From the NCBI GenBank assembly GCA_036389795.1, contig DASVWD010000149.1, positions 1 through 40,765 of the forward strand: a DNA stretch of 40,765 bases, written 5' to 3'. Under the pieces are notes generated by a model that ran no database searches, had not been told where the DNA came from, and saw nothing but the letters and a program-made list of their open reading frames with translations. This document shows, in pieces, positions 1 through 40,765 of the stretch. The position numbers and the translations under genes were made by a program. How positions within the stretch are numbered: the first letter of the stretch is position 1; each line of letters begins with the position of its first letter. The stretch is from Longimicrobium sp. (GTDB lineage Bacteria > Gemmatimonadota > Gemmatimonadetes > Longimicrobiales > Longimicrobiaceae).

Positions 1-1446
1 CCGGCCGCCGCCCAGCGGCCGGACCTCGGCGCGCTGGACGCGTACGTCGCGCGGGCGGTGCGCGAGTGGCGGGTGCCGGGGCTGGCGATCGCGGTGGTGA
101 AGGGCGACTCGGTGGTCTTCGAGAAGGGCTACGGCACGCGCACGAAGGGGCGCGACGAGCCGGTGGACGAGCACACGCTCTTCGCCGTGGGGTCCACCAC
201 GAAGGCGTTCACCGTGGCGGCGCTGTCGATGCTGGCGGACTCGGGGCGGGTGGCGTGGGACGACCCGGTGACCAGGCACCTGCCGGCGTTCTCGCTGGCC
301 GACCCGTACGTCACCCGCGAGATCACCGTGCGCGACCTGGTCACCCACCGCACCGGCGTGGCGGCCGACGACCAGCTCTGGCTGCTGGGCTACCCGCGCG
401 CCGAGATCGTGCGGCGGATGCGCTGGCTGCCGCGCGCGGCCGGCCTGCGCTCGGAGTACGCGTACAACAACAACATGTTCGTCGTCGCCGGCGAGGTGGT
501 GGGCGCCGCGTCGGGGAGCACCTGGGACGCGTTCGTGGCGCGCCGGATCTACGCGCCGCTGGCGATGGCGGAGACGTTCCCCACGCTGGCCGCCGCGCGC
601 GCTCGGCCCAACCTGGCCACGCCGCACGACCTGCGCGGCGACACCGTGGCCGCCATCCCGTACCGCGACATCGACAACGTGGGCCCGGCGGGGTCGATGA
701 TGTCGTCCGCGCACGACATGGCGCGCTGGCTCCGCTTCCAGCTCGACAGCGCGCGGCTGAACGGACGGCGGCTGGTCTCGGCGCGGCAGCACGCCGCCTG
801 GACCACCCCGCAGTTCGTGGTGCCGCTGGAGCGCTTCTACCCGGCGGCGCGCGCGGCCGGGACGCACCTGGCGGCGTACGGGCTGGGGTGGTTCCTCCAG
901 GACTACCGGGGGCGCCTGGTGGCGATGCACACCGGGAGCATCGACGGGATGAGCGCCATCGTGGGGATGCTCCCCGAGGAGGGCGTGGGCGTGGTGGTCC
1001 TGGCCAACCTGGACCACGCCGAGGTGCGCCACGCGCTGATGTACCGCGTCTTCGACCTGTACCTGGGCGCGCCGGAGCGTGACTGGAGCGCGGAGCTGCG
1101 CCGCCTCTACGCCGCGGCCGGCCGGCAGCGCGAGTCGGTGCGGGTGACGGGCACCCGCCCCACCCTGCCGCTGGCCCGCTACGCCGGCACCTACGCCGAC
1201 TCGCTCTACGGCGACCTGCGGGTGCGGCTCGAGGGCGGCAGGCTCGTGGCCGCGCTGGGGCCGCGGCTCGCCGGCACGCTGGAGCACCGCGCCTACGACA
1301 CCTTCGCGATCCGCTGGAGCGACGCGGGGCTGGGCGAGAGCACGGTCACCTTCTCGCTCGACGCGCGCGGCACCGTCGCCGCCGCCACGGTGGACGGCCG
1401 CCCCTTCGCCCGCGCGGCCGAGCCGGCGGCCTCCGACGCTCGCTGA
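1..1446 (+). CDS. Serine hydrolase of the beta-lactamase/PBP4* class (5' end cut off)
   Basis: This is a serine hydrolase with the beta-lactamase class C/penicillin-binding fold, probably a peptidase or esterase acting outside the cytoplasm. The frame is open to base 1, so the true start and any signal peptide lie upstream; the first in-window start (GTG 58) falls inside the domain. Numbering from it, the S-x-x-K motif is S46-T-T-K49, the Y-x-N motif Y136-N-N138, and the third motif H291-T-G293, HTG being common in the esterase-like branch in place of KTG. The last roughly 85 residues (YAGTYADSLYGDLRV onward) look like the DUF3471-type beta domain often found behind this fold. A MITE-like element and an intrinsic terminator follow. 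The substrate cannot be told from sequence. Confidence 0.88.
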   Translation, partial: PAAAQRPDLGALDAYVARAVREWRVPGLAIAVVKGDSVVFEKGYGTRTKGRDEPVDEHTLFAVGSTTKAFTVAALSMLADSGRVAWDDPVTRHLPAFSLADPYVTREITVRDLVTHRTGVAADDQLWLLGYPRAEIVRRMRWLPRAAGLRSEYAYNNNMFVVAGEVVGAASGSTWDAFVARRIYAPLAMAETFPTLAAARARPNLATPHDLRGDTVAAIPYRDIDNVGPAGSMMSSAHDMARWLRFQLDSARLNGRRLVSARQHAAWTTPQFVVPLERFYPAARAAGTHLAAYGLGWFLQDYRGRLVAMHTGSIDGMSAIVGMLPEEGVGVVVLANLDHAEVRHALMYRVFDLYLGAPERDWSAELRRLYAAAGRQRESVRVTGTRPTLPLARYAGTYADSLYGDLRVRLEGGRLVAALGPRLAGTLEHRAYDTFAIRWSDAGLGESTVTFSLDARGTVAAATVDGRPFARAAEPAASDAR

Positions 1447-1478
1447 TCCCGGATTCCGAGGTCGATCGTGCGACGAGG

Positions 1479-1592
1479 ATGTCATCCTGGGAGAGCCGCT
1501 GCGCCGAACCTGCTCCGGCACCAGTGTCTGGCGGCGACCGCTGGAGCGGAGGCGAGTCTCGTGAGGACGCTCCCTCAGTCTCAGGATGACAT
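1479..1592. repeat. MITE-like intergenic element, copy A
   Basis: This non-coding element has inverted ends: ATGTCATCCTG on the left and CAGGATGACAT on the right. It carries the internal motif GAGCCGCTGCGCCGAACC shared with copies at 18086-18251 and, in variant form, 35105-35284. It lies between the hydrolase stop and the terminator. No transposase is encoded in it. Confidence 0.7.
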
Positions 1593-1632
1593 TTTGGTTG
1601 GCGTTGCGGTGTTGCCAGGAATGCAAAGACAC

Positions 1633-1674
1633 GGCCCCGCCGCGGGAGATTCGCGGCGGGGCCTTTTGTCGTTA
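1633..1674 (+). terminator. Intrinsic terminator after the serine hydrolase
   Basis: A 12-bp GC stem (1633-1644 with 1652-1663), a 7-nt loop and then TTTTGTCGTT. The stem core GCCCCGCCGCG is shared with the hairpins at 5022-5055 and 7184-7217. Confidence 0.85.
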
Positions 1675-1691
1675 CCCGGAAGCGAGGCGGT

Positions 1692-2573
1692 TCACCCGCC
1701 TCCCGCCGGCGGCGCGGGCCGGCGCGCCGCGTACTCGCACACCAGGTCGAGCGCCAGCGCCTCGTGGCTGCCGGGGCGCGGGGTGACCCACACCGTCGCG
1801 CCCTTGTCGGTGCGCACCGTGCGTCCACGCAGGATCGCCGTCCGGCTGCGGAGCTGCGTCCGTTCCTTCGCGCAGTCGTAGTCGGCGCCGTAGACGAGCG
1901 CGTCGTAGCGCCCCGAGGGGTCCGGCACCGGCTCCGGCTCGTCGATGCGCACGCGGGCGCGGTAGACGCCGGCGCCGCTCCGCGAGATCGAAGTGGTGTC
2001 GATGGCCAGGCGCGCGCCCCGGGGGTTGAAGCCGAGCACGGTCCACTCCGGTCCCGGCGCAGGCAGATTCGACTCGCCGGAGGCGGCGCCGCGCCGGGCG
2101 GCTTCGTCGTAGATCCCCGGCCCGTGGTACACACGCGCCAGCCGCGGCTCGCCGCCGGGCTGCTCCGGCCGGATCCCCACCAGCACCGCCGAGCGGCCCC
2201 GCGCCCACGCGCGGAAGCCGTCCATGCTGTCCACCGGCGGACCGAGCGCCTGCCGGAGCGAGTCGACCACGGCGCGCAGCCGCGCCTCGGGGTCGGCGGC
2301 CGGCTCCCACACCGCCGTCCCCACCAGCCGCCCCGAGCCGATCATCGCCACCGCCACCACGTCGCCGGCCGAGCGGAAGCGCAGCTCGCCCGTCTCGTAG
2401 GTGCGCACGTGGCGGAAGCCGCGCGCCTCCAGCAGCGTGCGCACGCTGTCGGCCGGCGTGCCGTACGGGATGTTCGCGAAGGTGATGTGGTTCTGCGCGG
2501 CCGCCGGGGCCGCGGCGAGACAGGCCGTGCATGACACGGCCGCGCAGATGCGGGAGATGCCTGGGATCGCCAT
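1692..2573 (-). CDS. Exported protein with a surface-adhesin-E-like C-terminal domain
   Basis: Predicted 293-residue secreted protein. Residues 1-26 form a signal peptide ending in AAPAAAQ. Residues about 28-130 form a compact alpha/beta region of unknown family. Residues about 180-280 (WTVLGFNPRGARLAIDTTSI, then a YDALVYGADYDCAKERTQLR stretch) resemble the adhesin-E type domain, in which a conserved Asp-Cys pair and a basic turn precede the final strand. That match is from pattern memory and is tentative. The start at 2573 has no clear ribosome-binding site but gives a complete signal peptide. A promoter candidate lies at 2638-2666. The neighbouring minus-strand gene (2715-3257) also encodes an exported protein, but each has its own promoter-like sequence. 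Confidence 0.75.
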   Translation of the reverse strand: MAIPGISRICAAVSCTACLAAAPAAAQNHITFANIPYGTPADSVRTLLEARGFRHVRTYETGELRFRSAGDVVAVAMIGSGRLVGTAVWEPAADPEARLRAVVDSLRQALGPPVDSMDGFRAWARGRSAVLVGIRPEQPGGEPRLARVYHGPGIYDEAARRGAASGESNLPAPGPEWTVLGFNPRGARLAIDTTSISRSGAGVYRARVRIDEPEPVPDPSGRYDALVYGADYDCAKERTQLRSRTAILRGRTVRTDKGATVWVTPRPGSHEALALDLVCEYAARRPAPPAGGG

Positions 2574-2637
2574 CGGAGTACGGGAGAGGTGGAGCGGGGC
2601 GGCGGGAGCCGGGGCGCAGGAAATGGCCCGCGGGTGA

Positions 2638-2666
2638 AAGCTACGCCGCGCGCCGGAGATGCGCCA
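2638..2666 (-). promoter_or_regulatory. Promoter candidate for gene 1692-2573
   Basis: On the minus strand, -35 TGGCGC (2666-2661), 17-bp spacer, -10 TAGCTT (2643-2638), giving a leader of about 60 nt. It resembles the TTGNNN-N17-TANNTT pattern seen elsewhere in the window. Confidence 0.4.
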
Positions 2667-2714
2667 GATGTTTTCTCCTCGCTCCGGCGTGCCGGCCGTG
2701 CCACGCCGCCTCGT

Positions 2715-3257
2715 TCAGGGCCGGAGGGTGAGCCCGAGCGCGAGCCCGCGTCCGCGGCCGCCAGGAGGCGCCGCCGCGGCGGCCCCGAGCGGGACCGGCT
2801 CCCACGCCTCGCGCCCCCGCGCGGCGCCGATCACCCCGCCCGCGATGGCGCCGAAGCCGGCGCCCACGGCGGCGCCGATCGCCGGCAGGCCCTCGTTGCA
2901 CTCGGGGTCGGTGCACGACAGGCCGAAGAGGGCGCCGGCCGCCGCCCCTGCCAGGAACCCGATCCCGGCCATCCGCAGGGCGCTCTTCCCGCGCTCCCCC
3001 CGCCCCCGCGACACCTCCAGCCGCGTGATCGCGCCGCGGGGGACCGCCGTGAGCGTCCGCTCCGGGCCGCGCGCCAGGAACAGCGTGTCCACCGAGAGGC
3101 TGGCGACGCGCCCGGCCTGCCGGTCGATCGCCAGCGCCGGGGCCGTGACGCGCACCCGCGTCCCCTCCGCCAGGCGGGGCGCGTCCTGCGCGTGCAGCGC
3201 GGGCGCGGCGAGCACGGCCACGGCGAACGGGAGCCGGAGGAGGACGCGGCGCTTCAT
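2715..3257 (-). CDS. Exported glycine-rich protein of unknown function
   Basis: Predicted 180-residue exported protein. The start at 3257 (MKRRVLLRL) is preferred because it begins directly with a signal peptide, cleaved near LHA|QDAP; a longer open frame reaches 3341 but adds non-signal sequence that would overlap the promoter. Residues about 28-90 are a beta-rich region containing GTRVRVTAPAL, as in small SH3/Sm-like envelope domains. Residues about 95-150 form a glycine/alanine-rich hydrophobic hairpin resembling glycine-zipper membrane segments (AGIGFLAGAAAGALFG and AAVGAGFGAIAGGVIGAA). Two cysteines (CTDPEC) sit between the halves. No family is assigned; an envelope-inserted role is inference. 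Confidence 0.75.
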   Translation of the reverse strand: MKRRVLLRLPFAVAVLAAPALHAQDAPRLAEGTRVRVTAPALAIDRQAGRVASLSVDTLFLARGPERTLTAVPRGAITRLEVSRGRGERGKSALRMAGIGFLAGAAAGALFGLSCTDPECNEGLPAIGAAVGAGFGAIAGGVIGAARGREAWEPVPLGAAAAAPPGGRGRGLALGLTLRP

Positions 3258-3303
3258 CTTCGTCCGGGAAGGAAGGAGCAGGGAGACGGAGGTCGCGGGA
3301 AAA

Positions 3304-3332
3304 TCGTAAGCGCTGCCCGGGACGGGGACAAG
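3304..3332 (-). promoter_or_regulatory. Promoter candidate for gene 2715-3257
   Basis: Minus strand: -35 TTGTCC (3332-3327), 17-bp spacer, -10 TACGAT (3309-3304). The same -35 hexamer with the same spacing is found at 10803. Confidence 0.5.
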
Positions 3333-3429
3333 CAGATCCACCGATCACACCGCTTGAAGATCGTCCGTGTCATCGCACCTGCTCGACCCCCGCGAGCGGT
3401 CGGGTCCAGCGCCCTTCTCGGACCACCAG

Positions 3430-3511
3430 ACACGCGGAGTAGATTCCTCGGTCGCGCCCAACCTGTCGTGCCGAAGAAACTTACGTCGGGCGCTCCCTCG
3501 GAATGACATCT
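3430..3511. repeat. Degenerate half-copy of the MITE-like element
   Basis: One end matches the family (GGCGCTCCCTCGGAATGACAT, the last base at 3511), with an inner GTAGATTCCTCGGTCGC motif like copy B. The opposite terminal repeat is not recognisable, so this looks like a decayed or truncated copy. Confidence 0.45.
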
Positions 3512-3541
3512 TCCCGATCCCGCGAATCGGCATCAAACCCC

Positions 3542-3576
3542 TTGCATGTGTGTACTGGTTAGTATACACTACACAC
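3542..3576 (+). promoter_or_regulatory. Promoter and overlapping operator-like dyads of the XRE gene
   Basis: -35 TTGCAT (3542-3547), 17-bp spacer, -10 TACACT (3565-3570). Two dyads overlap it: GTGTGTA (3548-3554) with TACACAC (3570-3576), and TAGT (3560-3563) with ACTA (3568-3571). A repressor bound here would cover the -10 box, as expected for autoregulation by the HTH protein encoded just downstream. The assignment is inference. Confidence 0.45.
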
Positions 3577-3594
3577 CAGCCAGTCGATGGGAGC

Positions 3595-3954
3595 ATGCGG
3601 ATGGCAGGCCTGGGAGAATTCCTGCGTGAGCGGCGCGAGGTGCTGCGGCAGGGCGATCGGCGGTACTCGGTGCGCCAGGTGGCCGCGCGCGTCGGGGTGC
3701 AGCCCTCGTACCTCAGCAAGGTCGAGCGCGACGAGGTGTCGCCGCCGTCGGAGGAGACGCTGGTGCGGCTGGCGCGCGAGCTGGACGTGGAGCCCGACCT
3801 GCTCCTGGCGCTGGCGGGCAAGGTCTCCAGCGACCTGCTGGAGGCCATCCGGAGGCGCCCGCTCCTCTTCGGGCAGCTCATCCGGGAGCTGCGCGACCTC
3901 CCCGACCACGCCGTGCTCCGGCTGGTGCGCGAGGTCCGCGACGGGAGCTGGTGA
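3595..3954 (+). CDS. XRE-family helix-turn-helix transcriptional regulator
   Basis: Predicted 119-residue DNA-binding protein. Residues about 5-70 form a Cro/C1-type HTH: GEFLRERREVL, then YSVRQVAARVGVQPSYLSKVERDEVSPPSEETLVRLARELDVEPD, where QVAARVG and PSYLSKVE are the two HTH helices. The C-terminal 45 residues are a short helical tail. The frame is open much further upstream (to 3367), but that part lies over a repeat remnant and the promoter. ATG 3595 has GGGAG just upstream; ATG 3601 is an alternative. The next gene starts 34 bp downstream on the same strand, so the two may be cotranscribed and functionally linked. The C-terminal tail is too short for a recognised effector domain. Confidence 0.85.
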   Translation: MRMAGLGEFLRERREVLRQGDRRYSVRQVAARVGVQPSYLSKVERDEVSPPSEETLVRLARELDVEPDLLLALAGKVSSDLLEAIRRRPLLFGQLIRELRDLPDHAVLRLVREVRDGSW

Positions 3955-3988
3955 CGGTGAAGCCGCAACCCACATTCGGGAGGCCGTG

Positions 3989-4999
3989 ATGATCGAGCTG
4001 CAGCAGGACGCGCTGGTGTTCCGCTTCCCCGACGTGCACGAGCACGCGGTGCTCCGCGTCGAGTTCCAGCGCACGCTCCGCATCCCCGACGACGCCCAGA
4101 GCTATCCGCTGCCGCCGGGGCTCGGCCGCTTCCCGCTGCGGCACGTGGACGACTTCGCCGGGCGCGTCCCCGAGGCGTGGCTGCGGCACGGCGGGGTGAT
4201 GCTGCCGATGTACCAGGCCGAGGCGATGTGGCTGAACTTCCGCTCGCCGCACGGCTACCCGTTCGCGGTGAAGGTGGCCACGGGCAAGATCAACGCGGTC
4301 ACCGGCGAGGAGTGGCGCGACGGGCTCAACCGCGGGCCGCAGGACTACTTGCCCGTCCCCGAGCAGCCGTGGCTCGACGGCTACTGCGTGGAGAAGGGGT
4401 ACGTCCGCCAGTTCGTGGCCATGCCGCTCGGCTCCGGCTACAGCGCCGAGGAGCAGGTCACGGGGAAGGCCGAGCACGGCGGCCTGCAGGTCTCGGCCTA
4501 CCCGATGACGCGCGAGGCGTACGAGCGGCTGCTCGAGGAGCGCAGCCGCAGGCCCCCGGCGGCGAGGTTCTCGGCCGCCGCGATGCCCGCCGCCCCGGCG
4601 GCGATGGAGATGGGGCTGGCGCCCGGGGGGCGGATGCGGCAGGAGATCTACACGGACCGGCGGCAGCTCGCGGACTGGGACCAGGGCCGCACCAGCCGCT
4701 GCTTCGTGCACATCGCCAACTCGCTGGTCTGGCGCCAGGTCACGGGCGAGAGCCCGCCGACGGTGCCTCCCACGGCGGCCGAGTACACGCGCGCCGGGCT
4801 CCCCTGGTTCGAGTACTACGCCGAGCGGCAGACGGCGGTGGACGGCTCGCCGGTGCTCAGGGGGCTGAAGAGCATCCTGGGGCTGGGCAGGGAGAAGGGC
4901 GACGTCCCCCTCCCCGAGAACGAGCCGGTCGCCCCGGCCAACGTGGTCGAGTTGCGCCAGGGCCTGCGCAAGGACCAGGTGCGCGAGGGCGTGTTCTGA
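3989..4999 (+). CDS. Conserved protein of unknown function downstream of the XRE regulator
   Basis: Predicted 336-residue soluble protein with no signal peptide or membrane segment. I recognise its sequence style as a conserved uncharacterised family (YPLPPGLGRFPLRHVDD, VMLPMYQAEAMWLNF, AVKVATGKINAVTGEEW, QPWLDGYCVEKGYVRQFVAM) but know no assigned function. Residues 1-180 form one dense conserved block. A variable Ala/Pro-rich linker (about 185-205) follows, then a second block (MGLAPGGRMRQEIY, RCFVHIANSLVWRQVTGE, TAAEYTRAGLPWFEYY). Aromatic and acidic residues are abundant, as in ligand-binding proteins. ATG 3989 is chosen because CGGGAGG lies a few bases upstream. The XRE gene precedes it by 34 bp, and a shared bidirectional terminator follows. 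Confidence 0.8.
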   Translation: MIELQQDALVFRFPDVHEHAVLRVEFQRTLRIPDDAQSYPLPPGLGRFPLRHVDDFAGRVPEAWLRHGGVMLPMYQAEAMWLNFRSPHGYPFAVKVATGKINAVTGEEWRDGLNRGPQDYLPVPEQPWLDGYCVEKGYVRQFVAMPLGSGYSAEEQVTGKAEHGGLQVSAYPMTREAYERLLEERSRRPPAARFSAAAMPAAPAAMEMGLAPGGRMRQEIYTDRRQLADWDQGRTSRCFVHIANSLVWRQVTGESPPTVPPTAAEYTRAGLPWFEYYAERQTAVDGSPVLRGLKSILGLGREKGDVPLPENEPVAPANVVELRQGLRKDQVREGVF

Positions 5000-5021
5000 A
5001 GACCGTCAGGACCGCAGACGA

Positions 5022-5055
5022 GAAGCCCCGCCGCGAGAGCTCGCGGCGGGGCTTC
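5022..5055. terminator. Bidirectional hairpin between convergent genes
   Basis: Near-perfect palindrome with 16-bp arms (GAAGCCCCGCCGCGAG at 5022-5037, its complement at 5040-5055). It lies between the plus-strand gene ending at 4999 and the minus-strand rloB ending at 5100, so it can terminate both. The left arm is identical to 7184-7199 on the other side of the RloAB module. Confidence 0.75.
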
Positions 5056-5099
5056 GTCATCGTGGAACGTGAACCTGTGGCTTTCCGCGAGCCGGAACG

Positions 5100-5750
5100 C
5101 TACAGGCGCTCGGATTTCCCGAATTGCCGGATGCGCTCCGTGAGCCGGTACACGCCGGTCGAGGGGTTCGCGCCCTCCGAGTCCGCTCCTGCATGGCGGC
5201 GGTCGAGAGCCTCCGCCCTCTTGACCGCGTCCGCGTACCCCGCCGCCACGTCTTCGAACCGCACGTGCTTGTCGTAGTTAGGCAGGTGCTTCCGCAGGCG
5301 CCGGCGAGCGTCACCCGCGTTCAGGTGTGCCGTGTGCTCGGCGAAGTGCAGGAGCAGCCACAGCTCGAAGCAGGGATTCGACACCGCGAGATTGACCCGG
5401 TTCCTCCCCGCCAGAGTCCGCGCTTCCACCAGGCGAGCGTGCACGTCGACGTCGATGACACACCAGACTTCGTCGTAAGCGAGGTTCTCGTCGCGTGCAC
5501 GCCGTGCCTCGCGAGCCGCAGCCTCGCTGATGTCGATCGCGTGCTGTACCAGCGCCATCGGGTCGCCACCCGGAGCGACCACGTGGACGCGGACCGTGGT
5601 GGTCCCGTGAGCGAGCCGGAACTCGTTGATGTACTCCGGCTCCGTCACCGTTCCTTCGCAGACCACCAGGATCAGCGGGAGGGGATCGCGAGAAGCGGGG
5701 TGGCGCCTGAGATCACGGGTTTCCTCCCGGCGTGGGCCGCGTCGGGCCAT
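5100..5750 (-). CDS. rloB: RloB-family Toprim-like protein
   Basis: Predicted 216-residue RloB-like protein, the second gene of an ATPase/nuclease-like pair. An N-terminal basic stretch is followed by a Toprim-like core: hydrophobic strand LILVVCEG with acidic residue E32, then the D100-V-D102 pair in VWCVIDVDVH. The family hallmark SNPCFELW lies at 124-131. These acidic residues suggest metal-dependent nucleic-acid cleavage, which is inference from the fold. ATG 5750 shares its A with the TGA stop of the ATPase gene (TGATG), indicating translational coupling; a TTG one codon earlier is less likely. RloA/RloB genes were first noted linked to restriction loci, and related ATPase+Toprim pairs such as PARIS and OLD-like systems act against phage. 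The region has lower GC than the flanking genes, consistent with transfer. Confidence 0.85.
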   Translation of the reverse strand: MARRGPRREETRDLRRHPASRDPLPLILVVCEGTVTEPEYINEFRLAHGTTTVRVHVVAPGGDPMALVQHAIDISEAAAREARRARDENLAYDEVWCVIDVDVHARLVEARTLAGRNRVNLAVSNPCFELWLLLHFAEHTAHLNAGDARRRLRKHLPNYDKHVRFEDVAAGYADAVKRAEALDRRHAGADSEGANPSTGVYRLTERIRQFGKSERL

Positions 5751-7042
5751 CAACCACCCACAATCTTGCGGAGGTCCGGCGAGCGCACCGACGGAACCGC
5801 TCCGTAGCGCCCCTGGAGGTAGCCCCTCTCCAGGTTCTCGTACTTTCGCGCCCGGAAGTCTGTGAGTGGAAACAGCCGGGTGGCGCCATCGTCGCCCTTC
5901 TCCGTGAACCAGATCTGGTCCCTGCGCAGGATGCTGGTGTCGAGCAGGTTCGTGTCGTGGGTGTTGAAGACCAGTTGTGCGTTGTTGCGGTTCGTAGTGG
6001 GGTCGTTGAAGATGTTCACGATCTCTATCGCCAGGTGTGGATGCAGGCTGCGGTCCAACTCATCCACTACCAAAGTCCCGCCCGTAGCGAGAACGTCCAC
6101 CATTAGCCCAGCCAGAGAGAACAGTGTCCGCGTGCCCTGAGATTCGTGATCGAACGGTAGAGCGAATCCGTCGGATGTGCCTGACTCGTGCTTCAGTTGA
6201 ACGCGTGGAGACCGGCGAATGGCATTGGGCACTTCATCAACTGACAAACTATCGTCTCCATGACCACGAAACATATCTAGGACGACCTCAACTACATCAG
6301 CCAGGTCGACCTCTTCCTCAACCTCAAGATTGGTAATCCCTAGGTCCGCCGATTTGAGCATAGATAGAACAGCAGCTCGATACGAATCGTCCATGCATCG
6401 CTCCGCAACGCGGGCTTCGATGAGGCTTCGCGTACGATTATCGACGATCGACAGGCTTCGAGAGAACCAGTTGTAGATCGGAGCCAAAGCTTCGTGGTTG
6501 TTCTGCACCGCTGCTGACAGGAAGAGACTGTTCGGTCGTGTAAGAGTGCTGATCGAGCGGTTCTCACCGGCAAGCAATCGGCTGAAGGAAAACTCCTCTT
6601 TCCGAGCAGCATCACGGATGAACCACTCCTGCTTCCGTCCCTTGGGATAGGCGTGAAGCCATTCCTCAAGAACGCGCGAAGAGTTGACTATAAAACCGTA
6701 TTCGTATCGAACACCATCGAGTACGAGATCTATCGCAAAAAGCGACGGCTCGTAACTCATCTTGGAATCGAGAGCGAATGGGACCCGCGCAATCCCGCCA
6801 TCCGGCCTCCAAGAACGTTGCGATCTTGTAACCGCAGAGCGCATGAACGACAGAGCATCGAACAGCGTCGACTTCCCCGACGCGTTCGCACCGTAGACCG
6901 CCGCCACGCGCAGCAGGTCCAGGTCGTAGCGGTCGACGCGGACGAGCGACTCCGCGTGCCCGGATAGCGGTGACGCTACGAGCGAAAACTCCTGCTCGTC
7001 GCGGATCGACCGGTGGTTTTCGACTCGGAAGCGAATCAGCAC
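5750..7042 (-). CDS. rloA: RloA-type AAA/ABC-like ATPase of the defence pair
   Basis: Predicted 430-residue SMC/ABC-like ATPase (AAA_15/AAA_21 type). GTG 7042 is chosen because AGGAGG stands 6 nt before it and the protein then starts with the typical MLIRFRVENHRSI strand; a longer frame reaches 7108. Walker A is GANASGKST (K57), Walker B is LVVDELD (D327-E328), the ABC-like signature region is SQGTRTLFSLAGL, and the switch His is H362 in FNTHDTN. The long insertion between Walker A and the signature is lid/dimerisation material. The likely role is ATP-dependent sensing that controls the Toprim partner RloB encoded directly downstream. No restriction-modification genes accompany the pair here. 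The 220-bp upstream region is AT-richer; I could not assign a promoter. Confidence 0.87.
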   Translation of the reverse strand: MLIRFRVENHRSIRDEQEFSLVASPLSGHAESLVRVDRYDLDLLRVAAVYGANASGKSTLFDALSFMRSAVTRSQRSWRPDGGIARVPFALDSKMSYEPSLFAIDLVLDGVRYEYGFIVNSSRVLEEWLHAYPKGRKQEWFIRDAARKEEFSFSRLLAGENRSISTLTRPNSLFLSAAVQNNHEALAPIYNWFSRSLSIVDNRTRSLIEARVAERCMDDSYRAAVLSMLKSADLGITNLEVEEEVDLADVVEVVLDMFRGHGDDSLSVDEVPNAIRRSPRVQLKHESGTSDGFALPFDHESQGTRTLFSLAGLMVDVLATGGTLVVDELDRSLHPHLAIEIVNIFNDPTTNRNNAQLVFNTHDTNLLDTSILRRDQIWFTEKGDDGATRLFPLTDFRARKYENLERGYLQGRYGAVPSVRSPDLRKIVGG

Positions 7043-7183
7043 GGCTTCCCTCCTGCGGATCAGCAGAATGCACCAGGATTGCGGTTTTATGGATCTTCGC
7101 GCACACAATCTGCGCGTTCAGCATCGAAAAGTACATAGATACGCATAACCCTGCGCATAGAGAGGACCCCTCATACAACGGCA

Positions 7184-7217
7184 GAAGCCCCGCCGCGAGT
7201 GCTCGCGGCGGGGCTCC
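7184..7217 (-). terminator. Hairpin terminator of the PQQ-lipoprotein operon
   Basis: 14-bp arms (AGCCCCGCCGCGAG at 7186-7199 with 7202-7215) around a 2-base centre. It is 50 bp past the stop of the leftward gene 7267-8412 and upstream of rloA. It is nearly the same sequence as 5022-5055. Confidence 0.65.
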
Positions 7218-7266
7218 CGTGGTTCGGCCGTGCCCACGGCTGGGGATGGCGGGAAAGGGCGCGCGC

Positions 7267-8412
7267 TCAGCCGCCGCACGCCAGCGCGTACATCGCCCGG
7301 TTCCCCAGCACCCAGGCGCGGCTCCCCGCCACCGCGAACGGCGACGACACGAAGTCCTCGTCGGCGTCCAGCAGCTGCTGCAGGCGGTGGCCCGTGCGGC
7401 GGTCGATCACCGCCACCCCCTGGTAGTTGGCCAGCACCCGCCCGCCGCACACGGCGAAGTAGTCGTTGGCCGCCGGCGTCTCCGTCCTCCAGAGCGCGCT
7501 CCCGTCGTCCAGGCGGAAGGCGTACACCCGGCGGTCGCCCGACGAGGCGTACACCACCCCGTCCACCACCTCGGGCGCCATGGTGAAGCCGACGAAGCCG
7601 GGGAGCCCCGTGGCCCGCCACGCCTCGCGCCCGGTGAAGCGGTCCACCGCCACCACCGCGTTCGCCTTGCGGTCGCTGGCCAGCAGGAGCCGCCCCGCCA
7701 CCGTGGGCGCCGAGCTGAAGGTGCGCCCGTCCGTGCCGTCGCCGCTGCGGTACGTCCACAGCACGCGCCCGGTGGCGCGGTCCAGCGCCACCAGCCAGCC
7801 CGACGAGAAGAAGCCGTTGGCCGAGTGGTGCCGCTCGGCCGCCGCGTACACCGTGTCGCCCGAGACGGCCACCCCGGCCACCAGCCCGGCGTGCTCCCAC
7901 CCCGGGCCGACGTCCGTGCTCCAGAGCGGGAGGCCGTCGGCGGCGCCGAGCGCCGTGACCCGGTGGTCGCGCGTGCCCACGTACAGCGCGCGCTCGTCCG
8001 CGGCCGACTGCGCGTAGTCGGCCGACGAGTCGGGGGAGAAGCGCCACAGCTCGCGCCCCGTGGCCGCGTCGAAGGCGAAGACCACCGACTCGGCCGCATA
8101 CACCCGGCCGCCCTGGAGCACCAGGTTGCGCGGGGCGTACTGCGCCAGGGGCCTGCGCCAGAGCAGGCGCCCGTCGCGCGCGCTGAACGCCGACACGCCG
8201 CGGTACGGCGCGTACAGGCGCTCGCCGTCGGTGGCCGGCACCCCGAAGCCGAAGGCGGGCTCCTCCAGCGGCACGCGCCAGAGCACGCGCGCCTCGCCGC
8301 GGCCCTCCCCGCCGGTCACCTCCGAGCAGCCGGCGGCCGTGAGCAGCAGCGCCGCCGCCAGCGCCAGGGCCGGGGCGGCGAGCCGCCCCGGCCGGTGGGA
8401 CCTCTGCGTCAT
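7267..8412 (-). CDS. PQQ-type beta-propeller lipoprotein
   Basis: Predicted 381-residue lipoprotein. The lipobox LTAAGC places the lipidated cysteine at C29 after a basic, hydrophobic signal. The rest is a chain of PQQ/BamB-like blades with recurrent W-motifs: DGRLLWRRPL, TGRELWRFSP, DGLPLWSTDV, TGRVLWTYRS, TGREAWRATG and DGSALWRTET. Cofactor-binding residues of true quinoprotein dehydrogenases are not evident, so a structural or binding propeller is more likely than an enzyme. The start lies 10 bp after the stop of the lipase-like gene 8423-10435 on the same strand, so the two probably form an operon and act together in the envelope. The terminator hairpin is at 7184-7217. Confidence 0.85.
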   Translation of the reverse strand: MTQRSHRPGRLAAPALALAAALLLTAAGCSEVTGGEGRGEARVLWRVPLEEPAFGFGVPATDGERLYAPYRGVSAFSARDGRLLWRRPLAQYAPRNLVLQGGRVYAAESVVFAFDAATGRELWRFSPDSSADYAQSAADERALYVGTRDHRVTALGAADGLPLWSTDVGPGWEHAGLVAGVAVSGDTVYAAAERHHSANGFFSSGWLVALDRATGRVLWTYRSGDGTDGRTFSSAPTVAGRLLLASDRKANAVVAVDRFTGREAWRATGLPGFVGFTMAPEVVDGVVYASSGDRRVYAFRLDDGSALWRTETPAANDYFAVCGGRVLANYQGVAVIDRRTGHRLQQLLDADEDFVSSPFAVAGSRAWVLGNRAMYALACGG

Positions 8413-8422
8413 CCCTCGAGCC

Positions 8423-10435
8423 TCAGAACTTTCGGGGAACGGCGAAGTTGTTCGACAGCGCGCTGACCAGCCGGTCGCGCATCTTGTCGCTGCGCGTGCC
8501 GCCCAGGTGCGAGTCGCCGCCGTTGATCGGGTACTGCTGGTTGGCGTTCGGGTACACCTGCGACGGGCCCTGCACGATCCCGTCCGACGTCATCCCCGGC
8601 GCCGTGATCTGGTCCCAGCCGCGGTCCACGTCGTCCATGCGGCGGTAGATGTAGGCGCACCAGTACGCCGTGTTCCAGTACCCCAGCAGGCTGGCGATCA
8701 CCGAGCAGCTCACGAACCCGCTGTACCCCCACTGGGCGTACGAGGCGAACGCCCGGCCGCCGCACGCCGACTCGGGGTTGCAGATGCGGTCGCCCGCCAG
8801 GCGCGCCAGCACGAAGCGCTTGTTGGCGTAGCTCTCGATCCCCACCCGCGTGAAGGCCTCGGGGGTGGAGTTGAGCTGCTGCACGAACGAGTTGTTCGGC
8901 TGCAGGTCGATCTGCCCCGGCAGCGCGGCGTCGATGGCCCACTGCAGCGCCTGGTCGACCGCGTAGTTGCCGATGATGTACGCGATGTAGCACCCCACGT
9001 CCTGGTACGGCGACTGGCAGCCGAAGTACAGGCGGTTGAGCTGGCCGTTCAGGTAGCCGGAGAGCGCCTGGCGCCCGTTGCGGGCCAGCAGCGCGCCCTG
9101 GTGCGGCGTGCTGAGGGTGATCACCCCGCGCGCCAGGTCGCCGCGCCGCTGGGCGACGCTGCGCGCCACCAGCCCGCCCATGCTGCTCCCCACCAGGATG
9201 AAGTTCTTCTGCCCGGTGGCGTCGATGCGGCCGATGAGGTCGGTGGCCTGGTTGAACGCCCGGTCGTTGCCGTTGAGGCTGGGAACGAGCTTGGTGTTCA
9301 GGTAGAACCGCTCGCTGATCCACGGGTCCATGCGGCTCCAGGCGCCGGCGTTGCTCAGGAAGCCGTGCTGGAAGACGATGTTGGCGCCCGGCGGAGGCGT
9401 GGTGGTCCCTCCCCCCGTCCCCGGGTCGATCGGCTCGGTGTCGCCCGGGTCGCGGCAGAGGGCGTACGTGTTGTACGAGTAGGCGCACATCTGCAGGCGG
9501 TCCGGCACGGTCGACGGCGCGGCCTCCCGCCCGAACTGCGGGTCGGGGCGCTCGCGCGTGGCCTGCAGCCGCCGGGCCTCCTTCTGCTTGTTGATGCGGA
9601 ACTTGACGTTGCTGATCCGCATGGTCTGGCGGGTGGCGAAGGTGGCCTCGCCCGTGGAGGCCGTGGCCTCGGTGACCACCTCCTGCAGCACCCAGTGCTG
9701 GCCGCGGCGCTTGTAGACGCGCGTGAGCGTCCCCCGGTCGGGCTGCGCCGCGCCGGCGCCCTGGATCACCACCCCGCCGCCGAAGAGCGTGGAGGTGATG
9801 CGCAGGGTGCTGGGGTCGGGGTAGTCCACGTCGCCGCCCAGGCCGCCGAGCCCCTGGGGCCGCGGGGTGCCCGGGTCGCTGCTGGCGTCCTCGATGATGA
9901 CCCCCTGCGTGATGGAGACGCCCTGCAGCGACCCCAGCACGGCGAGCGGCGAGGTGGTCACCGAGCCGTCGGGCTTGTCGGCGGGGATGTAGCTCCCGTT
10001 GGCGTCGTACTGGTTGTAGTCCGCGGCCACCGTCTTGATGGCGCGCACCTGGTTGGCCACCGCGGCCTCGGGGTCCAGGCCGTCGGGCTGGCGGTAGGTG
10101 TTCACCAGCACCTGGTCGTAGGTGTCGTACCCCGCCTCGATGCTGCGCGACTCGGCGGGGCCGGTGAGGGTGAGCGTGGTGGTGGACTGGCCGGTGGACG
10201 CGTCGTACACCGGCTCGGCCAGGGTGATGGTGGTGGAGCTCTCCACTTCGCTGCTCATGCTCACGTAGGTGTCCGCGGGGTCCATCGCGGGCTCCTGGTA
10301 AGCCATCATGGTGTGGGGGCCGGTGGGCGCGAGCGGGGTGTCGACCACCGGGTTCCGGTCCGTGCAGGCGGCGGCGAGCAGGGCCGCCGCACCCGCCGCC
10401 AGCGCCGTGCGCCGGTGGCTACTGCGTGTGGGCAT
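8423..10435 (-). CDS. Lipase/esterase-like alpha/beta-hydrolase lipoprotein
   Basis: Predicted 670-residue lipoprotein with lipobox cysteine C24 (LAAACTD). Residues about 25-330 are an N-terminal region of unknown family, rich in Thr/Ser and beta prediction. A Gly/Thr/Pro linker (GTGGGTTTPPP) leads into an alpha/beta-hydrolase domain: oxyanion-loop motif FQHGFLSNAGAW, nucleophile elbow GSSMG (Ser418), a candidate acid in GMTSDGIVQ, and a candidate His in GGDSHLGG near the end. This layout matches the PGAP1/triacylglycerol-lipase-like branch. Several cysteine pairs in the catalytic half suggest disulfides and an extracytoplasmic location. ATG 10435 is chosen because GGGAGG lies 5 nt upstream and the signal peptide starts there; the frame is open further upstream. 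The substrate is unknown. Confidence 0.85.
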   Translation of the reverse strand: MPTRSSHRRTALAAGAAALLAAACTDRNPVVDTPLAPTGPHTMMAYQEPAMDPADTYVSMSSEVESSTTITLAEPVYDASTGQSTTTLTLTGPAESRSIEAGYDTYDQVLVNTYRQPDGLDPEAAVANQVRAIKTVAADYNQYDANGSYIPADKPDGSVTTSPLAVLGSLQGVSITQGVIIEDASSDPGTPRPQGLGGLGGDVDYPDPSTLRITSTLFGGGVVIQGAGAAQPDRGTLTRVYKRRGQHWVLQEVVTEATASTGEATFATRQTMRISNVKFRINKQKEARRLQATRERPDPQFGREAAPSTVPDRLQMCAYSYNTYALCRDPGDTEPIDPGTGGGTTTPPPGANIVFQHGFLSNAGAWSRMDPWISERFYLNTKLVPSLNGNDRAFNQATDLIGRIDATGQKNFILVGSSMGGLVARSVAQRRGDLARGVITLSTPHQGALLARNGRQALSGYLNGQLNRLYFGCQSPYQDVGCYIAYIIGNYAVDQALQWAIDAALPGQIDLQPNNSFVQQLNSTPEAFTRVGIESYANKRFVLARLAGDRICNPESACGGRAFASYAQWGYSGFVSCSVIASLLGYWNTAYWCAYIYRRMDDVDRGWDQITAPGMTSDGIVQGPSQVYPNANQQYPINGGDSHLGGTRSDKMRDRLVSALSNNFAVPRKF

Positions 10436-10664
10436 TGCTTCCTCCCGAAACGATGGGGTTGCGCTCTTCCGGGAGCGGGGCGGAGGAGCCCGCCGGGTCC
10501 GCGCCGGAGAGGGGTGGGAACGCGCCGGATCGCACGCGAGGGAATGAACGGTATACCCCGGGTGTGCGTCCTGCCCGCGGCCGCAGGCAGGGGGCGGGCG
10601 GCCGTCGCGCTCTGCCGGCCGGGAACCCGCTGGAAGTGGGTGCTGCAGAACACCTTCCGGTTCT

Positions 10665-10693
10665 ACACTAACGAGCCTTCCGGAAGACGTCAA
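10665..10693 (-). promoter_or_regulatory. Promoter of the lipase-PQQ operon with embedded palindrome
   Basis: Minus strand: -35 TTGACG (10693-10688), 17-bp spacer, -10 TAGTGT (10670-10665). The perfect palindrome CTTCCGGAAG (10677-10686) fills the spacer, and CTTCCGG recurs at 10654-10660, so a regulator site is possible. The leader to the start codon would be about 220 nt. Confidence 0.5.
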
Positions 10694-10802
10694 GTGTTTA
10701 CCGGCGGCAAAGGGAAGTGCCCCTTTCGGAACCGTCGACCGTCACCTCTCCGGCGGGCGGTATGCGGTCGGGCCGGTGCCCGTCAGGCACAGGACGGCAA
10801 CG

Positions 10803-10831
10803 TTGTCCCGGCCACCTCCCGCCCCTACCTT
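10803..10831 (+). promoter_or_regulatory. Promoter of the small lipoprotein gene
   Basis: -35 TTGTCC (10803-10808), 17-bp spacer, -10 TACCTT (10826-10831). The -10 hexamer is identical to that of susC. Confidence 0.5.
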
Positions 10832-10978
10832 GCTTTTGCTGGTGAATCCGCCGCGCGTGCGGGAACCGCGAGACGGGGAATCGCCCGCGGCGCGCGGACC
10901 GGCACGCGGTCGAGCGCCTGCGTGCCGGCACGCATCATCACGACACAGCTTCTGCTCACCAGGCGCCCGGGAGGGGCC

Positions 10979-11344
10979 ATGAAGAAGCTGTTCACCGCCG
11001 CCGCGGCCCTCGGGCTGGCCGCCTGCGCCGGGAGCCCCGCCCCGGCGGACGCGCCGCGGCGCCAGGCGCGGGTCTGCGTGACGAATGAGGGGTACGCGCT
11101 GATCTCGGTGCAGTTCCGCCAGCGCGACGCCTCCGCGGTGACGTTCCGCGCCGTCACGCCGGGGCTCACCGAGTGCCGCCGGGTCATGCTCGGCAACGCG
11201 GGCGCCGTGGTCTTCGTGGAGAGCGGCGACCAGCGCGACGAGACCATCGACGTGGGGCTCGTCCGCCCCGGCAACACCCTCGCCGTGACCGTGCCGCGCT
11301 CGATCGCCCAGACGCGAGTGATGGAGTACCAGGAAGGGCGGTGA
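10979..11344 (+). CDS. Small lipoprotein of unknown function
   Basis: Predicted 121-residue lipoprotein. Its signal peptide MKKLFTAAAALGLAAC ends in lipobox LAAC with C16. The mature part, about 100 residues, is beta-rich (RVCVTNEGYALISVQF, VTPGLTECRRVML, GNTLAVTVPRSI). Its two further cysteines (in RVCVTN and TECRRV) could form a disulfide, as in small periplasmic immunoglobulin-like domains. No family is assigned. ATG 10979 has GGGAGG about 6 nt upstream and fits the signal peptide; the frame is open far upstream only as a shadow of the opposite strand. The histidine kinase gene starts 58 bp downstream and has no separate promoter that I can see, so cotranscription is likely. Confidence 0.8.
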   Translation: MKKLFTAAAALGLAACAGSPAPADAPRRQARVCVTNEGYALISVQFRQRDASAVTFRAVTPGLTECRRVMLGNAGAVVFVESGDQRDETIDVGLVRPGNTLAVTVPRSIAQTRVMEYQEGR

Positions 11345-11402
11345 GGGCCGCGCGCCGCGGCGGCCTCTCCCCGCCCGCCTCCCCCCGGCGGAGGACGAAG
11401 CC

Positions 11403-13097
11403 ATGCATTCCACCCCCGCTCCCCTGCGCCTCTCGCCCGGACAGCGCGTGGCCGCCACCTTCGGCGGCACGCTCATCGTGCTCGTCTTCGGCGCGCTGGC
11501 GTACCACGGCGCGGCGCGCGAGCGCGACACCCGCGCGGCGGTGAACAACAGCCGCGGCGTGATCGAGGAGCTGCACAAGGCGATCGGCCTGACCGTCGAC
11601 GCCGAGACGGGGCAGCGCGGCTACCTGCTCACCCGCCGCGCCGAGTACCTCGAGCCGTACAGCCGCGCGCGCGACAGCGTGCAGGCGTCGCTCACGACGC
11701 TGCGCGAGCTGACCGAAGACGACGTTCCGGCGCAGCGGGCGCGGGTGGACAGCCTGGCGTTCCTCCTGGGCGGCAAGTTCGACGAGCTGGAGGAGACGCT
11801 GGCGGTGGCCCGCGCCGACGGCGTTCCCGCCGCGCTGCGCATCGTGGGCACCGGCCGCGGCAGGGAGCGCATGGACCAGGCGCGCGCCATGGCCCAGGCC
11901 ATCGGGAATCACGAGCGCGACGAGCTGGAGCGCCTGGACCTGCGGGCGGCGCGCTACGAGAACGGGCTGCTGGCCACCCTGGCCCTGGGGACGGCGCTGG
12001 CCACGCTGGTGTCGCTGCTGCTGAACGGGGTGCTGGAGCGCTACGGGGCCTCGCAGGCGCGCTTCGCGGCCGCGCTGGAGGGCGCATACGCGCAGCTGGA
12101 GGAGCAGCAGGTGGAGCTGGAGCTGCAGAACGAGCAGCTGCAGGAGCAGTCGGGCGAGCTGGAGGCGCAGAACGAGCAGCTCCACCTGGTCACCAGCGAG
12201 CTGGAGGAGCGCACCGAGGCGGCCGAGGCGGCCAACGTGGCCAAGGCCCGCTTCCTGGCCGCCATGTCGCACGACCTGCGCACGCCGCTGAACGCCATCG
12301 CCGGCTACGTGGACCTGCTGGAGATGGGGGTGCGCGGGCCCGTGAGCGAGGCGCAGGTGGCGGACCTGCAGCGCATCCGCCACAGCGGCCGCCGGCTGCT
12401 GGCCATGATCAACGACATCCTGAGCTTCGCCCGCATCGAGGCCGGGCGGGTGGAGGTGCACCCCGAGCCGGTGCCGCTGGAGCCGGTCCTGCGCGAGATG
12501 GAGTCGAGCTTCCTCCCGCAGCTGGCCTCGCGCGGGCTGCAGTACGACTGCCTCCCCTCCCCCCGGCCGCTCGTGGTGCAGGCGGACCCGGAGAAGATGC
12601 AGCAGGTGGTGCTGAACCTGGTGACCAACGCCATCAAGTTCACCGAGCCCGGCGGCAGGGTGACGCTCTCGTGCGAGGAGGACGGCGACGGCGTGCTCGT
12701 CCGGGTGCGCGACACGGGGCGCGGCATCCCGCCCGAGAAGCTCCCGGGGATCTTCGAGCCGTTCGTGCAGGTGGACCGCGAGAAGACGGCCCAGGAGCAC
12801 CAGGGCGTGGGGCTGGGGCTGGCGATCAGCCGCGAGCTGGCGCGGGCCATGGGGGGCGACCTGACGGCCGAGAGCACCGCCGGCCGGGGCTCGTGCTTCA
12901 CGCTGCGCCTGCCGAAGGCCGCCGCCGGGCCCGACCGCCGTCCGTCTCCCGGCGCGGCCGACGACCGCGGCGAGGGCGACGGCGCCACACCGGACAAGGG
13001 CGACGTGGAAGCCGGCTCCGCGCTCTCCGTGGGAGTGCCCGTCGCGGAAGCGCCGGGGTCCCGCGCGGACCCGCCCCAAGGCCTCACACGGAGTTGA
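11403..13097 (+). CDS. CHASE3 sensor histidine kinase (orphan)
   Basis: Predicted 564-residue membrane sensor kinase. TM1 is about 17-38, an extracytoplasmic CHASE3 domain with the typical DAETGQRGYLLT motif runs to about 180, and TM2 is about 185-208. A glutamine/glutamate-rich coiled coil (about 220-280) leads into the kinase core: H-box MSHDLRTPLNAI with phospho-accepting His290, N-box with N409 (LVTNAIKF), G1 box DTGRGIP from D437, F-box region FEPFVQVD, and G2 GVGLGLAIS. The final 55 residues are a low-complexity tail. The last codons, including the stop, come from the 13081-13156 repeat, so the tail may be recently altered. No response regulator is adjacent; the signal is unknown. Confidence 0.92.
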   Translation: MHSTPAPLRLSPGQRVAATFGGTLIVLVFGALAYHGAARERDTRAAVNNSRGVIEELHKAIGLTVDAETGQRGYLLTRRAEYLEPYSRARDSVQASLTTLRELTEDDVPAQRARVDSLAFLLGGKFDELEETLAVARADGVPAALRIVGTGRGRERMDQARAMAQAIGNHERDELERLDLRAARYENGLLATLALGTALATLVSLLLNGVLERYGASQARFAAALEGAYAQLEEQQVELELQNEQLQEQSGELEAQNEQLHLVTSELEERTEAAEAANVAKARFLAAMSHDLRTPLNAIAGYVDLLEMGVRGPVSEAQVADLQRIRHSGRRLLAMINDILSFARIEAGRVEVHPEPVPLEPVLREMESSFLPQLASRGLQYDCLPSPRPLVVQADPEKMQQVVLNLVTNAIKFTEPGGRVTLSCEEDGDGVLVRVRDTGRGIPPEKLPGIFEPFVQVDREKTAQEHQGVGLGLAISRELARAMGGDLTAESTAGRGSCFTLRLPKAAAGPDRRPSPGAADDRGEGDGATPDKGDVEAGSALSVGVPVAEAPGSRADPPQGLTRS

Positions 13098-13156
13098 CGG
13101 AGGAAACGGAGGAACCCCTGTAGTTCTCCGTCAACTCCGTTTCCTCCGTGTGAGGC
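13081..13156. repeat. Inverted repeat of 9-nt ACGGAG units, copy 1
   Basis: Each arm ends in GCCTCACACGGAG and is built of 9-nt units ending in ACGGAG (CAC-, TTG-, GAA-ACGGAG). The right arm carries the same units in reverse complement but with the TTG and GAA units swapped. It forms a long hairpin between the kinase and the remnant locus and can act as a bidirectional terminator. Relatives are at 24550-24623 and 40673-40754. Confidence 0.7.
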
Positions 13157-13171
13157 TTTCGGTTACGGATC

Positions 13172-13697
13172 TCACCAGCGGCGGGTGAGCCCGAAGCCGA
13201 GCTGCGTCTCGGCCGGCGCCCCCGCTTGCGTGACGCGCCCCGCCCAGCCGTCGAGCTGCAGGTCCCGCGTCACGCGCACGGCGGCGGTGGCGCGGAGCTG
13301 TCCCACGTCCGCGGCGCCGGCCCGCGTGGACGAGACGCGAGAGTACTCGACCTGCGCGCCGAGGGCCTGCGTCAGCTCCGCGCGGGCGGCCGCGCCGATG
13401 GTGTTCTGCCCGAAGCGGTCGCCGGAGAGCACCGCCTCGCGGTGCGCGGCGAGCCCCACCAGCGCTAGCCGGCGCGGCAGACGCCACTCCGCGGCCAGGA
13501 TCGCTTCCGGCTGCGCCGCCCCCGCGCCCACGGCGTCCGCCCCGGTCGGGAGCGTGGAGCCCAGCGTGAGCGAGATCCCCGGCCGCCACCCCGCAGCCTG
13601 GCGGAAGCGGTGCTTCACCGCGAGCGCCGCGTCGCCGAGGCCTTCCGCCGTGGCGGCCGGCGTCTCCGTCCTGAGGTAGGAGGGCAGCGTCGCGCGC
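13172..13697 (-). pseudogene. 3' remnant of an outer-membrane transporter-like gene
   Basis: This frame encodes about 175 residues resembling the C-terminal part of the beta-barrel family found in meta-pathway/phenol-degradation loci: LPSYLRTETP, GLGDAALAVKHRF, ISLTLGSTLPTGADAVG, QPEAILAAEWRLP, then alternating strands ending in LGFGLTRRW with an aromatic C-terminus typical of barrel insertion. The first part of such a protein (signal peptide and early strands) is absent. The frame runs directly into the 5' end of an Rrf2 gene in a different frame, at about 13697-13703. No start codon or ribosome-binding site is positioned to express it as a full barrel. It is read as a deletion product. Confidence 0.65.
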
Positions 13698-13805
13698 AAC
13701 CCCGAGCGCCGCGGCGACGCGGTCGGCCGGGACCCGCTCGCCGTGCGGCTGCTGGGCGAGGAAGAGGACTGCCCGGATCGCGTGTTCGGAGGTCTGGCTC
13801 AGCAT
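13698..13805 (-). pseudogene. 5' remnant of an Rrf2-family regulator
   Basis: ATG 13805, preceded by AAAGGAG, begins MLSQTSEHAIRAVLFLAQQP and continues to VAAALG, the first 36 or so residues of an Rrf2 winged-helix regulator (usually 130-160 residues). The recognition helix, the cysteine region and the rest are missing. In the same frame the DNA continues for about 190 nonsense residues, because it is joined out of frame to the outer-membrane gene remnant. The upstream operator-like dyad (13816-13837) survives. The regulator cannot be functional. Confidence 0.7.
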
Positions 13806-13815
13806 CGTCGGCTCC

Positions 13816-13837
13816 TTTCGCATGCGAATATGCGAAA
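13816..13837. promoter_or_regulatory. Rrf2-type operator-like dyad
   Basis: TTTCGCAT-N6-ATGCGAAA, a perfect 8-bp inverted repeat directly upstream of and overlapping the ribosome-binding site of the truncated Rrf2 gene. Its size and position suit an Rrf2/NsrR-like autoregulatory site. That is inference. Confidence 0.5.
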
Positions 13838-14092
13838 TGGCCGCGGCCGGGCCCTGTCAGCAGACGGTGGAAACTTCAGGGGTGGGTCGCCGGTCGCGGG
13901 TGTGCGGGATTTCCGGACGGCGGAAGATCATGCCGTGGGGGAGAAACCGTGGAAGCGACGAGCTTCGTTCGAATAGGGGAACGGCATCTCCCGATCAGTA
14001 AGAGCGGGGGTCGAAACGCAAGACGGACCCGACGGCGCCCGCGAACTCCGGCGGCAGCCCGGCGCTCGTGCCATGGCCGACCTCGACGATGA

Positions 14093-14482
14093 TCAGGAAG
14101 AGCTTGTTCTCGCTCCGTCGGGCGGATAGAAGGGCGCGGCCGTCTGCTGCAGCCGCTCCGCCTCCGAGCGGGGGAGCGACTCCAGGAACAGGATGTCGAC
14201 CGCCACGAGCGGCTGGCACTCCCGGGCGATCGCCCGAGCGGTCTCCTGCCCTGGAGCCCGGGAGTCGAGGATGAGCGCGAGGCGCTTCCGGTCTTCGCCC
14301 GGATACTGGACCCTCGACAGGTAGGCGCGCGAAGTGTTCCCTTCCGCGGCCAGGATCCTCGCGAGCTCGGCCTTCAGGACCGGGACTCCGTCGCCGGCCG
14401 GCTCGCCGAGAAGCTGGATCTGACTCCTCGGCACCTGTACCCGGGTGTACGGCTCCCCGGGACGGGAGGGATCGGAGGACAT
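14093..14482 (-). CDS. SseB C-terminal-domain-like protein
   Basis: Predicted 129-residue cytoplasmic protein. The pattern matches the C-terminal domain of SseB-type proteins: IQLLGEPAGDGVPVLKAELARIL, then TSRAYLSRVQYP, a LALILDS strand, VAVDILFLES, and the end motif AAPFYPP. The N-terminal SseB domain is absent, which is common in standalone copies. ATG 14482 is chosen; GTG 14491 is possible; neither has a strong ribosome-binding site. Just before the stop, another frame continues with LFLIIVEVGHGTSAGLPPEF to 13995, so a frameshift near the 3' end cannot be excluded. The roughly 290 bp between 13805 and 14093 hold nothing else I recognise. Its role is unknown. Confidence 0.6.
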   Translation of the reverse strand: MSSDPSRPGEPYTRVQVPRSQIQLLGEPAGDGVPVLKAELARILAAEGNTSRAYLSRVQYPGEDRKRLALILDSRAPGQETARAIARECQPLVAVDILFLESLPRSEAERLQQTAAPFYPPDGARTSSS

Positions 14483-14705
14483 TCGGCACACATCCGGTTG
14501 AAGACGCCTGGCGCGGGTGAGAGGCGGGAGCGACTGCACAAAGCCGGCCCTGCCCGGGGGGTGGGGACCCGTTCCGCGGCGGAACGCCAGGAAACGCCCG
14601 CCCGAAAAACCTCAGGCCTCAGGCAGAGTCAGCGAGTCGGCAGAGAACCCCCGGCCGGTCGTCGGTCAGAGTCGCGCGCCGCGGGGCGTTCTCCTCACCG
14701 GCGGC

Positions 14706-14734
14706 TGGACGGGCTTCGGCCCAAAACGTATGTT
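14706..14734 (+). promoter_or_regulatory. Promoter of the VIT/VWA gene
   Basis: -35 TGGACG (14706-14711), 17-bp spacer, -10 TATGTT (14729-14734). The -10 box contains the ATG at 14730, which argues against that ATG being the start codon and favours GTG 14793. Confidence 0.45.
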
Positions 14735-14792
14735 GCGCCGACCCGCCGTCCTCTTCCCCGCCGCAACCGCTTCCCCTCGCACCCGGCTTCTC

Positions 14793-17700
14793 GTGACGAT
14801 CCGACTCACCCGCGTCCTGCCGGCCCTGGCCTGCCTCGCCGCGCTCCCCGCCGCGGGCCTCGCGCGGGGGCCGTCCGCCGACCCCGGGGCGTCCGTCCGC
14901 CCGGCGTCCGTCCGCCCGGCGCCGGCCGCGCGGGACACCGTGCCCGCCCCGGCGCCGTTCGCGCTCTCGGACCCCGACGGGCAGGACCTGGTGCTGGAGC
15001 GGCTGGACGTGCGCACGGCGGTGCACGGGATGCTGGCGCTCACCGAGGTGGAGCTGCGCTTCCGCAACCCGCGGCCGCGGCGGATGGAGGGCCGCTTCAG
15101 CGCCGTGCTCCCCGAGGGCGCCACGGTGAGCCGCTTCGCCAAGGAGGTGGACGGGCGACTGGTGGAGGGCGAGGTGGTGGAGCGGCTGCGCGCGCACCGC
15201 GTCTACGACGAGATCCTGCACGAGATGCGCGACCCGGCCATGCTGGACCAGGAGGCCGGCAACCGCTTCTCGGCGCGCGTGTTCCCGATCGAGCCGGAGG
15301 GGACGGTGCGCCTGGTGCTGGCGTACAGCTTGCTCCTGCGCCAGGTGGGGGGCGAGCGGAGCTGGACGCTCCCCCTGCGGGGGCTGCCCCGGGTGGGCGT
15401 GTTCACCTTCCACGGCAGCTTCCGCGCGCTGCCGGGCGAGACGGGCCGGCGGGAGACCTTCGTGCAGGCCGCCGGCCCGGGGCGGGTGCGCGACGAGGGC
15501 CCGGTGCGCGTCATCGAGCGCTCGGACGAGAGCTTCGTCCCCCAGCACGACCTGCAGGTGGCGTGGCGCGCGGACGGCCCCGCGGCGGCGTCGCGGGTGC
15601 TGTCGGCGGGCGAGTTCTACGTGGCCGCGTTCCAGCCCGCCGTCCCGCGCGCGGTCCAGGCGCCGGGTCCGCGCCGCTGGCTCTTCTACCTGGACACCTC
15701 CGCGTCTGGCGCGGACGGCGCCGAGCACCGGGTGCGCGCGGTGGAGCGGCTGCTGGCGGCGCTCCCGGCGGGCGACGCGGTGGAGGTGCGGGCGTTCGAC
15801 CACCGCGTCAGCCCGCTGGCCGCGGGGACGGCCGCCAACGTGGCGCGGCGGGTGGGCGCGATGCTGCGCGCCCGGCGCTACCTGGGCGGCACCGACCTGG
15901 GCGCCGTGCTGCGCGACGCGGCCGCCGCCGCGCGGGCCCGCCCCGGCACGGCGATCGTGGTGCAGACCGACGGCGTCGCCACGCTGGGGACGGTGGACCC
16001 CGCCCGGCTGCGCGCCGCGGCCGACTCGATCCCCGCGGCCGCCGCGGTGCACGCGCTGGTGCTGGGCGCGCGGCAGGACGCCGCCACGCTGCGCCTGCTC
16101 ACCGCGGGGCGCGGGCGCGTCGTCTCCATCCCCTTCACCGACTCGCTGGACGTGCGCGCCCAGGGCGCCGCCCGCCGCCTGGCGCTGCCGCCCGGCGCCG
16201 CCTTCGCCGCGAGCGACCCCGGCGCCGCGTGGGCGTACGCCGCGGGCGCCGACGACGTGCAGCCGGGCGACGAGGTGCTGGTGCTGGCGCGCCTGAAGCC
16301 CGGCGCGCGCCCCGCGCCGCGCCTGGCCGGCCGGGGCGGGACGCAGGCCGCCGGCCTGGCGGAGTCGCTGCCGGCGGGGAGCTTCGCGCCGCTGCTGGAG
16401 CGCGAGGCGTACCGCGCGTACCTCCAGGACCTGGCCGAGCGCGCCTCCCGCACCACCGACGACTCCACCCGCGCGGTGCTGGCGGAGGAGGAGGTGCGCG
16501 TCTCGGTGGAGCACCGCGTGCTCTCGCCGCGCACCACCCTGCTGGTGCTGGAGACGGAGGAGGACTACGCGCGCTTCGGGCTGGACCGCCGCGCGCTGGC
16601 GGAGATCCTGGGCGTGGGGCCCGAGGGGATCGTCCGCGTGGACCGCGACACGGCCGCGCTGCGCGTGGCGCGGGGAGACGCCGGGGAGCCGGACGACGCG
16701 CCCGCCGGCGGAGCCCGCCCGGAAGCGGCGGACACCGGCCGCGCGCTGCAGCTCGAGGGGGTGGTCGTCACCGGGGCCGCGGCGAACGCGAGGGCGGAGG
16801 ACGCAGACCAGGTGGCAGCATCCGAGGCGCCGCTCCTCGCCGCTCCGCCGCCGCCTCCGCCCCCGCCACCACCTCCTCAACCCCGGCCGGTGCCGGAGCG
16901 TGCGCAGGTGGCGCCGGTGCCTCCCCCCGCGCCTCCTCCGTCCGCACCCCCGCCTCCGCCGCCGCCGCCCATGGCCCCGCCGCCGCCCGCGGAGCGGGCG
17001 CGGCCCGTGGCGCCGGAGTGGATCCGGCCGGCGGCCGTCAGCCGCGGGCGGGTGGACAGCCTGCGCGCGGAGCTGAAAGCCGAGCCGCGCGACCGCGAGG
17101 TGCGCAACCAGCTGGCCGACGCGCTGTGGGCGCGGAAGGAGTGGGCGGCGCTGCGCGAGCTGGCGCTGGACTGGCAGCCGTACGACCCCGAGAACCCGCA
17201 CGTGTACGAGGCGCTGGGCGAGGCCGGGGTGAACCTGGGCCTGCGCGAGGAGGCCGAGCGCGCGCTGGGCTCGCTGGTGGAGGTGGCCGGCGGCAAGCCC
17301 GAGCTGCTGCAGCGCGCCGGGCTGCTCCTGCTGCGGGTGAACGCCGCCCGGCTGGCCGAGACGCCGCTGCGCCGCGCGCTGGCCGAGCGGCCGGACCGCG
17401 TCAACGGCTACCGGCACCTGGCGCTGATGCTCTGGCAGGACGGCCGCGAGGAGGAGGCCGCCCGCGTGCTGGAGGAGGCCACCACCCGCACCTTCCCCGA
17501 CTGGTACGGCGACGCGCAGCGCGTGGTGCGCGAGGAGCTGGGGTACGTGCTGCGCGCGTGGATGGCGAAGGAGCCCGCGAAGCGCGCGCAGATCCGCGGC
17601 GAGGCGGCCGAGTACGGCGTCGACCTGGAGCGCCGCGACGCCCTGCGCGTGACCCTGGCCTGGGACGCCGACGGCAACGACGTGGACCTGCACGTGGTCG

Positions 17701-18008
17701 ATCCCGCCGGCGAGGAGTGCTACTACGCCCACCAGGAGACGAAGCTGGGCCTGGATCTCTACGAGGACATCACGCAGGGCTTCGGCCCCGAGGTGGTGCG
17801 CGCGGCCAGGCTGGTCCCCGGCACCTACCACGTGGGCGTCAACTACTTCAGCGCCGGCGCCATGGGCGTCAGCCGCGGCGTGCTGGTCGTCATCCGCTCC
17901 GACCGCGGCGCGGACCGGCCCACCGTGCAGATCCTCCCCTTCCGCTTGGTGGAAGGAGACGAGTCCGACGTGCGCCGCCTGGCCAGCATCGAGGTCCCCG
18001 CGCGGTGA
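14793..18008 (+). CDS. Exported VIT-VWA-TPR-DUF2135 multidomain protein
   Basis: Predicted 1071-residue surface or periplasmic protein. GTG 14793 is chosen because it opens a clean signal peptide (VTIRLTRVLPALACLAALPAAGLARG) downstream of the promoter; the frame is open further upstream. Domains: VIT (about 68-188), a VWA domain (about 295-455) with metal-site motif D301-T-S303-A-S305, a mixed region to 640, a short LEGVVVTGAA motif at 654 that looks like a TonB box, a polyproline stretch (about 682-743), TPR-like helices (about 755-905), and a C-terminal DUF2135-like beta domain (about 948-1036; WDADGNDVDLHVVDPAG). VIT and VWA domains mediate adhesion and protein binding. The TonB-box-like motif next to polyproline is unusual here. 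A strong terminator follows. Confidence 0.85.
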   Translation: MTIRLTRVLPALACLAALPAAGLARGPSADPGASVRPASVRPAPAARDTVPAPAPFALSDPDGQDLVLERLDVRTAVHGMLALTEVELRFRNPRPRRMEGRFSAVLPEGATVSRFAKEVDGRLVEGEVVERLRAHRVYDEILHEMRDPAMLDQEAGNRFSARVFPIEPEGTVRLVLAYSLLLRQVGGERSWTLPLRGLPRVGVFTFHGSFRALPGETGRRETFVQAAGPGRVRDEGPVRVIERSDESFVPQHDLQVAWRADGPAAASRVLSAGEFYVAAFQPAVPRAVQAPGPRRWLFYLDTSASGADGAEHRVRAVERLLAALPAGDAVEVRAFDHRVSPLAAGTAANVARRVGAMLRARRYLGGTDLGAVLRDAAAAARARPGTAIVVQTDGVATLGTVDPARLRAAADSIPAAAAVHALVLGARQDAATLRLLTAGRGRVVSIPFTDSLDVRAQGAARRLALPPGAAFAASDPGAAWAYAAGADDVQPGDEVLVLARLKPGARPAPRLAGRGGTQAAGLAESLPAGSFAPLLEREAYRAYLQDLAERASRTTDDSTRAVLAEEEVRVSVEHRVLSPRTTLLVLETEEDYARFGLDRRALAEILGVGPEGIVRVDRDTAALRVARGDAGEPDDAPAGGARPEAADTGRALQLEGVVVTGAAANARAEDADQVAASEAPLLAAPPPPPPPPPPPQPRPVPERAQVAPVPPPAPPPSAPPPPPPPPMAPPPPAERARPVAPEWIRPAAVSRGRVDSLRAELKAEPRDREVRNQLADALWARKEWAALRELALDWQPYDPENPHVYEALGEAGVNLGLREEAERALGSLVEVAGGKPELLQRAGLLLLRVNAARLAETPLRRALAERPDRVNGYRHLALMLWQDGREEEAARVLEEATTRTFPDWYGDAQRVVREELGYVLRAWMAKEPAKRAQIRGEAAEYGVDLERRDALRVTLAWDADGNDVDLHVVDPAGEECYYAHQETKLGLDLYEDITQGFGPEVVRAARLVPGTYHVGVNYFSAGAMGVSRGVLVVIRSDRGADRPTVQILPFRLVEGDESDVRRLASIEVPAR

Positions 18009-18044
18009 CCGGATCTTTCGAGGACTTCGGTGGAAGACAGACAA

Positions 18045-18078
18045 GAAGAAGGCGCCGGATCGTCCCGGCGCCTTCTTC
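18045..18078 (+). terminator. Strong hairpin terminator after the VIT/VWA gene
   Basis: 14-bp perfect arms (GAAGAAGGCGCCGG at 18045-18058 with 18065-18078) around ATCGTC. The A-rich left and T-rich right stem ends resemble a bidirectional terminator. Confidence 0.8.
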
Positions 18079-18085
18079 CGTTCGA

Positions 18086-18251
18086 ATGTCATTCTGAGGG
18101 AGCCGCTGCGCCGAACCTTCTGAATGCGATGGAGCCCGGGCGGCGACCGAAGAATCTACTCACCCTGGCACGTGGGTAGTCGCGAGCGGCAACCCTCGCG
18201 TGCAGGCGAAGTAGATCCTTCGGGTCGCTACCGCGCCCCTCGGGATGACAT
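18086..18251. repeat. MITE-like intergenic element, copy B
   Basis: Ends ATGTCATTCTGAGG and CCTCGGGATGACAT, inverted. It contains GAGCCGCTGCGCCGAACC as in copy A, and an inner inverted pair around GAAGAATCTAC and GTAGATCCTTCGG. It lies between the convergent ends of the VIT/VWA and DUF4861 genes. Confidence 0.75.
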
Positions 18252-18283
18252 CTCTCTGCTGCTCTGCCTCTTGCGCGTGCGCT

Positions 18284-19507
18284 CTACCGCGCAGCGGAGC
18301 GTGTCCCACCCTGCCCCACCGTCACCCGGACCGGGTTCGCCAGGCGCTCGGCGAAGGCGTCCAGGTAGCGCCACCAGTCTTCCACCGTGCGGAAGTCGCC
18401 GCTGGCCGTCCACCCGGCGCCCACGTACTGCACGGCGGGGGTCCCGGGCCGCGCCGACGCGACGGCGACGTAGTGGTCGTCGGTCTCGCGGGACTCCAGC
18501 ATGCGCGAGCGCTCCATCAGCACCGCGGTGCCGAGCTGGCCGTGGCCGCCGTTCTTGCGCTCCACCGGGCCCCAGGTGCTCACCCACGCCCACGGCCCCG
18601 CGCGGCGGGAGGCGCCCACCAGCCCCTCGCGCTTGACCGTCCCCACCACGTACGGGACCTCGGCCGCGCCCTCGGCGCGGTAGGTGATCTCCTGCCGGAA
18701 GAGGTTCTGCCCGGCGTCGATGGAGATCCGCTTCACCTCGGAGACCTGCACCCCGCCCGCGTCCCACGGCTCGTACCGCAGCTCGAAGACGGCGCGAATC
18801 GGCCCCGTGGCCAGGATGCGGTGGCTCTTGAAGTTGCGGGCACGGTACATCGTCCCGTTCCGCCAGACGGCGCTCCCGCCGGCGCCGAGGGTCGGCCCCA
18901 CCGTGTAGAAGTCCGCCCCCTCGCCGGTGTCCTGGTGGTAGGCGTCGTGCCCCTTGGCGTACCACTTCTCCACGATCAGGTCGCGCACGCGCTTGGGCCA
19001 GATGTCGATCCCGCTGCTCACCAGCGGCTCGAACTCGCTGGCCTGCCAGAGCCCCTGCCCGTAGATGCGGAAGGCGATGCGGTCGCTCTCCCACGCCACG
19101 TCGTCGCGGTGGGCGTCGTGGCGGGCGTGCACGCGGGCCACGGGCGGCGCGGCGGGCGCCTGCGCCTGGACCACGAACTCGCGCACCTCGCGCGGGCGGA
19201 AGCCGGCCTGGAAGAGCAGCTCGTCGGTCGTGCCGTCGCCGTCGGCGTCGAGCGGCTGCGAGACCACCTCGGCCCCGCTGCCGGCGTCCACCACGCGCAC
19301 GCGGTCGGGACGCAGCGCGGGGAGCGCCCGGAGCAGCTCGGCCCAGGCGAGGGAGAGCGTCTCGTCCGGCCGGTCGGCGGCGATCGGGTTCTCCGCGCGC
19401 ACCGCGATGCCAGCCGGGGCCGGCGCGGCGCGCTGGGCGGCGAGGCCGGTCGAAGCGGCGGCGAGCGCGCAGAAGGAGGCGGCGAGCAGGCGGCGGAAGC
19501 GGATCAT
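18284..19507 (-). CDS. DUF4861 family exported protein of the pectin locus
   Basis: Predicted 407-residue exported protein. Signal peptide residues 1-24 end in GLAAQ. The body matches the DUF4861 pattern: ADRPDETLSLAWAEL, DADGDGTTDELLFQAGF, RIAFRIYGQGLWQ, GIDIWPKRVRDLIVEKWY, YHQDTGEGADFYTVGPTLGAGG, then a beta-rich half ending VEDWWRYLDAFAERLANPVRVTV. Members of this family occur in polysaccharide-utilisation loci, including pectin ones, but no reaction is established to my knowledge. The fold may be a galactose-mutarotase-like beta sandwich. Its start lies 37 bp after kduI, so the two are probably cotranscribed. A role in pectin or rhamnogalacturonan side-chain handling is inference. Confidence 0.8.
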   Translation of the reverse strand: MIRFRRLLAASFCALAAASTGLAAQRAAPAPAGIAVRAENPIAADRPDETLSLAWAELLRALPALRPDRVRVVDAGSGAEVVSQPLDADGDGTTDELLFQAGFRPREVREFVVQAQAPAAPPVARVHARHDAHRDDVAWESDRIAFRIYGQGLWQASEFEPLVSSGIDIWPKRVRDLIVEKWYAKGHDAYHQDTGEGADFYTVGPTLGAGGSAVWRNGTMYRARNFKSHRILATGPIRAVFELRYEPWDAGGVQVSEVKRISIDAGQNLFRQEITYRAEGAAEVPYVVGTVKREGLVGASRRAGPWAWVSTWGPVERKNGGHGQLGTAVLMERSRMLESRETDDHYVAVASARPGTPAVQYVGAGWTASGDFRTVEDWWRYLDAFAERLANPVRVTVGQGGTRSAAR

Positions 19508-19544
19508 GAGCGTCGTGGGATCGGGATCTCGTGAAGTCGGGGCG

Positions 19545-20381
19545 TCAGCGGAGGTCGCCCATCGCGACGCCCTGCATGTCGGCGAAGGCCTGGTTCTCGC
19601 CGCCCATCGCCCAGCAGAAGGAGTAGCTGGCGGTGCCGCACCCGGAGTGGATCGACCACCCGGGCGAGAGCGCCACCTGCCCGTCGCGGACGACGAGGTG
19701 CCGCGTCTCGCCGGGCTCGCCCAGCAGGTGGACGACGACGGCGTCCTGGGGGACGGCGAAGTAGAGGTAGACCTCGGTGCGGCGCGCGTGGGTGTGCGCG
19801 GGCATGGTGTTCCACACGCTGCCCTCCATCAGCTCGGTGACGCCCATCACCAGCTGCGCGGTGCGCACTCCGTCGGGGTGGAAGTACTTGCGCAGGACGC
19901 GGCGGTTGGCCTGCGCGACCGAGCCCAGCTCCGTGGCCTGCGCGTCCGCGTGCGCCAGGTGCGTGGTGGGGTGCGACGCGTGCGCCGGGTAGCTCACCAG
20001 GTAGAAGCGCGCGGGGTCTGCCGCGTCGTCGCTCTCGAACGCGACCTCGCGGCTCCCGCGGCCGACGTACAGCCCGTCGCGCGTAGCCATCCCGTAGCGC
20101 TCGCCGTCGACGGTGACCGCGCCCGGGCCGCCGACGTTCAGCACCCCCAGCTCGCGGCGCTCGGTGAAGTAGTCCGCCGCCATGGCCTCGGGCGCGTCCA
20201 GGCGCAGCGGCCCGCCGGTGGGGACGGCGCCGCCCAGCACCACGCGGTCGAGGTCCACGAAGCGCAGCGTGATCCGCCCCGGCTGGAAGAGGCCTTCCAC
20301 CAGGAAGCGGTCGCGCAGCTCCGCGGTGTCCATGCGGCGCGCCGCGTCGGGCGAGGGGAGGTAGTGCATGCGGTCGGTCAT
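19545..20381 (-). CDS. kduI: 5-dehydro-4-deoxy-D-glucuronate isomerase (DKI isomerase)
   Basis: KduI converts 4-deoxy-L-threo-5-hexosulose uronate, the spontaneous product of unsaturated galacturonate, into 3-deoxy-D-glycero-2,5-hexodiulosonate in the cytoplasm. The 278-residue length equals that of the E. coli enzyme, and all four zinc ligands fall at the same numbers: H196, H198, E203 (in PAHTHARRTEVYLYF) and H245 (WSIHSG). It is a cupin. The product is the substrate of KduD, encoded on the same strand upstream at 20909-21694; the RiPP-like gene on the opposite strand separates the two, so kduI must have its own promoter, which I could not place with confidence in 20382-20460. DUF4861 follows 37 bp downstream. 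Confidence 0.96.
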   Translation of the reverse strand: MTDRMHYLPSPDAARRMDTAELRDRFLVEGLFQPGRITLRFVDLDRVVLGGAVPTGGPLRLDAPEAMAADYFTERRELGVLNVGGPGAVTVDGERYGMATRDGLYVGRGSREVAFESDDAADPARFYLVSYPAHASHPTTHLAHADAQATELGSVAQANRRVLRKYFHPDGVRTAQLVMGVTELMEGSVWNTMPAHTHARRTEVYLYFAVPQDAVVVHLLGEPGETRHLVVRDGQVALSPGWSIHSGCGTASYSFCWAMGGENQAFADMQGVAMGDLR

Positions 20382-20462
20382 CTCAGGGATTCGGGTTCTT
20401 CAACGCGCGCTCCGTCTCGCTGCCGCGCAAAGGCGTCTGGCCGATAGCGGGATGCAAAACTG

Positions 20463-20491
20463 TTGCGGGCGCCCATAACCAGACGTATTTT
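20463..20491 (+). promoter_or_regulatory. Promoter of the RiPP-like precursor gene
   Basis: -35 TTGCGG (20463-20468), 17-bp spacer, -10 TATTTT (20486-20491). The expected transcript starts near 20498, giving a leader of about 95 nt. Confidence 0.55.
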
Positions 20492-20591
20492 GAGAGAGTG
20501 GTCGCTCCGTCTTCCCCCGCGCGCCGGGTCGCCGGTGCTCTATCGGCGATTCCATCCGACGTGCAGAAACCCCGCTGAACCGGAGGCCAGC

Positions 20592-20819
20592 ATGAAGAAG
20601 CTCCAGCTGAACGTGGAGTCGCTTCGCGTCGAGTCGTTCGTGACGGACGCGACCACGGAGAGTCGCGGTACCGTGCATGCCCACTCGACCCACTCGAAGG
20701 ACAGCGCTTGCCAGACCTACGGGACCACGTGCTGGGCCGGCTGCGGTGGTATCAGCGGGAATGAGACCTGCCACAGCTGCAACTACGCGGTGTCGGAATG
20801 CATCGACTGCGAGATCTAG
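20592..20819 (+). CDS. Cysteine-rich RiPP precursor (pinensin/lanthipeptide-like)
   Basis: Predicted 75-residue precursor peptide. The leader MKKLQLNVESLRVESFVTDA has the L-x-V-E-S-F pattern I associate with pinensin-type lanthipeptide precursors, followed by a junction RGTVHAHS. The core holds seven cysteines (40, 47, 51, 60, 63, 70, 73) among many Ser/Thr, which could become lanthionine bridges after dehydration, or disulfides. CGGAGG lies 6 nt before ATG 20592, and a good promoter is present, so the gene looks expressed. No LanB, LanC, LanM, protease or transporter gene is in the window, so modification, if any, must be supplied from elsewhere. It lies between kduI and kduD on the opposite strand, with no terminator I can identify. 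The family assignment is from pattern only. Confidence 0.72.
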   Translation: MKKLQLNVESLRVESFVTDATTESRGTVHAHSTHSKDSACQTYGTTCWAGCGGISGNETCHSCNYAVSECIDCEI

Positions 20820-20908
20820 ATCGGACCACAGGGTAATCCCCGTTAGAGGACCCCTAGCTACGTATCCGCTCCTGGCGCCATCGAAGCCCGGTGGGCGGGG
20901 GCACCGCC

Positions 20909-21694
20909 TCACCGCGCCATCCATCCCCCGTCCACCACCAGCACGTGGCCGTTGACGTAGTCGCTGGCGGGGGAGGCGAGGAAGACGACGGCTCCCGCCA
21001 GGTCCTCGGGCTCGCCCCAGCGCCCGGCGGGGATGCGCGCGGAGATCTCGCGCGAGCGCTCCGGGTCGTCGCGCAGCCGCTCCGTGTTGTCGGTGGCGAA
21101 GTAGCCGGGGGCGACGGCGTTCACCTGCACGCCGTGGCGCGCCCACTCGTTGGCCAGCGCCTTCGTCAGCCCGGCCACCGCGTGCTTGCTGGCCGTGTAC
21201 GCGGGCACCGTGATCCCGCCGCTGAAGGAGAGGAGCGAGGCCACGTTGACGATCTTCCCCGCCCCGCGCTCCACCATCTTCCGCCCCAGCCGCTGCGAGA
21301 GCACGAACACCGAGTCCAGGTTCGTGTGCATCACCACGTCCCAGTCACCCAGCGGGAACTCGGCGGCCGGGTGGCGGCGGATCGTCCCGGCGTTGTTCAC
21401 CAGCACGTCGATGCGACCGGCCAACGCTTCCGCCTCGTCGGCCATCGCCAGCACGGCCTCGCGGTCGGAGAGGTCGGCCTCCACCTGCCATGCCTGCCGC
21501 CCGGCCGCGCGCACGAGCGCCGCGGTCTCGTCCGTCCCCGCGCGCTGCGTGCTGGCGCAGACCACGTCGGTGCCGGCCTCGGCGAGCGCGCGGGCGATCG
21601 CCTGGCCCAGGCCACGGCTGGCGCCCGTCACCAGCGCGCGCCTGCCCTCCAGCGAAAAGAGGCGCGCGAGCCGCGGGGTGACGTCGGCTGTCAC
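20909..21694 (-). CDS. kduD: 2-dehydro-3-deoxy-D-gluconate 5-dehydrogenase
   Basis: KduD is a short-chain dehydrogenase that reduces 3-deoxy-D-glycero-2,5-hexodiulosonate to 2-keto-3-deoxygluconate with NAD(P)H. The 261-residue protein shows the Rossmann motif TGASRGLG near residue 24, NNAG near 101, the catalytic Ser in NVASLLSFSGG, and YTASK for the Tyr/Lys pair. It ends in the SDR motif DYVNGHVLVVDGGWMAR. The start GTG 21694 overlaps the stop of the GH105 gene by four bases (GTGA), a sign of translational coupling. It is the last gene of the rok-pel-GH28-GH105 operon. The assignment to KduD rather than another SDR rests on neighbourhood and on the LARLFSLEGRRALVTGASRG start typical of the family. 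Confidence 0.92.
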   Translation of the reverse strand: MTADVTPRLARLFSLEGRRALVTGASRGLGQAIARALAEAGTDVVCASTQRAGTDETAALVRAAGRQAWQVEADLSDREAVLAMADEAEALAGRIDVLVNNAGTIRRHPAAEFPLGDWDVVMHTNLDSVFVLSQRLGRKMVERGAGKIVNVASLLSFSGGITVPAYTASKHAVAGLTKALANEWARHGVQVNAVAPGYFATDNTERLRDDPERSREISARIPAGRWGEPEDLAGAVVFLASPASDYVNGHVLVVDGGWMAR

Positions 21695-22983
21695 CGCCCC
21701 AGCTCCAGCGCGGCCAGGATGAACGGCCCCACGCCCTTGTAGTCGTCGGTGACCACGGGCTCGCTCACGTAGTAGGCGTACGAGCCGTCGCGGTACGAGC
21801 CGTCGCGCCGCAGGCTGCCGCCGAGCCCGGAGACCTGCACCACGTTGACGAGCGACACGGTGCCGTCGGGGTTCTCGCGCACCAGGTTGGCCAGCAGCCC
21901 GTCGAAGCCGCGCTCGGCGATCCGCCGATACCGCGCGTCGACGTAGCCCAGCCGCGCGGCCTTCGCCAGCGCGTAGACGAACATGCTCGACGCGCTCGCC
22001 TCCAGGTAGTTGCCGGCGCGGTTGGGCTGGTCGAGCACGTTCCACCAGAGCCCCGTCACCGGGTCCTGCACGCGCGCGATCCCCTCGGCCGCGTCGCGCA
22101 GCGTCTGGACGATCGCCGCGCGGTCCGGGTGGTCGGCCGGGAAGTGGTCGAGCGTCTCGACGACGCCCATCACGTACCACCCCATCGCCCGCCCCCAGAA
22201 GTTCGGCGAGAGCCCCGTGGCGGTGTCGGCCCACTTCTGCGCCTTCGCCGCGTCCCACCCGTGGTACATCAGGCCGGTGCGCGGGTCGCGCGTGTGCCGC
22301 GTGACCAGGAGGAACTGCTTCGCGACGTCGTCGAACGCGGCCGGCTCGTTGAAGGTCTTCGCGTACTGGGCGTAGAACGGCTGCCCCATGAACAGGCCGT
22401 CGAGCCACATCTGCTGCGGGTAGATCTGCTTGTGCCACAGCCCGCCCTCCGCCGTGCGCGGGTGCGTGCGGAGCTGCTGGCGGAGCAGGTCGGCGGCCTT
22501 GCGGTAGCGCTCGTCGCGGGTGCGCTCGTACAGGCCGAAGAGCAGGCGCCCCTGCGAGATCTCGTCGATGTTGTACTCGTCGAGCTCGTAGCCCTCGATG
22601 GTCCCGTCCGGCTTCACCCAGCGGTCCATGTTGGTCTTCACGTACGCCAGCATCGCCGCGTCGCGCCGGGCCAGGGCCACGCGCTCGATGGCGCCCAGCA
22701 CCACGCCCTGCGTGTAGTCCCAGCGGCGGTGCGTCTGCGGGTTGCGGCGCATCACCGACTCGGCCATGCGCACCGACCACGGGCGCCCGTCGGGCGAGCG
22801 GCGCGCGCGCGGCGCCGCGTTCGGGATCGCCAGCGGCGCGTCGCCCGGCTGGCGCGAGCCCTCGCCGAGCCCTTCTCCCGCGGGGAGATGCGCGACCTGG
22901 GCGTGCGCGTCCGACGTCACCGCCGGGAGCCAGGCGAGCGCGAGCACCACCGCGGCGCGGCGCAGGCGCGGGAGGCGGCTCAT
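21691..22983 (-). CDS. Unsaturated (rhamno)galacturonyl hydrolase, GH105
   Basis: GH105 enzymes hydrate and remove the 4,5-unsaturated uronic acid left at the non-reducing end of pectin oligomers by lyases. The 430-residue protein has a signal peptide (to about residue 29, SDAHAQ) and then the six-hairpin alpha/alpha-barrel: WDYTQGVVLGAI (88-99), the M-W-L-D195-G-L-F-M-G loop, Y-H241-G-W-D244, NFWGRAMGWYVMG, and the final YYVSEPVVTDDYKGVGPFILA. The D residues in these motifs are candidate catalytic or substrate contacts, as in YteR/YesR. ATG 22983 overlaps the GH28 stop by four bases (ATGA). The signal peptide places it in the periplasm, where SusCD-imported oligomers would arrive. Choosing between galacturonyl and rhamnogalacturonyl specificity is not possible from sequence. 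Confidence 0.92.
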   Translation of the reverse strand: MSRLPRLRRAAVVLALAWLPAVTSDAHAQVAHLPAGEGLGEGSRQPGDAPLAIPNAAPRARRSPDGRPWSVRMAESVMRRNPQTHRRWDYTQGVVLGAIERVALARRDAAMLAYVKTNMDRWVKPDGTIEGYELDEYNIDEISQGRLLFGLYERTRDERYRKAADLLRQQLRTHPRTAEGGLWHKQIYPQQMWLDGLFMGQPFYAQYAKTFNEPAAFDDVAKQFLLVTRHTRDPRTGLMYHGWDAAKAQKWADTATGLSPNFWGRAMGWYVMGVVETLDHFPADHPDRAAIVQTLRDAAEGIARVQDPVTGLWWNVLDQPNRAGNYLEASASSMFVYALAKAARLGYVDARYRRIAERGFDGLLANLVRENPDGTVSLVNVVQVSGLGGSLRRDGSYRDGSYAYYVSEPVVTDDYKGVGPFILAALELGR

Positions 22984-24515
22984 CGCGGCGAGGGGCGGGC
23001 GGGCGCGGGGGCGCGCACGTCGCTCGGGAGCCGCTCGGCGTCCGACCTCGCCGCGGCCAGGTGCGAGGTGGGGGTGGCGGGCCGGCCGTTGATCGACACG
23101 CGCTCGAAGCGCAGCCCCTGCACCCCCTCGGTCACGTTCCCGCGCGCCACGCCGTCGAAGCGGCAGTCGATCACGCGCACGTCGGAGATCTCCGAGCGCT
23201 CGTAGGCGCGCATGTACAGGCCGTACTCGCTCTTGCGGCTGGTGACGCCCCGCATCTCCACGTCGCGGATCACGGGGACGAACGGGCCGCTGCGCCCTTC
23301 CTCGTAGTACAGGTCCATCGAGAGCACCGCGTCGCTCACCTCGCCGATCGTGACGTTGCGCATGTAGACGTGCTCCAGCAGGCCGCCGCGCATCGCGTTG
23401 TTCTTGAAGCGGAGCGCGCGCTCCAGGTTGGGGCTGTCCATCTCGCAGTCTTCGACGAAGACGTTGCGCACCCCGCCCGAGATCTCGCTGCCGATGGTCA
23501 CCCCGCCGTGCCCGTCCTTCATCCGGCAGCGGCGGATCACCAGGTTCTCGCTCGGCGCCGCCAGCCGCCGGCCGTCGGCGTTGCGGCCGGACTTGATGGC
23601 GATGCAGTCGTCGCCCGTGTCGAAGAGGCACCCCTCGACCAGCACGTCGCGGCAGCTCTCGGGGTCGCAGCCGTCGTTGTTGGGGCCGTGGGTGACGATC
23701 TTCACGTCGCGCACCGTGACGTTCTGGCAGAGGACCGGGTGGATCTCCCACATCGGCGAGTTGACGATGGTCACCCCTTCGACCAGCACGTTGCGGCAGC
23801 GGTACGGCTGGATGAACTGCGGCCGCAGGTAGCCGCCCTCGCCGATCACGCGCTGCTCGACGGGGACGCCGCGCTCGGCCATCTCGAAGAGCCGCGTCCG
23901 GGCTGCGCGCTGGTTCGGCTGCCCCTCGCGCCAGCCGTACTGCGTCTTGCCGTTCCACGGCCACCAGTGCGCGTTGTCGGCCTGCCCGTCCAGCGTCCCC
24001 TCGCCCGTGACCGCCACGTCCGTCGCCTCGAAGGCGTAGATCAGCGGCGAGTAGTTCATCACCTCCACCCCCTCCCAGCGCGTGAAGACGGCGGGGAGGT
24101 AGGCGCGGGGGTCCTGGCTGAAGGCGATGGTCCCGCCGCCCTGAACGTGCAGGTTGACCCGGCTCCGCAGGTGGATCGGCCCGGTGAGGAAGCGCCCCGC
24201 GGGAACCACGACGCGCCCGCCGCCCGCCTCGCCGCAGGCGGCCACCGCGCGGCGGAACGCCTCGGTGCAGTCCGTCTTCCCGTCGCCCGCCGCGCCGTAG
24301 CTGGTCACGGCAAAGTCGCGGTCGGGGAACGCGGGCGGGCGGATGCGGGCCAGGATGCCGGGGACCAGCTCCCAGCCGGCGAGGACGCCGTGCCTCGCGG
24401 CGGCACTCCGCGCCGCGGTCGCGCACCCCTCCAGGCCGGGGAGCACCAGGACGGCGCCGGCGCCCAGGGCGGCGGCGCGGAGGAAGTCGCGGCGGGTGAG
24501 GTTCGGGCTTTCCAC
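22980..24515 (-). CDS. Exported polygalacturonase, GH28
   Basis: GH28 inverting hydrolase acting on homogalacturonan or related pectin, predicted 511 residues. A twin-arginine signal (T-R8-R9-D-F-L-R, followed by a hydrophobic stretch and GLEGC) suggests Tat export, possibly with lipidation. The right-handed beta helix shows the family motifs: FAVTSYGAAGDGKTDCTEAFRRAV near the start, N279-N280-D281-G, D302-D303 in DTGDDCIAIKSG, and H336 in DGHGGVTIGSE; the three aspartates are the catalytic set. GTG 24515 is chosen because AGGAG stands 5 nt upstream and the Tat signal then starts at residue 5. The stop overlaps the GH105 start by four bases. The 137-bp gap to the pectate lyase gene contains a 9-nt-unit hairpin. 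Confidence 0.94.
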   Translation of the reverse strand: MESPNLTRRDFLRAAALGAGAVLVLPGLEGCATAARSAAARHGVLAGWELVPGILARIRPPAFPDRDFAVTSYGAAGDGKTDCTEAFRRAVAACGEAGGGRVVVPAGRFLTGPIHLRSRVNLHVQGGGTIAFSQDPRAYLPAVFTRWEGVEVMNYSPLIYAFEATDVAVTGEGTLDGQADNAHWWPWNGKTQYGWREGQPNQRAARTRLFEMAERGVPVEQRVIGEGGYLRPQFIQPYRCRNVLVEGVTIVNSPMWEIHPVLCQNVTVRDVKIVTHGPNNDGCDPESCRDVLVEGCLFDTGDDCIAIKSGRNADGRRLAAPSENLVIRRCRMKDGHGGVTIGSEISGGVRNVFVEDCEMDSPNLERALRFKNNAMRGGLLEHVYMRNVTIGEVSDAVLSMDLYYEEGRSGPFVPVIRDVEMRGVTSRKSEYGLYMRAYERSEISDVRVIDCRFDGVARGNVTEGVQGLRFERVSINGRPATPTSHLAAARSDAERLPSDVRAPAPARPSPR

Positions 24516-24549
24516 CAATCTCCTCGCGTGTGCAGGCTCCGCTGATGGT

Positions 24550-24623
24550 CTCACACAGAGGACACAGAGGTCACAGAGAACTTCATTGCAGTTCCTCTGT
24601 GTTCTCTGTGTCCTCTGTGTGAG
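24550..24623. repeat. Inverted repeat of 9-nt ACAGAG units, copy 2
   Basis: The left arm is CTCACACAGAG plus units GACACAGAG and GTCACAGAG. The right arm is the inverse with units ending CTCTGTG. It lies inside the rok-pel-GH28 operon, between pel and GH28, where it could attenuate or stabilise the mRNA. It shares GGTCTCACACAGAGG with 40670-40684. Confidence 0.75.
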
Positions 24624-24652
24624 CTAAGCAGTTCCAACCAAGTCTCCTTTGC

Positions 24653-25951
24653 TCAGCTGCCGGCGGGCGCGGGATGGCGCGCCGCCCAGCGCTCGTAGGC
24701 CCGCAGCGCGGACGCCGGCTCCTCGGCGTACCAGCCGTAGCCGGTGCGCCGGTCGGTGAGCTGCTCGTAGTCGTAGAGGACCACCCCGTCGCGGTTGCTG
24801 AAGACCGGGCGGTTGGTGCCGATCTCGTACATCCGCGCCCAGAGCGGCCCCGCGCCCGCCTGCTCGCGCCGCCCGGTCTGGAAGTCGTAGACGTAGCCGT
24901 AGATGCGGTTCTCGCGGAACCACGCGGCGGCCGCGTGCACCGCCTCCACCACGCGCGCGTCCGGCGACGGGAGCGACATCAGGAAGCGCGTGATCCCGGC
25001 GCTCTCCTTCGACGCGAGCGAGGCCGGCTCGTAGCTGCGCGCGGAGGTCGGCCGGAGCGTGAGCGGGTCGTGCTGCTGCCCCCACACCGTGCGCTTCCCG
25101 CCGACCACCACCTGGCTGGCGAGGATGCAGTCCAGGGCGCGGGAGACCGCCGCGTCCGCGCGCCGCCTCTCCTCCTCCGTCACGAACGCGTACTCGCCGC
25201 GCGCGACGTCCCGCAGGAGCGCGGCGGCGTGCACGATGGCGTCGTCGTTGAAGGTGGCGGCGTCGTGGTAGCCGCCCTGGAGGGGGTAGACCTGCGGCCA
25301 GCAGCCGTTGGGGAACTGCGCGCGCAGCAGCCAGCCGAGCCCGCGCAGGAAGGCGTCGCGCCAGCGCGCGTCCCCGTGCGCCGCGTAGGCGCGCGCGAGG
25401 AAGCGCATCTCCTCGGTGGTCGAATTGTTGTCGAGGGTGGCGATGTACTGCCAGGAGTCGCTCTCGGAGAAGAAGCTCTGCCCCGGCCGCCGCGGCCCGC
25501 CACTCATGTCGACGTGCTTCGACCACCCGCCCGACGGCGTCTGGTAGGAGAGGATCGTCTCCGCCATCCGCCGCGCCGAGTCGCCCCGGAACCACGCCTC
25601 CGTCATCCGGTCCTCGACCTCGAACGACTTCCGCGCGTACGCGGCGCGCTCCATCCGCTCCCGCCCGAGCGTGCGCATCTCCTCGGCGAGGAGCGCCCGG
25701 TCGCGCGCGCGGTCCCGGCGCGACGTCTCGACGTACTGCGTCCACGCCTCCCGCTCGGCGGCGGGGAGGGCGGAGATGCGCGCGGGGCCGAGCAGGGGCG
25801 TGGTGTCGCGCTCCACCGCGGCCCCGGGGAGCCGGGCGATGGAGTCCACCGGGTTCCGCGCCGGGTCCTGCGCGGGGAGCGTGCGGCACCCGGCCGCGAG
25901 CAGGAGCGCGGCCGCGGCGAGGGCGGCCGTCCGTTGCGTGGTGCCGGCCAT
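24653..25951 (-). CDS. Pectate lyase, family PL10, lipoprotein
   Basis: PL10 lyases cleave polygalacturonate by beta-elimination, producing the 4,5-unsaturated ends that GH105 and KduI/KduD process. The 432-residue protein has lipobox LLLAAGC with lipidated C22, so it is likely cell-surface or periplasmic and anchored. Family motifs: ETILSYQTPSGGWSKHVDMSG, a DNNSTTEEMRFLARAY block, AQFPNGCWPQVYPLQGGYHDAATFND, WGQQHDPLTLRP, and the closing WARMYEIGTNRPVFSNRDGVVLY, then RRTGYGWY. Its ATG (25951) overlaps the rok stop as TGATG, so it is coupled to the regulator gene. Residues 28-120 form an extra helical N-terminal region before the catalytic part. Confidence 0.93.
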   Translation of the reverse strand: MAGTTQRTAALAAAALLLAAGCRTLPAQDPARNPVDSIARLPGAAVERDTTPLLGPARISALPAAEREAWTQYVETSRRDRARDRALLAEEMRTLGRERMERAAYARKSFEVEDRMTEAWFRGDSARRMAETILSYQTPSGGWSKHVDMSGGPRRPGQSFFSESDSWQYIATLDNNSTTEEMRFLARAYAAHGDARWRDAFLRGLGWLLRAQFPNGCWPQVYPLQGGYHDAATFNDDAIVHAAALLRDVARGEYAFVTEEERRRADAAVSRALDCILASQVVVGGKRTVWGQQHDPLTLRPTSARSYEPASLASKESAGITRFLMSLPSPDARVVEAVHAAAAWFRENRIYGYVYDFQTGRREQAGAGPLWARMYEIGTNRPVFSNRDGVVLYDYEQLTDRRTGYGWYAEEPASALRAYERWAARHPAPAGS

Positions 25952-27168
25952 CACGCGACCTGCGGCGCGGCGAAGACGGGGGCGGCCACCAGGGCGGCGG
26001 CGCCGCGCAGGCGCGGGTAGCCGACGGCCAGCTCGGGGATCACCGGGGTGGCGGCCGCCGCCTTCGTGAGCGCGCGCTCCTCGATCGCCGCGCGCACCTG
26101 CGGCTCCACCAGGTCCCACGCGGCCGTGATCTCGCCGCCCACGAAGATGCGCGCCGGGTTCAGCGAGTTCACGATCATCGACAGCCCCAGCCCCAGGAAG
26201 CGGCCGGTCTCCACCAGCGCCTGCCTGGCGCGCTCGTCGCCGGTGCGCGCGCGGGTGACCAGGTCGGGGACGGTGATGGCCGTCTGCGCCAGCAGCTCGC
26301 GCGCGTCGGCGGGGGAGAGCTCGCGGCCCAGGTAGCGGGAGATGGTGGCCAGGTTGGAGGTGTGCGCCTCCCAGCAGCCGCGCGCGCCGCAGAGGCAGCG
26401 GGGGCCCTCGGGGTTGATCGGCACGTGCCCGAACTCGCCGGCGGCGTGGCCGTGCCCGCGCACCACCTGCCCGTTCACCACCACCCCGGTGCCCACGCCC
26501 TCGCTGACCGTGACGTAGACGAAGTCGCCCGTGTCGCCGCCGCGCTGGCCCAGCCACATCTGCGCGAGCGCGCAGGCGATGGGGGCGTTCTCGATGAAGA
26601 CGGGGAGCCCCGTGGCCGCCTGCAGCAGCCCGCGGAACTCCACCTCCTTCCAGCCCAGCTGCGGGGCGTTCAGCACGCGGCCGGTGGGGTGGTCCACCAT
26701 GCCGGGGACCGCGATCCCGATCCCCTCGCAGTCGCCGCCCGCGCCGTGCACGTGCAGCAGCCGGGCGATGCGCCCCGCCAGCTCGTCCGCCAGCCGCGCC
26801 GGGTCCAGGATCGTCTCGAAGGTCTCCAGCGCGATCTGCGTCCCCGCGAAGTCGGAGAGCATCAGGTAGGTGCGGCTGAAGCGGATGTCGACCGCCACCG
26901 CCAGCCGGTCGCGGGTGCGCACGTACAGCATCTTCGGCCGGCGGCCGCGCGGCGCGTCGACCGCCTCGCCCTCCAGCACCGCGCCCTCGGCCAGCAGCTC
27001 GTTCACCAGCGCGGTCACCCGCCCGCGCCCCACCTTCATCCGCCGCGCCAGGTCGGCGCGCGAGATCGGCTGGTGCTCGCGCACCAGGTTCAGCACGATC
27101 TGCCGGTTGATCTCGCGCGAGGTGGAGCGGGTGGCGAGCTTGAAGTTGCCGACGTTGATCTTTCTCAC
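25951..27168 (-). CDS. ROK-family transcriptional repressor of the pectin/hexuronate regulon
   Basis: Predicted 405-residue repressor of the NagC/XylR type. Residues 1-75 carry the winged HTH (TSREINRQIVLNLVREHQPISRADLARRMKVGRGRVTALVNELL). The sugar-binding ROK domain follows, with a strand VAVDIRFSRTYLML, GIGIAVPGMVDH, the ENAPIACALAQ motif, and the zinc-type cluster GHVPINPEGPRCLCGARGCWEAH. GTG 27168 begins at the usual MRKINVGN position; GTG 27252 upstream is an alternative, and neither ribosome-binding site is decisive. The gene is divergent from uxaC. A 19-bp palindrome in the shared promoter region and a matching one at susC suggest autoregulation and control of both units. The inducer would be a sugar acid such as galacturonate or KDG; this is inference. 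Confidence 0.9.
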   Translation of the reverse strand: MRKINVGNFKLATRSTSREINRQIVLNLVREHQPISRADLARRMKVGRGRVTALVNELLAEGAVLEGEAVDAPRGRRPKMLYVRTRDRLAVAVDIRFSRTYLMLSDFAGTQIALETFETILDPARLADELAGRIARLLHVHGAGGDCEGIGIAVPGMVDHPTGRVLNAPQLGWKEVEFRGLLQAATGLPVFIENAPIACALAQMWLGQRGGDTGDFVYVTVSEGVGTGVVVNGQVVRGHGHAAGEFGHVPINPEGPRCLCGARGCWEAHTSNLATISRYLGRELSPADARELLAQTAITVPDLVTRARTGDERARQALVETGRFLGLGLSMIVNSLNPARIFVGGEITAAWDLVEPQVRAAIEERALTKAAAATPVIPELAVGYPRLRGAAALVAAPVFAAPQVA

Positions 27169-27220
27169 GGAGGATCGGTCCTCGTAAGGCTCGGCGGAAG
27201 CGGGTCCGGATACGAGAGCG

Positions 27221-27249
27221 TTGCGCGATCCGGGGGACGGTGATACATT
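27221..27249 (+). promoter_or_regulatory. Promoter of the uxaC operon
   Basis: -35 TTGCGC (27221-27226), 17-bp spacer, -10 TACATT (27244-27249). The predicted start is a few bases before the operator at 27258-27276, so repressor binding would block elongation or initiation. Confidence 0.6.
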
Positions 27250-27257
27250 CACCGCAA

Positions 27258-27276
27258 TTGTTCCTTCTCGGAACAA
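27258..27276. promoter_or_regulatory. ROK operator candidate, rok-uxaC intergenic
   Basis: TTGTTCC-TTCTC-GGAACAA, perfect 7-bp arms with a 5-bp spacer, preceded by A and followed by AAT. The same architecture and flanks occur at 35372-35390. It sits between and overlaps the divergent promoters. Confidence 0.75.
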
Positions 27277-27303
27277 AATGCAGGCCTCCCGCTTCCGGCG
27301 CAA
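27275..27303 (-). promoter_or_regulatory. Promoter candidate of the rok-pel operon
   Basis: Minus strand: -35 TTGCGC (27303-27298), 17-bp spacer, -10 CATTTT (27280-27275). The -10 touches the operator arm, allowing autorepression. Confidence 0.4.
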
Positions 27304-27364
27304 GCCCCCGCGCTTCAGCCGGGCTGACCCACGGAGGGCTTTCGTTCCCCCGCAGGTGCCATAG

Positions 27365-28870
27365 ATGCCGACGAACGCCGCCGCCCGCCGGGCGGACGCG
27401 CTTCCCCTCCCGGGCGACGCGCTGGTGCTCCACCCCGACCGCTTCTTCGACCCCGACCCCGCGGTCCGCCGCGTGGCGCGCGAGCTGTACGAGGAGACGC
27501 GCGACCTGCCGCTGGTCTGTCCCCACGGGCACGTCGACCCGCGCCTGCTGGCCGAGGACGCGCCCTTCCCCGAGCCCACCGCGCTGATCGTCGTCCCCGA
27601 CCACTACATCTTCCGGATGCTGTACTCGCGGGGCGTGCCGATGGAGGCGCTCGGCATCCCCACGACGGACGGGGCGCCGGTGGAGACCGACCCCCGCCGC
27701 ATCTGGCAGCTCTTCGCCGACCACTACCACCTCTTCCGCGGCACCCCCACCGGCGCGTGGCTCGACCACGAGCTGCACGAGGTGTTCGGCGTGCGCACGC
27801 GGCTGAACGGCGAGACGGGGCGGCGGGTCTACGACGAGATCGCCGAGCGGCTGGCCTCGCCCGAGTTCCGGCCGCGCGCGCTGTTCGAGCGCTTCAACAT
27901 CGAGGTGCTCACCACCACCGACGCGGCCACCGACACGCTGGCGCACCACCGCGCCATCCGCGAGTCGGGGTGGGGCGGGCGCGTGGTCCCCTGCTTCCGC
28001 CCCGACGCCCTCTTCCGCATCGCCGCGCCCGGGTGGAGCGACGCGATCGGCGAGCTGGAGCGGGTGAGCGGCCTGGGCGTGGACTGCTACGCGGGCTTCC
28101 TCCGCGCCGTCGAGGAGCGGCGGGAGTACTTCCGCGGCCTGGGCGCCACCTCCACCGACCACGCCGTGGTGGAGCCGTACACCGAGCGGCTGCCGGACGA
28201 GGAGGCGGAGCGGCTCTTCTGCCGGGCCCGCACGGGCGAGGCCGCGGAGGCCGACCAGCGCCGCTTCGAGGCGCACATGCTGATGGAGATGGCGCGGATG
28301 TCGGTGGAGGACGGGATGGTGATGCAGCTGCACGCGGGCGCGCTGCGCGACCACAACCGCGCCGTCGCCGACCGCTTCGGCCCCGACACGGGCGCGGACA
28401 TCCCGGTCGCCACCGAGTACACGCGCAACCTGCGGGCGCTGCTGAACGCCTACGGCAACGATCCCCGTCTGACGCTGGTCCTCTTCACCCTCGACGAGTC
28501 GACCTACGCGCGCGAGCTGGCGCCGCTGGCGGGGCACTACCCCGCCCTGCGCCTGGGCCCGCCCTGGTGGTTCCACGACTCGGTCGAGGGGATGAAGCGC
28601 TTCCGCGAGCGCACCACGGAGACGGCGGGGATCTACAACACCGCCGGCTTCAACGACGACACGCGCGCCTTCTGCTCGATCCCCGCGCGGCACGACCTGT
28701 CGCGGCGGGTGGACGCCAACTGGCTGGCCGGCCTGGTCGCCCGCCACGTGGTGGGGATGGACGACGCGCGGGAGATGGCGCGCGCGCTGGCGTACGAGCT
28801 GGCGCGCGAGACGTACCGGATCGACGGCGCCGCCCCCGAGGCCGGCGCCCCCGCCCTGGCCGCGGACTGA
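27365..28870 (+). CDS. uxaC: Glucuronate/galacturonate isomerase
   Basis: UxaC isomerises D-galacturonate to D-tagaturonate, and glucuronate to fructuronate, as the first cytoplasmic step of the Ashwell pathway. The 501-residue protein is slightly longer than E. coli UxaC (470). It shows the metal-site motif CPHGHVDP with H54 and H56 in the amidohydrolase-like TIM barrel, DHYIFRMLYSRGV, HLFRGTPTGAWLDHEL, and VMQLHAGALRDHN in the later half. ATG 27365 is the first gene of a six-gene run (uxaC-uxaA-uxaB-eda-kdgK-MFS) with gaps or overlaps below 20 bp. The 115-nt leader begins with the ROK operator. Galacturonate is the likely main substrate given the neighbouring pectin enzymes. Confidence 0.95.
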   Translation: MPTNAAARRADALPLPGDALVLHPDRFFDPDPAVRRVARELYEETRDLPLVCPHGHVDPRLLAEDAPFPEPTALIVVPDHYIFRMLYSRGVPMEALGIPTTDGAPVETDPRRIWQLFADHYHLFRGTPTGAWLDHELHEVFGVRTRLNGETGRRVYDEIAERLASPEFRPRALFERFNIEVLTTTDAATDTLAHHRAIRESGWGGRVVPCFRPDALFRIAAPGWSDAIGELERVSGLGVDCYAGFLRAVEERREYFRGLGATSTDHAVVEPYTERLPDEEAERLFCRARTGEAAEADQRRFEAHMLMEMARMSVEDGMVMQLHAGALRDHNRAVADRFGPDTGADIPVATEYTRNLRALLNAYGNDPRLTLVLFTLDESTYARELAPLAGHYPALRLGPPWWFHDSVEGMKRFRERTTETAGIYNTAGFNDDTRAFCSIPARHDLSRRVDANWLAGLVARHVVGMDDAREMARALAYELARETYRIDGAAPEAGAPALAAD

Positions 28871-28877
28871 GGCGAGG

Positions 28878-30407
28878 ATGGCGACGGAGATGGCGACCGT
28901 GCCCGCCGTGAGCGCGCAGCCGCTCCTGGTGCGCGTCCACCCCGCGGACGACGTGGCGGTGGCCGTGCGCGCGCTCCCCGCCGGCGCCGAGCTGGAGGTG
29001 GAGGGCGCCGCGATCGTCCTGCAGGGCGAGGTGCCGGCCGGGCACAAGGTCGCCCTGCGCGCGCTGGAGCCAGGCGAGCCGGTGGTGAAGTACGGCTTCC
29101 CCGTAGGCGCGGCCACGCAGCCGATCGCGGCCGGGGAGTGGGTGCACTCGCACAACCTGGCGACGCGGCTGTCGGGGACGCTCGACTACAGCTATCGGCC
29201 GGCTCCCCGCCAGGCCGAGCCCATGCGCGAGATGCCGACGTTCCTGGGCTACCGGCGCGCGGACGGGCGCGTGGGGACGCGCAACGAGGTGTGGATCGTC
29301 AACACGGTCGGCTGCGTGAACACGGCCGCCGAGCGGATCGCGCGCGCGGCGAACGAGCGCTTCGCGGGGCGCGTGGACGGCGTGTACGCCTTCTCGCACC
29401 CCTACGGCTGCAGCCAGCTCGGCGACGACCTGGCGAACACGCAGCGGGTGCTCGCCGGGCTGCTGCGCCACCCGAACGCGGGCGGCGTGCTGGTGCTCGG
29501 CCTGGGGTGCGAGAACAACCAGATGGACGACCTGCTGCGGCGCGCCGGGAACGTCGATCCCGCGCGCCTGCGCTTCTTCAACACGCAGGACGTGGTGGAC
29601 GAGGTGGAGGAGGGGCTCGACGCCGTGGCCGAGCTGGTGGCGGCGATGGAGGGCGACCGGCGCGTCGAGTGCCCCGCCTCGGAGCTGATCCTCGGCCACA
29701 AGTGCGGCGGCTCCGACGGCTTCAGCGGGATCACCGCCAACCCGCTCCTGGGCCGCGTCGCCGACCGGCTGACGGCGCTGGGCGGCGGGGTGATCCTCAC
29801 CGAGGTCCCCGAGATGTTCGGCGCCGAGCAGGTGCTGATGGACCGCGCCGCCGACGAGCGCGTCTTCGCCGACGTGGTGGCGATGGTGAACGACTTCAAG
29901 GAGTACTTCCTCCGCCACGGCCAGCCGGTCTACGAGAACCCGTCCCCCGGCAACAAGGCGGGCGGCCTGACGACGCTGGAGGAGAAGTCGCTCGGCGCCA
30001 TCCAGAAGGGCGGCCGCGCCACCGTCACCCGCGTGCTGCGCTACGGCGAGCCGGCGGCGGCGGGGGGCCTGTTGCTGCTGGAGGCGCCGGGGAACGACGG
30101 CGTCTCGTCGACCGCGATGGTGGCCAGCGGCGCCACGGTGCTCCTCTTCACCACCGGCCGCGGCACCCCGCTCGGCTTCCCGGTGCCGACGATCAAGGTC
30201 TCCTCGAACACGGCGATCGCGGAGAAGAAGCCGCACTGGATCGACTTCAACGCGGGCGCGCTGCTGGACGGCGCCGCCACGCTCGACTCGCTGGCGGACG
30301 ACCTCTTCGCGCTGGTGCTGGACGTGGCCTCGGGCCGGGTGAAGACGCGCAACGAGACGCACGGCTACCGCGAGATCGCCATCTGGAAGGAAGGGGTGAC
30401 GCTGTGA
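28878..30407 (+). CDS. uxaA: Altronate dehydratase
   Basis: UxaA dehydrates D-altronate to 2-keto-3-deoxygluconate. The 509-residue protein has an N-terminal SAF domain (about 18-105; HPADDVAVAVRALPAGAEL, ending GEWVHSHNL) and a catalytic domain starting FLGYRRADGRVGTRNE. Conserved cysteine-bearing motifs include VNTVGCVNTAA, SHPYGCSQLGDD, GLGCENNQ and ILGHKCGGSDGFSGITANP, and may bind iron, as in this family. GAGGCGAGG just before ATG 28878 is a good ribosome-binding site; ATG 28890 is a second option. It begins 7 bp after uxaC. Its stop overlaps the start of uxaB as GTGA. Confidence 0.95.
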   Translation: MATEMATVPAVSAQPLLVRVHPADDVAVAVRALPAGAELEVEGAAIVLQGEVPAGHKVALRALEPGEPVVKYGFPVGAATQPIAAGEWVHSHNLATRLSGTLDYSYRPAPRQAEPMREMPTFLGYRRADGRVGTRNEVWIVNTVGCVNTAAERIARAANERFAGRVDGVYAFSHPYGCSQLGDDLANTQRVLAGLLRHPNAGGVLVLGLGCENNQMDDLLRRAGNVDPARLRFFNTQDVVDEVEEGLDAVAELVAAMEGDRRVECPASELILGHKCGGSDGFSGITANPLLGRVADRLTALGGGVILTEVPEMFGAEQVLMDRAADERVFADVVAMVNDFKEYFLRHGQPVYENPSPGNKAGGLTTLEEKSLGAIQKGGRATVTRVLRYGEPAAAGGLLLLEAPGNDGVSSTAMVASGATVLLFTTGRGTPLGFPVPTIKVSSNTAIAEKKPHWIDFNAGALLDGAATLDSLADDLFALVLDVASGRVKTRNETHGYREIAIWKEGVTL

Positions 30408-31939
30408 CGCCGCCCCTGCCGACGCTGAATGCGGAGCTGCTCCGCTCCGGCGCGCCGGCCGGCCGCCTGGCGGTGCCCGACCCGGCGCTGCTGGAGCTCC
30501 CCGAGCGGGTGGTGCAGTTCGGCACCGGCGCGTTCCTGCGCGGCTTCGTGGAAGACTTCGTCGACGCGGCGAACCGGCGCGGCGCCTTCGACGGGCGGAT
30601 CGTGATGGTGGGGTCGACCGGCAGCGGGCGCGACCGGGTGCTCGGCGAGCAGGACGGGCTCTACACCCTCTGCGTGCAGGGCGTGGAGGACGGGCGGGTG
30701 CGCCGCGAGCGCCGCGTCATCGCCTCGGTGAGCCGCGCCCTCTCCGCGCACGGCGACTGGGACGCGGTGCTCGCCACCGCGCGCGACCCGCGCATCGAGC
30801 TCGTCTTCTCCAACACCACCGAGGTGGGGATCGCGCTGGACGAGGGCGACCGGCCGGACCTGGCGCCGCCGCGCTCCTTCCCCGGCAAGCTGGCGCGCTG
30901 GCTGTGGGAGCGGGCGCGCGCGTTCGGCTTCGATCCCGCGCGCGGCGTGGTCGTCCTCCCCTGCGAGCTGATCGAGGACAACGGCGCCCGGCTGCGCGAG
31001 ATCGTGCTCACCCTGGCGGAGCGCTGGGGCTTCGGAGCCGAGTTCGCGGCGTGGATCGACGCCGCCGTCCCCTTCTGCAACACGCTGGTGGACCGGATCG
31101 TCCCGGGCACGCCCCGGGACGACGAGCGCGCCCGCGAGGAAGCGGAGCTCGGCTACCGCGACGGGCTGCTGACCGTGGCCGAGGTCTACACGCTGTTCGC
31201 CATCGAGGGAGACGGTGCGCTGCGCGCGCGGCTCCGCTTCGCCGAGGGCGAGCCGGGGATCCTGGTCACCCCCGACGTCGCGCCGTACCGCGAGCGCAAG
31301 GTGCGGCTGCTGAACGGCGGGCACACCGTCACCGTCCCCGCGGCTCTGCTGGCCGGGTGCGAGACGGTGCTGGAGGCGGTCGGGCACGAGCACGTGGGCG
31401 CCTTCCTGCGCCGGGCGATGCTCGAGGAGATCGTCCCCACGCTCGACGCGCCCGGCGCGGAGGAGTACGCGCGCCAGGTGCTGGACCGCTTCGCCAACCC
31501 GTTCGTCCGCCACGCGCTGATCGACATCTCGCTGCAGCAGACGATGAAGACGCGGGTGCGCGTGGTCCCCTCCATCGTCCGCTGGGCCGAGCGCTTCGGC
31601 GACGCGCCGCCGTCGCTGGCGTTCGGGTTCGCCGCGTACCTGCTCTACATGCGCGGCGACGTGCAGGAGCGGCGGCGCGCGGCCGGGCTCCCCGTCCCCG
31701 CGGACGACCAGGGAGACCGCGTACGGGCGATGTGGTCCGCGCTGCACGACGGCTCCGACGCGTCGCTCGCGGCGCTGGTCAAGGTCGCCTGCGCCGACCG
31801 CGCGCTCTGGGGGACGGACCTCGCGCGCGTGCCCGGCTTCGCGAAAGCGGTGACGTGCAGCCTGGTCCGCGCGCACCGCGACGGCGTCTCCGCCGCGCTG
31901 GAGGCGCACCTGGCGGCGCCGGCCGCGTCCGCCGCGTGA
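30404..31939 (+). CDS. uxaB: Tagaturonate reductase (altronate oxidoreductase)
   Basis: UxaB reduces D-tagaturonate to D-altronate with NADH, between UxaC and UxaA. The 511-residue protein belongs to the mannitol dehydrogenase family: the N-terminal Rossmann region contains VVQFGTGAFLRGFVEDFVDAAN, then FSNTTEVGIAL. The catalytic domain has the lysine-containing YRERKVRLLNGGHT and the helix HALIDISLQQTMKTRVRVVPSI. Tagaturonate rather than fructuronate reductase is assigned from FLRGF and from the uxaCA neighbours. The start GTG 30404 overlaps the uxaA stop by four bases and has AAGGAAGGGG upstream. Confidence 0.93.
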   Translation: MTPPLPTLNAELLRSGAPAGRLAVPDPALLELPERVVQFGTGAFLRGFVEDFVDAANRRGAFDGRIVMVGSTGSGRDRVLGEQDGLYTLCVQGVEDGRVRRERRVIASVSRALSAHGDWDAVLATARDPRIELVFSNTTEVGIALDEGDRPDLAPPRSFPGKLARWLWERARAFGFDPARGVVVLPCELIEDNGARLREIVLTLAERWGFGAEFAAWIDAAVPFCNTLVDRIVPGTPRDDERAREEAELGYRDGLLTVAEVYTLFAIEGDGALRARLRFAEGEPGILVTPDVAPYRERKVRLLNGGHTVTVPAALLAGCETVLEAVGHEHVGAFLRRAMLEEIVPTLDAPGAEEYARQVLDRFANPFVRHALIDISLQQTMKTRVRVVPSIVRWAERFGDAPPSLAFGFAAYLLYMRGDVQERRRAAGLPVPADDQGDRVRAMWSALHDGSDASLAALVKVACADRALWGTDLARVPGFAKAVTCSLVRAHRDGVSAALEAHLAAPAASAA

Positions 31940-31953
31940 GCCCCGGAGCCGCC

Positions 31954-32643
31954 ATGCCCACCTCCGCCGCGCCGACGATGCCCGGAGCCGCAGCCGTGAC
32001 CGAGCGGCTGGTCGGACTCGGCGCCGTCGCCGTGATCCGGCTGGACGACGCGGAGGCGGCGCTGCGCGCGGCGCGGGCCGTCCACGCCGGCGGCGTCGCG
32101 GCGCTCGAGGTCACGCTCACCACGCCCGGCGCCTTCGACGTCATCGAGCGGCTGGCCTCCGACGCGGACGATGGCGTGCTGGTCGGCGCCGGCTCGGTGC
32201 TCGACGCGGAGAATGCGCGACGGGCGATCGACGCCGGCGCGCGCTTCGTGGTGAGCCCCGTCGTCCGGCCGGAGCTGGTCGACGAGGTGCATGGGCGGGG
32301 CGCCGCCGCGCTGCTGGGCGCCTTCACGCCGACGGAGATCCTGGCGGCGCACGAGGCGGGCGCGGACCTGGTGAAGGTCTTCCCCGCCGACGCGCTCGGC
32401 CCCGCGTTCATCAAAGGCGTGCTCGGCCCGATGCCGTTCCTCCGCCTCGTCCCCACCGGCGGCGTCACCCCGGAGAACGCGGGGGACTGGCTGCGCGCAG
32501 GCGCCGCGGCGGTCGGGCTCGGCGGCGCGCTGGTCGACCCGAAGCTCGTCGCCGCGGGGGATTTCGACGCGCTGACGGAGCGCGCGCGGCGGCTGGTCGC
32601 GAGCGTCGCCGCGGCGCGCGGGCGGACGGGAGGCGAGCCGTGA
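31954..32643 (+). CDS. eda: KDPG aldolase
   Basis: Eda cleaves 2-keto-3-deoxy-6-phosphogluconate to pyruvate and glyceraldehyde-3-phosphate, the final step of the pathway. The 229-residue class I aldolase shows the Schiff-base lysine K141 in LVKVFPADALGP and the catalytic glutamate E52 in LEVTLTTPGA. The position where E. coli Eda has Arg (EVTLRT) is Thr56 here, as I recall for Thermotoga-type enzymes, so kinetic differences are possible. It is 14 bp after uxaB, with CGGAG upstream of ATG 31954. Its stop overlaps the kdgK start by four bases, so these two steps are tightly coupled in expression. Confidence 0.93.
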   Translation: MPTSAAPTMPGAAAVTERLVGLGAVAVIRLDDAEAALRAARAVHAGGVAALEVTLTTPGAFDVIERLASDADDGVLVGAGSVLDAENARRAIDAGARFVVSPVVRPELVDEVHGRGAAALLGAFTPTEILAAHEAGADLVKVFPADALGPAFIKGVLGPMPFLRLVPTGGVTPENAGDWLRAGAAAVGLGGALVDPKLVAAGDFDALTERARRLVASVAAARGRTGGEP

Positions 32644-33662
32644 GCCGCGTCGTCACCTTCGGCGAGCTGATGCTGCGGCTCTCCCCGCCGGGGCAGGAGC
32701 GGCTCTTCCAGTCGCCCCGGCTGCGCACGTACTTCGGCGGGAGCGAGGCGAACGTCGCCGTCAGCCTGGCGCACTTCGGCGTGCGGAGCGACTACGTGAC
32801 GCGCCTCCCGGTGAACCCCGTGGGCGACGCCGCGCTGGCCGCGCTGCGCGCCGAGGGCGTGGGCACGGGCGAGGTGCTGCGCGGCGGCGAGCGGCTGGGG
32901 ATCTACTTCGTCGAGCCCGGCGCCGACCTGCGCGCGCTCCGCGTGGTCTACGACCGCGCCGGCTCCGCGTTCGCGCGGCTCGACCCGGCGGAGCTGGACT
33001 GGGGGCTCGTCCTGGCCGGCGCGGACCGGTTCCACGTCTCCGGCATCACCCCCGCGCTCGGCGAGGGCCCCGCGGCGGCCGCGCGGGCCGCCGTCGAAGC
33101 GGCGCGGGAACTCGACGTGAAGGTGAGCGTCGACCTGAACTACCGCCCCGCGCTGTGGAAGGACCGCGACCCGGTCCCCGTCACCCGCGCGCTCGTCGAA
33201 GGCTGCGACCTGCTGATCGGCAACCCCGGCGCCGTCGCGGCGATGCTGGGGATCGAGGCCGGCGCCTCGCGTCCCGAGTCTCCCGAGACCCTGCGCTGCA
33301 CCGCCCGGCGCGTCGCGTCCGAGCTGGGATGCGGCGCCGTCGCGCTGACCGCGCGCGAGGTGGTGTCCGCGAGCGAGCACGGGTGGAGCGCGGCGCTGTA
33401 CGAGCCCGAGCGCGGCGAGCTGCACCGCAGCGCCCGCTACCAGGTGCGCGTGGTGGACCGCGTGGGCGGCGGCGACAGCTTCGCGGCCGCGCTCCTCTAC
33501 GCGCTGCTCGACGGCCGCGCGCCGGCCCGGTCGCTCGATTTCGCCACGGCGGCCAGCGCGCTCAAGCTCACCATCCCCGGCGACTTCAACCGCGTCACCG
33601 CCGACGAGGTGGACCGCGCCACCCTTCCCCCGCCACCCCGTGAGGCCGATGCCCCCGCCTGA
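32640..33662 (+). CDS. kdgK: 2-keto-3-deoxygluconate kinase
   Basis: KdgK phosphorylates KDG with ATP, giving the substrate of Eda. The 340-residue protein is a PfkB/ribokinase-type sugar kinase: start VVTFGELMLRLSPPG, N-terminal signature YFGGSEANVAVSLAHFG (31-47), central DLNYRPALWKDRD, LLIGNPGAVAAMLG, and the second signature DRVGGGDSFAAALLYAL with catalytic base D279. GTG 32640 overlaps the eda stop as GTGA. Two routes converge on it: the UxaCBA route for saturated galacturonate and the KduI-KduD route for the unsaturated residue. The 3' end overlaps the transporter gene by 14 bp. Confidence 0.92.
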   Translation: MSRVVTFGELMLRLSPPGQERLFQSPRLRTYFGGSEANVAVSLAHFGVRSDYVTRLPVNPVGDAALAALRAEGVGTGEVLRGGERLGIYFVEPGADLRALRVVYDRAGSAFARLDPAELDWGLVLAGADRFHVSGITPALGEGPAAAARAAVEAARELDVKVSVDLNYRPALWKDRDPVPVTRALVEGCDLLIGNPGAVAAMLGIEAGASRPESPETLRCTARRVASELGCGAVALTAREVVSASEHGWSAALYEPERGELHRSARYQVRVVDRVGGGDSFAAALLYALLDGRAPARSLDFATAASALKLTIPGDFNRVTADEVDRATLPPPPREADAPA

Positions 33663-35070
33663 CTCGCACGCGAGCACCGAAACGCCCCGGGCGCGCACGG
33701 AATCGCCCCGGCCGGGCGTCGAGTCGCCCGCCGCGGACCCGACCCTGGCCTCCAGCGCCGGCGCCTCGGCGATCGCCCAGGCCGAGGCCCTGGCCGCCGC
33801 CGAGGGGAAGCGCTTCGGCTACCGGTGGACGATCTGCGCGCTGCTCTTCGCGGCCACGACGATCAACTACGTCGACCGCCAGGTGCTGGGGATCCTGGCC
33901 CCCACCCTCCAGCGCGAGCTGGGGTGGGGCGAGGCGCAGTACGGCGACATCGTCTCCTGGTTCAGCCTGGCGTACGCCTTCGGCTTCCTGGGGATGGGGC
34001 GGCTGCTGGACCGCGTGGGCGTGCGCCGCGGCTTCTCCTTCGCCATCGTGGCGTGGAGCCTGGCGGCCATGGGGCACGCGCTCGCCCGCACCGCCGCCGG
34101 CTTCTCGTACGCGCGCGCCGCGCTGGGGCTCGGCGAGAGCGGCAACTTCCCCGGCGCCATCAAGGCCACCGCCGAGTGGTTCCCGCGCAAGGAGCGCGCG
34201 CTGGCCACGGGGATCTTCAACGCCGGCAGCAACGTGGGCGCCATCGTGGCCCCGCTCCTGGTGCCGTGGGTCACCCTGCAGTGGGGGTGGCAGATGGCGT
34301 TCATCGTCACCGGCGCGCTCGGCTTCGTGTGGCTCGCCTTCTGGCTCCTGCTCTACCGGCGCCCCGAGGAGCACCCGCGCCTCTCCCGCGGCGAGCTGGC
34401 GTACATCCGCAGCGACCCGGTCGAGAGCACCGAGTCGGTGCCGTGGCTCAGCCTGCTGGGGCACCGCCAGACCTGGGCGTTCTTCCTGGGGAAGTTCCTC
34501 ACCGACCCGATCTGGTGGTTCTACCTGTACTGGCTCCCGAAATTCCTGGACGCCAACTGGGGGGTGAAGCTGGCCGGCGTGGCCGCGCCGCTCATCGTCA
34601 TCTACCTGGTGGCCGACGTGGGGTCCGTGGGCGGCGGGTGGCTCTCCAGCTCGCTCATCAAGCGCGGCTGGACGGTGAACGCGGGGCGCAAGACCGCCAT
34701 GCTCATCGCCGCGCTGCTGATCGTCCCCACCATGTTCGCGCCGCACGCGAAGAGCCTGTGGCTGGCGGTGGGGATCGTGAGCGTCGCCGCGGCCGCGCAC
34801 CAGTGGTGGTCGGCCAACCTGTTCACGACCGCGAGCGACATGTTCCCGCGCCGCGCCGTGGCCTCGGTGGTGGGGATCGGCGGCTTCGCGGGGGCGATGG
34901 GCGGCGTGCTCTTCCAGCGGGTGACCGGCCGCGTGCTGGAGGCCACGGGGAACAACTACTCGATCATCTTCACCGTCTGCGGGCTGGCGTACGTCACGGC
35001 GCTCCTGGTGATCCACCTGCTGGCGCCCCGGCTGGCCCCGGCCGACCTCGACGGACGCGCCCGCGCCTGA
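33649..35070 (+). CDS. exuT: Hexuronate transporter of the major facilitator superfamily
   Basis: Predicted 473-residue inner-membrane carrier of the anion:cation symporter branch that includes ExuT. After a 55-residue hydrophilic N-terminal tail, it has about 12 membrane segments; the first is ICALLFAATTINYVDRQVLGILAP, a start typical of hexuronate and phthalate carriers (INYVDR). Other motifs: GRLLDRVGVRRGFS, the cytoplasmic loop signature; GLGESGNFPGAIKATAEWFP; and ATGIFNAGSNVGAI. ATG 33649 is chosen with GAGG just upstream; GTG 33640 is possible, and both overlap kdgK. Its likely cargo is galacturonate from the periplasm. A MITE-like copy and the susC promoter follow. The gene symbol is by similarity, not proof of substrate. 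Confidence 0.88.
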   Translation: MPPPDSHASTETPRARTESPRPGVESPAADPTLASSAGASAIAQAEALAAAEGKRFGYRWTICALLFAATTINYVDRQVLGILAPTLQRELGWGEAQYGDIVSWFSLAYAFGFLGMGRLLDRVGVRRGFSFAIVAWSLAAMGHALARTAAGFSYARAALGLGESGNFPGAIKATAEWFPRKERALATGIFNAGSNVGAIVAPLLVPWVTLQWGWQMAFIVTGALGFVWLAFWLLLYRRPEEHPRLSRGELAYIRSDPVESTESVPWLSLLGHRQTWAFFLGKFLTDPIWWFYLYWLPKFLDANWGVKLAGVAAPLIVIYLVADVGSVGGGWLSSSLIKRGWTVNAGRKTAMLIAALLIVPTMFAPHAKSLWLAVGIVSVAAAAHQWWSANLFTTASDMFPRRAVASVVGIGGFAGAMGGVLFQRVTGRVLEATGNNYSIIFTVCGLAYVTALLVIHLLAPRLAPADLDGRARA

Positions 35071-35104
35071 GAGAGGGACTTTTCGAGCACGGAAGCACAA
35101 CGCC

Positions 35105-35284
35105 GTCATCCTGAGGAGCCGCCGCGCCGAACTGGCGAATCGACCGGATCCCGGGCGGCGACGAAGGATCTGCGGGTTGCGTCCGAGCGTGAGACCGGAT
35201 GACGTGCGGTCCCCGTCCGCAGATCCTTCGGGCGCACAGGCTCTCGTGCAGACGCGATTTCGGTGGGTGCGCCCTCAGGATGAC
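35105..35284. repeat. MITE-like intergenic element, copy C
   Basis: Ends GTCATCCTGAGG and CCTCAGGATGAC, inverted. It contains an inner inverted pair, GAAGGATCTGCGG and CCGCAGATCCTTC, and a GAGCCGCCGCGCCGAAC motif. It lies between the transporter gene and the susC promoter. Confidence 0.75.
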
Positions 35285-35330
35285 AGCGTTTCGGGTAGCG
35301 CAAGGCAGGTGGAACCCTCCGCGGCGATGG

Positions 35331-35359
35331 TTGCCGGAGAGCACGGGAACGCATACCTT
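35331..35359 (+). promoter_or_regulatory. Promoter of the susC-susD operon
   Basis: -35 TTGCCG (35331-35336), 17-bp spacer, -10 TACCTT (35354-35359). The predicted start near 35366 is just before the operator at 35372-35390. Confidence 0.6.
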
Positions 35360-35371
35360 AGGGCATCCACA

Positions 35372-35390
35372 TTGTTCTGGATGAGAACAA
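35372..35390. promoter_or_regulatory. ROK operator candidate at susC
   Basis: TTGTTCT-GGATG-AGAACAA, perfect 7-bp arms with a 5-bp spacer. The flanking A and AAT equal those of the rok-uxaC site, while the spacer differs, as expected of a protein-binding dyad and not a copied repeat. Confidence 0.75.
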
Positions 35391-35404
35391 AATCGCTCCA
35401 CCCC

Positions 35405-35485
35405 GGCGGAACGGGGCATTTCCGCCTCTCGGCGTCGCGGTCCCCACCCGGGACGAACCGCGGAGACCCGTTCGGACCGTCTCCG
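35405..35485 (+). promoter_or_regulatory. Structured 5' leader of susC
   Basis: Three hairpins follow each other in the 230-nt leader: 35405-35411 with 35420-35426; 35437-35444 with 35450-35461 (nested); and 35461-35467 with 35479-35485. I do not recognise a known riboswitch. A role in mRNA stability or translation control is inference. Confidence 0.35.
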
Positions 35486-35593
35486 CCCGGAATATGTTCG
35501 CAAGCGGGACAAACTCCGTCCCGCGGCGTGTCGGCTTGCGGTCGCAGTGAGACACCCCGTTCCCGTACCCATCCTCGTTCAGGAGAGTCCAAG

Positions 35594-38500
35594 ATGAGTT
35601 GGACGCGCATCCTCACCCTCGTCGGCGCGCTGCTGCTGCCGGTGTCCGCGGCCCTGGCGCAGGGCGGGACCGGCACGGTGAGCGGCACCGTGGTCGACGC
35701 GCAGACCGCGCGGCCGCTGGCCGACGTGGCGGTGACCGTGGTCGGCACCCAGCGGAGCACCGTCACCAGCGCCGAAGGGCGCTACACCCTCACCCAGGTG
35801 CCCGCGGGCGCCCACACCGTGCGCGCCAGCCGCCCCGGCTACGCGCCGGCCGACCAGGCGGTCACGGTGGCCGCCGGGCAGACCGCCACGGCAAGCTTCC
35901 GCCTCCAGACCTCGGCCGTGCAGCTGCAGGAGGTGGTGGCGGTGGGCTACGGCCAGCAGCGGCGGCGCGACATCACCGGCGCGGTGAGCTCGGTGAACAC
36001 GCAGGCGCTCGAGAACGCGCCGGTGCAGTCGCTCGACCAGCTCCTGCAGGGCACGGCCGCCGGCGTCAACGTGACCACGGCCTCCAGCGCCCCGGGCGGC
36101 GGGATCTCGATCCGCGTGCGCGGCACGGCGTCGATCACGGGGAACAGCGAGCCGCTGTACGTGATCGACGGCTTCCCGATCGAGAACGACCCCGAGAGCG
36201 CCTCGCCGGGCAACGGCGGCACGCCCACCGGCTCGGTGCCGTCGAACCCGCTGGCCGCGCTCAACCCGCAGGACATCGAGTCGATCGAGGTGCTCAAGGA
36301 CGCCTCGGCCACGGCCATCTACGGCGCGCGCGGCGCCAACGGCGTGGTGCTGATCACGACGAAGAAGGGCCGCGCCGGCCGCCCGCAGTTCACCTTCGAC
36401 GCGTACACGGGGGTGCAGGACGTCGCCCGCCGCTACGACCTGCTGGGCGCGCGCGAGCTGGCCATCGCCATGAACGAGGCCGCGGCCGACCAGAACCAGG
36501 CGCCGCCGTTCTCGCAGGCCGTGATCGACACGCTGGGCGCGGGGACCGACTGGCAGGACGCCATCTTCCGCAACGCGCCGGTCCGGAGCCTCCAGGCCAC
36601 CGTCTCGGGCGGCTCGGTGGGCACGGCCTACACCCGCTACGCCGTCTCGGGCGGCTACTTCGACCAGGAGGGCGTGGTCACGGGATCTTCGTTCGAGCGC
36701 TACTCGCTGCGGGCCAACGTGGAGCAGGGCTTCAGCGCGCGGCTCAAGTTCGGCGCCAACCTCACCGGGAGCCGGGTGAACACGAAGTTCGTCCCCACCG
36801 ACGGCGAGAGCAACCGGCGCGCGGGCGCGGTGGGCACCGCGCTGCAGGCGTATCCCTTCCTCCCGGTGCAGCTCCCGAGCGGGGTCTACCCGTACCAGGG
36901 GCGCGACCTGGCGGCGCTGGGGATCTCGCTGTCGGGCGCCTCGGAGCTGCCCAACCCGGTCTCCATGGCCACGCAGGTGAAGGACGACCTGGGCGACACC
37001 CGCGTGCTGGGCAACGCCTACGGCGAGTACGAGCTGCTGCGCGGCCTGCGCGCGCGCGTCTCCCTGGGCGGCGACTACTCGGGGCGCTTCCGCGACACCT
37101 ACTACCCGCGCACCACCCGCCGCGGCGAGGAGGCGCAGGGCGAGGCGATCCGCGGGCGCACCGAGATCCTCTCCTGGCTGAACGAGAACACGCTCACCTA
37201 CGAGGGCGGCTTCGGCGAGGCGCACCGCTTCACGCTGCTGGGCGGCTACACCCGGCAGACCGCGGAGACCGCGAGGAACGGCGTCTCGGGGAGCCGCTTC
37301 GTGACCGACGCCACCGGCTACAACGACATCTCGGCCGCGCAGCAGCTGGGCACCCCCAGCTCCGACCGCCAGCGCTGGGCGCTGCAGTCGTGGCTGGGCC
37401 GCCTGAACTACACCCTGCTCGACCGCTACCTGCTGACGGTGACGGGGCGCTACGACGGCTCCTCGCGCTTCGGCAAGGGGAGCAAGTGGGGCTTCTTCCC
37501 CTCGGTCGCGCTCGGCTGGCGCGTCTCCGACGAGCCGTTCCTGCGGGGCAGCGACCTCTTCGACGAGCTCAAGCTGCGCGCCTCGTACGGCGTGGCGGGG
37601 AACCCGGCGATCCGCCCGTACCAGTCGCTCGCCCGGCTCATCGCCACGCAGTACTCCTTCGGCGGCAACCCGGTGACCGGCTACTTCCCCGTGGGCGTGG
37701 CCAACGACGACCTCACCTGGGAGTCCACCACGCAGCTGGACGTCGGCGTCGACGCGGCGTTCCTGGGCCGCTTCACCCTGACCGCCGACTACTACCACAA
37801 GAAGACCGACGACCTGCTGCTGACCGTCGACCTCCCCTCGGAGTCGGGCTTCGCCCGCGCGCTGGTGAACGCCGGCTCGGTGGAGAACCGGGGGGTGGAG
37901 CTGGCGATCCGGGCCGACGTGCTGCAGGGCGACCGCGAGACGGGCGCGCTGCGCTGGAACACGGGGCTCACCTTCGCGCGCAACCGCAACGAGGTGGTGG
38001 ACCTGGCCGGCGACACCGAGATCCGCGCCTCGACCATCTCCGACGACTTCAAGCTGGGCGGCACGGTGGTGCGCGTGGGCGAGCCGATCGGCGTGTTCGT
38101 GGGCTACCGCACCGCGGGCATCGTGCGCGACTCGGCGCACGCGGCGTCGCTCGCCGGCGTCACCAACCGCGTCAACAACCGGGCGTACCAGCCGGGCGAC
38201 GTGATCTTCGACGACGTGGACGGCAACGACACCATCGACGTGCGCGACCGCACCGTGATCGGCAGTCCGCACCCCGACTTCACGCTCGGGTGGACCAACA
38301 CGGTGGCGTTCCGCGGCTTCGAGCTCTCCACGCTGGTGCAGGGGGCGTTCGGCAACGAGATCCTGAACCTGAACCTGTGGCGGCTCACCGGCGGCGACCT
38401 GGCGACCAACGTGCTGCGCGAGCGCTACGAGGACCGCTGGACGCCCACCAACCCGGACGCGAAGTACCCGCGCTTCGGCGTGAACACCGTGGGGGCGGGG

Positions 38501-38779
38501 ACGACGGACTACAACGACCTGATCCTCGAGGACGGCAGCTACCTGCGCCTGAAGACCGTCTCGCTCTCGTACGGCCTGCCGGCGTCGTGGCTGCGCGGCC
38601 GGGGCCTGAGCTCGGCGCGGGTCTACGTGACGGGGAGCAACCTGCTCACCTGGACCGACTACCGGGGCTTCGACCCCGAAGTGAGCAGCTTCGGCGTGGG
38701 CAACCTGAACCGCGGCATCGACATCGGCGCCTACCCGTCGTCGCGCTCGGTGATCGTGGGCGTGAACCTGGGCTACTGA
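35594..38779 (+). CDS. susC: SusC/RagA-type TonB-dependent outer-membrane transporter
   Basis: Predicted 1061-residue outer-membrane importer for oligosaccharides, powered by TonB. The signal peptide ends near ALA|QGG (residue 22). A carboxypeptidase-regulatory-like domain (27-105; GTVSGTVVDAQTARPLADVAVTVVGT) precedes the TonB-box-like VQLQEVVAVGYG (109-120). The plug (about 125-245) contains LYVIDGFPI and ESIEVLKDASATAIYGARGANGVVLITTKKG, and the barrel fills the rest, ending VIVGVNLGY. ATG 35594 has AGGAG 10 nt upstream, and a longer upstream frame is rejected because it crosses the promoter. The ROK operator upstream connects it to pectin use; oligogalacturonide is the inferred cargo. The partner lipoprotein gene follows after a repeat. 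Confidence 0.93.
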   Translation: MSWTRILTLVGALLLPVSAALAQGGTGTVSGTVVDAQTARPLADVAVTVVGTQRSTVTSAEGRYTLTQVPAGAHTVRASRPGYAPADQAVTVAAGQTATASFRLQTSAVQLQEVVAVGYGQQRRRDITGAVSSVNTQALENAPVQSLDQLLQGTAAGVNVTTASSAPGGGISIRVRGTASITGNSEPLYVIDGFPIENDPESASPGNGGTPTGSVPSNPLAALNPQDIESIEVLKDASATAIYGARGANGVVLITTKKGRAGRPQFTFDAYTGVQDVARRYDLLGARELAIAMNEAAADQNQAPPFSQAVIDTLGAGTDWQDAIFRNAPVRSLQATVSGGSVGTAYTRYAVSGGYFDQEGVVTGSSFERYSLRANVEQGFSARLKFGANLTGSRVNTKFVPTDGESNRRAGAVGTALQAYPFLPVQLPSGVYPYQGRDLAALGISLSGASELPNPVSMATQVKDDLGDTRVLGNAYGEYELLRGLRARVSLGGDYSGRFRDTYYPRTTRRGEEAQGEAIRGRTEILSWLNENTLTYEGGFGEAHRFTLLGGYTRQTAETARNGVSGSRFVTDATGYNDISAAQQLGTPSSDRQRWALQSWLGRLNYTLLDRYLLTVTGRYDGSSRFGKGSKWGFFPSVALGWRVSDEPFLRGSDLFDELKLRASYGVAGNPAIRPYQSLARLIATQYSFGGNPVTGYFPVGVANDDLTWESTTQLDVGVDAAFLGRFTLTADYYHKKTDDLLLTVDLPSESGFARALVNAGSVENRGVELAIRADVLQGDRETGALRWNTGLTFARNRNEVVDLAGDTEIRASTISDDFKLGGTVVRVGEPIGVFVGYRTAGIVRDSAHAASLAGVTNRVNNRAYQPGDVIFDDVDGNDTIDVRDRTVIGSPHPDFTLGWTNTVAFRGFELSTLVQGAFGNEILNLNLWRLTGGDLATNVLRERYEDRWTPTNPDAKYPRFGVNTVGAGTTDYNDLILEDGSYLRLKTVSLSYGLPASWLRGRGLSSARVYVTGSNLLTWTDYRGFDPEVSSFGVGNLNRGIDIGAYPSSRSVIVGVNLGY

Positions 38780-38787
38780 GGAACAGC

Positions 38788-38864
38788 AGTCCTTAGTGAT
38801 TTAGTGCTTAGTCCTCAGTCGTGAACACCAGGACTAGAGCACTAAGGACTAAGCACTAAGGACT
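38788..38864. repeat. TTAGTGCTTAGTCCT hairpin between susC and susD
   Basis: The left arm TTAGTGCTTAGTCCT (38801-38815) is complementary to 38845-38859, and AGTCCTTAGTG (38788-38798) to 38840-38850 or 38854-38864. The AT-rich hairpin contrasts with the 70% GC genes. It could set the SusC:SusD mRNA ratio, or be a REP-like repeat. Confidence 0.65.
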
Positions 38865-38897
38865 AAAGAACTTCCCCTTCCACGGGATGGAACGGAC

Positions 38898-40529
38898 ATG
38901 AAGCAGCGAACCCGAGCCCTCGTGCTCCTCTGCGCGGCGCTGGCGCCCCTGGCGGCGACGGCGGCCTGCGACGACAGCCTGACGGAGGTGCCGTTCTCCT
39001 TCGTCTCGCCCGAGAACCTGTTCACCAGCAGCGAGGGCGCGCTGGCCGCGCTCTCCGGGGCGTACGGGGCGTTCCAGGCGAACGTCTCCGAGCTGGGGAT
39101 CAGCGACAACGACTACTACGGCCGGCACTACTGGATGCTGACCGACTACCCCACCGAGACCATGACGCTCAGGCTGGGGGCCACCAACGAGCGGACCATG
39201 CCCGACATCTACCGGGTGGACCCCTCGCACACCTACATCATCGGGATCTGGAAGGCGGCCTTCCACGCGGTCAACCGGGCCAACTCGGTGATCGACAACA
39301 CCCCGAACGTCCCCGGGATGGACCCGGCGCTGCGCGACCGGGTGATCGCCGAGGCGAAGTTCCTGCGGGCGTACCACTACTTCAACCTGGTGCGCCTGTT
39401 CGGGGGCGTGCCGCTCTACCTCAGCGAGACGCGCTCGCTGGACGACATCCGCCGTCCGCGCGCCACGCAGGCCGAGGTGTACCAGGCGATCATCGCCGAC
39501 CTGGAGGCGGCGGCGCCGGCTCTTCCCGCGCGCTACACGGGCAACAACGTGGGCCGCGCCACCAGCGGCGCGGCGCGGGCGCTCCTGGCCAAGGTGCAGC
39601 TGCAGTACGGCGCGGTGGGCGGCGGCGGGGCGGCGGCGTTCCAGGCGGCCGAGCAGGCGGCGCGGCAGGTGGTGGCCACCGGCGGCTACTCGCTGCTCAC
39701 CAGCTACGCGCAGGTGTTCGCCGAGTCCAACGAGAACAACGCCGAGGTGATCTTCGACATCCAGAACTCCCGCACCCCGGGGGCGGGCGGCCACCTCTGC
39801 GACCAGCTGGCGCCGCGGCCGGTCCCCACCGCCACCGACTTCCCCTGGTGCGACAGCCAGAACCCGTCGTTCGGGCCGGAGTGGCCGTTCTACTACAGCT
39901 ACAACCCCAGCGACACGCGCCGCGCGGCCACCTGGCTGCTGACCTACACCAAGAAGAACGGGCAGACGGTGACCTGGGACTCCACGGCCACCGCGGTGAC
40001 GGCGTACGGCCACTTCGCCCCGGTACCGCAGAAGTACATGGACAAGGTGCCGGGCGCGCAGGACGGGGCCGAGGGGCCCAACTTCATCCTGATCCGCTAC
40101 GCCGACGTGCTCCTGTCGCTGGCCGAGGCGATCAACGAGAACTCGGGCCCGACGGCCGAGGCGTACGGCTTCGTGAACCAGGTGCGGCGGCGCGCGAACG
40201 TGCCCGACCTCACGCCGGGGCTCTCGAAGCAGGCGTTCAAGGACTCGCTCTTCCTGGAGCGGCGCTTCGAGCTCGCGGCCGAGGGGCACGGCCACTTCGA
40301 CTCGCAGCGGAACTGGGCGTGGGCCAAGGCGCGCATCGAGGCGGTCTCCACCAACGCCGCCCGCGCGTTCTGGAACCGCCCGCGCCCGTCGGGGTGCAGC
40401 ACCTGCCTGGCCCGCGACAGCAGCGTGCCCAAGGTGACGCTCACGCTGGACGACCACCACATGTTCTACCCGATCCCGCAGGGCGCCATCGACTCCAACG
40501 ACCTGCTGGAGCAGAACCCGGGGTACTAG
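38898..40529 (+). CDS. susD: SusD/RagB-type glycan-binding lipoprotein
   Basis: Predicted 543-residue surface lipoprotein that caps the SusC barrel and binds the oligosaccharide. Lipidated C24 ends the signal sequence (ATAAC). The mature protein has the family pattern: DDSLTEVPFSFVSPENLFTSSEGALAALSGAYGAF; RANSVIDNTPNV; AEAKFLRAYHYFNLVRLFGGVPLY, the core TPR helices; TSGAARALLAKVQL; a central binding region with many aromatics; and the closing FILIRYADVLLSLAEAINEN, FLERRFELAAEGHGHFDSQR, and YPIPQGAIDSNDLLEQNPGY. It starts 118 bp after susC with a hairpin between, so the two are presumably cotranscribed. A terminator follows. Confidence 0.94.
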   Translation: MKQRTRALVLLCAALAPLAATAACDDSLTEVPFSFVSPENLFTSSEGALAALSGAYGAFQANVSELGISDNDYYGRHYWMLTDYPTETMTLRLGATNERTMPDIYRVDPSHTYIIGIWKAAFHAVNRANSVIDNTPNVPGMDPALRDRVIAEAKFLRAYHYFNLVRLFGGVPLYLSETRSLDDIRRPRATQAEVYQAIIADLEAAAPALPARYTGNNVGRATSGAARALLAKVQLQYGAVGGGGAAAFQAAEQAARQVVATGGYSLLTSYAQVFAESNENNAEVIFDIQNSRTPGAGGHLCDQLAPRPVPTATDFPWCDSQNPSFGPEWPFYYSYNPSDTRRAATWLLTYTKKNGQTVTWDSTATAVTAYGHFAPVPQKYMDKVPGAQDGAEGPNFILIRYADVLLSLAEAINENSGPTAEAYGFVNQVRRRANVPDLTPGLSKQAFKDSLFLERRFELAAEGHGHFDSQRNWAWAKARIEAVSTNAARAFWNRPRPSGCSTCLARDSSVPKVTLTLDDHHMFYPIPQGAIDSNDLLEQNPGY

Positions 40530-40565
40530 CACTAGCGGGCACCGAATCCTGACCTGAAGAACGAC

Positions 40566-40610
40566 CCCCGCCGGGCTCCTCGCGAGTCCGGCGGGGCTGT
40601 CGTTTGTGCT
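40566..40610 (+). terminator. Intrinsic terminator after susD
   Basis: A 13-bp stem (40566-40578 with 40584-40596, one G-T pair) and a 5-nt loop, followed by CTGTCGTTTGTG. Confidence 0.75.
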
Positions 40611-40672
40611 GAACACCTTTTGGACTCATACCATTTCGCAGGGAATCGTTCGGGTATCAGCCCTGAAAAGGT

Positions 40673-40754
40673 CTCACACAGAGGGCACAGAGAACACAGA
40701 GGAACAGCGGAAGAGATTGAAGTTCTCTCCGTGTCCTCCGTGTCCTCTGTGTGA
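40673..40754. repeat. Inverted repeat of 9-nt ACRGAG units, copy 3
   Basis: The left arm is TCACACAGAG plus units GGCACAGAG and AACACAGAG; the right arm carries inverse units with CTCCGTG and CTCTGTG. It ends near the window edge. It shares 15 bp of outer sequence with the copy at 24550-24623. Confidence 0.7.
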
Positions 40755-40765
40755 TGCCAATCTGT

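Follow-up and report, generated by a model that had tools for sequence, protein, structure and literature searches.

The window analysed here is a 40,765-nucleotide contig of a Longimicrobium sp. genome in which kduI and kduD, two genes of a pectin locus encoded on the reverse strand, are separated by a small cysteine-rich open reading frame on the forward strand. The initial annotation had read this frame as an orphan RiPP precursor of pinensin-like type, and had proposed as alternatives that it is served in trans by enzymes encoded elsewhere or that it acts as an unmodified disulfide-rich peptide. The locus therefore raises the question of what the gene encodes, which enzymes, if any, would act on its product, and whether its place among pectin genes has a meaning.

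The precursor gene and its setting

The frame between kduI and kduD is present as first described; it is open from 20463 to 20819, and 20463 is merely its first TTG. The coding sequence begins at ATG 20592 (Table 1), and the start first assigned was corrected while the frame itself was kept. The good ribosome-binding site noted earlier lies 5 bases before this ATG, and GGAG-type sites were found upstream of most paralogs in the same genome as well. The strong promoter proposed in the initial annotation was not recovered: a scan upstream of the precursor with a sigma-70 consensus, from which Gemmatimonadota promoters may differ, recognised none, and the best -35/-10 pair matched at 7/12 positions, which is mid-range for the upstream regions of paralogs and of ordinary genes in this genome. 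No convincing upstream motif common to the precursor and its paralogs was found. Words enriched upstream of these genes apparently came from the ends of adjacent coding sequences within the arrays, and because they were largely gone once the comparison was restricted to first genes and singletons, a common promoter or operator was rejected.

Table 1. Features of the precursor gene and its two neighbours in the window
Feature	Position	Strand	Basis
kduI, 5-dehydro-4-deoxy-D-glucuronate isomerase (neighbour, outside the system)	19545..20381	-	NF002091 (390 bits), PF04962
Ribosome-binding site GGAGG	20582..20586	+	Sequence; 5 bases 5' of ATG 20592
Precursor peptide CDS, 75 aa, ATG start, TAG stop	20592..20819	+	Sequence, ORF list, NF038180 match
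Leader MKKLQLNVESLRVESFVTDATTESRGTV, 28 aa (putative)	20592..20675	+	Alignment of 94 own-genome paralogs
Core HAHSTHSKDSACQTYGTTCWAGCGGISGNETCHSCNYAVSECIDCEI, 47 aa, 7 Cys and 11 Ser/Thr (putative)	20676..20816	+	Sequence; paralog core composition
kduD, 2-dehydro-3-deoxy-D-gluconate 5-dehydrogenase (neighbour, outside the system)	20909..21694	-	TIGR01832 (365.5 bits)

The leader and core were divided after the GTV motif on the basis of the paralog alignment, so that the boundary is a putative one and not a mapped cleavage site. Both the leader pattern LxVESF and the Cys/Ser/Thr-rich core that had been read from the sequence were seen, with all 7 Cys in the C-terminal part. Scored against NF038180, the curated model for pinensin leaders, the leader reaches 26.1 bits and so exceeds the cutoff of 24 (E 6e-6), as the pinensin-like assignment had predicted; this was the only model matched, a Pfam search of the precursor returning nothing. 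Given this E-value and that of the best own-genome paralog (1.4e-8), the leader match is not due to chance. A leader model built from the own-genome paralogs gave E 4.7e-15 at this place, the leader being close to the family consensus; in 32 leaders chosen for carrying the GTV motif, positions M1, K3, L6, L11, F16, G26, T27 and V28 were invariant. Inspection by eye revealed no evident secretion-type signal sequence. Judged by its sequence, the peptide is a further, previously undescribed member of the known pinensin family.

The gap between kduI and kduD measures 527 bp in the window, with the precursor inside it. In three relatives kduD and kduI are adjacent, only 99 to 211 bp apart, and the precursor is missing between them; in an alignment of these gaps most of the additional sequence of the window had no counterpart. 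Insertion in the lineage of the window would be a simpler account of these three comparisons than repeated loss. The 5' and 3' flanks of the precursor, compared with other precursor regions as possible mobile-element flanks, had no notable similarity to those examined. The exact peptide had no ortholog at E<=1e-9 in 20 genomes of the family, which leaves no basis for showing selection on its core, and a search of plasmids and viral contigs for it found none. Paralogs of the precursor lie beside many unrelated genes, which gives no support to a connection with pectin use, and its position between kduI and kduD is probably a chance insertion site.

Paralogs and modification enzymes in the genome

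The genome (G000; 7.5 Mb, 285 contigs, 98% complete, 3.75% contamination) contains 122 places matching the precursor peptide at E<=10, nearly all of them from residue 1-4 on, and 99 places matching NF038180 at E<=1. By reading the DNA around most of the matching places and applying the own-paralog leader model, 140 distinct intact coding sequences with the leader and at least three Cys were counted, 136 of them at E<1e-6; these E-values are partly circular, since the model was trained on 94 of the counted genes. The common leader motif and the gene anatomy are visible in the paralog alignment itself, and the proposed search for paralogs sharing the leader thus yielded about 140 intact precursors. 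Spread over about 60 contigs with housekeeping genes around them, they stand alone or in tandem arrays, one of which, on contig C206, comprises 13 precursors. Across the 94 aligned paralogs, Cys makes up 0.5% of leaders and 16% of cores, the latter also containing 13.5% Thr and 6% Ser. Mean identity is 54% for leaders and 30% for cores, compared with 25% for shuffled cores. Read from these alignments, a conserved leader joined to a variable, Cys-rich core is the anatomy of a RiPP precursor family. Closely related leaders of the genome have a mean dN of 0.20 and a mean dS of 0.38, a difference that points to constraint on leaders as a group, not on the precursor at 20592-20819 in particular. 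Two precursor loci of the same genome have other features: an array on contig C31 (L079:6000-8350) is without the GTV motif and its members have a common CCTGCxSGCGI core, contrary to the hypervariable pattern, and on contig C14 (L178:679-966) the core of a precursor consists of near-identical copies of VSGGGATQCGGVQTCGGGCQ.

No LanB, LanC or other lanthipeptide enzyme gene is present in the window. The genome search proposed for such enzymes located a single LanB gene, in a split LanB and LanC cassette on contig C225, where a 1077-aa glutamylation subunit (PF04738), a 350-aa elimination subunit (PF14028) and a 681-aa LanC (PF05147) follow one another downstream of parA/parB-like genes; no precursor was found on this contig. 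The description of the precursor as an orphan accordingly holds locally and fails for the genome, which has both enzymes and some 140 paralogs. The enzymes and the precursor are on separate contigs of a metagenome-assembled genome, which give no distance between them. Among PDB entries the LanB matches 6ec7 best, which is registered as a lantibiotic dehydratase domain protein and which we take to be the thiomuracin enzyme TbtB, and the small, elimination-type subunit is matched by TIGR03891 (thiopep_ocin). The LanC retains the WCHGAPG and LCHG motifs when aligned with LicM2 and LANCL1. On C206, the array of 13 precursors adjoins an ABC transporter, an HlyD-type adaptor and an S8 subtilase. A further locus, on contig C28 (L069:2577-16270), encodes two LanM-size proteins with LanC domains and many small ORFs with leaders ending in LESVAGG or LEQVAGG, and is probably a separate class II system; its LanM-type enzymes were rejected as candidates for the precursor because, judged by eye, they have small ORFs of their own close by, with leaders that end in the LESVAGG manner.

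A pinensin-type leader match, a core rich in Cys and Ser/Thr, and a split LanB and LanC in the genome were all found for this gene; the usual, though not strictly required, placement of LanB/LanC beside the precursor was not found on the 40.8-kb contig. It is quite likely, on this sequence evidence, that the gene encodes a class I lanthipeptide precursor of the pinensin family, belongs to a set of about 140 and is served in trans. The conserved leader would be recognised by the single split LanB of C225, which would glutamylate core Ser/Thr and then eliminate to give dehydrated residues; the adjacent LanC would close thioether rings onto core Cys, and an ABC transporter/HlyD/subtilase set such as that of C206 may export and trim the peptide. 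We infer modification, ring pattern, export, cleavage site and activity, the chemical steps by analogy with what is known of the family.

Leader and enzyme in relatives, and other readings of the gene

Of 21 genomes of the family, 10 have the LanB and the same 10 have the leader, the remaining 11 having neither (Fisher 2.8e-6, which overstates independence because the genomes are related), and both presence and absence occur within one genus. The own-genome leader model gave 143 matches in G000, at least 150 in each of G011 and G012, and 78, 70, 48, 18, 11, 5 and 1 in the other seven LanB genomes, with no matches in the 11 family genomes without LanB. Among 119 genomes of the class, LanB was found in two and the leader in the same two (0/117 otherwise). 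In G007, parA/parB-like genes, LanB, LanB-C, LanC, two precursors, ABC, HlyD and S8 genes lie in a row; precursors adjoin LanB-LanC in a similar way in G017, G001 and G012, exporter genes lying alongside in G007 and G017 (gene names in relatives were assigned by size and sequence start, with the Pfam check made on the G000 homologs). Loci of Thermoanaerobaculia, Acidobacteriota and Ignavibacteriales likewise contain MKKLKLxLDDLKVESF...GTV precursors beside the same type of LanB, and CGST repeats occur in the Acidobacteria-type precursors of L141 and L143. On the strength of this co-occurrence and linkage, the roughly 140 same-leader genes probably all feed one enzyme set encoded elsewhere in the genome, and the earlier suggestion of service in trans is well supported by the shared leader, the single split LanB/LanC cassette and the exact co-occurrence.

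Other gene types were observed in these relatives. In G011 (L131:8090-11831) and G017 (L133:5989-9496), precursors with EVQSF-type leaders lie beside a protein of about 590 aa, which in G011 has a weak PqqD-like match, and a protein with a nucleotidyltransferase domain; the two are possibly an extra tailoring pair. A second LanB, with a strong match to the whole Lant_dehydr_N model, is present besides the split LanB at L087 (G017, contig C9) and L088 (G009, contig C322), and a protein with a C39 peptidase domain (L127) lies beside one of these.

The gene between kduI and kduD could instead be a silent or decaying copy that was duplicated into the gap, its frame kept while it is either not expressed or not modified. 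That no sigma-70-like promoter was recognised and no ortholog was found in the 20 family genomes is consistent with such a copy, as are the relatives' gaps without a precursor, from which it may be recent; against it are the intact frame, the good ribosome-binding site and a leader near the family consensus, together with the general excess of dS over dN in own-genome leaders, which is not specific to this copy. We regard a silent copy as unlikely.

Modification by another enzyme set of the genome appears very improbable. On contig C285 (L068:8896-12594), an LxmK-like kinase (79 bits, below its cutoff of 315), a HopA1-domain protein (129 bits) and a separate LanC lie in a row as a class V-like set with LanC. 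No precursor adjoining this trio was recognised, with the same leader or otherwise, and in relatives the leader adjoins LanB instead. HopA1 is present in only 3 of the 21 family genomes, one of which is without the leader, and does not track it; class V membership of the precursor, with the trio as its enzyme, was rejected on this distribution. The proposal that the product is secreted on plant material as an unmodified peptide rich in disulfides and is tied to pectin use, to which the high Cys content and the location among pectin genes had pointed, has very little probability in view of the RiPP leader, the lack of an evident secretion signal, the paralogs beside unrelated housekeeping genes throughout the genome and the conservation of the pectin neighbours where the precursor is absent, which make the pectin setting look incidental.

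Comparison with known systems and significance

Taking the gene as a pinensin-family precursor served in trans, its nearest counterparts can be compared. Pinensins are class I products of Chitinophaga pinensis, described by Mohr and colleagues in 2015. The present system is like them in a leader that passes NF038180 (leader_pinensin) and in a split LanB plus LanC, an arrangement described for pinensin by Walker et al. 2020 (PMC7268733). It differs in having about 140 precursors, mostly unlinked to enzymes, with cores unrelated to each other, in a host from Gemmatimonadota as opposed to Bacteroidota, and the likeness rests on leader and enzymes, not on the core. In its organisation it resembles the prochlorosins, in which one synthetase is accompanied by many same-leader precursors with variable cores, many of them encoded far away (PMC7268733), and the SyncA peptides, with up to 79 precursors for SyncM (PMC12328550). 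The pattern of these marine cyanobacterial systems (ProcM, SyncM), one enzyme with many distant precursors of conserved leader and variable core, is found here in the 140 coding sequences, the one LanB and the greater identity of leaders than of cores. Those systems, however, use a class II LanM and Nif11-type leaders, whereas a class I split LanB/LanC, a pinensin-type leader and more precursors are found here; membership in the prochlorosin family proper was rejected, as the leader is not of Nif11 type and LanB, not LanM, tracks it. The split LanBs of thiopeptide type also have separate glutamylation and elimination-type subunits, in agreement with the 6ec7 and TIGR03891 matches; the C225 cassette, in contrast, includes a LanC cyclase, and no gene for a thiopeptide cyclodehydratase was seen in it.

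An antiSMASH survey of Longimicrobium terrae gives lanthipeptide clusters only (PMC7291104), and a literature search, covering few subscription papers, returned no description of such a system in Gemmatimonadota. With more than 140 candidate substrates for one LanB, the system seems to be an undescribed variant. We lean towards a broader reading in which, in several Gemmatimonadota species, one class I split LanB/LanC set modifies well over 100 scattered precursors per genome, as a class I counterpart of the prochlorosins with a repertoire larger than any in the literature searched and with copies landing at arbitrary intergenic sites such as that between kduI and kduD.

If one enzyme set serves all of these precursors, they would rank among the largest peptide libraries of this kind within one bacterium, and the handling of about 140 substrates by one LanB/LanC set would make it easy to test how much variation in the core leader-guided class I enzymes can accept. 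The question would then be which selective pressure favours such a diversity of peptides within a single cell. Because most precursors do not lie beside the enzymes, cluster-based genome mining misses them, and these bacteria would, if this reading is true, hold a large untapped library of lanthipeptides.
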